From positions 1-64,000 of the forward strand of contig JACTMI010000046.1 of NCBI GenBank assembly GCA_014584695.1: a stretch of 64,000 nt of DNA, read 5' to 3'. Made by a program: the position numbers and the translations under genes. The notes beneath the pieces were generated by a model. The model was not told the origin of the DNA. It did no database searches and was given only the letters and a program-made list of their open reading frames with translations. Origin of the DNA: Acidobacteriota bacterium. GTDB taxonomy: Bacteria > Acidobacteriota > Thermoanaerobaculia > Multivoradales > JAGPDF01. Of this stretch, positions 1-64,000 are shown in pieces (within the stretch, counting starts at the first letter, position 1; each line of letters begins with the position of its first letter).

Positions 1-712
1 TCCGCCCGTCGGTGTCCGTGAGCGTCCAGGAGTCGGCGAAGTAGGCGATGTCGTAGCCGTTGCCGAAGGGATCCCGAGCGCGCACCAGGCGGCCCGAGGC
101 GTCGAACCGGTGGGTTTCGCCCGAGGGGAAGTCGACCTCGCGCAGGCCGCCGCCGAGAGTCCTCAGCCGCAGATAGGTGCCGTCGGTCGTGTACGCCACG
201 CCGGCTTGGCCGGGGATGTCGGGATGGAGTCGCTCGGAGAAAAGGTGGCGGGCACCGTCCGGGCCGACGTAGCAGAGCAGGCAGCCGCTCGGCCCCGGCT
301 CGTTGATCCACAGCTCGCCCAGCGACAGGCGCCAGCCGAAGCCCGCTGTCGAGCGCGGCACCGGGTAGGCGCCGGTGACCCACAGGCCCGGCGGGACGAA
401 GCTCGGGCCGTAGTCCCAGAGCTGGCTGCTGAAGTGCAACGAGAAGCCGTAGCTCATCCCCGCGCCGCCGACCAGGTAGCGGGGCCCGAGCGGAAGCGCC
501 AGCTCGAGCCCGCCGTTCAACAGCCGGATGTGGTCGATCTGGCCGACCTGGAAGGCCCGTTCCGGTTTGAATCCCCGTTCGATGGCCGGCGGCTCGTAGG
601 CCACGGCCGCGACGGCGAGCCCCAGGCTCGCAACCGCGGCCAGCGCGAAGCGTCGCGCTGACCTTTCGGTCCTTCGCGCTCGAATCCCCACTCGCTGCCA
701 CATCTTGCGCAT
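1..712 (-). CDS. RHS/YD-repeat protein, N-terminal part (runs off left edge)
   Basis: Reading leftward from an ATG at 710-712, the frame stays open for 237 codons to the window edge, so only the N-terminus is present. A good Shine-Dalgarno (AAAGGAGG, 721-728) precedes the start by about 8 bases. A basic leader is followed by a hydrophobic segment at about residues 22-40, consistent with export. The distal end has phrases typical of RHS/YD-repeat proteins: a Phe-Asp-Ala-Ser-Gly-Arg-Leu step, then a GNGYDIAYF-like strand and a TLTDTDGR turn. RHS proteins are large secreted or surface beta-cages, often carrying a variable C-terminal toxin; the tip here lies outside the window. A separate RHS fragment sits at 63094-63405 on the same strand. 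Confidence 0.8.
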   Translation of the reverse strand, partial: MRKMWQRVGIRARRTERSARRFALAAVASLGLAVAAVAYEPPAIERGFKPERAFQVGQIDHIRLLNGGLELALPLGPRYLVGGAGMSYGFSLHFSSQLWDYGPSFVPPGLWVTGAYPVPRSTAGFGWRLSLGELWINEPGPSGCLLCYVGPDGARHLFSERLHPDIPGQAGVAYTTDGTYLRLRTLGGGLREVDFPSGETHRFDASGRLVRARDPFGNGYDIAYFADSWTLTDTDGR

Positions 713-1092
713 CTCGACGCCCTCCTTTCGAGCTTCAATCGGTCACGCCTCCCGGGAAACCCGAGGTGCGAAGCCGGAGCTCGGGTGTCTCCGGCATTCG
801 AACCCCTCTACCTCCATACCGTTGCCGCAGGGGGGGGGTAAACGTGACACTTGGAGCGAAATTTCTTGCCGGAGGGCGGCGCAGCCTGGAGCGTCGGCCC
901 CGCAGAAGGGGGGGCTCCCGGGACGGGCGGCGGAGCACGTGGCCTCCGTGCCCTCGGATAGCGCCGCCGCACTTGGGGGGGACACGGTGCCCTCCGGGTG
1001 CCGCAGGGGCGCGAGGACCCACTCCAGGTCGAGCCCGAAGAGAGGGTCGAATCGCCACCGCTGGGCGTTGATGGCAGGCCGGCGTACGGCGG
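713..1092. other. Intergenic region upstream of the RHS gene
   Basis: This 380-base stretch holds the RHS ribosome binding site (721-728) and probably its promoter, but I could not place a convincing -10/-35 pair. Open frames across it are compositionally poor and have no start with a ribosome binding site. A stretch near 790-815 resembles a tRNA T-arm on the minus strand, but no paired stems form around it. Confidence 0.4.
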
Positions 1093-1827
1093 TCAGGCGG
1101 GTGTCGAGGGGGGCGGGGGGGTGACGCGGACGGGCCAGCGGGTCCAACGGGCGTGGGTGAGAGCCGCGCCGAGGTCGCGGTCGGTGGGGTAGGGCCGGCG
1201 CTCGATCCGGCGTGCGGCGAGGTCGAAGCGGGTGGTGCCGGCGAGGGGGAAGGGCGCGAGCTCGAGCGTGGTTGCGTCCGGCGCGGAGGTGACCCGGCCT
1301 TCCAGGCGCGTGTCTTCGAGGAAGGACGCGTCGCCGGTCGCGGCGGCGAGCGAGAGGGCGTCGGCGAGGGTGAGCCAGCGCAGGTCCTGGTCGAGCTCGG
1401 ACGGGGTGAGCCCGGACGAGGCGACGAGCTCGTCGCGGCGTGCGGCGAGCTCCTCGGCGAACGCCGGCGTCACCAGCCCGGAGCCGGAGCGGCGCGCGAG
1501 GCGGAGCGCGTGCGCGGCGGCGAGGGCGGCGGTGTGGGGCGCGCGCGCGGCGTGGCGCTCGACGCCGGCGCGCCAGATCTCCTCGCGTCGCGGCGGCGCG
1601 ACGGCGCGGAAATCGAGCGGCGCGCCGCTCGCCGGATCGACGCGCGGCGCGGCGTCGGCCTCCCACCAGCCGTCGTCGTGGCGCGCCACGGCGTCGAGCA
1701 GCAGGGCGCGGCGAGGATGGTCGACGAGCTCGGAGTTCACGCACAGGCGCAGCATCTCGGCGGCGAGCCGCGCGTGGTCGGCCTGCGTGACCAGACGAAA
1801 TCCCGTCTCCTCGACGGTGACGATCAC
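1093..1827 (-). CDS. DUF3891 family protein
   Basis: A 244-residue protein matching the DUF3891 family. The near-N-terminal FRLVTQADHARLA stretch and the later RHDDGWWEAD motif (His-Asp-Asp-Gly-Trp) are the family's recognisable conserved parts. The His/Asp motif recalls HD-type metal sites, but no activity is established, so function is unknown. I chose the GTG at 1825-1827 because it begins just before the conserved region. Longer in-frame starts, up to 1980, would overlap the divergent malic enzyme start and add a low-complexity, Arg/Gly-rich leader. The ribosome binding site is weak, so the start is uncertain. The gene is divergent from maeB. Confidence 0.7.
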   Translation of the reverse strand: MIVTVEETGFRLVTQADHARLAAEMLRLCVNSELVDHPRRALLLDAVARHDDGWWEADAAPRVDPASGAPLDFRAVAPPRREEIWRAGVERHAARAPHTAALAAAHALRLARRSGSGLVTPAFAEELAARRDELVASSGLTPSELDQDLRWLTLADALSLAAATGDASFLEDTRLEGRVTSAPDATTLELAPFPLAGTTRFDLAARRIERRPYPTDRDLGAALTHARWTRWPVRVTPPPPSTPA

Positions 1828-1952
1828 GAGGCGACTCTCGCTCGCCGGCACGCGCTTCGAGACATGACGATCTTTCAGACTACCCGATCGCGTGGCGCCG
1901 CGCCCCGCCCCACGACGCGGTCGCGAACCACCCCCGTGTTCCGCTCCCGGGC

Positions 1953-1960
1953 GATACACT
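1953..1960 (+). promoter_or_regulatory. Candidate -10 element for maeB (possibly leaderless)
   Basis: GATACACT lies only 6 bases before the malic enzyme ATG (1967). If used as a -10, transcription would start at or next to the start codon. This fits the absence of a Shine-Dalgarno sequence before this ATG. No clear -35 was found. Confidence 0.35.
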
Positions 1961-1966
1961 TTTCCC

Positions 1967-4237
<2,271 letters not shown>

Positions 4238-4335
4238 GCCGGCCGCGGTGCCTCCCGGAAGGAGGGTGGGTCTGGCGCTTGCAAGAGCGCCGTGTCACTC
4301 TTCGGCGCCCCGTGACGTTTTCTGCGGGTAGGCCT

Positions 4336-4341
4336 TAGAAT
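4336..4341 (+). promoter_or_regulatory. Candidate -10 (TAGAAT) for the CsgG-like gene
   Basis: TAGAAT lies about 25 bases before the ATG at 4367, with a strong AAGGAGG Shine-Dalgarno between them. The same TAGAAT word precedes other genes here (24325-24330 and 20552-20557 on the minus strand). Confidence 0.35.
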
Positions 4342-4366
4342 GCGCCCGACTCCAAGGAGGAAGACC

Positions 4367-4990
4367 ATGAAGCGTTTCATCGCCGTCGCAAGCCTGGTCG
4401 CGCTCGCCCTCTCCGCCTTCGCGGCGATCGGCGAGGCCCAGAACACGAAACCCCGCATCGCCGTGCTCGAGTTCAAGAACAAGGCGGACAACCAGTGGTG
4501 GTGGCACGGTGGCGCCGCGGCGGCCCAAGACGTGTTCGTCACCGAGCTGGTCAAGAGCGGCAAGTTCCGCGTCATCGACCGCGAGCAGCTGGCGGCGCTG
4601 ATGCAGGAGAAGAACCTCTCGATCGGCGGCGACATCGATCCGGCGAGCGCGGTCAAGGCCGGCAAGCTGATCGGCTGCCAGTACTTCCTGACCGGCGCGG
4701 TGACCGAGTACGGCGCCACGACGACGCAGGCCCACGGCCGCGGCGTCGGCGGCGTGCCCGGCTTCTCGGGCGGCAAGAAGACTTTCGTCGCGGCGATGAA
4801 CGCGCGCATCATCGACACCACCACCGGCGAGATCGTCTGGGCCGACGAGGCGCGCGGCGAGGACGCCAAGTTCAACCTCTCGATCGGCGGCTTCGGCGGC
4901 GGTGTGTCGAACGACGAGCGGATGTTCGACAAGGTGATGAAGCCGGTCATCCAGCAGCTGACCGCTAGCATCAAGGCGGCCGACCTCTGA
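4367..4990 (+). CDS. CsgG/HfaB-like secreted protein
   Basis: A 207-residue exported protein with a signal peptide (MKRF start, hydrophobic core, likely cleavage after an Ala-rich GEA segment). The mature part has CsgG-family features: an RIAVLEFKNK strand, GKFRVIDREQLAALMQEK, a middle ASAVKAGKLIGCQYFLTGAVTEY segment split by a variable loop, and a late ARIIDTTTGEIVW strand. CsgG proteins are outer membrane curli secretion pores and are lipoproteins in E. coli; this one lacks a lipobox Cys and has no curli genes beside it. It may be a periplasmic or outer membrane relative of unknown role. The ATG at 4367 has AAGGAGG at the right distance, so the earlier start at 4340 was not used. Confidence 0.8.
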   Translation: MKRFIAVASLVALALSAFAAIGEAQNTKPRIAVLEFKNKADNQWWWHGGAAAAQDVFVTELVKSGKFRVIDREQLAALMQEKNLSIGGDIDPASAVKAGKLIGCQYFLTGAVTEYGATTTQAHGRGVGGVPGFSGGKKTFVAAMNARIIDTTTGEIVWADEARGEDAKFNLSIGGFGGGVSNDERMFDKVMKPVIQQLTASIKAADL

Positions 4991-4999
4991 CCGTTTCTC

Positions 5000-5078
5000 G
5001 GACCGGGCGGCCGAGCGGCCGACCCGGTCCGGTACGTGGTACCCCCCGGGCCCCCGCGCCAGCGTGTGCGGGGGCCCG
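5000..5078 (+). terminator. Two consecutive hairpins after the CsgG-like gene
   Basis: The first hairpin (5000-5030) pairs GGACCGGG with CCCGGTCC around an inner CGGCCG/CGGCCG stem. The second (5047-5078) has an 11-bp perfect stem, CGGGCCCCCGC with GCGGGGGCCCG, and a 10-base loop. There are no poly-T tails. Their place just after a stop, between convergent genes, supports transcription termination. Confidence 0.5.
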
Positions 5079-5089
5079 CATCGTCTCGG

Positions 5090-5127
5090 CCCGGCAACCT
5101 CGGCAGCAGCCGACCGAGGTTTCCGGG
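5090..5127 (-). terminator. Hairpin after the pseudokinase-TonB gene
   Basis: A 14-bp stem with one mismatch (5090-5103 with 5114-5127) lies one base beyond the stop codon of the minus-strand gene. Together with the two hairpins just left of it, it makes a bidirectional termination zone between convergent genes. Confidence 0.5.
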
Positions 5128-5128
5128 C

Positions 5129-7042
5129 TCAGTCCTTGCCGAGGGTGAAGGCGACCTGCAGGCTGGTCCACATGCGGACCTTGACTCCGCCCTTGGTCGC
5201 CGGCGTATAGGTGCAGGAGCGGGCGTAGTCGAGCGCCGCCTCGTCCAATCCGAAGCCGGCCTTGGCGCCGGTGCCCTGAGCGTCGATGACGCGCCCGTTC
5301 TCGTCGACCAAGACGCGCACCACCACCGTCGCCTCCTTCTTCATTCGGTGGGCGAGCGGCGGGTAGCGCAGCTGCGGCTGCCGACTGAGCTTCGGGGCCA
5401 CGACCCCCGGTCCGGGCTCGACCAGATCGCCCGGGCGGACGCCCGAAGTGGCGGCCGAGGTGGCCGGAGTGGGCGCCGGAGTCGGCGCCGCGGTCGGCAC
5501 CGCCGCCGCGACCTGGGTCGGCTCCGGGGTCGGGGTGGCGGTGGTCACCGGCAGGGGCGCCGGCGTCGCAACCGGCCGGGCCGCCACGGCTTCGGTTTCG
5601 AGCGGGTCGGCCGCCGGCAGGGGCCGCGGCGGCGGCGCGGTCGCCGCGGCACGGGCCTCCTGGGCCTTGCGTGCATCCTCGAGCTGCTTCTGGAGATCCT
5701 TCATCTGCTGCTCGTACGCGGCCGAAGAGGACTTGAGCTTCTCCTGGACCACCCGCTCGATCTGGGCCTGGATCTCCTCGGGCGTCGGGCCGGCCGGCTG
5801 GGCGGGAGCCTCTTCGGTTTCGACCGGGACCGGCACGCTCGCCGCCGGCGCCGGCGCGGGCGCGGCGCCACCCCGACCGAAGACCAGATAGCCGACCAGG
5901 GCCAGCACGGCGACGCCCCCCCCGGCCGCGGCGAGGATCAGGTTCCGATTGCCGCCCTTCGCCGTCTCGCCGATGCCGTACTTGTCGCGCAGGACCGAGG
6001 TGTCCTCGCGCACCGGTCCGGGTGCGTCGCGGATCGGGCTCGGCGCGGCGGCGGCGGCGCGGGGCGCGGCGGCGGCCGCCGCCACCTGCTGCACCGGAAT
6101 CTGGGTGGTCTTCTCGCTTTCGAGCTCCTGGGTCTCGCGCTCGATCTCCTCGCGAAAGAGGTTGTGCATGAAGAACGCGAGGTTGAAGGTGGTCGGGTTG
6201 TACTGGCCGTCGAACATCAACTTGGCGAGCGTCTTGTGCCAGAGGACGGCGTCGGCGATCCGCTGCTCGCGCGGGACCAGGGAGCGCTTCAACAGATTGG
6301 CGAGATCGGGGTGGAGGTTGCCGCCGTCGGAGGCGATCACGGCCTGGTCGACGGCGCCGCCGAGCCCGCCCGGCACGAATCCGGGGACCTTCTGCGCGGT
6401 CAGCAGCTCGAACAGGATGGCGCCCAGGCTGTAGACGTCGTCGGCCTTCGTCGGCGCCTGACCGGCGGCGAGCTCGGGCGCGAGATAGCGGCCGACGGCC
6501 TCCTTGATCAGCGGGTGGCCCGCCGACTCGCGCAGGCCGGTCGAGGCCTCGAAGCCGAGCAGCCGCAGCTCACCCTCGTTCGAGACCAGCACCAGCTGAG
6601 GCACCACGAAGCCGTGCAGGAGCCGCTCGTCTCCGAGCCGCATCTCGTAAGCGACGGCGAGCCCGAGCGCGATCCGCTCCGCCATCAACAGCGCGTGGTC
6701 GAGCGGGATCGGCGAGTGCTTGCGGCCCGCCTGCTCGACCAGCTGGCTGAGCGAGCGCCCGGAGACGTAGTCGTAGGCGACGTAGGGGACCCCGCGCACC
6801 TGGCCGAGGTCGACGCCCTGACCGAGGTTCGGGCTCTTGAGCGCCTGCTGGATCGCGGCGCGCGCCTGCATGCGCTGCCCGAGCCGGTCGCCGTCGAGCC
6901 CCTGGCCGTTGAAGACGCGCAGCAGCACCACCCGCTCCAGACCCTGCTTGCCGATGCGCCCGGCCCGGAACGACTCGCCCAGGGCGTCCTCGGAGAGCTT
7001 CTTGAGCAGCAGGTAGTTGCCGAACTGATCGCGCGTGTTCAT
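5129..7042 (-). CDS. Pseudokinase - transmembrane - TonB C-terminal fusion
   Basis: A 637-residue protein. Residues about 8-275 have a protein kinase fold: YVAYDYVSGRSL in the hinge area, YLAPEL in place of APE, and DDVYSLGAILFELL as helix F. Catalytic positions are lost: the VAIK lysine is Arg42, HRD Asp is Phe145, the loop Asn is Leu150, and DFG reads GFE (163-165). A Pro/Ala linker is followed by one membrane helix (about 367-389), a coiled coil (about 420-475), a Pro/Thr-rich stretch and a TonB C-terminal domain (about 545-637, with LRYPPLAHRMKKEATVVVRV). The architecture suggests a cytoplasmic ligand-binding pseudokinase tied to a periplasmic TonB-like arm. The ATG has a GGGGGAG ribosome binding site. 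Confidence 0.85.
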   Translation of the reverse strand: MNTRDQFGNYLLLKKLSEDALGESFRAGRIGKQGLERVVLLRVFNGQGLDGDRLGQRMQARAAIQQALKSPNLGQGVDLGQVRGVPYVAYDYVSGRSLSQLVEQAGRKHSPIPLDHALLMAERIALGLAVAYEMRLGDERLLHGFVVPQLVLVSNEGELRLLGFEASTGLRESAGHPLIKEAVGRYLAPELAAGQAPTKADDVYSLGAILFELLTAQKVPGFVPGGLGGAVDQAVIASDGGNLHPDLANLLKRSLVPREQRIADAVLWHKTLAKLMFDGQYNPTTFNLAFFMHNLFREEIERETQELESEKTTQIPVQQVAAAAAAPRAAAAAPSPIRDAPGPVREDTSVLRDKYGIGETAKGGNRNLILAAAGGGVAVLALVGYLVFGRGGAAPAPAPAASVPVPVETEEAPAQPAGPTPEEIQAQIERVVQEKLKSSSAAYEQQMKDLQKQLEDARKAQEARAAATAPPPRPLPAADPLETEAVAARPVATPAPLPVTTATPTPEPTQVAAAVPTAAPTPAPTPATSAATSGVRPGDLVEPGPGVVAPKLSRQPQLRYPPLAHRMKKEATVVVRVLVDENGRVIDAQGTGAKAGFGLDEAALDYARSCTYTPATKGGVKVRMWTSLQVAFTLGKD

Positions 7043-7115
7043 GGCTCCCCCGCGGCGCGGGCCGTGGGCGCTCTCGCGCCGGGCTCCCGCGCGGCTGTCG
7101 TCCTGCTCGTCCTGT

Positions 7116-7121
7116 TAGATA
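7116..7121 (-). promoter_or_regulatory. Candidate -10 for the pseudokinase gene
   Basis: On the minus strand TATCTA lies about 75 bases upstream of the ATG, in the 101-base gap after mltG. No strong -35 was found, so this is tentative. Confidence 0.22.
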
Positions 7122-7143
7122 CTCCACTGGCGGCTCGCCGCTG

Positions 7144-8259
7144 TCAATCGGGATTCGCGCCGGCGGCGGCGCCTCCACCCCGCCGCTGGCGGAAATACTG
7201 CCGCTGCCAGCGATCGACGTTGCGTTCGTGCTCGGCGAGCGTGGTCGAAAAAACGTGGCTGCCGTCGTTGCGGCTGACGAAGTAGAGGTACGGCACCGCG
7301 GCGGGCGCCGCGGCGGCGGCGAGGCTGGCCGCGCCGGGGGAGCAGATCGGTCCCGGCGGCAGCCCGCGCACCCGGTAGGTGTTCCAGGGCGATTCGGCGC
7401 GCAGGTCGCGGCGGCGCAGGTCGCCGTCCCAGCGCCCCTCGAGCTTCAGGCCGTAGATCAGGGTCGGATCCGCGTAGAGACCGATGCCGCGCGCCAGCCG
7501 GTTGGCGTAGACCCCCGCGATCAGCGGGCGCTCCTCCTCGAGCCGGGCCTCCTTCTCGACCAGGCTGGCGAGGATCACCAGCTCGCGCAGCGGCCGGGAG
7601 TCGGCGCTGCCGAGCAGAGGCCGGATCTCGCGGTCCAGCCGGTTGCGGAAGTTGGCGACCAGGGCGTCGGCGATCGCCGCTTCCCCGGTCGCGGCCGGAA
7701 AGCGGTAGGTGTCCGGGAAGAGGTAGCCCTCCAGATTGGCGGCCGCCGGGTCGAGGTCGGCGATCCGGCCCGGATGCTCGAACTCGGCGAGCAGGCGCTC
7801 GAGATCCCCGAAGCCGGCCCGCGAGAGCGTCTCGGCGGTCTCCCGGTAGGTCAGACCCTCGATCACGGTCACCGGATAGGTGGCGACCCGCCCCTCGCGC
7901 AGGAGGGCGAGCAGCTCGAGCGCGGAGAGCGGGGGCTGGAACCGGTACTCACCGGCGGCGAGCGGCGGGTCGCCGAGCACGCGGGAGTGGTAGACGCGGG
8001 CGAGGAGGGCCGACGAGAGCAACCCTTCCCGCTCGAGCCGCGCCAGGATGCCGCGCGTGCTCTCGCCCGGAGCCACGACGAAACGGCGGCCCTCCGGCGG
8101 CGCCTCGAAGGCCCGGGGCGCCGCCAGCTCCCGCCGCGCCCACCACCAGGCGCCGCTGGCGGCGAGGCCGAGAGTCGCCAGGGCGACCAGGGCGGCCACG
8201 CTCCAGGCGAGCCAGCGAGCCGTGGAGCCGCGCCCTGGGCGCCGGCGAGCCGAGGTCAA
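7144..8259 (-). CDS. mltG: Endolytic murein transglycosylase MltG
   Basis: A 371-residue single-pass membrane protein: an Arg-rich cytoplasmic tip, a transmembrane helix at about residues 16-40, then the YceG/MltG domain. Family hallmarks are VTVIEGLTYRETAETL, the LEGYLFPDTYRF strand and ASLVEKEA, whose second Glu (Glu237) aligns with the catalytic Glu of E. coli MltG. Later come YADPTLIYGL and SPWNTYRVRGLPPGPICSPG. The enzyme cleaves nascent glycan strands in the periplasm and is thought to set strand length. It overlaps ruvX by 4 bases (ATGA) and is followed by the pseudokinase gene on the same strand; ruvX-mltG order is common in bacteria. Confidence 0.95.
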   Translation of the reverse strand: MTSARRRPGRGSTARWLAWSVAALVALATLGLAASGAWWWARRELAAPRAFEAPPEGRRFVVAPGESTRGILARLEREGLLSSALLARVYHSRVLGDPPLAAGEYRFQPPLSALELLALLREGRVATYPVTVIEGLTYRETAETLSRAGFGDLERLLAEFEHPGRIADLDPAAANLEGYLFPDTYRFPAATGEAAIADALVANFRNRLDREIRPLLGSADSRPLRELVILASLVEKEARLEEERPLIAGVYANRLARGIGLYADPTLIYGLKLEGRWDGDLRRRDLRAESPWNTYRVRGLPPGPICSPGAASLAAAAAPAAVPYLYFVSRNDGSHVFSTTLAEHERNVDRWQRQYFRQRRGGGAAAGANPD

Positions 8260-8681
8260 GCGCCGGGTCCCCGGCGACGGTCGAGCGCCTCCTGGAGCAG
8301 GATCTGCGCGGCCACGGCGTCGAGCTTGTCACGCTCGGCCCGGCGTCCCGCCCCGCCTTGGCGCAGCCGCTCGGCGGCGGCGTGGCTGGTGAGCGTCTCG
8401 TCGATCCACTCGACCGGCAGGCCGAGGCGTCGGGCGAGCCGCGCGCCGAAGCGGTGCACGCGCTCGGCGGCGGCACCGGCCCGCCCGTCGGCGGGTCGCC
8501 GCGGCTCGCCGATCACCACCAGCGCGATCCCCTCCGGCTCGACCAGCGCGGCGATGGCGGCGATCGCCGCGCTGTCGCTGGTCCGCTCGATCACCCGCCA
8601 AGGCAGCGCGAAGCTGCCGCTCGGATCGGAGATCGCGAGGCCGATCCGTCGCTCGCCGAAGTCGATGCCCAAGGCCCGCAT
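8256..8681 (-). CDS. ruvX: Putative pre-16S rRNA nuclease / Holliday junction resolvase YqgF
   Basis: A 141-residue protein of the YqgF/RuvX family, the usual length. It starts with the RNase H-like GIDFGERRIGLAISD motif carrying the first catalytic Asp (residue 7), then a VVIGEPRR strand, DETLTSHAAAERL with the conserved Asp-Glu, and KLDAVAAQILLQ with the last Asp. In E. coli YqgF matures the 5' end of 16S rRNA; a resolvase role has also been proposed. It is the first gene of the minus-strand group and overlaps mltG by 4 bases. Confidence 0.93.
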   Translation of the reverse strand: MRALGIDFGERRIGLAISDPSGSFALPWRVIERTSDSAAIAAIAALVEPEGIALVVIGEPRRPADGRAGAAAERVHRFGARLARRLGLPVEWIDETLTSHAAAERLRQGGAGRRAERDKLDAVAAQILLQEALDRRRGPGA

Positions 8682-8709
8682 GTCGGGGGGCGACCCGCTG
8701 TCGCTGTGC

Positions 8710-8715
8710 TACGAT
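8710..8715 (+). promoter_or_regulatory. Candidate extended -10 (GCTACGAT) for the thiolase-lptD operon
   Basis: TACGAT within GCTACGATG lies 80 bases before the thiolase ATG. The same GCTACGATG nonamer occurs in reverse upstream of the CBS-domain gene (30586-30591), which supports it being a promoter element. Confidence 0.4.
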
Positions 8716-8794
8716 GCCGCCGCTCCAGCGGCCGCCCGAGAGACGATTCTCCGCAACCCTCGGCGGGTGCCGCAAGCCCCGGAGGAACCAGCGG

Positions 8795-9973
8795 ATGCAC
8801 GAAGTCGTCATTCTCAGCGCCGCGCGCACCGCGATCGGCGCGTTCCAGGGTGCGCTGCGGACGCTGCCGGCCCCGAAGCTGGGCGCGGCGGCGCTCGCCG
8901 GCGCCATCGCGCGAGCCGGCGTCCAGCCGGCCGATCTCGAGCAGGTCTACCTGGGCTGCGTGCTCTCGGCGGGCGTCGGGCAGGCGCCCGCGCGGCAGGC
9001 CACTCTCGGCGCCGGCTGTCCGGAGGCGACCGGCGCGATCACGCTCAACAAGGTCTGCGGCTCGGCCATGCGCGCCGTGATGTCGGCCGCCAACGACCTG
9101 CGGGCCGGCGACTTCGGCTTGGTCGCCGCCGGCGGCATGGAGTCGATGAGCCAGGCGCCCTATCTCGCCATCGGGGTGCGCGACGGCCTGCGCCTGGGCG
9201 GCGGCAAGCTGCTCGACTCGATGATCCACGACGGGCTGTGGGACCCCTACGGCGACCAGCACATGGGCAACTGCGGCGAGCTGTGCGCGCGCGAGTACCG
9301 GATCAGCCGCGAGGACCAGGACGCCTTCTCGCGCGAGAGCTACCTGCGGGCGCGCGCGGCGCAGGAGAGCGGCGCGTTCGCGGTCGAGATCGTGCCGGTC
9401 GAGGTGCCGGGCAAGAAGGGCGCGACCGTGGTCGACCGCGACGAGGAGCCGCTGCGGGCCGATCTCGACAAGATGCCGACCCTCAAGCCCGCCTTCGAGA
9501 AGGAGGGCACGGTGACGGCGGCCAACGCCTCGAAGCTCAACGACGGCGCGGCCGCGCTGGTGCTCTCGACCGCCGAGGAGGCCGCGCGGCGCGGTCTCGC
9601 GCCGATCGCGCGCCTGGTCTCGCAGGCCTCCTTCGCGCAGCGGCCGGAGTGGTTCACCACCGCGCCGGTCGGCGCCATCCGCCGGGCCCTCGACCGCGCC
9701 GGACTCGGCGTCGACGACATCGACCTGTTCGAGATCAACGAGGCCTTCGCGGTGGTCGCCCTCGCTTGCATGCGCGATCTGGCGATCCCCCACGACAAGC
9801 TCAACGTGCGCGGCGGCGCGGTCGCGCTCGGACACCCGATCGGCGCCTCCGGCACGCGCATCCTGGTGACGCTGCTCGCGGCGCTCGAGGAGCGCGGGCT
9901 GCGGCGGGGATGTGCCGGCATCTGCATCGGCGGCGGCGAGGCCACCGCCGTGGTCGTCGAGCGCCTCGGATGA
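8795..9973 (+). CDS. Thiolase (acetyl-CoA C-acetyltransferase)
   Basis: A 392-residue thiolase of normal length. It has the acyl-accepting Cys88 in NKVCGSAM, the NEAFAVVAL motif, GGAVALGHPIGASG with the catalytic His, and the C-terminal CIGGGEATAVVVE with the second Cys. Thiolases interconvert two acetyl-CoA with acetoacetyl-CoA, or cleave longer 3-ketoacyl-CoA. Sequence alone suggests the biosynthetic acetoacetyl-CoA type. The ATG at 8795 follows GGAGG (8781-8785) by 9 bases; the upstream start at 8714 was rejected because its leader is low-complexity. It is the first gene of a long operon and overlaps lptD by 4 bases. Confidence 0.93.
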   Translation: MHEVVILSAARTAIGAFQGALRTLPAPKLGAAALAGAIARAGVQPADLEQVYLGCVLSAGVGQAPARQATLGAGCPEATGAITLNKVCGSAMRAVMSAANDLRAGDFGLVAAGGMESMSQAPYLAIGVRDGLRLGGGKLLDSMIHDGLWDPYGDQHMGNCGELCAREYRISREDQDAFSRESYLRARAAQESGAFAVEIVPVEVPGKKGATVVDRDEEPLRADLDKMPTLKPAFEKEGTVTAANASKLNDGAAALVLSTAEEAARRGLAPIARLVSQASFAQRPEWFTTAPVGAIRRALDRAGLGVDDIDLFEINEAFAVVALACMRDLAIPHDKLNVRGGAVALGHPIGASGTRILVTLLAALEERGLRRGCAGICIGGGEATAVVVERLG

Positions 9974-12261
9974 TCTCCGGCCGCGCGCGGCGCGGGGTCG
10001 CCCTGCTGGGGATGGCGCTCGCCGGCGCGCTCGCCGGCGCCGCCCAGGAGCCGGCGCCGCCGGCCGAGCCGGCTCCGGCCGCCCCTTCTCCGGTCGCCCC
10101 GGATCCGCGCCGGATCCAGTTCGAGCTCGAGGTTCCGGCGGCGCGGGGCGGCGGCACGATCGTCGGCTCGGCCGCCAGCCTGGAGACCACCGGCACCTCC
10201 CAGGTGGTGCTCGAGGGGGCCGTCGAGATCGTCTACCAGGACCTCAAAGTGGCGGCCGAGCGCCTGGTGCTCCACCGCGACGAGCTGACCGTCGAGGCGA
10301 CCGGTGACGTCGTCTTCGACCAGGGGCCGAACCGGATCGGCGCCCAGCGGGTCGAGATCGACCTCGAAACGCGCAACGGCACCTTCTGGAACGCTTCCGC
10401 CTACGTCGACCCGGACTACCACTTCCGCGGCGCGGTGGTGTCGAAGACCGGCCCCGACGAGTACGAGGTCCAGGACGGCGTCTTCACCTCCTGCGCGGGC
10501 GACCCCACTCCGGACTGGAGCTTCGGCCTCGCCCGCGCGCGGGTCACGGTGGGCGGCTACGCCCGGCTCCAGCACGCGACCATGAAGGTGAAGAAGCTGC
10601 CGGTCTTCTACTGGCCGTACATGCTCTGGCCGGCCAAGACGGAGCGGACCTCGGGCCTGCTGATCCCGAACGTCGGCTACTCGAAGCGCCGCGGCGCCTA
10701 CCTCGGGCTGGCGCACTACCAGGTGCTTGGCCCGAGCTTCGACAACACGGTCTACCTCGACCTCTGGGGTGAGGACTACGCCGGTCTCGGCAGCGAGCTG
10801 CGCTACCGTCCGACCGAGGGGACCGGCGGCGAGGCGCTCGCCTACGCGCTCTACGACCCGCTCTCCGAACAGGTCGAGTGGAAGCTGCGCTGGCGGCACG
10901 TCACCTCGGACCTGCCGCTCGGCCTGCGCGGCGTGGTGTCGTTCGAGGACTTCTCGGACTTCGACTTCTTCCGCGAGTTCGAGCGCTCCGAAGGCGACAA
11001 CACGCGCCGCTTCCTCTACTCGAACGCCTTCGTCTCCGGCAGCTGGGGTCCGCACTCGCTCAACGTGATGCTCGATCAGCGCGAGACCTTTCTCGGCGGC
11101 GGCCTGCGGGTGACGCAGCGCCAGCTGCCGGAGGTCGAGTACCGGCTGCGCAAGCTCAAGCTCGGCGAGCTGCCGCTCTACCTGTCCTTGGACACCAATG
11201 CCAGCTACCTGCAGGCGGTCTTCCCCGACTCGACCGACGTCGGTTACGGCCGGCTCGACCTGCGCCCGGACTTGACGCTGCCGGTGCGCCTCGCGCCCTG
11301 GCTGTCGCTCGCCGTCTCGGCCGGCGGGCGGGCCACCTACTGGAGCGACTCGGTGCCCGCGGTACGGCAGAACCCGGACAGCGGCGCCTTCGAACGGCTG
11401 TGTGACGACGGGCCGCCGGCGCCGGGCGAGAGCTACTGCGGCGAGGCGCTGACGCGCGTCTTTCCGACCGCCGCGGCGGAGCTGGTCGGGCCATCGTTCT
11501 CGCGCATCTTCGAGGGCGGCTCGGGCCGCTTCGCCAAGTTCAAGCACGTCATCGAGCCGCGCTGGACGTACTCCTACGTCGGCTCGTTCGACGACCAGGA
11601 TCGGGTGTCGCGGTTCGACGAGATCGACGGCTTCAGCTCGCACCACATCGCGGAGCTCGCGTTGGTCAATCGGCTGCTGGCGAAGCCCGCCGAGGCCGGA
11701 GAGGGGGCCTACGAGATCCTGGCGGTGGCGATCGCCCAGGCGGTGTCGCTCGACGACGAGCAGCCGCTCCAGTCGTCGCGGGACCGCACCGTCACCCGGC
11801 AGGAGAGCGGCCTGGTCGGCAGCCTGCGCTTCAATCCCAGCCGGGCCCTGTCGCTGCAGGCGCAAGCGACGTATTCGACGCTCTTTTCCGGGCTCGAATC
11901 GACGTCGATCTCCGGCCGCGCCGACTTCGGGCGGCTCGACCTGTCGCTGACCTGGTTCACCCGCTACGACCCCGAGCTCGCGACCACGTCCTCGGACCAG
12001 GCCCGCCTCGGTTTCGGCCTCGAGCTGCTGCCGGGCCGGCTGGGCGTCGCCGGCCAGGTCAACTACGACATCGAGGGGGGCGAGGTGCAACAGCAGCGCT
12101 ACTTCCTCTCCTACACGTCCCAGTGCTGGGCGCTGTCGATCGAGGCGCGCGAGCAGGTGACCTCGCTCTACCAGAGCCGCGACTACCGTTTCGCGCTGAC
12201 GCTGAAGAACGTCGGCACCTTCCTCGACGTCACCGGCGGCACCTCGAACGCCGGTCGGTAG
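9970..12261 (+). CDS. lptD: LPS-assembly outer membrane protein LptD
   Basis: A 763-residue protein with a signal peptide, a Pro/Ala linker and an OstA/LptA-like jellyroll (about 60-190, with TSQVVLEGAVEIVYQD and RLVLHRDELTVEATGDVVF), then a long LptD beta-barrel. Family phrases include KLPVFYWPYMLWPAK, TSGLLIPNVGYSKRRG and the late FKHVIEPRWTYSYV. Four Cys in the mature protein (one after the jellyroll, two in a barrel loop, one near the C-terminus) could form disulfides as in E. coli LptD. It inserts lipopolysaccharide into the outer leaflet of the outer membrane. Being between a thiolase and sugar-nucleotide genes, with 4- and 6-base junctions, it belongs to the same transcript. Confidence 0.92.
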   Translation: MISGRARRGVALLGMALAGALAGAAQEPAPPAEPAPAAPSPVAPDPRRIQFELEVPAARGGGTIVGSAASLETTGTSQVVLEGAVEIVYQDLKVAAERLVLHRDELTVEATGDVVFDQGPNRIGAQRVEIDLETRNGTFWNASAYVDPDYHFRGAVVSKTGPDEYEVQDGVFTSCAGDPTPDWSFGLARARVTVGGYARLQHATMKVKKLPVFYWPYMLWPAKTERTSGLLIPNVGYSKRRGAYLGLAHYQVLGPSFDNTVYLDLWGEDYAGLGSELRYRPTEGTGGEALAYALYDPLSEQVEWKLRWRHVTSDLPLGLRGVVSFEDFSDFDFFREFERSEGDNTRRFLYSNAFVSGSWGPHSLNVMLDQRETFLGGGLRVTQRQLPEVEYRLRKLKLGELPLYLSLDTNASYLQAVFPDSTDVGYGRLDLRPDLTLPVRLAPWLSLAVSAGGRATYWSDSVPAVRQNPDSGAFERLCDDGPPAPGESYCGEALTRVFPTAAAELVGPSFSRIFEGGSGRFAKFKHVIEPRWTYSYVGSFDDQDRVSRFDEIDGFSSHHIAELALVNRLLAKPAEAGEGAYEILAVAIAQAVSLDDEQPLQSSRDRTVTRQESGLVGSLRFNPSRALSLQAQATYSTLFSGLESTSISGRADFGRLDLSLTWFTRYDPELATTSSDQARLGFGLELLPGRLGVAGQVNYDIEGGEVQQQRYFLSYTSQCWALSIEAREQVTSLYQSRDYRFALTLKNVGTFLDVTGGTSNAGR

Positions 12262-12266
12262 CCGCC

Positions 12267-13121
12267 GTGCGCACGCTCGTCTTCGGCGGCACCGGCATCG
12301 TCGGCCGGGCGACGGTCGCGGCGGCGCGCCGGCGCGGCTTCCCGGCGCTCGGGCTCTCCCGCGGCCAGGGCGACATCGGCGCGCCGGAGCGCGTCGCCGC
12401 CGCGATCGCGGCGTTCCGCCCGAGGCTGGTCGTCAACTGCGCCGCGTTCACCCGGGTCGACGATTGCGAGACCGCGCCGGAGCGCGCTTTCGCCGTCAAC
12501 GCCGAGGCGGTGGGGATCGTGGCGCGCGCATGCGCGCGCGCCGGCTGCCGCCTGCTCCACCTGTCCACCGACTACGTCTTCGACGGCGCCGGCGCGCAGC
12601 CGTACCGGGAGGAGGATGCCACCGGCCCGCGCTCGGTCTACGGTGCCTCGAAACTCGCCGGCGAGGCGCGCGCGCTCGAGGCGCCGGGGGCGTTGGTGGT
12701 GCGCACGAGCTGGGTGTTCGGCGCCGGCGGGCCGAACTTCGTCGACACGATCCGGGCGCTGCTCGAAGCGCGGCGAACACCTCTGCGCGTGGTCGCCGAC
12801 CAGATTGGCGCCCCGACTTACGCCCGCTTCCTGGCGCGCGCCCTGTTGGATCTGGGAGAATCGGGCGCCGAAGGGCGGGTGCACTACCGGAACCGGGAGC
12901 CGGTCTCCTGGTTCGAGTTCGCGCGCGCGATCGTCGCGGCGCTCGGCCTCGAGGTCGAGGTCGTGCCGGTCGCCACCTCGGAGTTCCCCCGTCCGGCGCC
13001 CCGCCCGGCCTACTCGGTCCTGGCGGTCGGGCGCTTCGAGGCGCTCGCCGGCCGGCCGGTCGAGCCATGGCGCGCGGGCCTCGCGGATTACCTGCAGCCG
13101 AAGGAGAGAACGTCGAGATGA
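12267..13121 (+). CDS. rmlD: dTDP-4-dehydrorhamnose reductase-like SDR
   Basis: A 284-residue extended SDR of RmlD type. It has the GGTGIVG nucleotide loop, VVNCAAFTRVDDCE, LSTDYVFDG, and the catalytic YGASKLAGE (Tyr-X3-Lys). RmlD reduces dTDP-4-keto-L-rhamnose to dTDP-L-rhamnose with NADPH. The other rml genes are not in the window, so the substrate is assigned by family only. The GTG start at 12267 lies 5 bases after the lptD stop; longer forms would run inside lptD. It overlaps the next gene by ATGA. Confidence 0.85.
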   Translation: MRTLVFGGTGIVGRATVAAARRRGFPALGLSRGQGDIGAPERVAAAIAAFRPRLVVNCAAFTRVDDCETAPERAFAVNAEAVGIVARACARAGCRLLHLSTDYVFDGAGAQPYREEDATGPRSVYGASKLAGEARALEAPGALVVRTSWVFGAGGPNFVDTIRALLEARRTPLRVVADQIGAPTYARFLARALLDLGESGAEGRVHYRNREPVSWFEFARAIVAALGLEVEVVPVATSEFPRPAPRPAYSVLAVGRFEALAGRPVEPWRAGLADYLQPKERTSR

Positions 13122-14104
13122 AACGGGTCCTGATCACCGGCATCACCGGCTTCGCCGGTTCGCACCTGGCCGACTTCCTGCTCGCCGAGCACCCGGAGGT
13201 CGAGGTCTGGGGCACCTATCGCTGGCGCAGCCGGCGCGAGAACATCGAGCACATCGAGAGCCGCATCCGGCTGGTCGAGTGCGAGCTCGACGACGCCTCG
13301 GCGGTGCGCCGCGCGCTCGAGCTGTCGAGCCCCGACGCGGTCTTCCATCTGGCGGCGCAGAGCTTCGTGCCGGCCTCCTGGGTGGCGCCGGCCGACACGC
13401 TGCGCTCGAACGTCACCGGGCAGGCGAACCTGTTCGAGGCCGCGCGCGAGCTGGGGCTGGATCCGGTCTTCCAGCTCGCCTGCTCGAGCGAGGAGTACGG
13501 CCTGGTGCTGCCGGACGAGACGCCGATCCGGGAGAGCAACCCGCTGCGGCCGCTGTCGCCCTACGCGGTGTCGAAAGTGGCGCAGGACTTCCTCGGCTAC
13601 CAGTACTTCCAGAGCTACGGCACGAAGGCGGTCCGGACGCGCGGCTTCAACCACGAGGGGCCACGCCGTGGCGAGGTCTTCGTGATGTCGAACTTTGCCC
13701 GCCAGGTGGCGGCGATCGAGGCCGGCCTGCAGGAGCCGGTGATCCGGGTCGGCAATCTCGACTCGGTCCGCGACTTCACCGACGTGCGCGACATGGTGCG
13801 CGGCTACTGGCTGGCGGTCGAGCGCGCGACTCCCGGCGAGGTCTACAACATCGCCTCCGGCCAGGGCATCACCATCCGCGCCATGCTCGACCAGATCCTC
13901 GCGCTGGCCCGGGTCGAGGTGCGCACCGAGGTCGATCCGGCGCGCCTGCGGCCCTCCGATGTCGAGGTGCTGCTGGGCGACGCCTCGAAGTTCCGGGCCG
14001 AGACCGGCTGGGCGCCGACCATCCCGCTCGATCGCACCATCGCCGACACGCTCGACTACTGGCGCGCCCGCTTCGCGGCGCGCGCCGCGGCGGCCGAGGT
14101 TTGA
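13118..14104 (+). CDS. GDP-mannose 4,6-dehydratase-like epimerase/dehydratase
   Basis: A 328-residue extended SDR. The order GITGFAGSHLADFLL, EVWGTYRWRS, VFHLAAQSFVPASW, ACSSEEYG, YAVSKVAQDFLG and RTRGFNHEGPRRGE matches GDP-mannose 4,6-dehydratases and the related GDP-6-deoxy-hexose reductases. The GNLDSVRDFTDVRDMVRGY segment is also typical. It probably acts on a GDP-sugar for surface glycan synthesis. The ATG overlaps the rmlD stop, and an AAGGAGAG ribosome binding site sits at 13101-13108. Gmd and Rmd cannot be told apart firmly from motifs. Confidence 0.8.
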   Translation: MKRVLITGITGFAGSHLADFLLAEHPEVEVWGTYRWRSRRENIEHIESRIRLVECELDDASAVRRALELSSPDAVFHLAAQSFVPASWVAPADTLRSNVTGQANLFEAARELGLDPVFQLACSSEEYGLVLPDETPIRESNPLRPLSPYAVSKVAQDFLGYQYFQSYGTKAVRTRGFNHEGPRRGEVFVMSNFARQVAAIEAGLQEPVIRVGNLDSVRDFTDVRDMVRGYWLAVERATPGEVYNIASGQGITIRAMLDQILALARVEVRTEVDPARLRPSDVEVLLGDASKFRAETGWAPTIPLDRTIADTLDYWRARFAARAAAAEV

Positions 14105-14129
14105 CCGGGAGCGAGAGGGGGAGGGGCTC

Positions 14130-15035
14130 GTGCGCGTCCTGCTGACCGGCGCCGCGGGGTTCCTCGGCCGGCATCTGGCGCGCCGCCTGGCCGGAGTCGG
14201 GTGCGAGGTCATCGGTCTGTCGCTCGAGCCCGTGGGCCTGCCCGCGGGCATGTCGTTCGTCGCCGCCGACGTGCGGGACCGGTCGGCGATCGCTGGGGCC
14301 GTCGAACGGGTGGCGCCGGACGCCATCGTCCACCTGGCGGCGCTCTCGCACGTCGGTGAGTCCTGGCAGCGCCTGTCCGACTACTTCGCGGTCAACGTGC
14401 TGGGGACGGAGAACGTGGTTGCCGCGGCGCGCGGCCGGCGGCTGCTGTTCGCGTCGACCGCCGAGGTCTACGGCCTGGTGCCGGAGGCGGAGCAGCCGAT
14501 CCGGGAGGAGCGGCCGCTGGCGCCGCAGTCGCCCTACGCGATGACCAAGGCGGCCGGCGAGCGGTGGGTCCGCGCGGCCGGTGGCACGGTGTTGCGGCTG
14601 TTCAACCTGGTCGGTCCCGGGCAGGCGCCGATCTTCGCGCTGCCCTCCTTCGCGGCGCAGCTCGCCGCCATCGAGGCGGGGCGGGCCGAGCCGGTGCTGG
14701 CGATCGGCAACCTCACGGCGCGGCGGGATTTCGTTCACGTCGAAGACGGCGCCGAGGCGGTGATTCGCCTGCTCGAACGGGGCGAGCCGGGCGAGGTCTA
14801 CAACCTGGCGAGCGGCCGGGCGACGTCGATCGCCGAGGCGCTCGAGCGGCTGATCGACCGCGCCGGCGTGCAGGTGCGGCTGGCTCAAGACCCGGAGCGA
14901 CTGCGGCCGGTGGACATCCCCCTGACCTGCGGTGATTCGTCGCGGCTGCGCGCGCTCGGCTGGCGGCCCGAGCGCGGGCTCGATGCCGCGCTCGACGAGC
15001 TCTGGTGCGAGGCACGGGCGGTGGAGGGGCGGTGA
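14130..15035 (+). CDS. NAD-dependent nucleotide-sugar epimerase/dehydratase
   Basis: A 301-residue SDR related to its upstream neighbour, suggesting a duplicated, diverged pair. It has GAAGFLGRHLARRL, IVHLAALSHVGESW, STAEVYG, YAMTKAAGERW and the GNLTARRDFVHVEDGAEAV segment. It probably epimerises, dehydrates or reduces a nucleotide sugar. I chose the GTG at 14130 because the Rossmann strand begins immediately after it and purine-rich GAGAGGGGGAGG precedes it. It overlaps the next gene by 4 bases. Confidence 0.8.
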   Translation: MRVLLTGAAGFLGRHLARRLAGVGCEVIGLSLEPVGLPAGMSFVAADVRDRSAIAGAVERVAPDAIVHLAALSHVGESWQRLSDYFAVNVLGTENVVAAARGRRLLFASTAEVYGLVPEAEQPIREERPLAPQSPYAMTKAAGERWVRAAGGTVLRLFNLVGPGQAPIFALPSFAAQLAAIEAGRAEPVLAIGNLTARRDFVHVEDGAEAVIRLLERGEPGEVYNLASGRATSIAEALERLIDRAGVQVRLAQDPERLRPVDIPLTCGDSSRLRALGWRPERGLDAALDELWCEARAVEGR

Positions 15036-16036
15036 CCGTCCTGGTCACCGGCGGCACCGGCTTCCTGGGCCGCCGGCTGGTCGAGCGCCTGACAGCGGAC
15101 GGTCACCCACTGCGGCTGCTGGTGCGTCCCTCGTCGTCGCGCGCTCGCTTCCCCGACGGCGTCGAGCTGGTCGAAGGAGACGTCACCCATCGCGCCAGCC
15201 TCGAGCGGGCCGCCACCGGCTGCGAGGCGGTGGTTCACGCCGCGGCGCTGGTCAAGATCCTGGCGCCCGCGGCCGAATACGAGCGCGTCAACGTCGCCGG
15301 TCTCCACCATCTGCTGGCGGCGGCGGCCGGCGGCGGTGTCCGCCGGATCGTCTACGTCTCGAGCTTCATCGCCCTCGGCCCGACCGAGGCCGCGCCGGGG
15401 GGCATGCTCGACGAGCACGCGCCGGCCGTCGAGCGCCGGTTCATCAACGACTACGAGCGGACCAAGACCCGCGCCGACGCGAGCGCGCGGCGGGCGATCG
15501 AGACCGGCGCGCCGCTCGCGGTCGTCTACCCCGGCATCCTCTATGGCCCGGGCGAGCTGACCGAGGGCAATCTCGTGGTGCGGCACCTGCTCGACCTCGC
15601 GCACGGCCGACTGCCCGCCCTGCTCGGCCGCCCCGAGCGGCGCTGGAGCTACGCCCACGTCGACGACGTGGCGGCCGGCGTGGTGGCCGCGCTCGACCGT
15701 TTTCGCCCCGGCGCGCGCTACGTCCTGGGCGGCGACAACGTCACGCTCGGCGACTTCTACGCGCGGGTTGCCGAGATCGCCGGCATCCAGGTGCCCGCCT
15801 GGCGGCTGCCCGATCCGGTCGCCCGGCTGCTCGGCGCGGCGATGAAGGCGTGGGCCCGGCTCGCCGGTGGCACGCCGCGCCTGACCCCGGACCTGGTCGA
15901 GATCTACCGCCACGACTGGGCCTACGACTCGACGACCGCGATGCGTGAGCTCGACTATCGCCCGCGCGGCCTGGCGCAGGGCCTGGCCGAGACCGTGGCC
16001 TGGCTGCGGACGCGGCCCGAGTGGCCCCGCCGGTGA
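15032..16036 (+). CDS. NAD(P)-dependent SDR, dihydroflavonol reductase/HpnA-like
   Basis: A 334-residue extended SDR with GGTGFLGRRLVERL, VELVEGDVTHRASLERA, VVHAAALVKI, VYVSSFIALG and YERTKTRAD (Tyr-X3-Lys). The GDVTDRASLERA-type stretch and the PGILYGPG segment resemble the dihydroflavonol-4-reductase/HpnA group rather than the nucleotide-sugar enzymes before it. Substrate is unknown; being next to an isoprenoid-alcohol kinase-like gene, a lipid-linked substrate is possible (inference). The GTG at 15032 overlaps the upstream TGA and has GGAGGGG at 15023-15029. Confidence 0.78.
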   Translation: MTVLVTGGTGFLGRRLVERLTADGHPLRLLVRPSSSRARFPDGVELVEGDVTHRASLERAATGCEAVVHAAALVKILAPAAEYERVNVAGLHHLLAAAAGGGVRRIVYVSSFIALGPTEAAPGGMLDEHAPAVERRFINDYERTKTRADASARRAIETGAPLAVVYPGILYGPGELTEGNLVVRHLLDLAHGRLPALLGRPERRWSYAHVDDVAAGVVAALDRFRPGARYVLGGDNVTLGDFYARVAEIAGIQVPAWRLPDPVARLLGAAMKAWARLAGGTPRLTPDLVEIYRHDWAYDSTTAMRELDYRPRGLAQGLAETVAWLRTRPEWPRR

Positions 16037-17364
16037 GCGGGCTCTCCGCCGGCGAGCTGGCGCGCAAGCTGGTCCACATCGGGGTCGGCGGCCTCGCCTT
16101 CGCCGTCGCGCCGCTCGGCTTTCGGGGCGCCGTCGCCTGCGCGGTGGCCGCCATCTTCCACAACGCGGTGCTGCTGCCCCGCTACGGCGGCCGCCGGCTC
16201 TGGCGGGACGCCGAGAGCGCGCGCGGCCACTCGCTCGGCATCGTGCTCTACCCGGTGGCGGTGCTGTTGCTGCTGCTGCTCTTCCATCGTCGGCTGGAAG
16301 TGGCGGCCGCGGCGTGGGGGCTCCTCGCTTTCGGCGACGGCACGGCCTCGCTGGTCGGCATGACCCTCGGCCGCGGCAACCCGTTGCCCTGGAATCCGCG
16401 CAAGAGCTGGGCCGGAACGCTCGCCTTCACGCTGTTCGGCGGCGCCTTCGCCGCGCTCCTGCTGCTGTGGACCGCGCCGGGACGCTACGAGCCCGGCTTC
16501 GCGGTCGCGATCGGCTTCGCCGCGGCGACTCTCGCGGCGCTCGTCGAGTCGCTGCCGGTGGGCCTCGACGACAACTTGGGAGTGCCGCTGCTCGCCGGCC
16601 TCTGGCTCTATTGCCTGACCTCGACCGCCGGTGGCTGGGGGGTGCTCGTCACCCCGACGGCGCTCGCCGCGACCGCGCTCGGCCTGGCGGTCAACCTCGC
16701 TCTGGCGCTCGCCGCCTGGGCCGTCGGCGGCGTCAACCGTTCGGGAGCGGTCGCCGGGGTCGTGCTCGGCACGGCGATCTGGGCGGGGCTCGGTCCCCGC
16801 GGCTTCGCCCTGCTCTTCGCCTTCTTCGCCCTCGGCACGCTCGCCACCCGCGTCGGCTACGAAGCGAAGGCGAAGCGCCGCTTGGCGCAAGCGGACGGTG
16901 GCCGGCGCGGCGCTCGCAACGCGCTCGCCAAGACCACGGTGCCGGCGCTCGCGGCGCTGCTCGCGGCGGCGAGCGGCCAGATGGAGCTCTACGCGCTCGC
17001 GGCGGCCGGCGCGCTGGCCGCCGCGGCCGCGGACACCTGCGCCTCGGAGATTGGCCAGGTGTACGGGCGGCGGACCTTCCTGGTGACGTCGCTGCGGGCC
17101 GTTCCCCCCGGCACCGAGGGCGCGGTGTCGCTCGAAGGGACGCTCGCCGGGATCGCGGCTTCGTTCGCGGTCGGGGGGCTGGGGGCCCTCTTGGGCCTCT
17201 ATCCGCCGTCCGGAGTGCTGGTGGTCGCGGTGGCGGCCTTCGCCGCCAACACCCTGGAGAGCCTGCTCGGCGCCACCCTCGAACAGCGCGGCCTGCTCGA
17301 CAACGAGGCGGTCAACTTCCTGAACACGCTGGCCGGCGCCGGGATCGCCGCGGCCCTCGCCTGA
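16033..17364 (+). CDS. Polyprenol/phytol kinase-like domain fused to DUF92 membrane protein
   Basis: About 443 residues, a polytopic membrane protein with two halves. Residues 1 to about 210 resemble the CTP-dependent dolichol/phytol kinase family (VTE5/SEC59 type): LARKLVHIG at the start, then GDGTASLVGMTLGRG and RKSWAGTLAF. The second half is DUF92 (TMEM19/VTE6 type): VNRSGAVAGVVLG, TCASEIGQVYGRRTFLVTS, GTEGAVSLEGTLAG and NTLESLLGATLEQRG. In plants VTE5 phosphorylates phytol and VTE6 phosphorylates phytyl phosphate, so one polypeptide could recycle an isoprenoid alcohol to its diphosphate. That activity is inferred. The GTG at 16033 makes a 4-base overlap like the rest of this operon; 16021 is the alternative. 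Confidence 0.82.
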   Translation: MSGLSAGELARKLVHIGVGGLAFAVAPLGFRGAVACAVAAIFHNAVLLPRYGGRRLWRDAESARGHSLGIVLYPVAVLLLLLLFHRRLEVAAAAWGLLAFGDGTASLVGMTLGRGNPLPWNPRKSWAGTLAFTLFGGAFAALLLLWTAPGRYEPGFAVAIGFAAATLAALVESLPVGLDDNLGVPLLAGLWLYCLTSTAGGWGVLVTPTALAATALGLAVNLALALAAWAVGGVNRSGAVAGVVLGTAIWAGLGPRGFALLFAFFALGTLATRVGYEAKAKRRLAQADGGRRGARNALAKTTVPALAALLAAASGQMELYALAAAGALAAAAADTCASEIGQVYGRRTFLVTSLRAVPPGTEGAVSLEGTLAGIAASFAVGGLGALLGLYPPSGVLVVAVAAFAANTLESLLGATLEQRGLLDNEAVNFLNTLAGAGIAAALA

Positions 17365-18480
17365 TCAGCTTCCAGCCGCGAGCGGCTCGGGCCGCACGAG
17401 CGCGGCGAACAGCTCGACCAGCGCCGGATCCAGGAACGTCCCGGCGCGGTCGCGCAGGATCTGCAGCGCCTCCTCCGCGGTGGCGCCGCCGATCGAGCGG
17501 ACGGTGTCCCAGCTGTCGGCCACGGCGACGATGCGGGCCACCGCCACCGGCAGGCGCGGTGTGTCGAGGCGCGGGTAGTTGGGCTGGCCGTCGAACCGGA
17601 GGTGGTGCTCGTAGGCGGCGAGCACGGCGACCTCGGGCACCCCGTCGAGGGCCGCCAGGCGGGCTGCCCCCCGTGCTGGGTGGAGCCGGCGGCGCAGCGC
17701 GGCGTCCTCGCCCGGCGGCGCCGGTTCGAGGTGACCGACGTCGTGAAGCAGACCGGCCATACCCAGCTCGTCGAGGGCGTCGCCGGAGAGGCCGAGCGCC
17801 TGACCGAGCCGCAGCGACGCGAGCGCCACGGCGAGGCCGTGGACGAAGGCGCGATCGTCGCTGTCGGCGACCTCGAGGTGGGGCGGTTCGAGGCGGAGCC
17901 CCTGTGCCGCGCGCGCCAGGCGCCCGATCATCGCGCGCAGGCGCTCGACCCGCGTCGCCGTGCCGCGCGCGATCCCGATCAGCTCCTGCCGCGCCGCGAG
18001 GAGTTGCTCGGGCGAGGCGAAAGGTGGCCGGTCGCTCGACCCGCCGCTAGCCTCTTCATGGGCGTCCCCACCCAGCAACCCCGCCTTGCCGACCTGCAGG
18101 TGCGCGGATCCCTGCGGCCCGGCCGCGCTGGCGCACGAATCGAGGAAGCCGCCGAGCTCGGCCGCGTCCAGGCCCCGCAACAGCACCAGGCCGCCGATGC
18201 CGTGGCGGGCGAAGCCCTGCATCAGCCCGCGCGTCCAGGTCACCTCCTCGGGCAACGCCTGGTGGTCGACGAGCAGCTGTCCTTCGAGCGAGAGCAGCGA
18301 AAGCTCGTCCGATTCGGCTCCCTGGAGCCAGGCTTCGAAGGCCGCGATCGTCCGCTCGACCGCGCGATGCACCTGGGGATGCGCGGAGGGGTAGACCGCG
18401 CGCTGCTGAAAGGCGGCGCCCAGATCGACGACCAGGCGCTCGGCCAGCGCCGACGGATCGCGAGTCGCGTCGCCGCTCAC
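17365..18480 (-). CDS. HD-GYP-like phosphohydrolase with unassigned N-terminal domain
   Basis: A 371-residue protein. The C-terminal 190 residues look like an HD-GYP domain: LLHDVGH (HD pair), LHPARGA, AYEHH, VAVADSWDTVRS. Deviations are clear: HHExxxGxGYP reads HHLRFDGQPNYP, with Glu changed to Leu and GYP changed to NYP plus an insertion, and the usual Lys after HDIG is His. HD-GYP enzymes hydrolyse cyclic-di-GMP; activity here is doubtful. The N-terminal 120 residues (YPSAHPQVHRAV, then RHGIGGLVLLRGLDAAELGGFL) resemble the N-terminus of the upstream HEAT protein. It overlaps that gene by 4 bases, so the two are co-translated. Confidence 0.8.
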   Translation of the reverse strand: MSGDATRDPSALAERLVVDLGAAFQQRAVYPSAHPQVHRAVERTIAAFEAWLQGAESDELSLLSLEGQLLVDHQALPEEVTWTRGLMQGFARHGIGGLVLLRGLDAAELGGFLDSCASAAGPQGSAHLQVGKAGLLGGDAHEEASGGSSDRPPFASPEQLLAARQELIGIARGTATRVERLRAMIGRLARAAQGLRLEPPHLEVADSDDRAFVHGLAVALASLRLGQALGLSGDALDELGMAGLLHDVGHLEPAPPGEDAALRRRLHPARGAARLAALDGVPEVAVLAAYEHHLRFDGQPNYPRLDTPRLPVAVARIVAVADSWDTVRSIGGATAEEALQILRDRAGTFLDPALVELFAALVRPEPLAAGS

Positions 18481-20542
18481 GAGGCTTCCTCGGCTGGCGC
18501 CGCGGCGAGCGCCTCGGCGATCGCGCGGATCTCCGGAATGCGGGATCGCCGGCCGCGATCGATCCAGGGGCCACGGGCCGCCGTGGGGTAGGACTCGAGC
18601 GACCGATAGAGGGCGAGGCGCTCTTCCACGGCGATCGGTGGAAAGGCGAAGCGCGCGGCGAAGCGGCCGAGTCGGTCGAGCGCCGCCGGATCGCCGATCG
18701 CGGCGAGCGCTCGAATCGCCTTGAGTCGGGTGGCGCGGCGGCGGCCCCAGAAATCGCGGGCGGCGACCAGCGCCGCGAGCGGCTCGACCGCCTCCACCAT
18801 GCGGTGCTCGCCGGCGAGCTCGATGGCTTCTTCGGCGAGCAGCGGGTCACGGTGCTCGAGGGCCTTGCGCAGCAGCTCGCGCGGCACCTCCTGGTCGAAG
18901 GCAAAGAGGTTTCGGATCGCCTCGAGACGGACACGCAGATCGCCGTGCTCGGCGCAGCGGCGCACCGCCGGAACCGAGCCGGGGTCGCCGATGCGACGCA
19001 GCAGCAGCAGCATGTTGCGCACGACGTACCAACGCGGATCGGAGAGCAGGTGGGTCGCGTCCCGAACCACCATCGGCCCGAGCCCGGCGAGCAGATCGAG
19101 CAGAAGGTGGCGCAGGCCGCGGTCGTCCGTCTCCGCGAGGATGCCGATCAGGTGGCGGCTGGCGTTCGCCCCGAGCCGTCGCAGGAGCAGGCCGGCCTGG
19201 ACGAGCCCCTCGTCGGAGACCTCGGGCAGTACCGCCGCCAGCGCGACGATCGACTCGCGCCCCGACAGGCGCTCGGCCGCGCGCCGAAAGGGCTGCTCGG
19301 CCCCCTCCTCGCGAGCGGCGCACGGCCGGCGCCGAGCAGCCGGCGATATCCGGATTCCAGACGGTGGAGCACCGCGGGGAGTCTGTCGGCAGCGATCTCG
19401 GGGCGCTCGGCCAACTCGAGCAAGGCCTGAGTCGCCGCCCGGTCGATCGCGCCGGGAGCGAGCTCGCGGGCCACCTCGGCCGCCCCCGGTCCTAGCGGCA
19501 CGGTGGCGGGACCCTCCGGCAGCTCCAGCACGATCTCGAGTCGCTGCTCGGGTGGATGATCTTCGAGAAATGCGTCGAGGTCGGCGGCCGCGAAGGCGCG
19601 ACGCAGGCGGGTCAACCGCTCCGGATCGAAGCTGCGCGCGCGCTCTCCCGCAGTCGACCGCGAGGACTCGACGGCGCTGCGCACGCGCTCGGCCTCCGCG
19701 GGCGAGAGCGCCGCCAGCAGCGGGGCCAGCGCCGCCCGCGCGTCGGCGGTGGTCGACAGCGCGGCCGCCAGTGCCTGCGCCATTCGATCTCGCCGCTCGA
19801 GCGGCAGGCGCTCGATCAGGCGCGCGAGGCCGGCGGCGCGCTCGGCGCCTGGCGACGCCGCGTAGTCCTCGGCCGCCGCGATCAGCGCGGCGGTGATCGT
19901 CGCCGCCGCCCAGGGCTGGCCCTCGAGCGGCCCGGAAGCTCCCCCCTCGAGCAAGGAGCGCAGCAGCTCGATCGCCGTCCTTCCGCTGGCGAGCCAAGCC
20001 GCCAGCACGTCCCCCGGGAGCGCGCCGCTCGCGATCAGCCGGCGCGCCAGGCGCTCCCACAGCGCCCCGCCTTCGATCCCCTCTTGCTCCTGGTCGGCAT
20101 CGACCAGCGCCACCGCCGAATAGTCCATGTCGCGCGCGCGCAGCCGGCTGAGACCCGCGGCGCCGAGCTCGGCGGCGAGCGAGCCCGCGGCGCGCGCTCG
20201 CCGGCTGTCGAGCGCGAGGGCGCGGAGCAGGATCTCGAGCTCGCGGGGCTCGACTCCGGGCTCGACGGTCAGCCCGGCGGCCCCGCGTCGTCGCAGCAGC
20301 TCGGCCAGCCGCTGCGCGGAAGAAGAATCGTAGCGGCGCTCGCCGCAGAGCAGCGCCTCGCGCGTCGGCACGAGCTCGACCGGTCCGGTCTCCTCGAGCA
20401 GGCGCGCCAACGACTCGATCCCCTTGGCCAGACCGGCGACCGCGCTCGGATGGCCCGTGGGATAGGCGGCGAGCGCCCGCCACGCGATCGCGAGATCGCG
20501 CAGGAACGCGGTGAACAGCGAATCGACCGGGTCCGCGGCCAA
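18477..20542 (-). pseudogene. HEAT-repeat protein gene with a frameshift
   Basis: Two overlapping frames make one protein of about 690 residues. From the TTG at 20540-20542 the frame reads well to about 19310, ending in LESGYRRLLGAGRAP. A -1 change then gives a coherent continuation (RAAERLSGRESIVALAAVL onward) to the stop at 18477. Restoring one G in the five-G run (minus strand, 19301-19305) would join them. The N-terminus (YPTGHPSAVAGL, RRRGAAGLTVEPGVEPRELEILL) resembles that of the HD-GYP partner. The C-terminal part is HEAT-like helices (LGANASRHLIGIL, LSDPRWYVVRNMLLLLRRIGDP), probably a protein-binding scaffold. It may be a real pseudogene, a sequencing error or a phase-variable tract. 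Confidence 0.75.
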
Positions 20543-20551
20543 AGTGGGCCG

Positions 20552-20557
20552 ATTCTA
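20552..20557 (-). promoter_or_regulatory. Candidate -10 (TAGAAT) for the HEAT/HD-GYP pair
   Basis: TAGAAT on the minus strand lies 9 bases before the TTG start, so transcripts would be leaderless or nearly so. No Shine-Dalgarno precedes the TTG. Confidence 0.4.
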
Positions 20558-20709
20558 CGCGGACCATCGCGGCCCCGCCGCGAGCGGCGCCCCCCCTGGG
20601 CGGTAGAGTCCTCGGGATGACGGGATCGGCGCGGGAGGCCCCGGACTTCGGCGCGCCGGTCCGCCGACGACGAGGCCCTGCTGATCGCGCTGCGACCGGT
20701 AGCCTCCGC

Positions 20710-20715
20710 TAAGCT
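20710..20715 (+). promoter_or_regulatory. Candidate extended -10 (GCTAAGCT) for ubiA
   Basis: TAAGCT preceded by GC sits 12 bases before the UbiA ATG, matching the GCTAnnnT pattern seen before other genes here. The 170-base gap before ubiA (20558-20727) also has an out-of-frame SADDEALLIALR-like phrase that may be a gene scrap. Confidence 0.35.
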
Positions 20716-20727
20716 TCCGGGTCGTCC

Positions 20728-21720
20728 ATGAGGAAGCTCGGTCTCTACGTCCAGCTGTCGCGTCCCTTCACGCTGCTGCCGCCGCTGATCGGCATCGTCT
20801 CCGGCGCGGTCTGCGCCTGGGGCTCGGTCCACAATCCGGATCCGGCGCGCGAGCTGACCGCCTCGGTCTTGCTCACCGTCGCTTTGGGGTCGCTGTGCGC
20901 GAGCTTCCTCAACGCGGCGTCGAACGCGATCAACCAGATCACCGACCTCGAGATCGACCGGGTCAACAAGCCCGGCCGGCCGCTGGTGACCGGCGCGCTC
21001 TCGCTCGCCCAGGGCTGGCGCTTCACCTGGCTGTTCTACCTGCTCGCGCTGATCCCGACCTGGCTGGTGGTGGTCCATCCCTACACGACCTGGGGCGAGA
21101 AGCTCCGCGCGCCGCTCGTCTCCCACCAGACGTTCTTCATCTATCTCGCGGGCTTGATCTTCACCCTGGTCTACTCGGTGCCGGCGTGGGGACGGACCAA
21201 GGCGCGCGGCATGTGGGCCAATTGGACGATCGCCGTGCCCCGAGGCTGTCTGCTCAAGGTCGCCGGCTGGGCGATGGTGGCCAACATCTGGCACTGGGAG
21301 CCGTGGGCGATCGGCGTCATCTTCATGCTCTTCCTGGTCGGCGCCAGCTCGACCAAGGACTTCGCCGACATCGAGGGCGACCGCGCCGGCGGCTGCCAGA
21401 CGCTGCCCATCCTCCACGGCCCGAAGCGGGCCGCCTGGATCATCGCGCCCTTCTTCGTCTTCCCCTGGCTGCTGCTGCCGCTGTTCGCCTACTGGCCCGA
21501 TCCGCAGAACCCGGAGCACGCGATCCTCACCGGTCACCCGCTCTTCCTGGCCCTGCTCGGCAGCGGCTTGACGATCTGGGGCTGCTACACGGTCTACATG
21601 CTGCTGCGTGACCCCGAGTCCCTGACCCGCACCGAGAACCACCCCAGCTGGCGCCACATGTACCTGATGATGATGGCCGCGCAGATCGGCTTCGCGGCGG
21701 CCTACCTGCTGCCGCACTGA
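20728..21720 (+). CDS. UbiA family prenyltransferase
   Basis: A 330-residue polytopic membrane protein with both Asp-rich motifs of the UbiA superfamily: NQITDLEIDRVNKPGRP (NxxxDxxxD) in the first cytoplasmic loop and KDFADIEGDRAGG (DxxxD) in the second. About nine hydrophobic segments are visible. These enzymes move a polyprenyl group from its diphosphate to an aromatic ring or a glycerol phosphate. The acceptor cannot be chosen from sequence; the close spacing of the N/D residues and overall length fit (geranylgeranyl)glycerol-phosphate, chlorophyll or quinone-type members. It is a single gene with its own promoter, about 3.4 kb from the DUF92 kinase-like gene. Confidence 0.9.
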   Translation: MRKLGLYVQLSRPFTLLPPLIGIVSGAVCAWGSVHNPDPARELTASVLLTVALGSLCASFLNAASNAINQITDLEIDRVNKPGRPLVTGALSLAQGWRFTWLFYLLALIPTWLVVVHPYTTWGEKLRAPLVSHQTFFIYLAGLIFTLVYSVPAWGRTKARGMWANWTIAVPRGCLLKVAGWAMVANIWHWEPWAIGVIFMLFLVGASSTKDFADIEGDRAGGCQTLPILHGPKRAAWIIAPFFVFPWLLLPLFAYWPDPQNPEHAILTGHPLFLALLGSGLTIWGCYTVYMLLRDPESLTRTENHPSWRHMYLMMMAAQIGFAAAYLLPH

Positions 21721-21742
21721 CGAGATCGCTCGAGGCTTGGGC

Positions 21743-21748
21743 TACAGT
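21743..21748 (+). promoter_or_regulatory. Candidate extended -10 (GCTACAGT) for pabB-pabC
   Basis: TACAGT preceded by GC lies 40 bases before the GTG start at 21788 and fits the local GCTAnnnT pattern. Confidence 0.35.
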
Positions 21749-21787
21749 GTCCGTCGTGACGGTAGCAGGTGACCGAGCTCCGGGCTC

Positions 21788-23545
21788 GTGCTGACGCCGG
21801 ATTCGCTGGCGACGCCGCGCGCCGCCTGGATGAGGGCGCCGGAGGCCGGGACCGAGGCTTGGTGGCGCTTCACCGACCCGCGGGGCGCGCTCGTCGCGCG
21901 GACGGCGGGGGAGCTGCCGGCGCTGCTCGTCGAAGTCGAGCGCGCGGCGGCGCGGGGTCTCTGGGCGGTCGGACACGTCGACTACGAAGCGGCTCCGGGT
22001 TGCGATCCGGCGCTCGCCGTGGTCTCGCCCGCGCGCTCGCCGGTCGCCGCGTTCGGGCTGTTCGACGCGCCGGCGGTGACCGGACCGCCCGACCGCGCGA
22101 GCGGGCTGGCGGCGATCCTCGGTCTCGAGCCGGGGATCTCCGCGACCGCGCACGCCGCGGCGGTGGCCGAGGTGAAGGCGGCGATCGCTCGCGGCGACAG
22201 CTATCAGGTGAATCTCACGCTGCCGATGACCGGCCGGCTCGAAGGCTCGCCGGAGGCGCTCTTCGCCCATCTCGGACCCGCCTCGCGCGCGCCCTACGCG
22301 GCCTACCTCGACCTCGGCGCGCGCGCTCTGCTCTCGCTCTCGCCCGAGCTCTTCTTCGAGCGCGACGCGGGCCGCCTGCGCATGCGGCCGATGAAGGGGA
22401 CGCGGCCGCGCGGGCGTTACCTGGAGGAAGACGAGGCGGTCGCGGCCGATCTCGCCGGCGCGGCGAAGGACCGCGCCGAGAATCTGATGATCGTCGACAT
22501 GGCGAGAAACGACCTCGGTCGCCTGGCTCGCGCCGGCTCGGTCGAGGTGACGCGGCTGTTCGAGCTCGAGCGCTATCCGACCGTCTGGCAGTTGACCTCG
22601 ACCGTCGAGGCGGCCGCCGGCGCCGGCCTGCCGGAGATCTTCGGCGCGCTCTTCCCCTGCGCGTCGGTGACCGGGGCGCCCAAGGCGGCAACAATGGGGA
22701 TCATCGCGCGGCTCGAGCGGCGGCCCCGCGGCGCCTACTGTGGCGCGATCGGCTACGTGGCGCCCGGCGGTCGGGCCCGCTTCTCGGTGGCGATCCGCAC
22801 CGCGGAGATCGATGGCTCGTCCGGAAACGTCTGCTATGGCGTCGGCGGCGGCGTGGTCTGGGATTCGGACGCGGCCGAGGAGTGGCGGGAGTGCCTCGCC
22901 AAGGCGGCCGCGCTCTCGGCGCCGGAGCCCGCCGGGCTCTTCGAGACCCTCGCTTGGCGACCGCACCGCGGCGCGCCCCGGCTCGAACGTCACCTCGGGC
23001 GGCTGGCCGCTTCGGCCCGCCACTTCGATCTGCCGTTCGACGCCGAGGCCGCGCGCGAGCGTCTCGCCGCGGCGGTCGTCGGCCGCTCCGAGGCCCAGCG
23101 GGTGCGCCTCGAGCTCTCCCCCGACGGTCGGCTGGCGGCCTCGGCCGAGCCCTTCCGTCGCGAGCGGCGCCCCTGGCGGGTCGCTCTCGCCAGCCGGCCC
23201 GTGGACGGCGCGGACCCGGCGCTCTGCCACAAGACGACCCGCCGCGCCGTCTACGACCAGGCGCTCGCCGAGGCGCGCCGCCGCGGGCTCGACGAGCCGC
23301 TGCTCTGGAACCGGAGCGGCGAGCTGACCGAGGGGGCGCGGACCAACCTGATGCTCGAGATCGACGGCCGGTGGCTGACGCCGGCGCGACGGTGCGGTCT
23401 GCTCGCCGGGGTCTTTCGCCAGCAGCTGCTGGAGACGGGGCGGGTCGAGGAAGCGATCCTCCGCCCCGCCGATCTCGCGCGGGCCGAGCGGGTGGCGCTG
23501 GTCAACGCGCTGCGGGGCTGGATCCCGGCGCGGGTGGTCGGTTAG
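21788..23545 (+). CDS. pabB: Aminodeoxychorismate synthase component I fused to aminodeoxychorismate lyase
   Basis: A 585-residue fusion. Residues 1 to about 385 are a chorismate-binding domain: GDSYQVNLTLPM, MRPMKGTRPRG, ENLMIVDMARNDLGR, FPCASVTGAPKAATM and CYGVGGGVVWDS. The remaining part is a class IV PLP aminotransferase-like domain (LFETLAW, CHKTTRRAVYD with the likely PLP lysine, LWNRSGELTEGARTNL). PabB makes 4-amino-4-deoxychorismate using ammonia from a PabA glutaminase, and PabC converts it to p-aminobenzoate for folate. This PabB-PabC order is a known fusion. PabA is not in the window. Start is GTG with a modest ribosome binding site. Confidence 0.92.
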   Translation: MLTPDSLATPRAAWMRAPEAGTEAWWRFTDPRGALVARTAGELPALLVEVERAAARGLWAVGHVDYEAAPGCDPALAVVSPARSPVAAFGLFDAPAVTGPPDRASGLAAILGLEPGISATAHAAAVAEVKAAIARGDSYQVNLTLPMTGRLEGSPEALFAHLGPASRAPYAAYLDLGARALLSLSPELFFERDAGRLRMRPMKGTRPRGRYLEEDEAVAADLAGAAKDRAENLMIVDMARNDLGRLARAGSVEVTRLFELERYPTVWQLTSTVEAAAGAGLPEIFGALFPCASVTGAPKAATMGIIARLERRPRGAYCGAIGYVAPGGRARFSVAIRTAEIDGSSGNVCYGVGGGVVWDSDAAEEWRECLAKAAALSAPEPAGLFETLAWRPHRGAPRLERHLGRLAASARHFDLPFDAEAARERLAAAVVGRSEAQRVRLELSPDGRLAASAEPFRRERRPWRVALASRPVDGADPALCHKTTRRAVYDQALAEARRRGLDEPLLWNRSGELTEGARTNLMLEIDGRWLTPARRCGLLAGVFRQQLLETGRVEEAILRPADLARAERVALVNALRGWIPARVVG

Positions 23546-23555
23546 GAGTGGCCCG

Positions 23556-23783
23556 TCAGTTGGCGCAGAAGCCGGCGCCGCAGCCGCCGCGGCCGCAGGT
23601 GGGCTCGGGAGCTGGCGAGCGGTCCCGGCCGGTGGCCGCGCGCGCGGCGAAAGTGGAAAGCTCGCGCGCGACGCGACCCGCGGCGCAACGGGGGCAGCTC
23701 ACATCGGCGGCTCCCGCGCCCACCTGCTGCAGCGTTTCGAAACGGTGGCCACAGGACTCGCAGCGATACTCGTAGAGCGGCAT
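23556..23783 (-). CDS. FmdB-type zinc ribbon regulatory protein
   Basis: A 75-residue protein starting MPLYEYRCESCGHRFE, the standard FmdB/CxxC zinc ribbon signature. Two CxxC pairs (Cys8/Cys11 and the SCPRC pair) would bind one zinc, and the tail ends in a Gly/Cys-rich CGRGGCGAGFC. The family is named after a putative regulator of formamidase, but its general role is unknown. It lies convergent to the pabB-pabC gene with a 10-base gap. Confidence 0.9.
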   Translation of the reverse strand: MPLYEYRCESCGHRFETLQQVGAGAADVSCPRCAAGRVARELSTFAARAATGRDRSPAPEPTCGRGGCGAGFCAN

Positions 23784-23801
23784 CGAAACCTCGGGTCTCG
23801 G

Positions 23802-24317
23802 TCAGGGGTTGCGGGTCCGGCGCCGGACGAGCACCAGGCCGGCGAGCAGCAAGAGCGCTCCCAGCCCGGCGAAGCCCGCCGGGCTGGCGGCCGGGATCTC
23901 GAACGGCGCGCAGACGGCCGGGAAGGGGTCTTCGACGTCGAGCAGCGTCTCGTCGAACAGGGCGACGCCGATCCCGGGGTTCACCTGGGAGATCGGCGGC
24001 AGGCCGACCACGCCGGAGACCGTGTGCACGCCGCCGTCCGCCGGCACTTCGAGCGGCACCGTGCGGACCAACGCACCTTCGTCGTAGATCTCCAGCCGGA
24101 AGCTGTCGGTGCCGCCGCCCGGATCCGCGGTCACCTGGACCTGAAACGCGAGCTGGCAGCGGTCGACCGACAGGCTCTGAAGCGCACCGACCACCACCGC
24201 GTCGCCGCCGCTCGGCACGGCGCTCAGCCCCCCCTCGGGCGCGTTGGTGGCGCGCACGGCAACCGCCCACAGCGGCAGCGCGATGGCGGCGAGCACGGCG
24301 GCGCGACGGATTCTCAC
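23802..24317 (-). CDS. Exported protein with IPTL-CTERM-like sorting tail
   Basis: A 171-residue protein with an N-terminal signal (RIRRAAVLAAIALPLW) and a beta-rich middle with few conserved features. The C-terminus ends IPAASPAGFAGLG, then a Leu-rich helix and an Arg cluster (VLVRRRTRN), which is the tripartite layout of IPTL/PEP-CTERM sorting signals. Such tails are cut by exosortase-type enzymes at the surface; no exosortase gene is in this window. Function is otherwise unknown. The start is GTG at 24315-24317, just after a TAGAAT element, with no Shine-Dalgarno. Confidence 0.72.
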   Translation of the reverse strand: MRIRRAAVLAAIALPLWAVAVRATNAPEGGLSAVPSGGDAVVVGALQSLSVDRCQLAFQVQVTADPGGGTDSFRLEIYDEGALVRTVPLEVPADGGVHTVSGVVGLPPISQVNPGIGVALFDETLLDVEDPFPAVCAPFEIPAASPAGFAGLGALLLLAGLVLVRRRTRNP

Positions 24318-24324
24318 GCGCTAG

Positions 24325-24330
24325 ATTCTA
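24325..24330 (-). promoter_or_regulatory. Candidate extended -10 (GCTAGAAT), leaderless start
   Basis: On the minus strand GCTAGAATCTAG lies about 8 bases from the GTG at 24317, and the element is itself a near palindrome (CTAGA-T-TCTAG). The transcript would start at the start codon. Confidence 0.4.
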
Positions 24331-24362
24331 GCACCGCCCCGCTGCGGGCGGCGGGAGGGGGG

Positions 24363-25343
24363 TCAGCCGAGCAGGTCGGCCACCGCCGCGCGCTCCTCGC
24401 GCAGCTCGCGGTCGGTGGCGTCGAGCTGCTCGCGACTCCAGGCGTCGAGCGGCAGGTCCTGGACGATCTGGTAGTCGCCGCCGCGGCAGACGCACGGGTA
24501 GGAATAGACCACGCCTTCGGCGATGCCGTAGCTGCCGTCGGCGGGCACCCCCATCGAGACCCAGTCGCCCTCGCGGCTGCCGAGCGCCCAGTCGCGCATG
24601 TGGTCGATCGCCGCCGAAGCGGCCGAGGCGGCCGACGAGGCGCCGCGCGCCTTGATGATGGCGGCGCCGCGCTGCTGCACGGTCGGGATGAAGGTCTCGC
24701 GGTACCAGCCCTGCTCGACCAGCTCGGTCGCCGGCCGGCCGGCGACCGTGGCGTGCGCGATGTCGGGGAACTGGGTCGAGGAGTGATTGCCCCAGATGGT
24801 CATCTTGCGGATCTCGCGCGCTGGCGTGGCGGTCCGGGCGGCGAGCTGCGAGAGCGCGCGATTGTGGTCGAGCCGGGTCATGGCGTGGAACTGGCGCGGC
24901 GAGAGCCCCGCGGCGCTCGAGGCGGCGATCATGCAGTTGGTGTTCGCCGGGTTGCCGACCACCAGCACCCGGACCCCGCGCGCGGCGCCGGCCGCGAGCG
25001 CGCGGCCCTGCGGCCCGAAGATCTTGCCGTTCTCGGACAGCAGGTCCTTGCGCTCCATGCCCGGGCCGCGCGGCTTGGCGCCGACCAGGAAGGCGTAGTC
25101 GGTGCCGTCGAAGCCAGCGCCGAGGTCGGCGGTGCACACCACTCCCGCCAGCAGCGGGAAGGCGCAGTCGGCGAGCTCCATCGCCACCCCTTCGAGGGCG
25201 GAAAGCGCGGGCGGGATCTCGATCAGCTGCAGGATCACCGGCTGCTCGCGGCCGAGCAGCTCGCCCGCAGCCAGGCGGAAGGTCAGGGAGTAGCCGATGT
25301 GGCCGGCGGCGCCGGTGACGGCGATGCGGACGGGTTCTCTCAT
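24363..25343 (-). CDS. mdh: Malate dehydrogenase (cytosolic type)
   Basis: A 326-residue malate dehydrogenase of the group with N-terminal [15 protein letters not shown], rather than the shorter lactate-dehydrogenase-like type. It shows [42 protein letters not shown], and the catalytic [11 protein letters not shown]. It oxidises malate to oxaloacetate with NAD in the TCA cycle. A divergent gene (LKR) starts 155 bases away, with a long inverted repeat between them. The likely GTG/ATG choice is clear: ATG at 25341-25343. Confidence 0.95.
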
Positions 25344-25398
25344 GGTGCTGGCGATCCTACCGCCAGGAGCGGACCGGGATGGCCACCCGAAAGGGTGA

Positions 25399-25449
25399 GA
25401 GCCTGTGAAGGAATCTCCAGCGACCCACTGGAGATTCCCTCACAGGCTC
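25399..25449. repeat. Long inverted repeat in the mdh/LKR divergent region
   Basis: Two 10-bp arms (GAGCCTGTGA with TCACAGGCTC, and GAATCTCCAG with CTGGAGATTC) are separated by a 2x2 internal bulge and close on a 7-base loop. Both flanking genes point away, so it is not a terminator. It could be a dispersed palindrome or a regulatory element. Its GCCTGTG start recurs near 63413 beside other palindromes. Confidence 0.6.
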
Positions 25450-25485
25450 CGAGCCGAGGTCTGGCCGAGGGCGCGCGGCAGCCGC

Positions 25486-25491
25486 TATTCT
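25486..25491 (+). promoter_or_regulatory. Candidate extended -10 (GCTATTCT) for the LKR/SDH operon
   Basis: TATTCT preceded by GC lies 7 bases before the ATG at 25499, so the mRNA would be nearly leaderless. No Shine-Dalgarno is present. Confidence 0.4.
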
Positions 25492-25498
25492 CCGTGAG

Positions 25499-26830
25499 AT
25501 GGCCGCCACGATCGGGATTCGCGCCGAGGACAAGAACCGTTGGGAGCGCCGGGCGCCGCTCACCCCTGACCACGTGCGCGAGCTCGTCGAAGAGCAGGGA
25601 CTCGAGCTCGTCGTCCAGCCCTCGGGCCGGCGCGCCTTTGCCGACCGCGACTACGCCGACGCCGGCGCCCGCCTCGACGCCGATCTCGGCGGCTGCGATC
25701 TGGTCCTCGGGGTCAAGGAGATCCCGCCCGACCAGCTCGTCGCCGACAAGGTCTATCTCTACTTCTCACACGTCATCAAGGGGCAGGCACACAACATGCC
25801 GATGCTCGCGCGCCTGCTCGAGCTGGGGTCGACGCTGCTCGACTACGAGCGGATCGTCGACCGCCGGGGGCGGCGGCTGATCTTCTTCGGCCGCCACGCC
25901 GGCTACGCCGGCATGCTCGACACCCTCTGGGCCTTCGGCCAGCGCTTCGCGGCCGAGGGGATCGACACTCCCTTCGAGCGCATCCGCCGGGCCCACGACT
26001 ACTCCAGCCTCGAGGAGGCGCTCGCTCACGTCGCCCGCGTCGGCGAGGAGATTCGCAAGCGCGGGTTGCCGACCGGGCGGCGGCCGGTCATCTGCGGCTT
26101 CACCGGCTCGGGCAACGTGACCCAGGGGGCGATGGAGGTCTTCGAGCGGCTGCCGGTCCTCGACGTCGATCCGGAGGTCCTGCTCGAGCTCGCCGAGGAT
26201 CGCGACCGGCCGCGCAACGTGCTCTATCGCACTCGCTTCGAACGCCACCACCGCTACCGCCGGCGGACCGACGGCGGCTTCGATGCCGCCGAGCTCACCG
26301 CCCACCCCGAGCGCTACGAGAGCGGGCTGCCCCCCTACCTGCCGCACCTGTCGATGCTGGTGCACGGCGCCTTCTGGCAACCGCCGCAGCCCCGGCTGGT
26401 GCGGCGCGAGGATCTGGCGGGGCTCTTCGAACGCGAGCCACAGCCGAAGCTGCGGGTGATCGGCGACATCGCCTGTGACGTCGATGGCGCGATCGCGGCG
26501 ACCGTGCGGGCGACCGATCCGGGCGCGCCGGTCTACCTCTACGACCCGGTCGCCGGCGCCGAAGTCCCCGGCCTGGCCGGCCGCGGCGTCGTGGTCATGG
26601 CGGTCGACAACCTCCCCTGCGAGCTGCCGGTCGAGGCCTCGCACCATTTCGGCGACAGCCTGGTCCGCTTCGTCGGCGCGCTCGCCCGCTGCGACTGGCG
26701 CCGGCGCTACGAGGAGCTGGCGCTGCCCGAGGAGCTGGCCGGCGCGGTGATCGCGCACCGCGGCGAGCTCACGCCGCCGTATCGCCATCTCGAGCCGGCC
26801 CTGGCCGCGGCCGCCGGGAGGCCGGCATGA
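25499..26830 (+). CDS. Lysine-ketoglutarate reductase-like protein
   Basis: A 443-residue member of the alanine dehydrogenase/PNT N-terminal superfamily. The opening GIRAEDKNRWERRAPLTPDHV, FSHVIKGQAHNMPML, FFGRHAGYAGMLDTL and FTGSGNVTQGAMEVF segments match the N-terminal (LKR) half of the eukaryote-type bifunctional AASS enzyme. LKR joins lysine and 2-oxoglutarate to saccharopine with NADPH. The following gene matches the SDH half, so the pair forms a split AASS. The 4-base overlap implies coupled translation. Confidence 0.85.
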   Translation: MAATIGIRAEDKNRWERRAPLTPDHVRELVEEQGLELVVQPSGRRAFADRDYADAGARLDADLGGCDLVLGVKEIPPDQLVADKVYLYFSHVIKGQAHNMPMLARLLELGSTLLDYERIVDRRGRRLIFFGRHAGYAGMLDTLWAFGQRFAAEGIDTPFERIRRAHDYSSLEEALAHVARVGEEIRKRGLPTGRRPVICGFTGSGNVTQGAMEVFERLPVLDVDPEVLLELAEDRDRPRNVLYRTRFERHHRYRRRTDGGFDAAELTAHPERYESGLPPYLPHLSMLVHGAFWQPPQPRLVRREDLAGLFEREPQPKLRVIGDIACDVDGAIAATVRATDPGAPVYLYDPVAGAEVPGLAGRGVVVMAVDNLPCELPVEASHHFGDSLVRFVGALARCDWRRRYEELALPEELAGAVIAHRGELTPPYRHLEPALAAAAGRPA

Positions 26831-28173
26831 AGCGGGTCCTGGTGCTCGGCGCCGGCCTGGTCGCCCGGCCCGCGCTGCGCTACTTCCTGCGTCACCCGGA
26901 GTACCGGATCGTGGTCGCCACGAGTCAGCCGGAGCGCGGCGAACAGCTGATGGGCGAGCATCCGCGCGGCCGCGTGATGCAGCTCGACGTGCGCGACCAC
27001 GCCGCGCTCGCGCCGCTCGTCGCCGAGGCCGACGCGGTGCTCTCGCTGCTGCCCGCCGAGCTCAACCCCGGCGTCGCGCGGGTGGCGATCGCCGAGCGCC
27101 GGCCACTGGTCAACACCTCCTACGCCAACGCCGACATGCGCGCGCTCGACGAGGAGGCGCGGCGCGAGGGCGTGCTGCTGCTGTGCGAGATGGGCTTCGA
27201 CCCGGGCTTCGACCACATGACCGCGGCGGCCACCGTGCGGCGGCTCCGTTTCGCCGGCGGCCGACTGACCGAGCTCGCCAGCGCCTGCGGCGGCTTTCCG
27301 GCGCAGGACGCCAACACCAACCCCTGGGGTTACAAGTTCGCCTGGCGACCGCAGGCGGTCATGATCGCGGGCCGTCGCCCGGCCCGCTATCTCGCCGACG
27401 CGACCGAGGTCACGATCGGCGAGGGGGAGGTCTTTCGCCACCACTGGCCGATCGTCGTCGACGGCCTCGGCGTCTTCGAGGTCTATCCGAACCGGGACGC
27501 GCTCGCCTATCGCGAGCCCTACGGCCTCGCCGACGTCCGCGCGATGTTCCGGGGCTCCCTGCGCTATCCCGGTTGGAGCGAGACGATGGACGCCGCTTTC
27601 CGGCTCGGCCTGTTCGAGCTCGCGCCGGAGGCGATCGCGGTGGGGACGACCTATCGCGACTTCGTTTCGCGTCGAGTCGACGGCGGCTCCGGCGGGCGCC
27701 TCGTCGAGCGGGTCGCCTCCTACCTCGGCGTCGATCCCGACTCGGAGATCCTCGCCCGGCTCGAGTGGGCGGGGCTCTTCTCCGACCGGCTCGTGCCGGA
27801 GCGCGAGGCGGCGCCGATCGAGGTGTTCGGCAACCGGTTGGCGAAGCTGATGGCCTACCAACCGGGGGAGCGCGACCTGGCGGTCCTGAAGCACGTCTTC
27901 ACGGTGGTCTTCCCCGACGGCAGTCGCGAGGAGGTGACGGCCCAGTTGGTCGAGCAGGGGGAGGCTTGGGGGGACACGGCGATGGCGCGCACCGTGTCGT
28001 TGACCGCGGCGATCGGCGTGCGCCTGATCCTCGAGAAGGGGGTCCAGGCGGTCGGCGTGCAGATTCCGACCCTGCGCGAGATCTTCGAGCCGGTCCTCCA
28101 GGAGCTCGCCGAGCTCGGCGTCGCCGTCGCCGAAACCCACGTGAGGTCGGTGCCAGGGCCGTTCTCGACCTGA
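26827..28173 (+). CDS. Saccharopine dehydrogenase (glutamate-forming) type
   Basis: A 448-residue saccharopine dehydrogenase-family protein: VLGAGLVARPALRYF (Rossmann), VLSLLPAELNPGVARVAI, LCEMGFDPGFDHMTA and ACGGFPAQDANTNPWGYKF. This matches the SDH half of AASS, which oxidises saccharopine to glutamate and 2-aminoadipate semialdehyde with NAD. Together with the upstream LKR it would start lysine catabolism through saccharopine. The ATG overlaps the LKR stop by 4 bases. Confidence 0.88.
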   Translation: MKRVLVLGAGLVARPALRYFLRHPEYRIVVATSQPERGEQLMGEHPRGRVMQLDVRDHAALAPLVAEADAVLSLLPAELNPGVARVAIAERRPLVNTSYANADMRALDEEARREGVLLLCEMGFDPGFDHMTAAATVRRLRFAGGRLTELASACGGFPAQDANTNPWGYKFAWRPQAVMIAGRRPARYLADATEVTIGEGEVFRHHWPIVVDGLGVFEVYPNRDALAYREPYGLADVRAMFRGSLRYPGWSETMDAAFRLGLFELAPEAIAVGTTYRDFVSRRVDGGSGGRLVERVASYLGVDPDSEILARLEWAGLFSDRLVPEREAAPIEVFGNRLAKLMAYQPGERDLAVLKHVFTVVFPDGSREEVTAQLVEQGEAWGDTAMARTVSLTAAIGVRLILEKGVQAVGVQIPTLREIFEPVLQELAELGVAVAETHVRSVPGPFST

Positions 28174-28184
28174 ACCCGGAAACC

Positions 28185-29045
28185 TCAGCGGCCGAAAGTC
28201 TCGCAGGCGTCCGGGTCGCCCGACTCGAGGCCGCGTCGCAGCCAGGCGACGCGCTGTTCGGAGGAGCCGTGAGTGAAGCTGTCGGGCTGGACGTAGCCCT
28301 TCGACAGCTTCTGCATCCGGTCGTCGCCGATGGCGGCCGCGGCGGTGAGCCCCTCCTCGACGTCGCCCGCCTCGAGCAGCTGGCGGTCGCGGTGCGCGTG
28401 GTGGGCCCAGACGCCGGCCAGGCAATCGGCCATCAGCTCCAGCCGGACCGAGTACTGGTTGGCCTCCGCCTGGCTGCGGACACGCTGCTGCGCGGCACTG
28501 ACCCGCTCGGTGTAGCCGAGCAGGTTCTGGACGTGGTGGCCGACCTCGTGGGCGATGACGTAGGCGGCGGCGAAGTCGCCGGGCGCCCCGAAGCGGCGGT
28601 CGAGCTCGGCGAAGAAACCGAGGTCGAGGTAGACGCGCCGGTCGGGCGGGCAGTAGAACGGGCCGACCGCCGCCGAGGCGAAACCGCAGGCGGACTCGAC
28701 CGCGCCGTCGAACAGCACCAGCGTGGGCGGCCGGTAGCTCGTCCCCGCGGCGGCGAACAGCTTGCCCCAGACCTGTTCGGTGTCGCCCAGCACCACGGCG
28801 GCGAACTGCCCGAGCTCGTCTTGCGGCGGTCCGGTGGGCGCCCCCGGCTCGACGGCCGCGGGGGGGCCCTGGAGGTTGCCGGCGACCTGGAGCAGCGCCA
28901 GCGGATCCTGGCCGGTCAGGTAGGCGAGGACGACGACCAGCAGGAGCCCCCCGCAGCCGAGGCCGGCCCCGCGCCCCATTCGGCCCGCCGGCCGGCCGCG
29001 GCGGTCCTCCACGTTCGCGCTGCCGCGCTGCTCTCGCCATCGCAC
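28185..29045 (-). CDS. Neutral zinc metallopeptidase (YpfJ family)
   Basis: A 286-residue protein with a basic N-terminus, one membrane helix (about residues 28-45) and a zinc peptidase domain of the YpfJ/KPN_00809 family. The HEVGHH motif at residues 166-171 supplies two zinc ligands and the catalytic Glu; CGFASAAVGPFYCPPDRRVYLD, ELMADCLAGVWAHHA and SFTHGSSEQRVAWLRRG are family markers. Substrate is unknown. The domain is probably periplasmic. It is divergent from the epoxide hydrolase-like gene. Confidence 0.92.
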   Translation of the reverse strand: MRWREQRGSANVEDRRGRPAGRMGRGAGLGCGGLLLVVVLAYLTGQDPLALLQVAGNLQGPPAAVEPGAPTGPPQDELGQFAAVVLGDTEQVWGKLFAAAGTSYRPPTLVLFDGAVESACGFASAAVGPFYCPPDRRVYLDLGFFAELDRRFGAPGDFAAAYVIAHEVGHHVQNLLGYTERVSAAQQRVRSQAEANQYSVRLELMADCLAGVWAHHAHRDRQLLEAGDVEEGLTAAAAIGDDRMQKLSKGYVQPDSFTHGSSEQRVAWLRRGLESGDPDACETFGR

Positions 29046-29069
29046 GAGTCACCTCCCTGTGGCCCCCGA

Positions 29070-29082
29070 CGTTCCGGGAACG
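29070..29082. promoter_or_regulatory. Short palindrome between divergent genes
   Basis: CGTTCC-G-GGAACG is a perfect 6-bp dyad in the 121-base divergent gap. It is a possible operator for one or both genes; there is no regulator gene next to it. Confidence 0.25.
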
Positions 29083-29166
29083 CCCAGCCGGGGTGAGGCT
29101 ATCGCGCTCCCCGACGCAGCGCGATGGTCTCCGGCGGGCGCTGCGCGTAAACTCGATCCACTCGCC

Positions 29167-30087
29167 GTGAGAGACCCGCGCCCCGCGCCCGCGCCCGGTT
29201 CGACCCTCGACGTGCCGGGGGTCACCACCCGCTTCGTCGAGCTGCCGCAGGTGCGCCTTCACGTCGCCGAGGCCGGACCGGCCGACGGCCGCCCGGTCGT
29301 CCTGCTCCACGGCTTCCCGGAGTTCTGGTGGGGGTGGCGACATCAGATGCCGGCGCTCGCCGCCGCCGGCTACCGGGTGGTGGCGCCCGACCAGCGCGGC
29401 TACCACCTCTCGGACAAGCCGCGCGGCCTCTCGGCCTACTCGCTCGACCGGCTGGCCGAGGACGTCGTCGCCCTGTTCGATCACCTCGGGGTCGAACGCG
29501 CGCCGCTTGGCGGTCACGACTGGGGGGCGGCGGTCGCCTGGTGGACGGCGATCCGGTTCCCGCAGCGGGTCGAGCGCCTGGCGATCCTGAACGTGCCCCA
29601 CCCGGCGGTGCTCCGGCGCGCGCTCTGGACCGACGCCGAGCAGCGCCGCAAGAGCCGCTACATGGCGTACTTCCAACTCCCCTGGCTGCCCGAGCGCAAG
29701 CTCGCCGCCGACGGCTACCGGGCCTTTCGCGCCATCTTCCGCAGGAGCAGCCGGCCGGGGGTGTTCCGCGACGCCGATCTCGACCGCTACGCCGCGGCGG
29801 CGGCTTGCCCGGGGGCGCTCACCGGCATGCTGGCCTGGTATCGCGCGGCGCTGCGCCGGCCGCCGCGGCGGCCGGCTTCGCTGCGGGTCGAGCCACCGGT
29901 GCTGATGCTCTGGGGGCTCGAGGACGTGGCGCTCGGACCGGCGCTCGTCGACCCGTCGGCGGCGTTCTGCCGCGAGGTCGAAGTGGTCCGCTTCCCGGAG
30001 TCCGGGCACTGGGTGCTGCACGACGAGCCGGCGGCGGTCAACGAGCGGCTGCTCGCCTTCCTCGCCCGGCCCGCGGCGGTCAGTTGA
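29167..30087 (+). CDS. Alpha/beta hydrolase, epoxide hydrolase-like
   Basis: A 306-residue alpha/beta hydrolase. HGFPEFWWGWRHQ is the oxyanion loop typical of soluble epoxide hydrolases, GGHDWGAAVAW carries the Asp nucleophile (in place of Ser), and SGHWVLHDEP carries the catalytic His. The Asp nucleophile and FPEFW motif favour epoxide hydrolase or the related haloalkane dehalogenase group. The GTG at 29167 was chosen because the N-terminal sequence looks genuine only after it; the longer 29059 start has no ribosome binding site. The last 8 bases overlap the convergent CBS gene. Confidence 0.85.
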   Translation: MRDPRPAPAPGSTLDVPGVTTRFVELPQVRLHVAEAGPADGRPVVLLHGFPEFWWGWRHQMPALAAAGYRVVAPDQRGYHLSDKPRGLSAYSLDRLAEDVVALFDHLGVERAPLGGHDWGAAVAWWTAIRFPQRVERLAILNVPHPAVLRRALWTDAEQRRKSRYMAYFQLPWLPERKLAADGYRAFRAIFRRSSRPGVFRDADLDRYAAAAACPGALTGMLAWYRAALRRPPRRPASLRVEPPVLMLWGLEDVALGPALVDPSAAFCREVEVVRFPESGHWVLHDEPAAVNERLLAFLARPAAVS

Positions 30088-30562
30088 CCGCTTCGTCGAC
30101 CAGCAGGCCGAGCAGGTCGGTGGTCGAGACGATGCCGACGATCTTGCGCCCGCGGGTCACCAGCACGCGATGGATGCGGGCGTCGATCATCGAGCGCGCG
30201 ACCTCGGAGACCGGCGTTTCCTCGTCGACCGAGAAGATCGCCGGGTTCATCAGCTCGCGCACGGACGGCCCTTCGGTCTCGAGGCGCAGCCCGTGGAGCT
30301 CGTCGAGCGAGGCCTTCTCCTCCCAGCCGCGCACCCAGTAGTCCGGGTCGGAGCGGTCGGGGACCAGCCGCCCCTCGCCGGCCTCGGCGCGCGCCAGGTC
30401 GGAGAGCGAGACCACGCCCACGACGTGCCCTTCGGCGTCGACCACGGGCGCGCCGGAGATCTCGTGCTCGGTCAAGAACTCCGAGAGCTGCCGGGCCGAC
30501 CAGTCCTCGGAGACGGTCAGGATCTCCTCGTTCATCAGGTCGCGAGCGACGAGTTGGCGCAT
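30080..30562 (-). CDS. Tandem CBS-domain protein
   Basis: A 160-residue protein made of two CBS motifs: MRQLVARDLMNEEILTV with HEISGAPVVDAEGHVVGVVSL, and VRELMNPAIFSV with ARIHRVLVTRGRKIVGIVST. CBS pairs bind adenine nucleotides and usually regulate a partner protein; no partner is fused here. The ATG at 30560-30562 has a perfect GGAGG 5-8 bases upstream, so the longer open frame to 30745 was not used. A GCTACGATG promoter word lies upstream. Confidence 0.9.
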   Translation of the reverse strand: MRQLVARDLMNEEILTVSEDWSARQLSEFLTEHEISGAPVVDAEGHVVGVVSLSDLARAEAGEGRLVPDRSDPDYWVRGWEEKASLDELHGLRLETEGPSVRELMNPAIFSVDEETPVSEVARSMIDARIHRVLVTRGRKIVGIVSTTDLLGLLVDEAVN

Positions 30563-30585
30563 GGCGAGACCTCCTTCGCGGAGCC

Positions 30586-30591
30586 ATCGTA
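30586..30591 (-). promoter_or_regulatory. Candidate extended -10 (GCTACGAT) for the CBS gene
   Basis: On the minus strand TACGAT preceded by GC is about 25 bases from the ATG, with the Shine-Dalgarno between. The same nonamer occurs before the thiolase gene. Confidence 0.4.
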
Positions 30592-30653
30592 GCCCCGTTC
30601 GCGAATCGGCGGACCCCCCCGCCGGGGCGGGGCGCTCCGGCGCACGATGGGCA

Positions 30654-33600
30654 TCAGCGGCGCGCGCCGATCTCGACCCGCTCGCCGCTCGAGTAGCCCG
30701 TGAACTCGGGCGCGTACATCGACTGCAGCTCGGCCGGCGCGGCACGGAAGGTGCCGGCGGTGGCGGCGCGCAAGCGGTGCTTGAGCGTGTACTCGCCCTG
30801 CGGAAGCCACTCGAAGAAAAAGTTGGTGCCGCTGTCGCGGATCTCCTGGTAGGCGGCGAGCCCCGTCTGGTAGCGCCAGCCGGAGGCGGTTTCGGCCGGC
30901 TCGAAGCCCGCCGGCCGCGGGTCGCGCAAGTGGATGTACTCGGCCGCCGCGCGCGCCGTGATCGAGAGCTGGACCTCGAGCTCGTCGCCGACGGCGATCG
31001 TCGCCCCCGCGGCGAGCGGCACCAGGACGGTCTCGTCTCCCACCCGCTCGCGCCGGAAGTAGCGGCGCTCGACGCGGAAAAGGTCGCCGCGCGCCTCCTC
31101 GGGCAGCTGCTCGGTCGAGAAATGCCAGGTCGCCGAGACGAAGGCGAGCCCCGGCGTCTGCTTCGAGGCGACCACGGTCGAGGCGCTCGCGTCGAGCTTG
31201 GCGCCCGGGATCACGAGCTGGTTCTTCTTGCCGGTGAAGCGGTCGGGCGCGAAGACGAAGGTGGTCGTCTGGTGCGCGGCCGCGACCGTCACCGCCTCGC
31301 GCACCGCGAGCTGGCCGGTCGCTTTCAGGTACTTCGCGAGCGAGTAGAGGACTTCGGCGGTCGCGCGCGTCGACTTCCAGTGGTTGAGCTTCTTGTTGAG
31401 GAAGATCCACTGCACCAGCCCGGGCAGGCGCGGGTCCTCGGGCTCGATCTCCTGGAGCGCGCGGATCGCCCAGGCGTGGGTCTCGATGGTGTCGTTGTAC
31501 CAGAGCCAGCCGCGATCCTCGGGCGCCCAGAAGGTCCCCTCGTCGCGGCTCGTCTTGGCCGAGTCCATGACGCTCGCGAGCACCCGGCGCGCGTCGGCGC
31601 CGCGGCCGGCGCGCTCGAGCGTCATCGCCAGCATCAGCTTGAGCATCGGCGAGTGCTGCCGCCAGTGCTCGAACGAGAAGTCGAGCGCCTTCTTGCGCTC
31701 GGCGGCCGGAAAGAAGGCGCCCAGCCAGTCGGCGTCGGGATAGGAGGCGGCGACGTAGTTCAAGAAGGTGAGCGACTCCCAGCAGCAGTCGTTCTTCATC
31801 GCGTCACGGATCCACTTCTCGCGCGCTTCGCGGGCGAGGTACTCCCAGCCGCGGCGGACCATCGCCTCGGGCACCTCGACGTCGAACTCCCCGGCCTTGC
31901 CGAAGCCGTAAAGCAGGTAGAGCGTGATCCAGGGCGACGGCGGTCCGCCCGGGAACCAGGGGAAGGCGCCGGAGGGGAGCTGCGCCTCCTGGAGTTTCGC
32001 CAGCGCGGTCTGGCGCTGTGCCGCGACCACGCGTGGGTCGAGCACGCGCAGCAGCTCCGCCATGCCGAGCTCGCCGCCGCGCGAGGCGACGAGCCAGGGG
32101 GTCTCTTCGAGCGCCAGGCGCCGGTTGGGGTCGGCGCCGTCGAAGCGCTCGAACTGGGTGTCGCGCGTCGCGAGCTGGGCCGCCATCTCGCCGACCGCCG
32201 GGAAGCGCTGGTAGAGCGAGCCCAGGATGCCGGTCGAGAGGAACCGGTTGAGCGTCTGCTCGGTGCACTCGTAAGGGTAGTCGACGAGGTAGGGGAGCGC
32301 GTCGAGCATGCCGTAGAAGAGCTGGCCGTCGACGGTGACCACCATCTGCTCGTTCTCGCGCGTCGGGTCCGCGCGGCGCAGGTCGGCGAAGTCGAGCTCG
32401 CGCCGATCCTCGCCCTGAAGCGTCGCGAAGCGCGACTGCGCCAGGCGGACGCGCGCTGGCAGGATCGGCAGCGGCCGCAGCTCGCCGTCGGTGAAACCGC
32501 CGGCCCGCGCCTCGACCCGCACCGCCACCGGCCCGAGCCGCCGGGGCGTCGCCAGGCGAAAGGCGAGGTCGGCGCCCTGGCCCGGCTCGACGGCGAAGGG
32601 GCGGACGAGGTCCGCGGCGGCGAGGCCGAAGGCCGCCGCCAGGTCCTCCTGGCTCTCCGGGTCGTAGAGCGCGAGCCTGGCCTCGCCCGCGAGCCGGCGC
32701 TCGCCCGCGTTCTGCACCAGGACTTTGACCTCGGCGGCATCGCCCTCGCGCAGGAAGCGCGGCAGGTAGGGTCGGACCATCAGCTCCTTGACGCTCTCGG
32801 CCAGCCGCTCGCCGTAGCCCATCGCCAGATCGCGCGTCGCCGCCGCGGCCCAGACCTTCCAGGAGGTCACCGAGTCGGGGACTTGGAACTCGATCGCGAC
32901 CGAGCCGTCGGCGCCGGTCAGCAGGTGGGGCTCGAAGAAGGCGGTCTCGGCGAAGCTCGAGCGCAGCTCGACCGGCGCCGGCCCAGCTTCGCCGGTAACG
33001 GTGATCAGATCGGGCGCTTTCGCCGACACGCCTTGGTCCCTCGCTTCGTCGGAGGAAGACTTCGCGACCGGACTCGCCTGCGGTGCCGGCGGCGGCGCGC
33101 CGGCCATCGCCACCGCGCCGTCGGCGAGCACCGCGCCGCGGCGGAATCGCATGCCGGGGCCGCCGATGCCGTAGGGGTTGATCTCGACGAACGCGTCCGG
33201 GCTCGGCGCCTCGACCGCGGTGAAGCTGCGCCAGTCTTCCTCGTGCCGCCAGACGTTCCGGCCGACGCCGAGCGTCGACTGGAGCGCGCGGCCGAGGCCG
33301 AAGCTGGGGTAGAGCGACGAGGCGAGCGGCACGCCGAACGGGCGCAGGGCATCGAGGCTGCGGTCGTACATCGAGGCGACGAGCTCCGCGGCGCCGGCGC
33401 CGAGCGGGCGGCCGCGGTGGTCCTCGACCGTCACCGTGAAGCGCTCGCGGCTGCCCGGGCGCAGCCTGTCGCGGAAGGTCGAGAAGGTGACCTCGAGCCC
33501 CTTGTCGTCCCAGGGCACGGCGAGCTGGGCGGTGTCGGAAATCAGCTGGTGGTCGGCGACCAGGCTCGCGCGGACGGCGAAGCCGCCCCGGTCTTCGCTC

Positions 33601-36600
33601 GTCACCGGGATCTCGATCCAGGCGCCGTCGCGGCCGGCGGTGAGGGTCCAGCGCGACTGGAGCACCTCGCCGCGCATCCGCTCGACGTAGAGGGTCTGGC
33701 CGGGGCGACCCGAATGCACCCAGAGCCGGGCGGTGCCGCCGGGGAGCACGCGATCGTTCTCGAAGCGGAGCGCGAGCGGCACGGCGAGCGGCGTCGTCGC
33801 GCCCGCCACCACGAAGTCGGTCGCCATCTCGAAGCGCTCGCCGAAGCGGTCCTTCGTCTCGTAGCGGATCCGGTAGGCGCCGGGCGCCAGGCGGCCCAGG
33901 GCGAGGGTGGCGCGGCCGTCGGCGCCGTGGCGCGCGACGCCGCGCGCGACCTCGCGGCCGTCGGCGAAGCTCGCCAGCAGCTCGCCGAGCGCCGGCGCGG
34001 CGCCCCAGCGCGGGCGCAGGCGATCGCCGGGCGTCTGGTAGCGCTCGTCGGCAGGCGTCCTGTCCTCGCGCTCCGGCAGCTCCGCCGGCAGCGGCGCGGC
34101 GGCCGGTTGGGCGATCTCGAGCAGCCGCCAGCTCCCCTCGCCCGCGCGCGCGCCGCCGTCGAGGTCAGTGCGTTCGAGCGCGAGCTCGACCGGGCGCGCG
34201 GCGAGCTGGAAGTCGGCGGCGCCGGCGAGCTTCGTTTCGACGCCCACCCAGCCCAGCCGGAGCGCGCGCGTGCCGCCGCGGGTCTCGCCGCCGTCGTCGG
34301 TGACTTCCGCGGTCGTCCGGTAGAGATAGGTCGCGCCGGCCGCCTTGTCGCGCTCGTCGGCCTCGGGGGTGAAGGGGATCTCGAAGCGGCCCGCGGCGTC
34401 GAGCGAGGTGGTGCCGGAGGCGATCAGCCGCGACCGCTCGTCGAGGAGGTGCCCCCAGCCCCAGAGGCGCCACCAGGGGCGCTGCACCATCCGCTCGACC
34501 CGCCAGGCGACCCGGCCGGAGGTGACCGGCAGACCGAAGTAGTAGCGGGCCTCGCCGGCGAGCTTGGCCGGGCGGTTGAGGCGCGGCTCCTCGGCCGGCC
34601 GCTCGAGCGTCACTTCGAAGGTCGGCCGCTTGTACTCCTCGACCCCGATCGAGGCCGAGCCCGCGGGGGTGACGACCAGCGTCCAGTTGCCGAGCAGGCG
34701 GCCGGCCGGCACCGCGAACGCGCCGGAGAACGAACCGAAGGCATTGGCCGCGCCGCTCGCTTCGGCGACCCGCTCGCCGTTCGGATCGACCAGCGCCACC
34801 GTCACCGCGGCCCGCGGCGTCAGCGCGAGGCGCCCCTGGTCGGCGCGGCCGGCGAAGGTGAGCACCTTGAAGTGGACGGTCTGGCCCGGCCGGTAGAGGC
34901 TGCGATCGGTGAAGACCAGGCTGCGCGCGGTGTCGAGCGCTCCGCCCGGAGCGCGCCACCAGCCCGGCAGGTCGGTGAGCGCGAGGTCGTCGCCGCGGCG
35001 AGCCAGCACGAACTCCTGCCCGGCGCGTTGGGGATCGGCGGCGAGCTGCGCCAGCCCGTCGGCCCCGGTGGCGACGCGCGTCCGCTCGCGCGGGGCGCTG
35101 CGCCAGTCGTAGCGGTAGGCGACCAGCTCGACGCCGGCGAGCGGCGCGCCCGTCGCCCCGTCGACCGCGCGGAACCAGGTCTCCGGCCCCGGCTCGGAGG
35201 TCAGCACGAGATCGGAGAGGACGAAGGCGACCGCTTGCAGGCGGTTGTCGCCGCGCGCGAAGTCGGCGCGGGCCGAGGCGACCAGCAGGTAGGCGCCCTT
35301 GGCCTCGAGCGGCGGCACCGCGTAGGTGCGATGGCGGCGGTAGTCGGGGGTGGCCGGCAGCTGGACCGTCCAGCTCGCGGCCGGCGCGCCGCCCCGCAGG
35401 TAGGCGTCGATCTCCTTGTCGCCGGCCGGGAAGAGGCCGCGGAACTCGGCGCGGGCGAGCTGGCGCTCGACGTCGATCCGGTAAGCGCGCAAGTGGAGGC
35501 GCTCGAGGTTCGAATGAGTGACGAGGAGCGAGCGGCGCTCGCGGCCGTCGACCGCCATCGTCTCGAGGTCGAACGAGGGGGCCTCGATCTGCTCGCGGAT
35601 CCGCCGGCAGGAGCGGCCGCCGTAGCTCCTCGGGTAGGCCTCCTCGCCGGCGCGCGCGATCCGGCGCGCTTCGATCAGAGCGTCCGGGGCCTCGCCGCCG
35701 CGCACCAGCTCGGCGAGCTCGGCCTGGCCGACCGCCCACCAGGGGTCCTTCCTGAACGCGGGGAGTGTCCGCTCGAGCTCGGCGCGGACCGCGACGCGGT
35801 CTTCGTCCCCACCGAGCGCGCCCCCGATGAGACGGAGCCGCTCGAGCTTCGCCTCGAGCTCGGCCCCCCGTTCGTCCCGCTCGCGATGCCAGCGCTCCAG
35901 GTCGCCCAGGACCGCCGCCGCGCGCAGGAGCGGATGGAGCGCCGGATCGCCGAGCGCCGCTTCGGTGACCTCTCCCGCGCCGGCCAGCAGCGCCGCGCGG
36001 TCGAGCCGCCAAGTCTCCCCCTCGGCCGGCGACCAGCGCGAGCTGTCGGCGAGCTCCTGGGCGAACAGGTAGGAGACGGCGTCGCGCAGCGTCGGGCGGA
36101 TCCCGCTGGGGTAGCTGTTGGCGGTCAGGTACTCGAAGTCGGCGACCGCGACGCGGCCGAGCTCTTCGCGCGCGGTGAACACCCGCGCCAGCTGGCGGCG
36201 CGATTCGGCGGCGATCTGCTCGGCGGTCCACAGCTTCAGGTCGAGCCGCTCGTCGCTCGCCACCCGCTCGCGCCGGCCGATCTCCCAGGCGTAGGCGCGC
36301 TGGTACTCGGCGAGCGCGCGCGCGAGGTAGAGGCGGACCGCGGCGTCGGCGCGCGGCGCGGTGGGCCAGGCGGCGGCGGCGAGCTGCTCGACCGCGGTCT
36401 CGTAGCCGCCGAGGGCGATCCGCGCCTGCGCGCGGCGGACGAGCGCGCGCGCCCAGTCGGCGTCGGCGTCGGCGGCGCGCGCGCGCTCCACCAGGTCGTC
36501 GAGCAGCGTCGAGGCCGCCTCGAGCTGCTGGTCCGCGATCCGCCGCTCGACCTGCTTCCACTCCGCGGCGCCCGGCGGGCCGTCGGGCTTCACGGCCTCC

Positions 36601-36695
36601 GCCCCCGAGCAGGCCGACGCGAGGGCGGCGCAGAGAGCGATGGCCGTTGACCAGGCCGAGATGGTCCGGGGGCGTTGCGGCGGCGGGCTGGGCAT
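30654..36695 (-). CDS. Bacterial alpha-2-macroglobulin with thioester motif
   Basis: A 2013-residue exported protein. It begins with a signal sequence ending near ALASACSG, possibly a lipoprotein signal but with Ala at the usual Leu position. Macroglobulin-fold domains follow (LVFTDRSLYRPGQTVHFKVLTF is the standard MG-domain lead). The thioester motif Cys-Thr-Glu-Gln starts at Cys1477 (YECTEQTLNRF). A helical thioester-domain toroid follows, with WLWYNDTIETHAWAIRAL. Such proteins are thought to trap proteases in the periplasm. In E. coli the relative is next to PBP1C; here no such gene is adjacent. The ATG at 36693-36695 follows a GGAG, so the longer frame to 36797 was rejected. Confidence 0.92.
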   Translation of the reverse strand: MPSPPPQRPRTISAWSTAIALCAALASACSGAEAVKPDGPPGAAEWKQVERRIADQQLEAASTLLDDLVERARAADADADWARALVRRAQARIALGGYETAVEQLAAAAWPTAPRADAAVRLYLARALAEYQRAYAWEIGRRERVASDERLDLKLWTAEQIAAESRRQLARVFTAREELGRVAVADFEYLTANSYPSGIRPTLRDAVSYLFAQELADSSRWSPAEGETWRLDRAALLAGAGEVTEAALGDPALHPLLRAAAVLGDLERWHRERDERGAELEAKLERLRLIGGALGGDEDRVAVRAELERTLPAFRKDPWWAVGQAELAELVRGGEAPDALIEARRIARAGEEAYPRSYGGRSCRRIREQIEAPSFDLETMAVDGRERRSLLVTHSNLERLHLRAYRIDVERQLARAEFRGLFPAGDKEIDAYLRGGAPAASWTVQLPATPDYRRHRTYAVPPLEAKGAYLLVASARADFARGDNRLQAVAFVLSDLVLTSEPGPETWFRAVDGATGAPLAGVELVAYRYDWRSAPRERTRVATGADGLAQLAADPQRAGQEFVLARRGDDLALTDLPGWWRAPGGALDTARSLVFTDRSLYRPGQTVHFKVLTFAGRADQGRLALTPRAAVTVALVDPNGERVAEASGAANAFGSFSGAFAVPAGRLLGNWTLVVTPAGSASIGVEEYKRPTFEVTLERPAEEPRLNRPAKLAGEARYYFGLPVTSGRVAWRVERMVQRPWWRLWGWGHLLDERSRLIASGTTSLDAAGRFEIPFTPEADERDKAAGATYLYRTTAEVTDDGGETRGGTRALRLGWVGVETKLAGAADFQLAARPVELALERTDLDGGARAGEGSWRLLEIAQPAAAPLPAELPEREDRTPADERYQTPGDRLRPRWGAAPALGELLASFADGREVARGVARHGADGRATLALGRLAPGAYRIRYETKDRFGERFEMATDFVVAGATTPLAVPLALRFENDRVLPGGTARLWVHSGRPGQTLYVERMRGEVLQSRWTLTAGRDGAWIEIPVTSEDRGGFAVRASLVADHQLISDTAQLAVPWDDKGLEVTFSTFRDRLRPGSRERFTVTVEDHRGRPLGAGAAELVASMYDRSLDALRPFGVPLASSLYPSFGLGRALQSTLGVGRNVWRHEEDWRSFTAVEAPSPDAFVEINPYGIGGPGMRFRRGAVLADGAVAMAGAPPPAPQASPVAKSSSDEARDQGVSAKAPDLITVTGEAGPAPVELRSSFAETAFFEPHLLTGADGSVAIEFQVPDSVTSWKVWAAAATRDLAMGYGERLAESVKELMVRPYLPRFLREGDAAEVKVLVQNAGERRLAGEARLALYDPESQEDLAAAFGLAAADLVRPFAVEPGQGADLAFRLATPRRLGPVAVRVEARAGGFTDGELRPLPILPARVRLAQSRFATLQGEDRRELDFADLRRADPTRENEQMVVTVDGQLFYGMLDALPYLVDYPYECTEQTLNRFLSTGILGSLYQRFPAVGEMAAQLATRDTQFERFDGADPNRRLALEETPWLVASRGGELGMAELLRVLDPRVVAAQRQTALAKLQEAQLPSGAFPWFPGGPPSPWITLYLLYGFGKAGEFDVEVPEAMVRRGWEYLAREAREKWIRDAMKNDCCWESLTFLNYVAASYPDADWLGAFFPAAERKKALDFSFEHWRQHSPMLKLMLAMTLERAGRGADARRVLASVMDSAKTSRDEGTFWAPEDRGWLWYNDTIETHAWAIRALQEIEPEDPRLPGLVQWIFLNKKLNHWKSTRATAEVLYSLAKYLKATGQLAVREAVTVAAAHQTTTFVFAPDRFTGKKNQLVIPGAKLDASASTVVASKQTPGLAFVSATWHFSTEQLPEEARGDLFRVERRYFRRERVGDETVLVPLAAGATIAVGDELEVQLSITARAAAEYIHLRDPRPAGFEPAETASGWRYQTGLAAYQEIRDSGTNFFFEWLPQGEYTLKHRLRAATAGTFRAAPAELQSMYAPEFTGYSSGERVEIGARR

Positions 36696-36826
36696 GGCGT
36701 TCTCCAGGTCAAGGGCGGCGCTTGGATCCTGTGGACTAGGATGCCAGAATCCAAGCGTTCTTCGCCCGGGTCCTCGCGCTGGTGTTGGACCCCCCACCCC
36801 CGATCCACGAAACCCCGGAGGCCGGA

Positions 36827-37591
36827 ATGACCCACAAGTCCCCGCTCACCGCCCTGCTCATCGCCTCGCTGGCATGGACCCTCGCCGCCGCGCCGGCGAC
36901 CGCCGACCGCGTGCTGACGCTCAAGAGCCACACCGACGCCATGTCGATGATGGGCCAGGAGGTGCCGGCCAAGACGGAGACCCACACCTACTGGTTCAGC
37001 GATCGGGCGCTGCGCTACGACGCCGGTGACTTCTCCTACGTGGCCGACTTCGATGGCAAGAAGATGGTCTGGATCAATCACCCGGACAAGTCCTACAGCA
37101 CGATGGACATGCCGATCGACTTCAAGAAGATCGTGCCGCCCGAGATGGCGCCGATGATGGAGCAGATGATGGGGGTGATGAGCAGCACCGCCAAGGTCGT
37201 CGACACCGGCCGGAGCGCGAGCTACGGCGGCTTCGACTGCTCGGTCTACAAGGTGGACATCTCGATGGCGATGATGAGCTCGAGCATGGAGGTCTGCGTC
37301 TCGAAGGCGCTGCCGGTCGACTACTCGCGCTACCGCGAGCTGGTCGAGAGCCAAGCCAACATGTTCCCGAACTCGAAGTGGATGAGCGAGCTCGCCAAGA
37401 TCGATGGCTTCCCGGTGCGCAACGACACCACGACCACCATGATGGGCAAGTCCTTCAAGAGCTGGCAGGAGATCGTCTCCTCGGAAGACCGCCCGGCCCC
37501 GGCCGGCACCTACGCCCCGCCCGCCGGCTACCAGGAGAAGAAGTTCGACCCCATGTCCGCCGCCGCCGGCACCCGCAAGCGCGGCCGCTAG
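36827..37591 (+). CDS. DUF4412-like exported protein
   Basis: A 254-residue protein with a signal peptide (cleavage near AAAPATA-D). The mature part is Met-rich (AMSMMGQEVPAKTETHTYWF, PPEMAPMMEQMMGVM) and matches the layout of DUF4412 proteins, whose WFSDRALRYDAG and DFDGKKMVWINHPDKSYS segments describe an LolA/LppX-like beta fold. Function is unknown; lipid or polymer binding has been guessed for the family. Four bases are shared with the convergent S41 peptidase gene (CTAG). Confidence 0.72.
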   Translation: MTHKSPLTALLIASLAWTLAAAPATADRVLTLKSHTDAMSMMGQEVPAKTETHTYWFSDRALRYDAGDFSYVADFDGKKMVWINHPDKSYSTMDMPIDFKKIVPPEMAPMMEQMMGVMSSTAKVVDTGRSASYGGFDCSVYKVDISMAMMSSSMEVCVSKALPVDYSRYRELVESQANMFPNSKWMSELAKIDGFPVRNDTTTTMMGKSFKSWQEIVSSEDRPAPAGTYAPPAGYQEKKFDPMSAAAGTRKRGR

Positions 37592-39276
37592 CGCGGCCCC
37601 GGCACGAACCCTCCGACCGCGGAGCGCAGCCAGCCGCCGCCCGCGCCGCCGCGCACCTCTTCGATCGCCGCCTCGAGCGCCCGGTCGCGGCCGGCGCGCA
37701 AGTCGGCGACGGTCGTCGGGACCTTCCGGTCCGGGATCACGCCGACGCCGACGAACTCGCGGCCGTCCGGATAGGTGTCGCGCTTCGTGCAGACGCGCGC
37801 CTGGCCGCCGCCGGGCAGCGCGAACATCAGGGGCTGACCGGTGCTGCCGCCGGTCGCTTCGCCGACCAGCGGGCCGCGTCCGGCGACGTCGAAGGCGACC
37901 GCGAAGTCCTCGGCCGCCGAGTAGGTGCGTGGCCCGACGAGTACCGCCACCGGTCCGGCGAAGTGGCGCTCGGGATCCGGCTCGAGGCTCCCTGGCTCCG
38001 AGACGTACCACCCTTCGGCGTTGCCCCAGGCGCGAAAGCTCGGCCGACAGAGCCGGGTGCGCCAGACCGTGGTCGCGCTCGCCTGCTCGAGCAGCGTCGA
38101 GAGGATCCGGTAGCCGTGGCCGCTGTTGCCGCCGCCGTTGTCGCGCAGATCGAGGATCAGCCCCTGCGCCGCGGCGATCTCGCTCCAGCGCGCCCACCAC
38201 TCCTCGACGACCTGCGGCGTGTCGAAGGAGCGCAGGTCGACGCGCACGATGCCGTCGCCGAGCGGCGTGAGCTCGAACGGCCGGAAGGGGGGCGCCACCT
38301 TCGCGAGCTCCTCCTGCGGAACGCGGACGACTCGCACGGTCCGGCGGGCCCCGGCGGCGTCCTCGACCAGCAGCTCGACCTCGGTGCCCGCGGCGCCGGC
38401 GAGCAGCGCGTAGTCGAAGGTGCGCACTTCGAGGTCCTGGGGCGTCGAGGCCGCCTGGTAGGGACGGACGTTGCGCTCGGCGTAGGCCTCGACTGGCTCG
38501 CCATCGATCGCGACGATCTCGAGCCCCGGCGCGAGCCCGGTCCCCGCGAGCGCCGGATCGAGGAGGCGCGTGACGACCACCCGCCCCTCCACTTTCGCGG
38601 TGCGCAGGGCGGGCCGGGTGGAGAAGCGGGAGCGGAGCTCCTTGGGCGGATAGACGTTGGTGTGGCCGTCGCGCAGGCGGGCGTCGAGCTGCTGGAGAAC
38701 CCGGTAGTAGTCGGCCGTCGTCTCGGCGGCGCGCACCTTCGGCAACGTCTCGAGGAAGGCCGCGTCCCAGTCGAGCTCCGGCACCTGGTCGAAGAAGGCG
38801 AAGCTCGAGCGGACCTCGGCTCAGAAGCGGGCGAGGCCGGCGATCCGCTCCTCCTCCGGCAGGGATTCGCGATACGGGGTGTCGAAGGCGGCGCCGCCCC
38901 AGATCCTCAGGTCGCTCGCCGCCAGGCGCTCGACGGCGCCGCGCAGCTGCTTCCAGCGCGGATTGCCGTGCAGGCTCGCGAGATCGGTGTCGGTGTCGAG
39001 GTGCTCGAGGTTTGCCCAGCCGAGGGCGACCGCGCGCCCGAGCGAGGCGAACGCGGCGTCGGCGCGGCCGGCGAGAGCCTCGGCGCAGGCGGCGTTGTAG
39101 TGATCGGTGGCCTCGAAGCGGGCGCAGCCGCGCGCCCGCTCGAACAGATCGGCGGAGCGCGCGTAGGCGCCGGCCGTGTACGCCGCGATCGCGGCGTCGA
39201 GCGAGCAGGGATCCTCGGCGACGGCGGCGGAGGCGAGGAAGAGGCCGGCGGCGAGCAGCGATCGGGATCGGGACAT
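37588..39276 (-). pseudogene. TPR-S41 peptidase gene split by an in-frame TGA
   Basis: From the ATG at 39274-39276, a signal peptide (MSRSRSLLAAGLFL) and TPR-like helices run to codon 151. Codon 152 is TGA (38821-38823). Reading on in the same frame gives AEVRSSFAFFDQVPELDWDAAF, which continues the usual S41 lead-in ARFW(S/A)EV..FAFFDQVP. The Trp codon TGG has apparently become TGA. The rest has a PDZ-like region, ILDLRDNGGGN and TYSAAEDFAVAF with the likely catalytic Ser. Family members cut C-terminal regions of exported proteins. The downstream part could also start at the GTG at 38782-38784 without the signal peptide. Confidence 0.8.
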
Positions 39277-39509
39277 GGCGGATCGGGCTCCGGAGGTCGA
39301 GGATGGACCCCCGGCCGGACGGGGACGGTTCCGAGGCGGGGTCCGTCCGCAGAATACCGCCGGCGGCCCCGGGAGCTCCGCCCCCGCTCGACCCGCCCCG
39401 CCAGCCGCCGATCGAGCCGCCGGTCTGCGCGGGACGCCTCGGCCGTCCTCTCGACGCTGGCCGCGACGCTGCGTGAGCGGCTCTGCACATCCCTGCGACA
39501 GGTGCCAGC

Positions 39510-39629
39510 CTATTCGCAAGTCGGAGCCTCGCCGACGATGATGGGGTCGACGACGCGGATTCCGACGACCTCGCCGGCTTCCGCCATGCGGCAGGTGAAT
39601 GCGAGGTCTACGGCACGGGCGCCGATCAA
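39510..39629 (-). pseudogene. RadC C-terminal remnant
   Basis: A 39-codon open stretch ending at TAG (39510-39512) reads DLAFTCRMAEAGEVVGIRVV, then DPIIVGE. It aligns with the RadC/JAMM C-terminal consensus ..D.ALT.RL.EAG...GI.VLDHIIIGD, with the DH pair changed to DP. Upstream frames contain only a partial PTASSRPSVD-like echo of HNHPSGDPTPS. No start codon or full motif remains, so it is a decayed fragment. Confidence 0.55.
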
Positions 39630-39975
39630 TCAACACTGGGCCGCGAGCTCGCGGTGGGTGCGACGGTGTCGGCGATCCCAGGCCCCTGGGCCTCGCGGCC
39701 CGGGCGAAGAGTGACAAGGCGCGAGCGAGCCGCCCGGGGAAGGTGTCCGGATTCGGCTGGTCGTTCGTCGAATACGGAGAGGTGAATGACGCGCCCGGTC
39801 GCCTGCCCTGAGCGACGCGGGAGAGGTGTGCTCGATGGCTGGTCACGCAAACGTCCGTGGTGCAGTGACTTGCACTGACCTTCGTGCTCTCGCGTGGTAC
39901 CTACGGGCCCAACGGTGAGATCGTGACTGGCGTCGGGATCAGTCTTTGCCCCACAGCTCGAAGGAGAGTCCGCCC
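39630..39975. other. Intergenic region with no supported gene
   Basis: Frames here are short and compositionally mixed, unlike the strongly GC3-biased genes around. A small dyad (GTGCA...TGCAC near 39870-39886) precedes the lipoprotein gene. The stretch 39277-39509 is likewise without a supported gene. Confidence 0.4.
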
Positions 39976-40542
39976 ATGACGAGATCGGCCTGTCGACAAC
40001 TCGTTCCGCTCCTGCTCTTGTTGGGCTGTGCGCGTGCGATGTCGGACGGCGCGACGGCAGCGGCGGCGCCGACCTTCTCCCAGTCGCCGGCGGATCTCGT
40101 TCTTCGCGTGACATGGCGCGGCGCCCGAACGCTTCGAACGTGGTCGCGCTCGTTCTTCGGCGACGGCAGGGTTGAGACCGCGGACATCGGATTCGATGGC
40201 AGGGCCGTCGATCGGCCCGGAGAGTGGAGCGTCGACGAAGAACGCTTGGCGGCGGCCCTCTCGGCCGCCGTGGATGGCCGTCTGACCACTTCGAATCAGC
40301 AGCAGATGCTCGCAAGCATTCGGAGCACCGGCCGGCCCGCCGATTCCGCGGAAGACGAGATCTCGCTCACCGTGGAGCTCCGCTTCTCTCGGAGCGTCAC
40401 CCCCGAAGGGGCGCGGAGCGAGGAAGTCCGCGTCTACCGAACACGAGACCCGCTCGGAATGGCGCGACGATTCCCCGAAGTTCCGGAGCTCGCGGCGCTC
40501 GCCAAGCTCTTCGACTTCGCTCGCAACTCGCAACCTCAATAG
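39976..40542 (+). CDS. Hypothetical lipoprotein
   Basis: A 188-residue protein with a lipoprotein signal: MTRSACRQLV, a Leu run, then LLGC at the lipobox (Cys18). The mature part is not recognised. A strand-like ADLVLRVTWRGARTLRTWSR opening and a regular alternation of charged residues suggest a soluble beta-sandwich-type domain. AAGGAGAG at 39961-39968 places the start. Codon use is less GC-biased than the long operons. A frameshifted membrane protein gene follows after 30 bases. Confidence 0.7.
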   Translation: MTRSACRQLVPLLLLLGCARAMSDGATAAAAPTFSQSPADLVLRVTWRGARTLRTWSRSFFGDGRVETADIGFDGRAVDRPGEWSVDEERLAAALSAAVDGRLTTSNQQQMLASIRSTGRPADSAEDEISLTVELRFSRSVTPEGARSEEVRVYRTRDPLGMARRFPEVPELAALAKLFDFARNSQPQ

Positions 40543-40572
40543 AAGCGACACCCGCTGGAGGATTGTCAGAAC

Positions 40573-40940
40573 ATGGACCCGCTCCACAGCCTCATCTTTC
40601 TCACCATCTGGCCCGCGCTCTTGACCGCGGCGACCGCTCTGATCGTGGCGCTGGTCCCGCGTTGGCGCCGAGCGACGCCCTCCGCGGGGGGGCCTTCATG
40701 GTGTTCGCTGCCGCCACATTGAGTGCTTTTCATTTCGTCTGGGCCTCCATTGTCTCCCTGGGCATGTTTCTATCCGAGGCAGACAGCGTCCTCGCGAGTG
40801 CACTCGGCCTCGACGGTTTCGGCCCTGGGCCCATCACTCTGCCTTTGGCCTACGCACTCGCGAACCTGCTCGCCCTGCTGCTCTGGCTCTCGTTGTTCCG
40901 TCGCGCGCACCGTGACCGGCGGCTGATGCGGCGCACTTGA
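40573..40940 (+). pseudogene. Small membrane protein gene with a homopolymer frameshift
   Basis: The frame from the ATG at 40573 gives MDPLHSLIFLTIWPALL, a first membrane helix and ALVPRWRRATPSAGG, then ends at a stop. The next good reading (AFMVFAAATLSAFHFVWASIV onward) is one base out of frame and continues to 40940 with two more helices. The change maps to the run of seven G at 40686-40692; eight G would join both parts into a protein of about 122 residues with three membrane helices. It could be an error, a decayed gene or a phase-variable tract. Confidence 0.65.
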
Positions 40941-41278
40941 TCCCTTGCGGCGGGCCGTCATCCAGGAAAGACCTCTCGTTCGTCCGCTGAGGCCCAGGTC
41001 AGCGCGAATCAGCCTTGCAAGGAGACACTTCGGCAGCCCTGGATGGTGATGGGCGATCGTCGGGCGGCCCGGGCTGGCTGGCACCTCGCCGCCGGGCGGG
41101 TCGCGAAGCATCCGGACGGGCTCGATCTGCCAGACTGCCGCGGTCATCTGCGGCGCCCGGCGCTGATGAACGAGGCGAGCGGTGTTTCGCGCACCTACGT
41201 CACGGGTACCATTGGTGTGGTCGGCAGACGATCAGCTCGCCGCTGAACGCCAGGTCGTTCGGCGTCGAGGATGCGTTC
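40941..41278. other. Intergenic region with no supported gene
   Basis: This 338-base gap before dinB holds no frame with a good start and coding composition. The dinB promoter is probably inside, but was not identified. Confidence 0.35.
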
Positions 41279-41752
41279 ATGGAGGGCTCGATGGAAGACC
41301 AACTCGTCGAAACCTGGGACATTCACGACCGGATCAACCGCTACCTGTTGAAGGCGGTGCCTGACGACGCGCTCGGTTCCGCTCTGGGACCGAAGCACCG
41401 CACGGTCTACCAGCTCTTCGCCCACCTGCACAACGTCCGGTTGATGTGGCTGAAATCGGCTGCCCCGGAGCTGTTGGCGGGGTTGACCAAGATCGAAGGC
41501 GAGACCGGAGACAGAGCGACCCTCGCCGCAGCCTTGGCGGCCTCGGGGCAAGCGATCGCGACCCTCCTGCGAAAGGCGTTGTCCGCCGGCGGCAAGGTGA
41601 AGGGCTTCAAGCCGCACGCCACGGCATTCCTCGGCTACCTGATCTCCCACGAGTCGCACCACCGCGGCCATATCAGCTGGACCCTGAAGAACACCGGGCA
41701 CCCCCTCGACCAGAAGACATCGTACGGCCTGTGGGAGTGGGGGGTACGGTAG
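41279..41752 (+). CDS. DinB family protein
   Basis: A 157-residue DinB/YfiT-like four-helix protein. The three metal-ligand His positions look present: FAHLHNVRL in the second helix, and SHESHHRGHISW in the fourth. DinB-like proteins bind a metal and many act as thiol-dependent S-transferases; the substrate is unknown. I kept the ATG at 41279, preceded by GAGG; an in-frame ATG at 41291 preceded by GGAGGG is an alternative. Confidence 0.85.
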   Translation: MEGSMEDQLVETWDIHDRINRYLLKAVPDDALGSALGPKHRTVYQLFAHLHNVRLMWLKSAAPELLAGLTKIEGETGDRATLAAALAASGQAIATLLRKALSAGGKVKGFKPHATAFLGYLISHESHHRGHISWTLKNTGHPLDQKTSYGLWEWGVR

Positions 41753-42068
41753 CGCCGAGCCTTTGGGTGAACCCGCGGGCGCCCACCTTGGGCGACAACC
41801 GGCGCGTCCGAGCGAGGAAGGAAACCGAGGCGGACGGCGTGGCGGCACCGCAGCGACAGATCAGTAGCGAGGCGACGCCGCCTGTCACCGGCGTGGGGGT
41901 GATCGGGTCACCGACGGACGACCAGGCAAGCCACGCGACGATCGCCATCTCTTCGTGGTTCGTTTCTTCATTGCGCCGAACATCTCGAGCAGGGGCTTGG
42001 ACAGCCTGGCGGCGAAGGCGCGCTCGAGGGCGGCGAGGCCGCGGCGGATTGGACCATCGACCCTCCGG
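41753..42068. other. Intergenic region with possible gene scrap
   Basis: A minus-strand frame without a start codon (about 41950-42060) reads PIRRGLAALERAFAARLSKP with strong third-base GC, so it may be the tail of a lost gene. Nothing else is supported. Confidence 0.3.
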
Positions 42069-42482
42069 TCAGCGCTCCTCGAGCCGGTCGAGTGGCGGTT
42101 TGAGATCGAGGATCGGCGTGCCGTCGAGGGCCTCGAGGTCGGCGACGCGGAAGCGGCCGCGGCCGGCGGCCTCGAGGATCCGGACGCGGTGGAGCCCGAT
42201 CGGGTTCGGCCGGTCAGGCGAGCGCGTGCTGAAGACGCCGGTCAGCGGCGCGCCCGGATCGTCGCGCGGATGGACCTCCTGGACTTCGCGGTCGGCGCGG
42301 TCGAGCCAGGTGAAAACGAGGACCTCCTCGCCCGCCTCGAGATCGCGCGCCGCCACGAGGTAGGCGGGATCGAGCTCGATCCATGCCTCCGGCGCTCCCT
42401 CGTCCCCCTGCTTGGGGGCGCTCGCGCGATCGACCAGCGGCGAACGGACGCGGCCGATCGGCACGAACCGCAGAGCGCTCAT
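42069..42482 (-). CDS. trmO: tRNA (N6-threonylcarbamoyladenosine-N6)-methyltransferase-like TrmO/TsaA
   Basis: A 137-residue protein, the short bacterial TsaA/TrmO form. It has FVPIGRVRSPL at the start, VFTWLDRADREV, GVFSTRSPDRPNPIGLH, then the DGTPILDLKP motif. TrmO methylates t6A37 of tRNA-Thr using S-adenosylmethionine in E. coli. Some family members are shorter and their substrates untested. The start ATG (42480-42482) overlaps the stop of the tiny YCII remnant ORF by 4 bases (ATGA); GGGAG precedes it. Confidence 0.85.
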   Translation of the reverse strand: MSALRFVPIGRVRSPLVDRASAPKQGDEGAPEAWIELDPAYLVAARDLEAGEEVLVFTWLDRADREVQEVHPRDDPGAPLTGVFSTRSPDRPNPIGLHRVRILEAAGRGRFRVADLEALDGTPILDLKPPLDRLEER

Positions 42483-42607
42483 CCGACTCCCGCCGGCATG
42501 TCGTGCAGCTGCCGGACCTCGATCTCGCCGTCGCCGGCGGGACCGGGAAGGCGGCGGGTCCACTCGCTCGCCTCCTCGCGCGACTTGACCTGGATCATGA
42601 ATCGCAC
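42479..42607 (-). pseudogene. Internally deleted YCII/DGPF-family mini-ORF
   Basis: A 42-codon ORF with a GTG start and a strong GGAGGAGA ribosome binding site. It reads VRFMIQVKSREEASEWTRRL, then PGPAGDGEIEVRQLHDM. Its first nine residues match the start of the next YCII gene and the rest matches that gene's C-terminal half; about 75 residues, including DGPF, are missing. The stop overlaps the TrmO start, so translation may still be coupled. Confidence 0.65.
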
Positions 42608-42637
42608 CGTCTCCTCCGGCTTTCGGCTCGCCGGCGC

Positions 42638-43078
42638 TCAGCCCTCGGCCTTGCGCGCGAGCTCCTCTGTCCGCGCGCGCAGCCGCTCCTCCTGCTCGCG
42701 GATCTCGGCGGGGATCTCGATGCCGAAATCGTCGAGGCCGAGGATCGGCCGGATCTCGAGAACGCCGCCCGAGGGCATCGGGTTCGGGCAGCGCTTCGCC
42801 CAGGCGAGCGCCTCGTCCATCGACTCGACCTGCCAGATCCAGAAGCCGGCGACGAGCTCCTTGGTCTCGGCGAAGGGGCCGTCGACCACCCTGCGCCCCT
42901 GGCCCGAGAAGTGGACGCGGGCCCCCTTGGCGCTCGGGTGCAGCCCGTCGCCGCCGAGCATCACCCCCGCCTTCACCAGCTCCTCGTTGAAGGCCATCAT
43001 GTCGGCCAGCAGCTCCTGGCTCGGCGGCGCCCCCGCCTCGCTCTCGTCGGTCGCCTTGACCAAGACCACTACGCGCAT
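42638..43078 (-). CDS. YCII (DGPF) family protein
   Basis: A 146-residue YCII-related protein: MRVVVLVKATDESEAG, a middle FNEELVKAGVMLGGDGLHP, the DGPFAETKE hallmark and FWIWQVESMDEALAWAKRCPN. Ferredoxin-like fold; some relatives have been linked to chloride/hydrolase chemistry, but most are unknown, and many lie next to ECF sigma factors. None is seen here. The ATG at 43076-43078 is preceded by GAGGAGA. An Arg/Glu-rich coil (EIREQEERLRARTEELARK) extends the C-terminus. Confidence 0.85.
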   Translation of the reverse strand: MRVVVLVKATDESEAGAPPSQELLADMMAFNEELVKAGVMLGGDGLHPSAKGARVHFSGQGRRVVDGPFAETKELVAGFWIWQVESMDEALAWAKRCPNPMPSGGVLEIRPILGLDDFGIEIPAEIREQEERLRARTEELARKAEG

Positions 43079-43319
43079 CGCTCGTCTCCTCTTCGATGGT
43101 GGGTGGGCAGCTCGACGGACCCTTCGGGGCCCGACTCTAACCAGACGACGAACCACGGCAGCCGAATTCGACAGTTCGCGAGAGTTTTTCTTGCCGCCCG
43201 CGAGGGCGGGCTCTCGGCGACTTGCGACGTTGCGCTCGGCACGAGTGGCGGGGCCATCCACTCGACAAGGAGCGGCCGCCTCCGACTCGAGGAGGCCGAG
43301 CGCCGGTGTGGAACGCGGA

Positions 43320-44939
43320 CTACGGGTGCGGGCCCAGGTAGCGGACGGCGAGGACGGTGACGTCGTCGCTCGCTTCGGCGCCGGCGCGGTGGGCGGTGGC
43401 GGCGGCGAGCAGGGCGCGGGCCGCCGTTTCGGGGCTGCGGTCGCTCAGCTGTTCGAGCGCGCGTTCGATCCCGGCGACGTCGAGCTCGCGCCCGGAGGGA
43501 TCCTCGGACTCGCTGATGCCGTCGCTGTAGAGCACGATCAGGTCGCCCGGCGCCAGCTCGAGCGCGCGCGAGGTCCAATCGGCCGCCGGCAGCAGACCGA
43601 GCACCGGGCCGGTCGGGCCGAGCCGCTCGGGGGGGTGGCCGTCGCGCAGCCAGATCGCCGGGCAGTGGCCGGCGCAGGCGTAGTCGGCCCGCCCGTCGGG
43701 CCCGAGCAGCAGCGCGCCCAGGGTCAGGAAACGGTTGTTCGGGTTGTGCCGGCGCAGCGAGCGGTGCAGCTCCGGCAGCAGCGCTTCGAGCGGATGGGCG
43801 AGGTCGTGGAGCAGTCCCAGCAAGCCCTGCGCGAGCGCCATCCAGAGCGCGGCGCCGAAACCCTTGCCGGCGACGTCGCCGACCGCCAGGGCGAGCCGGC
43901 CGTCGTCGCGCAGCATGCCGTGGTAGAGGTCGCCGCCGACGCTCGAGGCCGGGTCGAAGAAGGCGAAGGTCTCGGCGAAGGGCACCGGCGGCGGCGCCAG
44001 CAGGAGCGCCGACTGGAGCGCCCGCGCGACCTTCATCTCGTGCTCGATCTTCGCCTTCTCGCGCGACTCCTGGTAGAGCCGCGCGCCGTCGATCGCGGCG
44101 GCGGCGTCGGCCGAGAGCATCTCGAGCACCGACAGCTGGGAGCGGTCGAAGCCGCGGCGCACGCGCGTGCGCTCGAGCAGGATGCCGCCCAGCGTCTCGA
44201 CGCGGCCGATGAACGAGGCCTCGGTGCCGCCAGAGATGGCGCGCCGGGCGACCAGCAGCGGGCTGGCGGCGGCCTCGATGGCGCCGCGCGCGTCCATCGA
44301 ATCCGAGGGCCCGTCGCTCTCGCGCTCCCACACCAGCGTCGAGCGCGACTCGATGGCGCGGCGCAGCAGCTCGCTGCGCTCGCCGGCGTCGCCGGCCTCG
44401 GCGAGCTCGGGCGGGTAGATGGCGAAGGCGGTCGGCTCTTCGCCGGCGTCGAGCAAGACGACGCGGGCGCGGTCGACGTCGAGCAGCCGGGCCGCCGACT
44501 CGAGCACGATCGACAGCACCTGGTCGAGCCCGGAGGCCGCCGAGAGCGCGCGCGAGACCTCGAGCAGCGTCTGGAGCTGGCGCACGCTCTCCTCGGGCCG
44601 GCTGCGCAGCAGCGCGAGCTCGAGCGGCTGCGTGCCCGAGGTCTCGATCGCGACCTCGAACTCGGCCTGGCCGAAACGGACCTTGTCGCCCAGCCGCAGC
44701 TCGCGCTCGCTCACCCGCTCGCCGTTGACCCAGGTGCCGACCGAGGAGCCGAGATCGACCACCCAGAAGCGCTCGCCGTCGAAGCCGAGCCGCGCGTGCT
44801 GGCGCGAGATGGTGGGCTCGACCACCACCGCGTCGCAGTTGCGGTCGCGGCCGAGCACCAGCTCGCCGCGCAAGGCGCGGATCCGGACCTCGGCGGGCGC
44901 GCCGCGCTTGGGCAGCAGGACGGGGGATCCGATCCACAT
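43320..44939 (-). CDS. FHA-GAF-SpoIIE (PP2C-type) phosphatase
   Basis: A 539-residue cytoplasmic signalling protein with three domains. Residues about 20-100: FHA (LVLGRDRNCDAVV, ISRQHARL, VVDLGSSVGTWVNG). About 110-300: GAF-like. About 310-535: SpoIIE/PP2C phosphatase (FFDPASSVGGDLYHGM, VGDVAGKGFGAALWMA, YACAGHCPAIWLRDG, LYSDGISESEDPSG, SDDVTVLAVRY) with the expected metal Asp residues. FHA binds phosphothreonine, so it probably reads kinase output and dephosphorylates Ser/Thr-phosphorylated targets such as anti-sigma-factor antagonists. It is transcribed with the esterase upstream (44959-45708). Confidence 0.92.
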   Translation of the reverse strand: MWIGSPVLLPKRGAPAEVRIRALRGELVLGRDRNCDAVVVEPTISRQHARLGFDGERFWVVDLGSSVGTWVNGERVSERELRLGDKVRFGQAEFEVAIETSGTQPLELALLRSRPEESVRQLQTLLEVSRALSAASGLDQVLSIVLESAARLLDVDRARVVLLDAGEEPTAFAIYPPELAEAGDAGERSELLRRAIESRSTLVWERESDGPSDSMDARGAIEAAASPLLVARRAISGGTEASFIGRVETLGGILLERTRVRRGFDRSQLSVLEMLSADAAAAIDGARLYQESREKAKIEHEMKVARALQSALLLAPPPVPFAETFAFFDPASSVGGDLYHGMLRDDGRLALAVGDVAGKGFGAALWMALAQGLLGLLHDLAHPLEALLPELHRSLRRHNPNNRFLTLGALLLGPDGRADYACAGHCPAIWLRDGHPPERLGPTGPVLGLLPAADWTSRALELAPGDLIVLYSDGISESEDPSGRELDVAGIERALEQLSDRSPETAARALLAAATAHRAGAEASDDVTVLAVRYLGPHP

Positions 44940-44958
44940 GGCGCCGCCCCGGCGGGCC

Positions 44959-45708
44959 TCAGGCGGGAGCGCCGAAGCGCTTGGCCAGGTGGTACCAGGC
45001 CTGGCGCTTCCACCAGCTCCAGTCGTGGGCCGAGTCGTGGCCCCAGATGTCCCGCTCGTGCGGAATCTGCTGGGCCGCGCAGAGCGCGGCCAGGGCCTGG
45101 GTCTCCTCGATGCAGCCCTCCTCGTAGGGCCCCTGGCCGCAGACCAGCACCAGGTGGGTGTGGCGGCGGACCCGCTCGAGCGCTTCGCCGGCGAGGTTCG
45201 GCACGTAGGCGAGCGGGTTGTTGAGGTAGACGTCGAGGTTCGAGAAGCCGTCGGTGAAGTGAGTCATGGCGTAGCGGCCGCTCAAGCAGAGCGCCCAGCG
45301 GAAGGTCTCGGGGTTGCGCAGCGCGAAGTTGGCGGCGTAGGAGGCGCCGAGCGAGGCGCCGGCGAGCGCGATCGGGTGCTGGGGCGCGTGGCAGTCGGCG
45401 CGGATCTTGGGCACCAGGGTGTCGAGCAGGAAGCGCTCGTAGGCCAGGTGGCGCTGGATGCGCCAGGCCGGATCGCTCTCCTTGCGCGTCCAGGCCTCGG
45501 CGACGTTCGACTCCGGGCAGTAGAGCTTGAGCTTGCCGGCGTCGAGAAAGGGCGCCAGCGCCTCGACCATCCCCTGGGCCTCCCATTCGTGGGCGAAGCC
45601 GGCGGCGGAGGGGAAGACGAGCAGGGGATGGCCCCAGTGGCCGTAGCTCCAGAGGCTGACGCCCCGGCCGAGCTCGGGGCTGTGGACGCGTTCGAGGCGT
45701 TTCTTCAT
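44959..45708 (-). CDS. Esterase D/EstA-like alpha/beta hydrolase
   Basis: A 249-residue esterase-family protein. HPLLVFPSAAGFAHEWE is the oxyanion-side loop, LAGASLGASYAANFAL holds the Ser nucleophile in GxSxG form (GASLG), and a late IWGHDSAHDWSWWKR carries the His. This group has been annotated as putative esterase or polyhydroxyalkanoate depolymerase-like, without a settled substrate. No signal peptide, so it is cytoplasmic. It precedes the FHA phosphatase gene on the same strand; the divergent ACIII operon starts 251 bases upstream. Confidence 0.85.
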   Translation of the reverse strand: MKKRLERVHSPELGRGVSLWSYGHWGHPLLVFPSAAGFAHEWEAQGMVEALAPFLDAGKLKLYCPESNVAEAWTRKESDPAWRIQRHLAYERFLLDTLVPKIRADCHAPQHPIALAGASLGASYAANFALRNPETFRWALCLSGRYAMTHFTDGFSNLDVYLNNPLAYVPNLAGEALERVRRHTHLVLVCGQGPYEEGCIEETQALAALCAAQQIPHERDIWGHDSAHDWSWWKRQAWYHLAKRFGAPA

Positions 45709-45855
45709 GAGCGGTGGGGCTCCATGGCGACCGAGAGCGGGAATCCTACCGTGGGCGTCGCGGCACGTGTCCGGTCGGTGAGCCTGTCGAAGGGGGCGCG
45801 GGCGATGCGAGCTGGCGGCGCGGCAAAAGAGAGCGCGAAGTCCTCAATTCTACAC

Positions 45856-45889
45856 TTGACTCGGAGGGAATGCTCGTGAAAGTTTTCAC
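45856..45889 (+). promoter_or_regulatory. Candidate promoter/operator for the ACIII-caa3 operon
   Basis: TTGACT at 45856-45861 matches a -35 consensus, 17 bases before AAAGTT (weak -10). A GTGAAA-N2-TTTCAC dyad (45876-45889) overlaps this -10, as an operator would. TACACT at 45851-45856 could be an alternative -10. The actA ATG is 71 bases downstream. Confidence 0.35.
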
Positions 45890-45959
45890 AAGCTCTTGCG
45901 GCGGCGAAGAGCCGTCCGATATCGTGCCGCGACACCGCTTCTCGAGAGACGGGGACCCG

Positions 45960-46610
45960 ATGGCGCAGATTTTCCCTCGCAGTGCGAATGCCCTGGCTCG
46001 CGGCAGCTTGGTCGTCGGGCTGTTCCTGGTCGTCGCGGCCGGGGCGGCGCTCTACGGCTTCGCCCGCTCGGGCTACGTCACGCGCCAGGGCCTCGTGCTC
46101 GAGCAGCCGGTGCCGTTCTCGCACGATCACCACGTGGCGCAGATCGGCATCGATTGCCGCTACTGCCACACCGCCGTCGAGACGAGCTCCGCCGCGGGCA
46201 TCCCGCCGACTTCGACCTGCATGAACTGCCACAACCAGATCTGGGCCAACGCGCCGATGCTCGAGCCGGTGCGCGCGAGCTTCCGCGACGGCCAGCCGCT
46301 GCGCTGGAACCGCGTCCACGATCTGCCCGACTTCGTCTACTTCAACCACAGCATCCACGTCGCCAAGGGGGTCGCCTGCGTCACCTGCCACGGCCCGGTC
46401 GACAAGATGCCGCTGATGTACCAGGCAGCGTCGCTCCAGATGGAGTGGTGCCTGGCCTGTCACCGGGATCCGGTGGCGAACCTGCGGCCGCGCGAAGAAG
46501 TGACCAACGTCGCCTGGCAGCCGCCGGCCGACCTGGCCGCGCTCCAGCGGGAGCTGGCCCGCGAGTACAACGTCCAGAGCAAGCTCTCCTGCTCGAGCTG
46601 CCACCGCTGA
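45960..46610 (+). CDS. actA: ActA: pentaheme cytochrome c subunit of alternative complex III
   Basis: A 216-residue protein with one N-terminal membrane helix (about residues 13-33) and five CxxCH motifs: CRYCH, CMNCH, CVTCH, CLACH, CSSCH. This count and the order before ActB identify ActA. It transfers electrons from the Fe-S subunit/quinol site to the monoheme ActE or downstream cytochrome c in the periplasm. It is the first gene of the respiratory operon, followed after 8 bases by actB. The start is ATG; the ribosome binding site is moderate (GAGA). Confidence 0.95.
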
Positions 46611-46618
46611 GGCCCCGG

Positions 46619-51104
<4,486 letters not shown>

Positions 51105-51105
<1 letters not shown>

Positions 51106-51659
51106 TGCAGTCCGCGACCGCTCGCCCCGCGCTGCACGGTCTGCTCGCCGAGTACCGCTCCGCCCAGAAGCTGGTGGCGGCGGCCGAGCAGGCCCATCGC
51201 GCCGGTTTCCGGGCGATGGACGCCTACACGCCGTACCCGATCGAGCACCTGTCGGAAGTGGTCTGCGATCACCACAAGTCGAAGGTGCCGCTGATCTGCC
51301 TGACCGGCGGCGTCGTCGGCGCGCTCGCCGGCTGGGCGCTGGTCTACTGGACGTCGACCATCGCCTATCCGGTCAACGTCGGCGGCCGGCCGTTCAACAG
51401 CTGGCCGGCCTTCATCCCGGTGATCTTCGAGTGCACGATCCTGTTCGCGGCCTTCGCCGCCGGCATCGGCATGATCGCCTTGAACCGCCTGCCGGAGCCC
51501 TACCATCCGGTCTTCAACGTCGCGCGCTTCCGCGAGGTCGGCGCGCGGGACGGCTACTTCCTGTGCATCGAGGCGACCGATCCCAGGTTCGAGCCCGCGG
51601 CGACTCGCGAGTTCCTGCTCGCCTCGGGGGCGGTGGAGGTCAACGACGTTGCGCCCTGA
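51105..51659 (+). CDS. actD: ActD: DUF3341 membrane subunit
   Basis: A 184-residue protein of DUF3341 family with two membrane helices (about residues 65-85 and 100-120) and a FRAMDAYTPYPIEHL segment before them, then FNVARFREVGARDGYFLCI after them. In ACIII structures ActD is a two-helix accessory subunit that contacts ActC. Its stop overlaps the TTG start of actE by 11 bases. Confidence 0.93.
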
Positions 51660-52272
51660 CCGCCGCGCCACCGCTCGCCGGGCCACGCTCGCCGGCGCCC
51701 TCGCGCTCGCCGCCCTCGCCGCCGCCGGCTGCCGGCAGGACATGCACGACGCGCCGCGCTACAAGCCGCTCGCCGAGAGCACCTTCTTCGCCGACGGCTC
51801 GGCGGCGCGTCCGCTGCCGGCGGGAACGGTGGCGCGCGGGTTCCTGCGCGACGACAAGCTGTTCCACACCGGCAGAACCGCGGACGGCGCGATGGCCACC
51901 GCGCCGCCGATGCCGGTCACCCGCGAGCTGCTGCTGCGCGGCCGGGAGCGCTACGACATCTTCTGCTCGCCCTGCCACGGCGCGCTCGGCGACGGGCGCG
52001 GCATGGTGGTGCGGCGGGGCTTCAAGCAGCCCTCCTCGTTCCACGTCGATCGTCTGCGCAACGTGCCGATCGGCTACTTCTTCTACAACATCACCAACGG
52101 CTTCGGCGTGATGTCGAGCTACGCCACGCAGATCCCGCCGGAAGATCGCTGGGCGATCTCGGTCTACCTGCGCGCCCTGCAGCGCTCGCAGCACCTCGAG
52201 GCGGCGAGCCTGTCGCCCGAAGACCGCGCCCGCCTGGACGCCACCGTGCCGTCGCCCGCCGCCGGCCACTGA
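51649..52272 (+). CDS. actE: ActE: monoheme cytochrome c lipoprotein subunit
   Basis: A 207-residue lipoprotein-type cytochrome c: signal with LAAAGC at the lipobox, one heme site CSPCHGALGDGRG, and a late ITNGFGVMSSYATQIP with a possible Met ligand. It passes electrons from ActA to external acceptors. The start TTG (51649-51651) overlaps actD and is preceded by GGAGG. Confidence 0.92.
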   Translation: MRPDRRATARRATLAGALALAALAAAGCRQDMHDAPRYKPLAESTFFADGSAARPLPAGTVARGFLRDDKLFHTGRTADGAMATAPPMPVTRELLLRGRERYDIFCSPCHGALGDGRGMVVRRGFKQPSSFHVDRLRNVPIGYFFYNITNGFGVMSSYATQIPPEDRWAISVYLRALQRSQHLEAASLSPEDRARLDATVPSPAAGH

Positions 52273-52294
52273 CCGCCGACGAGAGCGAGCCACC

Positions 52295-53491
52295 ATGAGC
52301 CGATTCGAGTTTCCGCTCCGCGCCGAGGACTTCCGGCCCCCCGGGGACCTGGCGGGCCTGGGCGCCAAGGGCCTGATCGTCGGCGGACTGGCGGCCGCGG
52401 CCACCGTCGCCGGCGCCGTCCTCGACCCGCCGCACTTCTACCCCTCCTACCTGGTGGCCTGGCTGCTCTGGTTCACGGTCGCCTCGGGCTGCCTCGGGCT
52501 GCTGCTGCTCCACCATCTGTCGGGCGGCGCCTGGGGCCTGATGATGCGGCGCCAGATGGAGGCCGGAGCGCGCACGCTGCCGGTGGTCGGGCTGTTCGCG
52601 CTGCCGCTGTTCTTCGGGCTCGACCGGCTCTTCGTCTGGGCGGACCACGCCAAGGTCGAGGCCGATCACCTGCTGCACCACAAGGCCCCCTATCTCAACC
52701 CCGGGTTCTTCGTCGCGCGCACGGTGGTGGCGCTCGCGATCTTCAGCTTTCTCGCCTACAAGCTGTCGAGCGTCTCGGCGCGCCAGGACCGCCAGGGCGA
52801 CCGCGGCGAGGCGGTGGGCATGCGGCGCCTGTCGGCGGTGGGGCTGCTGGTGTTCGTGATCGTCAGCTCGTTTCTCGGCTTCGACTGGCTGATGTCGCTC
52901 GACCCGCACTATTTCTCGAGCCTCTACGGCGCCATCTTCCTGGTCGGCCAGGCGCTCGGCGGTCTGACCTTCCTGATCCTGACCAGCCGTTTCCTGGCGC
53001 AGCGCGCGCCGATGTCCGCGGTGCTCGCGCGGCGCAACTTCCACGACTACGGCAAGCTGCTGTTCGCCTTCGTGATGTTCTTCACCTATCTCGGCATCTC
53101 GCAGTTCATCATCACCTACCAGGGCAACCTGCCCGAGGAGGTGCTCTGGTACCAGGAGCGCTTCCACGGCGCCTGGGGGCTGGTGGCCGCCGGGCTGCTC
53201 GTCTTCCACTTCTTCTTCCCGTTCCTGATCCTGCTGTCGCGCAGCGTCAAGGAGAACGCGCGGACGCTCGCCGCGGTGGCCGCCTTCGTGCTGGTCATGC
53301 GCTGGGTCGACCTGATCTGGAACTCGCGGCCGAGCCTGGTCCACGACGGCCTCGGACTGCACTGGCTCGACGTCGTCGCGCCGCTCGCCGTCGGTGGGCT
53401 GTGGCTGTGGACCTTCAGCCGCGAGCTCGCCGGGCGTCCCCTGCTGCCGGTCAACGATCCGTACCTCGAGGAGGCCCTCGGCCATGACTGA
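52295..53491 (+). CDS. actF: ActF: membrane subunit of alternative complex III
   Basis: A 398-residue protein with about ten membrane helices, related to ActC but shorter and lacking a Fe-S partner site. Marker segments are LLWFTVASGCLGLLLLHHL, FDWLMSLDPHYFSSLYG and YLGISQFIITYQGNLPEE. It pairs with ActC in the ACIII membrane arm. The following gene overlaps its end by 8 bases. Confidence 0.94.
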   Translation: MSRFEFPLRAEDFRPPGDLAGLGAKGLIVGGLAAAATVAGAVLDPPHFYPSYLVAWLLWFTVASGCLGLLLLHHLSGGAWGLMMRRQMEAGARTLPVVGLFALPLFFGLDRLFVWADHAKVEADHLLHHKAPYLNPGFFVARTVVALAIFSFLAYKLSSVSARQDRQGDRGEAVGMRRLSAVGLLVFVIVSSFLGFDWLMSLDPHYFSSLYGAIFLVGQALGGLTFLILTSRFLAQRAPMSAVLARRNFHDYGKLLFAFVMFFTYLGISQFIITYQGNLPEEVLWYQERFHGAWGLVAAGLLVFHFFFPFLILLSRSVKENARTLAAVAAFVLVMRWVDLIWNSRPSLVHDGLGLHWLDVVAPLAVGGLWLWTFSRELAGRPLLPVNDPYLEEALGHD

Positions 53492-53900
53492 GCACGGCTC
53501 GGCGCCGCACGGATCGGGTGGCATCGATCGCGAGATCGACGTCCGCGCGATCAGCCGGCTCGGCATCTGGCTGGCGGCCGTGACGGTGGCCTCCTTCGTC
53601 GTCGGCTGGCTCTTCTACCACGCGCAGTCGCGCTCGGTCACCCGCGCCGACCCGCCGCCGGCGCCGATCGCGGCGGCGCGCGAGGCGCCGTTGCCGCCCG
53701 GGCCGCATCTGCAGGCGCGGCCGGAGAACGAGCTGCGCAACCTGCGCGCGAGCGAGCGGGACCGCCTCGACGGCTGGGGCTGGGTCGACCGCGACGCCGG
53801 CATCGCCCACGTGCCGGTGGCGGTGGCGATCGATCTGGTCGTGGCCGAGGCGCAGGCGGCGGTGCCGGCGAGCCCTGACGAATCGCCGGCGGCGGACTGA
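53484..53900 (+). CDS. Small membrane protein of the ACIII-caa3 operon
   Basis: A 138-residue single-pass protein: cytoplasmic N-terminus, one helix (about residues 24-45, RLGIWLAAVTVASFVVGWLF), a Pro/Ala linker, and a periplasmic tail with NELRNLRASERDRLDGWGWV, then DRDAGIAHVPVAVAIDLV. That tail pattern (L...GWVD..AG..R/H(I/V)P...A..L) recurs near cytochrome oxidase genes in several phyla, where it is called hypothetical. Position between ActF and SCO suggests an assembly role for ACIII or caa3. No metal motif is visible. Confidence 0.75.
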   Translation: MTEHGSAPHGSGGIDREIDVRAISRLGIWLAAVTVASFVVGWLFYHAQSRSVTRADPPPAPIAAAREAPLPPGPHLQARPENELRNLRASERDRLDGWGWVDRDAGIAHVPVAVAIDLVVAEAQAAVPASPDESPAAD

Positions 53901-53905
53901 CCGGC

Positions 53906-54808
53906 GTGCGGAAGGTGTCCGGAACCGTGACTCTCGGGCGGCGCGCCGCCGCGGCGCTGGTGCTCGCGCTGGCCGCGACCGCGGCGCCGGCGCAGTTCAT
54001 GACCGGCCGCGGCATGTCGGAGCGGCGGGCCGACGGCGTCGATCCCCAGCGGGCGCAGCGCATCCTCTCCGAGGTCGGTTTCGACCAGCGGCTGGGCGAG
54101 GCCCTGCCGCTCGACGTGCCGCTGCGCGACGAGACCGGCGCCGCGGTCCGGCTGGGCGACTACTTCGGCCAGCGGCCGGTGCTGATCGCCTTCGTCTACT
54201 ACCGCTGCCCGATGCTCTGCACCCTGGTCACCAACGGCGTGGCGGCGAGCTTCCGCGGCATCCCGTTCGAGCCCGGGCGCGAGTTCGAGGTGGTCTTCGT
54301 CTCGATCGACCCCGAGGACACCCCGTCCGCGGCGGCCGCCAAGAAGGCCGCCGCGCTCGACCGCTACGGCAAGAGCTCGACCGCGGCCGGCTGGCACTTC
54401 GTCACCGGCGACGCGGCGGCGATCGCCGCGGTGACCGAGGCGGCCGGCTTCCGCTACGTCCGCGACGAGGCGAGCGGCGAGTACGCCCACGCCGCCGGCA
54501 TCCTGCTCGCCACGCCGGAGGGCCGGATCGCCCGCTACATCTTCGGCATCGACTACGCGCCGCGCGACTTGAAGCTCGCCCTGGTCGAGGCCTCCGAGGG
54601 CCGGGTCGGCGGCGTCGTCGACCAGCTGCTGCTGCTCTGCTTCCACTACGACGCCGCGCTCGGCCGCTACACCGCGGTCTCGATGCTGGCGCTGCGCATC
54701 GCGGGCGTGTTGACGCTCGCCGCCGTGGTCTCTTTCATCGTCGTGATGCTGGTGCGCGAGCGTCGGTCTCGCCGCCGCCTGGCCGCCGGAGGTGCCGCCT
54801 CGGTATGA
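53906..54808 (+). CDS. SCO1/SenC family copper chaperone
   Basis: A 300-residue protein with an N-terminal signal sequence, a thioredoxin-like SCO domain carrying the copper site (YYRCPMLC, CxxxC, with His in YAHAAGILL) and a C-terminal membrane helix. SCO proteins load copper into the CuA centre of oxidase subunit II, and ctaC follows directly with a 4-base overlap. The C-terminal helix is unusual; most SCO proteins are anchored at the N-terminus. Start GTG at 53906. Confidence 0.92.
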
Positions 54809-55776
54809 ACTTCAAGATCCCCTTCGTGCCGGAACAGGCCTCGACGATGGCGCGGGACGTCGACCACCTGACGTTCTTCCTGGTGGCGATGAGCACCTTC
54901 TTCACCGTGCTGGTGGCGGTGATGGTGGTGGTGTTCGCGCTGCGCTACCGGCGGCGCTCGGCCGACCAGGTCGGCTCGAGCTTCGACAACTCGTCGCTGC
55001 TCGAGATCACCTGGACGGTGATCCCGCTGCTGATCGTGCTGTTCACTTTCGTCTGGGGCGCGAAGGTGTTCTTCCGGCTCTACCGGCCGCCCGCCGACGC
55101 GGTGCAGTACTACGTCACCGGCAAGCAGTGGATGTGGAAGACGCAGCACCCCACCGGCCAGCGCGAGATCAACGAGCTGCACGTGCCGCTCGGCCAGCCG
55201 ACGAAGCTGTTGATGACCTCCGAGGACGTCATCCACAGCTTCTTCATCCCCGCCTTCCGGACCAAGGCCGACGTGCTGCCGGGGCGCTACACCACGATCT
55301 GGTTCACGCCCACGAAGACCGGCCGGTTCCACCTCTTCTGCACCGAGTACTGCGGCGCCGAGCACTCGCGCATGATCGGCTGGATCCACGTGCTGGAGCC
55401 GGACGAGTACCAGCGCTGGCTGGCGTCGGTGCCGGTCCAGACCAGCCCGGCGATCGAGGGCGCGCAGCTGTTCGCCCAGCTCGCCTGCGACAGCTGCCAC
55501 CGCGACGGCTCGGACGCGCGCGGGCCGGCGCTGCACGGCCTGTTCGGCCGCGAGGTCCAGCTCGCCGACGGGCGCCGGGTACGCGCCGACGAGAGCTATC
55601 TGCGCGAGTCGATCCTCTCGCCGGGCGCCAAGGTCGTGGCGGGCTACCAGCCGGTGATGCCGAGCTTCCGCGGTCAGGTCTCCGAGGAGAACGTGCTCGC
55701 CCTGATCGACTACATGAAGAGCCTGACCGCGGGCGAGAGCGCCGCGGCCGGGCTCGCGGAGGGTGCCGCGCCATGA
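54805..55776 (+). CDS. ctaC: Cytochrome c oxidase subunit II fused to cytochrome c (caa3 type)
   Basis: A 323-residue protein: two membrane helices, a CuA domain ([10 protein letters not shown] and [12 protein letters not shown] with the Cys, His and Met copper ligands) and a C-terminal cytochrome c (CDSCH, with a likely Met ligand in QPVMPSF). The fused cytochrome makes this a caa3 oxidase, so it can take electrons directly from ActE or ActA. The stop overlaps ctaD by 4 bases. Confidence 0.96.
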
Positions 55777-57416
55777 GCGCCGAAGCGACCGTGCCCGAGG
55801 TCAAGCCGAACTACCTGACGGCCGACCACGGCTTGAAGTCGTGGCTGCTGACGCTCGACCACAAGCGGATCGGGCTGCTCTACCTGCTGGGGGTGAGCTT
55901 CTTCTTCCTGCTCGGCGGCATCTTCGCCATGCTGATCCGCCTCGAGCTGCTGACCCCCGCCGGGGACATGGTCCAGCCGGACACCTACAACCGGCTGTTC
56001 ACCATGCACGGCGTGATGATGATCTTCTTCTTCCTCATTCCGGCGATCCCCGGCATTCTGGGCAACTTCCTGATCCCGATCCAGATCGGCGCCAAGGACC
56101 TCGCCTTCCCGAAGCTCAACCTGCTCTCCTGGTACCTGTTCATGGCCGGCGGGCTGGCGACTTTCGGCGCCATCGTCACCGGCGGCCTCGACACCGGCTG
56201 GACCTTCTACACGCCCTACTCGTCGACCTTCTCGACCACGGCGGTGATCCCGGTCGGCTTGGGGATCTTCGTCAACGGCTTCTCCGGCATCCTGACCGGC
56301 CTCAACTTCATGGTCACGATCCACCGCATGCGCGCGCCCGGGATGACCTGGTTCCGGCTGCCGCTGTTCGTCTGGTCGCACTACGCCACCAGCCTGATCC
56401 AGGTGCTCGGCACGCCGGTGCTCGCCATCACGCTGGTGCTGCTGGTGCTCGAACGGGCCTTCCACATCGGCGTCTTCGATCCCACGCGCGGCGGCGACCC
56501 GGTGCTGTTCCAGCACCTGTTCTGGTTCTACTCGCACCCGGCGGTCTACATCATGATCCTGCCCTCGATGGCGGTGATCTCGGAGCTGATCGCCGCCTTC
56601 TCGCGCAAGCGGATCTTCGGCTACCACTTCGTCGCCTTCTCCTCGATCGCCATCGCGGTGCTCGGCTTCCTGGTCTGGGGGCACCACCTGTTCGTCTCCA
56701 GCCAGTCGGTCTACGCCGGCACCGTGTTCTCGCTGCTGACCATGCTGGTGGCGATCCCGTCGGCGGTGAAGGTGTTCAACTGGTCGTTCACGCTCTACCA
56801 GGGCGCGGTGTCGCTGCACACGCCGATGCTCTACGCGCTCGGCTTCATCGGCCTGTTCATGATCGGCGGCCTGACCGGGGTGTTCCTCGGCACCCTCGGC
56901 TTCGACGTCCACGTGCACGACACCTACTTCGTGGTCGCGCACTTCCACTACGTGATGGTGGGCGGCACGATCATGGGCTACCTCGGCGGCCTGCACTTCT
57001 GGTGGCCGAAGATCACCGGCCGCATGTACTCCGAGTTCTGGAGCCGGATGTCGGCCCTGCTGGTCTTCGTTGGCTTCAACCTGACCTTCTTCCCGCAGTT
57101 CCTGCTCGGCTACATGGGCATGCCGCGCCGCTACCACGCCTATCCGGAGGAGTGGCAGGTGCTCAACGTGCTGTCGACCGCGGGCGCGTCGGTGCTGGCG
57201 CTCGGCTTCCTGCTGCCGGTGGCCTACTTCTTCTGGTCGCTCAAGTTCGGCGCGGTGGCGGGCCGCAACCCGTGGGGCGCGCGCGGGCTCGAGTGGGAAA
57301 CCGACTCGCCGCCGCCGACGCTCAACTTCGACCAGGCGCCGGTGGTCGACCACGAGGCCTACAACTACGCGGACGACGCCGCCACGCCCGGCATGAAGCC
57401 GCTCTCCGCGCACTGA
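55773..57416 (+). CDS. ctaD: Cytochrome c oxidase subunit I (A2 type)
   Basis: A 547-residue heme-copper oxidase subunit I with twelve membrane helices. Metal ligands: [10 protein letters not shown] (His of heme a), FYSHPAVY (CuB His and cross-linked Tyr), GHHLFVSSQ (two CuB His), and [10 protein letters not shown] (heme a3 and a His). Helix VI reads YSHPAVY instead of GHPEVY: the D-channel Glu is replaced by the Tyr-Ser pair that marks A2-type oxidases (as in Rhodothermus and Thermus caa3). It reduces oxygen to water and pumps protons. Confidence 0.97.
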
Positions 57417-57451
57417 GCCACGCCGAGATCGCCGAGACCGAGGAGGATCGC

Positions 57452-58117
<666 letters not shown>

Positions 58118-58119
58118 AG

Positions 58120-58431
58120 ATGTCGAGCCTCCACGTCGTTTCGGTCAAGACCTACGTCGCCATCTTCCTGGCGCTGATGGTGCTCACCGCGATCACCGTC
58201 GCGGTCGCCTTCGTCGACCTGGGTCCGCTCAACAACATCGTGATGCTGGGCATCGCGATCGCCAAGGCGACCCTGGTGGTGCTGATCTTCATGCACGTCA
58301 GGTACTCGACCCGCCTGATCCCGCTGATCGCCGCCGGCAGCTTCTTCTGGCTGCTGATCCTCTTCGGCATCACCATCTCGGACTACCTGACCCGCGGCTG
58401 GCTCGGCGCCGGCACGCCCTGGGGTCACTGA
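58120..58431 (+). CDS. ctaF: Cytochrome c oxidase subunit IV
   Basis: A 103-residue protein with three membrane helices (YVAIFLALMVLTAITVAVAF, IAIAKATLVVLIFMHVRYS, and SFFWLLILFGITISDYL). KATLVVLIFMHVR is typical of bacterial subunit IV/CyoD-like proteins. Last gene of the respiratory operon. Two bases separate it from the ctaE stop. Confidence 0.9.
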   Translation: MSSLHVVSVKTYVAIFLALMVLTAITVAVAFVDLGPLNNIVMLGIAIAKATLVVLIFMHVRYSTRLIPLIAAGSFFWLLILFGITISDYLTRGWLGAGTPWGH

Positions 58432-58457
58432 GCCGGGCCGGCGCGGCCACGGCGTCG

Positions 58458-59042
58458 ATGCGCGGCCCGAGCGCGAGCCTGCTCGACCTGCTGCTCGAGC
58501 TCGAGGGCCTGGACCGGGTCGCCCGCAGCGGCTACCGGTTGCGCGGCGTGAGCGAGGCGGAGTCGGTCGCCGAGCACAGTTTCCACGTCGCCGTGCTGGT
58601 CCGGCTGCTCGCCGCGCGGGAGCCCGGCCTCGACGCCGCGCGCGCGGTCGAGATCGCGCTCCTCCACGACCTGGCGGAGCTGCGGCTCGGCGATCTGCCG
58701 CGGACCGCCGCCGGGTACTTCGAAGCGGGGGCCAAGCACGCCGCGGAGCGCCGCGCCGCCCACGACCTGCTGGCGGCGGCGGACGCGGCCGCGCTCGCGC
58801 GTTACGACGAGTACGAACGGGCCGAGAGCCGCGAGGCGCGCTTCGTCCGCGCCTGCGACAAGCTGCAGCTGATGCTCAAGGTGGCGGCCTACCAGAGCTG
58901 GGGCGAGGGTGCGCTCGAGGAGTTCTGGGGCCAGCCGTTGAATTTCCCGGAGCGGGAGTTCGCCTCGGTCCGCGCCCTCTTCGACGAGCTGCGAGTGCGC
59001 ACTGGGCACGCGCCCGCGGGCGCCGCTCCCGAATCCGCCTGA
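58458..59042 (+). CDS. HD-domain nucleotidase-like protein (YfbR/HDDC2 type)
   Basis: A 194-residue HD hydrolase of the 5'-deoxynucleotidase YfbR/HDDC2 group. Metal ligands appear as SVAEHSFHVAVLV (His), ALLHDLAELRLGD (His-Asp) and a late ACDKLQLMLK (Asp). These proteins remove phosphate from nucleoside monophosphates. It starts 26 bases after the oxidase operon, so it may be co-transcribed, though no functional tie is known. Confidence 0.85.
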   Translation: MRGPSASLLDLLLELEGLDRVARSGYRLRGVSEAESVAEHSFHVAVLVRLLAAREPGLDAARAVEIALLHDLAELRLGDLPRTAAGYFEAGAKHAAERRAAHDLLAAADAAALARYDEYERAESREARFVRACDKLQLMLKVAAYQSWGEGALEEFWGQPLNFPEREFASVRALFDELRVRTGHAPAGAAPESA

Positions 59043-59049
59043 GGCGATC

Positions 59050-59622
59050 TCAATCCGGGTCGACGTGGACGCCGCGGCGCGCCAGGGTCTGGCGCACGCG
59101 GCGGTAGAGGTCGCGTCCGAGCAGGTGCTGGGCGCTCTCGGCGAGGTCGCGGAGCACCTGCCGCAGCTCCTGGTCGCCCCGCCAGTGCTTGCGCGCGTAG
59201 GGCTCGAGCTCGCCGCCCAAGGCCTGGGAGAGGACGGCCGCCGCGAGCACGATGTCGTCCAGGAAGCCGGGCGCGCCGACCACCGCCTCGGGGAAGAGAT
59301 CGATCGGCAGAACGAAATAGGCGAGCGCGCCGCCGATCAGCGAGCGCGCGGCCGCCGGGACCTCCTTGTCGAGGGTCAGCCGGACCAGCAGGATGAAGAC
59401 GTCCGGCACCAGCAGCAGCGCCTGGACCGCCGGCTTGCCCAGCCGCCGCCCCTTGCGCCCCGCCGCCTCGAGCATCCGCTCGCGCAGCCGGTCGTAGAAC
59501 GACAGCAACCCCGCGCTCGGCCCCACCCGCCGCGCGCGCCGCACGAGACCGCCGGCCGCCGCCTCCTCCGGCGCCCCGACCTGCCCGGAGCCCTCCCCCC
59601 GCTCGGGTGCCATGCCGGGCAT
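59050..59622 (-). CDS. DUF1232 (YkvA) family protein
   Basis: A 190-residue protein with a DUF1232 domain: RSLIGGALAYFVLPIDLFPE then GFLDDIVLAAAVL (the YF.SPIDLIPD..P..G..DD pattern). The hydrophobic parts may be membrane hairpins. Function is unknown. The ATG at 59620-59622 is preceded by AGGAA; a second in-frame ATG at 59611-59613 is possible. It converges with the HD gene and is divergent from the protease gene. Confidence 0.8.
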   Translation of the reverse strand: MPGMAPERGEGSGQVGAPEEAAAGGLVRRARRVGPSAGLLSFYDRLRERMLEAAGRKGRRLGKPAVQALLLVPDVFILLVRLTLDKEVPAAARSLIGGALAYFVLPIDLFPEAVVGAPGFLDDIVLAAAVLSQALGGELEPYARKHWRGDQELRQVLRDLAESAQHLLGRDLYRRVRQTLARRGVHVDPD

Positions 59623-59705
59623 TGTACCGTTCCTGCTCGGCCGACGCTCCGCAGCGTGGCGCGTGCTCGAGTCGAGTGGCGCAGGTACGAGCAGGAGAGA
59701 CCGCC

Positions 59706-62165
59706 ATGACCGACTCGAGAGGAAAGACCCGCTGGGTCGCATTCGCCACCCTCCTCTGTAGCGCGCTCGTCGCACCGGGAGCGCTCGCGGCCGGCGTCGT
59801 CGGAGATCTCGACGGCGACGGGAAGTTCGACGCCGCCGACGTCTTCGCGGCGATCGACCGGATTCGCCGCGGTGATCTGCGACCGCTGCCGCTCGGCGAC
59901 GTGGCCCGGCCCTGCGACGGCCGCCTCGGCCCGGCGGACGGCCAGCGCCTGCTCGGCGCCTGGCTGGCCGCGACGGCGGAGATCTCGGTCGCCTCGAGGT
60001 GTCACCGCGAGGCGATCGGCGAGGAGATCGCTCCACCGCCCCCCCCGCCGCCGGTGCCGCGAACGCTCGACGACCTCTTCCTCGACATCGCGCGCCAAGT
60101 GCCCGAGTTCGGCGGTCTCTACCTCGAGCAGGAGCGGCTCCGGGTGGTGCTGACCGAGCCGTCCGCGTCCGTACTGGCGGTCGCCCGCCGAGCCATCGAG
60201 CGCGTCTTCGGGCGCGAGCGGTTCGATCTCGCCCAGGCCGAGGCGATCTCCGGACGGTACTCGTTCCGCAGCCTGGCCGCCTGGAGAACGGGCCTCGACC
60301 GCCTGCTCGAGCGGGGCGAGATCACCCGGCTCGACGTCGACGAGCGGAGCAACCGGCTGCTGGTCGGCCTGGCCGACGCCGCCGACCAGGAGCGGATCGC
60401 CGCGGTGCTCCTCCGGCGGGGGGTGCCGGCCGAGGCGGTCGGCTTCGTCGTCCGGCCGCCGCTGCGGCTCAACGCCGATCCGTTGACCAACGCGCTGCGA
60501 GAGCGCCGGCGGCCGCTGGTGGGGGGACTGCTCATCGAGACCCCCGGCTCCGCCTGCACTCTCGGCTTCCTCGCCGAGCGCTACGGCACGCTCGGCCTGG
60601 TGACCAACTCCCACTGCATCGATCCGATGGGCCAGGTCACCGGCGCCGTCGTCTACCAGGATGGCCACGACGTCGAGACGCCGGGCGCCCCGCAGTCCTT
60701 GGACGACCCGATCGGCTTCGAGCTAGTCGATCCGCCGTTCGGTTGTGGTGGCACCTGCCGTTCTTCCGACGCGGCATTCGTCGCTCTCGACGAGGACGAG
60801 ACGCTGCGCCTCGGCCGCATCGCCGGCTCGCCCGGCCATCCGCCACCCGCGACCTTCTACGGCTCCTACCGGATCGCCGGCAAGGCCAACGCCGTCTGCG
60901 GTGAGACCGTGCGGCGGGTGGCGATGATCACCGGCGAGATCGCCGGAGAGGTCACCGGGACCTGTGTCGGAGTGCTCGCCGACACGAGCGGCGAAATCGG
61001 CGCTCCGCCGGTCACCACGGTGGGTTGCCAGACGGTCTACAGCGCGCCGGGCCCGAACGCGGATGGCGACAGCGGCGCGCCGGTCTTCCGCCCGCGGACC
61101 ACCGGAGTCGACGTCGATCTCGTCGGTCTCCACTGGGGGAGTCACGATGGCGAAGCCGCGTACAGCCCGGTCGAGAATATCGAGTGGTCGCTCGGGGTGC
61201 TCGACGTCGTGGAGCGCAACCTCGCCCCACGGGTCGAGATCGTCGCGCCACCCGACGGCAGCAGCCTGGGTGGGGGCGCTTTTCCGGTCGCCCAATTGGT
61301 CGCCGAGGTCCACGATCCCGAGCGCGGCGGCTCCTGTTCGGCCTGCACGGCCTCCTGGTACTCGGGCAAGGACGGCCCGTTGGGCGCCTCGACCTGGTCG
61401 GGCGGTACCACCGCGCTCGACGCGGTCCTGGGGGGCGGCTCGGGCTATCGCGCGATCACCCTCACCGTGACGGATCCCGACGGCGGCTCGGCGTGGGACA
61501 CGATCGTGCTTTCGAGCGGCAACTCCGCGCCCACGGTCTGGATCGACTGGCCCACCGGGACGGCGACTGTCTACCGCGCCGTGCCCTACTCGCTGCACGG
61601 CAGCTCGTTCGACCCCGAGAGTTTCCAGGCGCTGCCGTGCAGCGCGTTGACCTGGAACGTGTCCGGGCCCTCCACGGCATCGTTTCCGGTCAGCGGGTGT
61701 CTCGCCACCGTCTCCTTCGAGAGCGCCGGCACGCACCAGCTGACGCTGACCGGCGTCGACGCCGGGGGCCTCACGGGCACCGCGACGCGAGTGGTCCACG
61801 TCGTGGAGCCCCCGGGTTCCGCGCCGCCGGTGGTGACCTTCCTGACGCCGGCGCCGGGAGCGGCCTCGGCGCCCGGCGCTTTCGTCTCGATCACCGTCCA
61901 GGTCACCGATCCGGGCGGCGGCGGCACGCTCGCCATCGCCTGGTACCTCGTCTCGCCCTACCAGCAGGTACCCGGCGGACCCGTCGCGCTCGGGTCGCAG
62001 CCGATTCCGAGCGGTGGGACGAGATCGCTCTGGCTGCGGCCGACCGACCACCTGGTCCCCAGCTGCGGCGGCGTTCCGTACACCATCCGAGTCGTCGCCA
62101 CGGACCCCGAGGGCCACGTCGGCTCGGGCGACCTGCCGCTCTACGTGATGTGGCCCCCGTGCTGA
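59706..62165 (+). CDS. Secreted trypsin-like serine protease with dockerin-like N-terminus
   Basis: An 819-residue exported protein. After a signal peptide (about 1-29) comes GDLDGDGKFDAADVFAAIDR, a calcium-binding dockerin-type repeat, then a polyproline linker and a propeptide-like region (TRLDVDERSNRLLVGLADA). The chymotrypsin-fold domain (about 285-510) has His303 (TNSHC), Asp355 (SSDAAFVAL) and Ser456 (GDSGAPVF). Three Ig/PKD-like domains follow (TLTVTDPDGGS, TLTGVDAGGLTG, VTDPGGGGTLAIAWY). It is probably a processed extracellular endopeptidase related to streptogrisin/alpha-lytic types. GGAG precedes the ATG. Confidence 0.85.
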   Translation: MTDSRGKTRWVAFATLLCSALVAPGALAAGVVGDLDGDGKFDAADVFAAIDRIRRGDLRPLPLGDVARPCDGRLGPADGQRLLGAWLAATAEISVASRCHREAIGEEIAPPPPPPPVPRTLDDLFLDIARQVPEFGGLYLEQERLRVVLTEPSASVLAVARRAIERVFGRERFDLAQAEAISGRYSFRSLAAWRTGLDRLLERGEITRLDVDERSNRLLVGLADAADQERIAAVLLRRGVPAEAVGFVVRPPLRLNADPLTNALRERRRPLVGGLLIETPGSACTLGFLAERYGTLGLVTNSHCIDPMGQVTGAVVYQDGHDVETPGAPQSLDDPIGFELVDPPFGCGGTCRSSDAAFVALDEDETLRLGRIAGSPGHPPPATFYGSYRIAGKANAVCGETVRRVAMITGEIAGEVTGTCVGVLADTSGEIGAPPVTTVGCQTVYSAPGPNADGDSGAPVFRPRTTGVDVDLVGLHWGSHDGEAAYSPVENIEWSLGVLDVVERNLAPRVEIVAPPDGSSLGGGAFPVAQLVAEVHDPERGGSCSACTASWYSGKDGPLGASTWSGGTTALDAVLGGGSGYRAITLTVTDPDGGSAWDTIVLSSGNSAPTVWIDWPTGTATVYRAVPYSLHGSSFDPESFQALPCSALTWNVSGPSTASFPVSGCLATVSFESAGTHQLTLTGVDAGGLTGTATRVVHVVEPPGSAPPVVTFLTPAPGAASAPGAFVSITVQVTDPGGGGTLAIAWYLVSPYQQVPGGPVALGSQPIPSGGTRSLWLRPTDHLVPSCGGVPYTIRVVATDPEGHVGSGDLPLYVMWPPC

Positions 62166-62279
62166 CGGCGCAGACGGGCTCCGGGCCCAGTTCGCGGGAT
62201 TCGATCGGCCACGCGCCAGCTGGTGGCGTCGCCGTTCCAGGCCTCGACACTTTCGACGAGGCCGCTGCCATCGAGCGTC

Positions 62280-62605
62280 GTATTCCTCGGCCGCGGGTGC
62301 TGGTGCGGGAGCGCGATCGTCCGTGGCGCCCGTTCGGGAGGTCCGGCCGAAGATGCGCTTCGCGAACCGGCCCGTCCGGTCGATGACGCGCGGCTCGCCG
62401 GCCTCGTTCGCCGGGGCATCCTGACCCCACCGCTGATGAAGTCCGCGGCTCCTCCAGCCTCGATCCCCGAGGTCCCCCTCGAGGAATCTCTCCGAGGCCT
62501 GGAGGAGGACCGGTCCGACCGCTGATCTTCTCGATACCTCGGTCGCGCTCGCCCGGCACCCCCTAGGAGCGCTAGGAGCGCGCCTACTCGAAACGATGGA
62601 CACTG
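62280..62605 (+). pseudogene. Decayed VapBC-like toxin-antitoxin module
   Basis: An antitoxin tail (ARLAGLVRRGILTPPLMKS, ending in stop at 62523-62525) matches Phd/VapB antitoxin C-termini (ARLAELVRRGVLTPP). An upstream frame holds a VLVRERDRPW echo of the VLV..R.RPVA antitoxin core, so at least one frameshift lies near 62315. The toxin start follows out of frame as LLDTSVALAR, the PIN-domain opening ..LDTSVALA.L, and breaks off after about 20 codons. No working module is left. Confidence 0.5.
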
Positions 62606-63093
62606 AACGGCTGTGCCAGCTCGAACGCCTCCGACATGACCGTGCACAGACGTTGCGTCTTGCCGGGGCTCGGCTTCGCGGGCGAGACATAGGTCAGTAC
62701 GAGGCGATAGGACCCCCGTGAAACCGTTCCTACGAGAGCGGATCCTCCTGAAACGGCGGTCGACCACGCGAGGCTCTCCGCGAGCGCGGCAACTGGGATG
62801 CGCATCGTCTCGCGCTCCGCGTCGACCTGGAATTCGACGACGATCGCCTCACGGTGCTCGCCCTGGTTGGCGGCGACGAAGAACCCGGCTTCACTCGGCT
62901 TGGCGATCTGGAGAGAATCGTGTCCCTCGGCTCCAAGCAAGGAGAAGCGAATCGGGGGATTCGTCGTGTCATTCACGACCTCACCAAGCGTCACGGGACA
63001 CGCGGCAAGAGCTGGCCCAGCTGAAGCAGTCTCGGCCATGAGCAGCGAGACCGGCGAGAGGCAGAATGCGACGATTGCGCAAGCAGGCTTCAT
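62584..63093 (-). CDS. Hypothetical exported protein downstream of an RHS fragment
   Basis: A 169-residue protein with a signal peptide (about residues 1-25, MKPACAIVAFCLS lead, TASA cleavage) and an unrecognised beta-rich mature part containing two Cys (ACPVTLGE and LCTVMSE) that could pair. GAAAGGA gives a fair ribosome binding site, and this site lies inside the DPTGRKD end of the RHS fragment. Such genes beside RHS tips can be effectors, tips or immunity proteins, but no motif supports any of these. Confidence 0.65.
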   Translation of the reverse strand: MKPACAIVAFCLSPVSLLMAETASAGPALAACPVTLGEVVNDTTNPPIRFSLLGAEGHDSLQIAKPSEAGFFVAANQGEHREAIVVEFQVDAERETMRIPVAALAESLAWSTAVSGGSALVGTVSRGSYRLVLTYVSPAKPSPGKTQRLCTVMSEAFELAQPFSVHRFE

Positions 63094-63405
63094 GGCGAGA
63101 GTCCTTTCGGCCCGTTGGGTCTACGCGTGTAAGCGGGTTGCCGAGCACGGACGCATGTCGATTCCAGCTCTGCGGCACCTGTGGCCCGCCGCCGATGGGG
63201 TCCACCGAGAGGAAACGTCCGGTCAGCGGGGACCGGAGGCTCGTGCCCCCGTCGAGCATCCGGACGTCGCGGGCCGAGGCCAGGCCCCCCGGGCCACCGT
63301 AGGTGAACGTCTCCTCGAAGCGAATCGGAATCAAGGTGCCATCGACCACGGGGTAGTTCCAGCCGATAGTAGCGTCCGCCCGAGTGGTGTATGAGTCCCT
63401 CGTCG
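63094..63405 (-). pseudogene. RHS core fragment (internally deleted)
   Basis: The minus strand reads IGWNYPVVDGTLIPIRFEET, a TYGG turn typical of YD repeats, then jumps directly to LTGRFLSVDPIGGGPQVPQS and NPLTRVDPTG, the RHS core box (GRFLS.DPIGG..NPQSWNRY.YV.NNPL..VDPTG). There is no start codon, and the repeats between look deleted. It stops being RHS-like at about 63400, where the palindromes and IS256 transposase region begin. Confidence 0.7.
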
Positions 63406-63428
63406 TCGTCGGGCCTGTGGGAACTGTG

Positions 63429-63485
63429 GGAAACGCGGAGCGTTTTCCAAGTCCTGCGGGAATCGCGCAGCGATTTCCGCAGGAC
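63429..63485. repeat. Two tandem palindromes beside the transposase
   Basis: The first palindrome (63429-63448) pairs GGAAACGC with GCG(T)TTTCC around a 3-base loop. The second (63451-63485) pairs 16-base arms with one mismatch (GTCCTGCGGGAATCGC with its partner at 63470-63485) around GCA. They lie upstream of the transposase and next to the RHS break, so they could be element-end structures or a dispersed palindromic repeat. Confidence 0.6.
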
Positions 63486-63586
63486 GTCAGTTTCCATAGG
63501 CCGGCGGCGGGCAGCGATTTCGAGGGTCACGGCAAGGCACTTGGTAGGTTTCGGTTTGCCAACTGAAGCCGCAAGGAGGCCCTACC

Positions 63587-64000
63587 GTGACCGAGCCGAG
63601 CCTGCCCCTTCCGATCGCCCTGCGCAAGACCCTGGAGGAATCGAGCCCCGATCTGCTGCGTGCCCTGCTGCAGGCCGTGGTCGAGCAGCTGATGAGCGCT
63701 GAGGCCGACGCCCGCTGCGGCGCCGGCTACGGCGAGCGCAGCGCCGAGCGGGTGAACGCCCGCAACGGCTACCGAGTACGGCCCTGGGAGACACGCCTGG
63801 GCGAGATCGACCTGGCAATCCCGAAGCTGCGCAAGGGCAGCTACTTCCCGGAGTGGCTGCTCGAGCCACGCCGGCGCTCGGAGAAGGCCCTGCTGGCCGC
63901 CGTGGCCGAGGCCTACGTGCTGGGCGTTTCGACCCGACGTGTCGAGCGGCTGCTCGAGACCCTGGGGCTGTCGGGGATCTCGAAGTCTCGAGTCTCGGAG
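63587..64000 (+). mobile_element. IS256-family transposase, N-terminal part (cut by right edge)
   Basis: A GTG-started frame of 138 codons runs to the window edge. GTG has AAGGAGG at 63573-63579. The sequence LLRALLQAVVEQLMSAEADA, then GERSAERVNARNGYR and LGEIDLAIPKLRKGSYFPEWLLE is the classic N-terminal part of IS256/mutator transposases, before the catalytic DDE residues. Completeness cannot be judged. The terminal inverted repeat was not found with certainty. Confidence 0.9.

Follow-up and report, generated by a model that had tools for sequence, protein, structure and literature searches.

The window analysed here, a stretch of 64,000 nucleotides of acidobacterial DNA, contains a gene that raises the question of what a cell may do with a kinase-like domain that has lost its catalytic residues and is joined, across the membrane, to a TonB domain. 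An earlier note on this DNA, made from the sequence alone, had proposed such a fusion at positions 5129–7042 and had regarded it as a potential sensor or regulator of TonB transport. The position was confirmed, and the gene, which we named PKTON, lies on the minus strand. The gene, the parts of its product and the adjacent genes are as follows:

5129–7042, minus strand: pseudokinase-TonB gene PKTON, 637 aa; ATG at 7042, stop at 5129–5131
6203–7042, minus strand: PKTON pseudokinase domain, residues 1–280 (AlphaFold2 model, VIA-align fold match, lost catalytic residues)
6134–6202, minus strand: PKTON family signature YNPTTFNLAFFMHNLFREEIERE, residues 281–303, helices right behind the kinase C-lobe
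5882–5941, minus strand: single predicted transmembrane helix of PKTON, residues 368–387 (hydropathy; helix 369–389 in the model)
5642–5782, minus strand: helical stretch of PKTON, residues 421–467, inside the Ala/Pro-rich linker, presumably periplasmic
5141–5377, minus strand: TonB C-terminal domain of PKTON, residues 556–634 (Pfam PF03544, E 6.9e-14, complete profile 1–79 covered)
7144–8259, minus strand: mltG/yceG, endolytic transglycosylase (Pfam YceG, E 2.7e-76), directly upstream of PKTON
8256–8681, minus strand: ruvX (Pfam RuvX, E 4.2e-36), overlapping mltG by 4 bp
4340–4990, plus strand: CsgG/LpoB-like, probably exported protein (Pfam CsgG, E 4.6e-27; LpoB, E 1.3e-10)

On the minus strand the order is ruvX, mltG, a gap of 101 bp and PKTON, and PKTON may be co-transcribed with these neighbours; a scan of the locus for promoters and terminators found none, which speaks neither way. 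Rfam gave no match at the gathering score in the whole window. The CsgG/LpoB-like gene, in whose product no lipobox Cys was seen, is convergent with PKTON, and a similar gene is present in 14 of 73 loci.

The degraded kinase domain

The N-terminal part of PKTON adopts the bilobal fold of Hanks-type (eukaryote-like) kinases. AlphaFold2 modelling of residues 1–312 with a 64-sequence alignment reached a pLDDT of 94.8 and a pTM of 0.93, and comparison of the model with solved chains by VIA-align gave Z values of at least 8 for 1000 out of 1000 chains, with 25.7 as the best. Among the matches listed, human MAP2K6 (25.7) and MST3 ranked at the top, while PknA and PknB matched with Z values of 24.6 and 24.3, respectively. 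Foldseek TM-scores, normalized by query length, ranged from 0.57 to 0.66 in the 50 matches listed. EssB/YukC pseudokinases, components of the T7SSb, do not appear among the 50 VIA-align matches listed, a listing too short to weigh on kinship. Pfam detected a Pkinase domain (PF00069) at residues 61–217 with an E value of 3e-9, above the family cut-off. PKTON has the lowest score among the 38 kinase-domain matches of its own genome, and a chance match is ruled out by fold Z values of about 25.

All four catalytic positions of an active Ser/Thr kinase are changed, exactly as the earlier note had read them. Arg42 occupies the position of the β3 Lys, HGF (143–145) that of HRD, Leu150 that of the loop Asn and GFE (163–165) that of DFG; in addition, the helix C Glu is replaced by Arg61. 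The same note had listed the APE and DxxS regions as kept, and both are indeed present (188–190 and D202/S205, respectively), as is the C-lobe Arg261.

The note had also named retention of the catalytic residues by relatives as an observation that would speak against a pseudokinase. In an alignment of PKTON with 29 relatives from the same order, the HRD Asp, the loop Asn and the DFG Asp are absent from 30 out of 30 rows, and the β3 position carries Arg (R42) in 28 rows and Lys in two; E18, D19, H143 and G144 are kept in all 30. For a wider count, 68 rows were kept from 73 loci, 67 of them with a readable catalytic loop. Outside this count are L118, which was set aside for poor alignment, L116 and L117, which are absent from the alignment, and two loci that are myxobacterial by title (L113, L114), which retain HHD/HRD as well as DFG and were used as outgroups. 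None of the 67 readable relatives has the HRD Asp, and the third residue of this motif is F, A, L, C, M, G or Y and in no case W. Single catalytic residues persist here and there: the DFG Asp in four relatives (L107, L109–L111), the β3 Lys in three (L056, L086, L107) and the loop Asn in another three (L066, L082, L106). Twenty further loci from the phylum, whose motifs were read by eye and of which L156 is partly masked, gave a similar picture, with the HRD Asp in 0 of 19 readable sequences and an Asp at the DFG place in L137–L139. Three pairs (L149/L077, L148/L101 and L147/L116) are, to judge from identical lengths, apparently the same contigs found twice, and the counts of the two sets were kept separate. 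That catalysis was lost in a single genome only is ruled out, as the HRD Asp is missing across the relatives.

The TonB domain and an active paralogue

The C-terminal domain of PKTON is a TonB domain, as originally claimed. In the full-length model (pTM 0.55 for the whole), the C-terminal blocks comprising residues 541–630 reached pLDDT values of 94–98; the linker is mostly disordered except for helices 421–435 and 442–467, with block means of 66–88. The combination of pseudokinase, one transmembrane helix and TonB_C in one protein is conserved in relatives: hydropathy indicates a single membrane helix in 59 of 59 full proteins, and of 54 divergent relatives, 53 have the TonB domain by a profile of the own family (the miss is L143, and a few contigs are counted twice). 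The kinase side is presumably cytoplasmic. Elsewhere in the family, we noted in a Vicinamibacteria MAG a separate, strong TonB_C domain (L094:2992–3213, minus strand; E 5e-28), which is encoded shortly after a gene for elongation factor G, roughly 5 kb away from that locus's pseudokinase gene.

The remainder of the protein is not TonB-like. In the membrane helix of E. coli TonB, Ser16 and His20 are conserved and matter for the interplay with ExbB/ExbD. A His is present in the membrane helix of all eight genuine TonBs that we took from exbB-exbD-tonB loci of the own genome and seven relatives, but the helix window is devoid of His in 57 of 59 PKTON-type proteins, and in the other two (L075, L095) a His is found at the edge only. 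PKTON shares the C-terminal PF03544 domain with the TonB energy transducer and differs from it by its N-terminal kinase fold, by the missing TonB-type helix and by the lack of an ExbB match on its contig. As to the latter, the earlier note had pointed to nearby ExbB/ExbD and TonB-dependent receptors as something to look for, and for ExbB and receptor plugs the search was negative on the window contig (C14): the two MotA/ExbB matches of the own genome are located on C7 and C1, and none of its 18 receptor-plug matches falls on C14. Assignment of PKTON to a transport operon was rejected on these grounds, its neighbours being ruvX and mltG instead.

A link between a kinase and TonB does exist in this genome, but with another protein. 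The closest paralogue of PKTON (L121; G000:C7:2041–4950) has 969 aa and combines an intact kinase domain with TonB_C (E 3.6e-16). It is 35% identical to PKTON across PKTON residues 6–634 and shares its layout (kinase, then a hydrophobic segment, a linker and TonB_C). Unlike PKTON, it possesses a long extra N-terminal part, so that the Pkinase domain starts at residue 355, it keeps the motifs VAIK, HRDVSPQN and DFG, and it has exbB-exbD-tonB genes as neighbours: its gene, on a contig different from that of PKTON, is divergent to ruvC-exbB-exbD-exbD-tonB and adjoins accD. Among 13 relatives whose loci were fetched, accD is near the active paralogue in all 13, and ruvC together with exbB in eight (L127, L128, L130, L131, L133–L136). 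L124 and L125 have ruvC and a DUF4388 gene and no exbB match within 16 kb, L132 has neither ruvC nor exbB nearby, and the loci L126 and L129 end at a contig edge. The paralogue is possibly a true kinase regulator of TonB energization. The proposed regulation of TonB transport therefore finds some footing in the active paralogue and not in PKTON itself, which lacks the helix His and resides beside ruvX-mltG.

To compare the occurrence of both proteins, we scored the dead one by its signature profile and the live one by a match at E 1e-70 to the kinase domain, because the active paralogue is poorly conserved in the stretch behind its kinase domain. Among 59 relatives, 29 carry both proteins, 11 have the dead version without the live one, four the live version without the dead one, and 15 have neither; some of the genomes with a single protein may owe this to draft assemblies and to the thresholds, and 14 of the 15 double absences belong to one genus and may perhaps reflect one event. 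That genus (code g6, same order; G010, G018 and 12 more genomes), which yielded no match to a dead or live kinase-TonB protein, has few kinase candidates at first look (4–14).

Family spread, selection and gene neighbourhood

In a tree of 86 rows, a single branch (SH-aLRT 99) separates all 64 pseudokinase rows from the 22 active ones. As judged from this sequence tree, the pattern fits a single, old loss of catalysis. The pseudokinase side holds members titled Thermoanaerobaculia, Holophagae and Vicinamibacteria, and with three titled classes on one side of one branch the family looks old; the deep branching within it is unsure, owing to a quick method and to long branches (L097, L076, L108 and others). 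The 73 loci are titled as Acidobacteria(ota), or as a class or member thereof, with the exception of the outgroups L113/L114, of L067 (uncultured bacterium) and of L054. The latter is titled Deltaproteobacteria, yet its pseudokinase falls inside the acidobacterial clade, and it is probably a mislabelled MAG. These loci were collected with the peptide patterns TTFNLAF[FY] and FGxY[LV]LLKKL, which favour the PKTON family and would miss relatives devoid of the patterns. A signature profile covering a 51-residue stretch matches 40 of 59 order-level relatives and, in a sample of 297 genomes from the phylum, 86, with a single match in 82 of the 86. Carriers include the named strains Acanthopleuribacter pedis KCTC 12899 and Sulfidibacter corallicola M133.

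The dead domain is under strong constraint. Its dN/dS values are 0.011–0.238 and fall below those of linker and TonB domain in five out of five close pairs. In 24 rows, any two sequences are on average 61.6% identical in the kinase part, 52.7% in TonB_C and 32.0% in the linker. A decaying pseudogene is ruled out by this purifying selection and by the open frame in relatives. The most conserved element is TTFNLAFFMHxLFR just behind the C-lobe; only R26, P148, G157, F286, L288 and A289 are invariant in 64 rows.

The recurrent neighbours of PKTON are ruvX and mltG. In 40 of 73 loci, mltG is located directly upstream on the same strand, that is with less than 700 bp between match ends, and ruvX precedes mltG in 38 of these 40, while the remaining two loci are truncated by the end of the contig. 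In three more loci mltG lies at another place (3.35 kb away in L056, in convergent orientation in L065, and separated by a second pseudokinase-TonB copy in L076), and 30 of the 73 gave no mltG match within the available flanks, some of which are cut by contig ends. Twelve of the 40 loci (L074, L075, L077, L078, L080, L081, L083, L084, L090, L091, L099 and L112; 30–39% identity, several on short contigs) have no matches to the thiolase, lptD and malic-enzyme neighbours, and the trio ruvX-mltG-PKTON thus seems to be a stable unit. L076 carries tandem pseudokinase-TonB genes after mltG (1534–3600 and 3648–5600), the second of which is very divergent.

Other groups have other neighbours. In the seven loci of the Acanthopleuribacter/Sulfidibacter group, a HIT gene follows the pseudokinase-TonB gene in 7/7, an SLT lytic transglycosylase is encoded two genes downstream in 6/7, and ddl and murF-alanine racemase (alr) are upstream in 3/7. 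In Acanthopleuribacter pedis (L102:2563–12999), a frame that fuses murF to alanine racemase, one that contains two ddl-like stretches, the pseudokinase-TonB gene, HIT and SLT are consecutive. In another group the pseudokinase-TonB gene precedes the ATP synthase gene atpF (5/5 loci), and further groups have an FHA-cyclase plus TPR, RNase R, MoaE or glycosyltransferases. Thus, the linkage to cell-wall genes is recurrent and not universal, given these variable neighbours and the loci that lack mltG. Pfam assigned no family to several flanking frames from Vicinamibacteria and from L137, L138 and L144, which are probably wrong-strand frames. The FHA domain binds phosphothreonine. In family code f21, an FHA-GAF-cyclase gene precedes the pseudokinase-TonB gene in both L140 (6663–8917) and L145 (2745–4999), and in L140 Pfam found a TPR protein that precedes it as well; the pairing may be compared with MviN and FhaA (see below).

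A possible role at the cell wall

Our preferred reading, to which we assign a probability of about 0.45, is that PKTON spans the envelope as a pseudokinase scaffold connected with the remodelling of peptidoglycan. Architecture, catalytic loss, wide conservation in the phylum, purifying selection and gene order are direct observations. Mechanistically, the kinase fold, unable to phosphorylate, would act as a docking or conformational-switch domain, with the TTFNLAFFMHxLFR helix as its likely partner-binding face. The membrane helix and the long, Ala/Pro-rich and partly helical linker would allow TonB_C to reach across to the outer side of the periplasm and perhaps to contact an outer-membrane protein or the wall there. 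On the inner side, the most likely partner in the lineage of the window would be the machinery of MltG, whose gene is directly upstream, and PKTON might thereby set where or when new glycan strands get cut. Both the partner and the direction of the signal are suggested by inference. ruvX and mltG adjoin each other in many bacteria, and the position of PKTON may therefore be one of convenience.

The wall link draws on gene position and, by analogy, on two precedents. In Enterococcus faecalis, IreK is reported to co-purify with MltG and to phosphorylate it (PMC12369325). PASTA kinases (PknB, StkP, IreK) are the best sequence matches of PKTON and among its top fold matches; unlike PKTON, they are catalytically active. 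They bear extracellular PASTA repeats. The second precedent is the pseudokinase of MviN (MurJ) from Mycobacterium tuberculosis, which controls peptidoglycan synthesis by recruiting FhaA, as described in a 2025 pseudokinase review (PMC12599244). According to the same review, MviN (ActPs3 family) is, like PKTON, a membrane protein with an intracellular dead Hanks-type domain; it has a carbohydrate-binding domain where the outer part of PKTON is TonB_C, and its family has an activation-loop deletion, as opposed to a one-residue gap in the PKTON activation segment relative to the active paralogue. With this small gap and its occurrence in Acidobacteriota, PKTON also falls outside the mainly actinobacterial pseudokinase family as delineated there. 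The GLW, CP1, DLHK, DYD and ActPs1-3 families of this review resemble PKTON in that they, too, are Hanks-type domains of bacteria whose motifs are degraded, and several have a C-terminal transmembrane segment (PMC12599244), but their motifs differ from its HGF and VLLR; in particular, GLW pseudokinases carry GLW instead of HRD and, in β3, LLLL/W. The terms TonB, Acidobacteria and MltG each have 0 occurrences in the main text of the review. Searches of open-licence literature, covering titles and starts of abstracts, found no description of a pseudokinase-TonB or kinase-TonB fusion; one of the papers listed contains both terms 'kinase domain' and 'TonB domain' (PMC3597751). Within the literature so searched, no membrane pseudokinase of bacteria that bears a TonB arm is described.

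Four other explanations deserve consideration. PKTON could be an allosteric partner that modulates the active kinase-TonB paralogue in a back-to-back dimer, as in PknB-type kinases, which would suit the intact HRD/DFG motifs and TonB_C of the paralogue, the ruvC and exbB genes near it in 8/13 relatives and the joint presence (29/59) or absence (15) of both proteins. However, the dead protein lacks a live match in 11/59 genomes and the reverse holds for four, nearly all double absences come from the single genus mentioned above and may go back to one event, PKTON and the paralogue are encoded on separate contigs, and exbB is unmatched in L124 and L125 despite the presence of ruvC and the DUF4388 gene; we consider such a partnership unlikely. 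It appears quite unlikely that PKTON senses or regulates TonB-dependent transport, with the arm touching the TonB boxes of receptors and the pseudokinase relaying or gating ExbB/ExbD energy. A profile-complete, conserved TonB_C domain and 18 receptor-plug matches in the genome are what this idea would predict, but the window contig has no match to ExbB or a receptor plug, the helix is devoid of the His of genuine TonBs, and the gene linkage is to ruvX-mltG.

The long low-complexity linker with its terminal domain would also be compatible with a passive, TolA-like tether from inner to outer membrane for which the kinase fold is a mere anchor; an inert anchor should not be the best-conserved part of the protein, however, which the kinase part is (61.6% identity), and we regard the tether as improbable. 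Least probable by far is a new chemistry of the fold. Some bacterial pseudokinases do perform AMP transfer or glutamylation (SelO, SidJ), according to the review (PMC12599244), and the retention of E18, D19, H143 and G144 in 30/30 order-level rows and of R42 in 28 speaks for the idea, yet no alternative metal or nucleotide site is evident family-wide, with six invariant residues in 64 rows.

Taken together, PKTON looks like a genuine, so far undescribed envelope protein that is widespread and strongly conserved in Acidobacteriota. Beyond the scaffold reading, it is conceivable, though rather doubtful, that the family represents a phylum-wide non-phosphorylating device, in which the signature helix would read the state of the cell and the TonB arm would connect cytoplasmic signalling with glycan cutting of the MltG type and with the outer membrane, operating beside the active twin tied to ExbB/ExbD. 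This twin offers a natural comparison of a live and a dead version of one architecture, and the two named strains among the carriers should allow work in culture. A role is known for few bacterial pseudokinases. Acidobacteriota are a common but little-studied phylum, and PKTON probably does something central to their envelope.

Follow-up and report, generated by a model that had tools for sequence, protein, structure and literature searches.

A conserved bacterial gene pair encoding HD-GYP-like and HEAT-repeat proteins with homologous N-terminal domains

Two overlapping genes in the window (by which we mean the whole 64,000-nucleotide stretch analyzed) encode an HD-GYP-like protein and a HEAT-repeat protein, and the N-terminal domains of these two proteins (hereafter N-domains) are homologous. 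The pairing of the two genes is conserved well beyond this genome, and our best inference is that the pair constitutes a two-part signaling module.

Gene layout and the shared N-terminal domain

An initial annotation, made from the sequence alone, described two reading frames, several short motifs, and a 4-bp overlap between the genes, all of which are found in the sequence. The genes flanking the pair lie on the other strand, so the pair forms a two-gene unit of its own. Features of the locus are given below in order of position.

16021–17364, strand opposite to the pair: DUF92 gene, flanking the pair.
17365–18480, minus strand: HD gene, 371 aa, GTG start, encoding an N-domain and a divergent HD-GYP-like domain (Pfam HD_5, E = 3.3e-9; HD, E = 2.1e-8).
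17395–17868, minus strand: HD-GYP-like domain (residues ~205–362), with metal ligands retained, the HDxGK lysine replaced by H250, and the HHExxDGxGYP signature reading HHLRFDGQPNYP.
18088–18456, minus strand: N-domain of the HD protein (residues ~9–131), supported by profile comparison and predicted structure.
18477–18480, minus strand: GTGA, the 4-bp overlap of the HEAT stop and the HD start, the commonest arrangement among relatives.
18477–20542, minus strand: HEAT gene, TTG start, one frameshift, ~688 codons with both frames joined as one gene.
18477–19322, minus strand: HEAT repeats of the C-terminal part (Pfam HEAT_2), encoded in the shifted frame.
19300–19340, minus strand: frameshift and apparent ~40-bp deletion compared with the intact genes in related genomes.
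19335–20076, minus strand: middle part of the HEAT protein, helical by prediction (confidence low to moderate), without a Pfam match.
20129–20539, minus strand: N-domain of the HEAT protein (residues ~2–138), homologous to that of the HD protein.
20728–21720, strand opposite to the pair: UbiA gene, flanking the pair.

The DUF92 gene and a fused chorismate-binding/aminotransferase gene (21788–23545) lie around the pair in the window, and their counterparts also flank the pair in a relative from the same genus (L066:7109–9385 and 1957–3987), indicating conserved local synteny.

Homology of the N-domains had been proposed from motifs matched by eye, namely YPSAHP and YPTGHP followed by RHGIGGLVLLRGLDAAELGGFL and RRRGAAGLTVEPGVEPRELEIL, and profile–profile comparison aligns these same motifs to each other. 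The proposal of a common N-terminal domain was borne out by profile searches, with matches far above chance. BLASTP of the two 150-residue N-termini gave 26% identity (E = 7e-05, for that single comparison), while alignment of the two N-domain profiles with hhalign gave E = 5.8e-16 (probability 98.6%), and another comparison gave E = 1.1e-14. When the HEAT N-domain profile was searched against the whole 4.35-Mb genome, it picked out exactly two places, at E = 2.2e-51 for the HEAT gene and E = 1.4e-11 for the HD gene. Profiles rebuilt without the rows from the window cross-matched the window's two proteins (E = 8.4e-12 and 5.1e-11), and produced zero matches to shuffled sequences.

Structure prediction, which had been suggested as a check, returned the same order of secondary-structure elements for both N-domains. 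AlphaFold models were built from 67 sequences for the HD protein and 56 for the HEAT protein, the latter modeled on an intact relative (L065). The HD-protein N-domain is predicted as helix-helix-strand-strand-helix-strand-helix-strand; the HEAT N-domain follows this order, but with the second strand split and two extra short helices (pLDDT mostly ≥88 in each). The domain has its own conserved signature, a Y and an [HN]P.

When 43 N-domains were compared with Pfam and NCBIfam, no family was matched in more than two members, and the top scores, each for a single member, were E = 0.013 (Pfam) and E = 0.0046 (NCBIfam). With no model for the family in either database, only the HD or HEAT part of such a protein can give it a name. 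Fold searches returned lists filled by those same parts; the absence of N-domain folds from the lists is no evidence for a new fold. Scattered profile matches to PDB sequences (octarellin, a cytochrome c555 trimer, and rhodopsin) were judged spurious. DUF3391 (PF11871), the N-terminal region of some HD-GYP proteins, matched 14 of the 67 HD members weakly; in the two proteins for which the match was located, it lies outside the N-domain, on the linker helix that precedes the HD domain, and it was rejected as the identity of the latter.

A tree of 124 N-domains sets HD and HEAT copies apart: the label changes 4 times, compared to 41 in shuffles, and the well-supported branches force only one such change. 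The tree is compatible with an origin of both from one ancient duplication, which may have taken place. Distances among HD and among HEAT N-domains correlate across loci (r = 0.85), a value that shared genome ancestry alone could give.

A HEAT-repeat gene had been annotated beside the HD gene, and such a gene (18477–20542) is indeed present and conserved, but its frame is interrupted near 19,310–19,340, which the initial annotation overlooked. Its length of 2066 bp is no multiple of 3; at the interruption the codon-position GC pattern moves together with the frame, and about 14 codons are absent relative to aligned intact genes of related genomes. The HEAT frame is open in relatives G003, G004, and G006, and the HEAT part on the shifted side is still conserved (E ~1e-107 to relatives). 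A recent lesion would account for the break, and so would a fault in sequencing or assembly. A frameshift together with ~40 missing bp would also fit a decaying pseudogene and a non-functional local pair, a possibility that we take seriously but consider somewhat unlikely, given that both frames are open and conserved away from the break, that the stop–start overlap with the HD gene is undamaged, and that an error in sequencing or assembly would leave the same picture. In one other MAG (G029; L058 and L072), an in-frame TAG lies inside the HEAT gene.

The HD-GYP-like domain and the HEAT protein

The best sequence and fold matches of the HD domain are HD-GYP structures, including V-cGAP3 and PmGH; the Pfam HD_5/HD match covers residues 205–354. 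Reference residues were taken from PmGH (PMC4159591) and compared across an alignment of 67 family members. Seven of the eight PmGH metal ligands (H189, H221, D222, H250, H276, H277, and D305, with E185 as the exception) correspond to H214, H246, D247, H267, H292, H293, and D322 in the window protein; the first six are invariant in the 67 members and the last is kept in 66. Equivalents of the catalytic pair D183 and K225 are present in 60 and 63 of the 67 members, respectively. The window protein keeps the former (as D208) as well as the D308 equivalent, and has His250 at the K225 position, which is Tyr in its closest relatives. At the E185 position the family mostly has Tyr, which places it in the Y/F subfamily of HD-GYP proteins as defined in PMC4159591, and the window protein has Arg.

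The HHExxDGxGYP signature is absent. The family shows an HH(M/L)xxDxxGYP-like motif, with mostly Met or Leu at the Glu position and Tyr-Pro retained, and we therefore file the HD protein as HD-GYP-like and not as a canonical member. A stretch behind the HD motif is also shortened. In common with the HD-GYP phosphodiesterases PmGH (4mcw), PA4781 (4r8z), and V-cGAP3 (5z7c), the family has the HD fold, the seven metal ligands, the Asp183-type acid, and the size of the catalytic domain. It differs from all three in the altered signature and E185 position, and in carrying an unassigned N-domain in place of REC, GAF, or DUF3391, along with a fixed HEAT partner gene. The top-scoring structure for the HD domain is Bd1817 of Bdellovibrio (3tm8; Z = 21.3 over 208 residues), an inactive HD-GYP protein (PMC4159591) whose sequence match spans only the linker and the HD domain.

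An inactive closest fold, the family-wide replacement of the HHE glutamate, the shortened stretch behind the HD motif, and the loss of K225 from the window protein and its closest relatives (the PmGH K225 alanine mutant is inactive; PMC4159591) could together indicate that the HD domain is non-catalytic. It would then act in nucleotide binding or protein interaction, making the pair, in the window's family at least, a scaffold or receptor. We regard this as unlikely: the window protein retains seven metal ligands and the D183 and D308 equivalents, nearly all family members retain K225, and replacing GYP-motif residues of PmGH changed little (PMC4159591). Because K225 is His in the window and Tyr in close relatives, activity within the window's own family is nevertheless doubtful and the enzyme there may be weak or purely regulatory, and the lost catalytic lysine combined with the HEAT frameshift means that the window's own copy of the pair may be weakened. 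GGDEF proteins are encoded in all five pair-bearing genomes tested, with 22 matches in the window's own genome, which makes a cyclic-dinucleotide substrate class plausible.

The HEAT protein matches Pfam HEAT_2 in three stretches (E = 2.2e-15), and a HEAT match is present in all 56 of its relatives. Fold matches to alphaRep and other HEAT/ARM structures identify its C-terminal half as a solenoid, whereas the middle region (residues ~156–400) is predicted to be helical with low to moderate confidence. HEAT solenoids bind proteins, which suggests a scaffold or regulatory role. The likeness to alphaRep designs (Z ~17) and to PR65, the A subunit of PP2A, lies in the repeat architecture of the C-terminal alpha-solenoid only; the bacterial protein adds an N-domain, and its partner is an HD-GYP-like protein, not a phosphatase.

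Conservation and genomic context of the pair

A scan with the HD alignment, using one genome per species, yielded 80 loci. These were ranked by similarity to the window HD protein, so that the sample is non-random, and the partner gene had no role in the selection. The HEAT gene lies directly upstream in 61 of the 64 full-length HD relatives with upstream sequence, most commonly with a gap of −4 bp; over more than ten loci, the order is the same and the spacing is usually −4 or −1. The three exceptions are L106, where an N-domain HEAT frame lies upstream but outside the distance rule, L109, with an upstream N-domain protein that lacks a HEAT-profile match, and L103, with another N-domain gene ~5 kb downstream. 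A HEAT partner was found in 0 of 7 HD relatives that lack the N-domain region (Syntrophomonas and allies). A survey of other genomes, as proposed in the initial annotation, finds the pair spread over about ten phyla: Acidobacteriota, Gemmatimonadota, Nitrospirota, Myxococcota, Thermodesulfobacteriota, Methylomirabilota, Zixiibacteriota, Armatimonadota, Planctomycetota, and one MAG labeled Pseudomonadota. An N-domain search of 16 genomes gave 45 strong matches in 13 of them, with 40 of the 45 in adjacent pairs, and some genomes carry two to four pairs. Neither the window HD protein nor the intact HEAT–HD partners from relative L065 matched a PADLOC anti-phage model.

The genomic surroundings of the pair vary. 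At least eight loci, mostly from Gemmatimonadota (L101, L108, L124, L125, L131, L132, L136, and L139), have it lodged between trpB and trpA of the tryptophan operon, where the frames often overlap. Two Nitrospirota loci (L090:659–3636 and L098:1109–4033) have dnaB, a Memo-like gene, and a PilZ gene preceding the pair in the same direction; these neighbors were identified in L090, and in L098 by similarity. The PilZ gene, of the c-di-GMP-binding type, lies just upstream of the pair in both, and as a neighbor it is confined to a few Nitrospirota loci. One Nitrospirae genome (G066 contig C39, L182) has two pairs in tandem and four altogether. In several Deltaproteobacteria, Geobacteraceae, and Methylomirabilota loci (L075, L077, L081, L082, L085, L094, and L133), the HD gene has a convergent gene close downstream that matches the HEAT profile. 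In a planctomycete (L180; genome G064), the HD gene and a gene for a 567-aa N-domain protein are non-adjacent, ~5 kb apart, and the HEAT-protein profile used here does not match the latter protein.

A few N-domain HEAT proteins stand alone, with no HD gene next to them in the sequence read (L177:2140–3693 and L178:1771–4017). Such proteins, and the N-domain's own conserved signature, would suit a ligand-binding or localization module through which both proteins answer the same signal or share a site with no direct binding to each other. This seems rather unlikely to us, since near-obligate adjacency and translational coupling are more typical of the subunits of one complex. That the adjacency is a mere relic of a tandem duplication of the N-domain, with the two proteins acting independently, is very improbable despite the homologous domains and a tree that permits one duplication: order and tight spacing are kept over about ten phyla, the pairing survives changed settings (the Gemmatimonadota trp operon compared to the stand-alone operon in the window), and without a link unlinked copies should be common.

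A putative two-subunit signaling complex

The HEAT and HD genes may encode subunits of one signaling complex. The HD protein would be a divergent HD-GYP-type metal phosphodiesterase of the Y/F, probably binuclear, subfamily, acting on a cyclic dinucleotide (for example c-di-GMP or cGAMP), and the HEAT protein would be its scaffold or regulatory subunit. The N-domains would either join the two proteins or put both on the same partner, and the solenoid could recruit a target or regulator. We prefer this reading, a cyclic-dinucleotide phosphodiesterase of two subunits, enzyme and scaffold, joined through homologous N-domains, to the others considered and see its chances as evenly balanced; the physical pairing, activity, substrate, and scaffold role are all inferred. 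It draws on the homology and equal predicted element order of the N-domains, the adjacency counts (61/64 and 40/45, against 0/7 where the N-domain is lacking), the separation of the tree by role, the HD-GYP fold matches, the kept metal ligands, and the GGDEF proteins and PilZ neighbors. Counting against an enzyme of this kind are the absence of the signature Glu from the HD family and of the K225 equivalent from the window protein, and the inactivity of Bd1817, the best fold match. The stand-alone HEAT proteins that carry the N-domain and the broken HEAT gene of the window also count against it.

No description of a HEAT/HD-GYP pair turned up in searches of open-access papers, and the results point to a widespread signaling unit that is seemingly undescribed in that literature. 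More tentatively, with the balance tilting slightly against it, the pair may represent an undescribed class of obligate two-subunit second-messenger phosphodiesterases in roughly ten phyla, the HD-GYP-like enzyme and the HEAT scaffold being paired by a new N-domain family. Studies of HD-GYP enzymes usually treat them as lone polypeptides to which a sensor domain is fused. If the two-subunit reading is true, a whole branch of these enzymes would instead be hetero-complexes with a partner that shares their N-domain and adds a protein-binding solenoid, an arrangement that possibly allows local control of cyclic dinucleotides.
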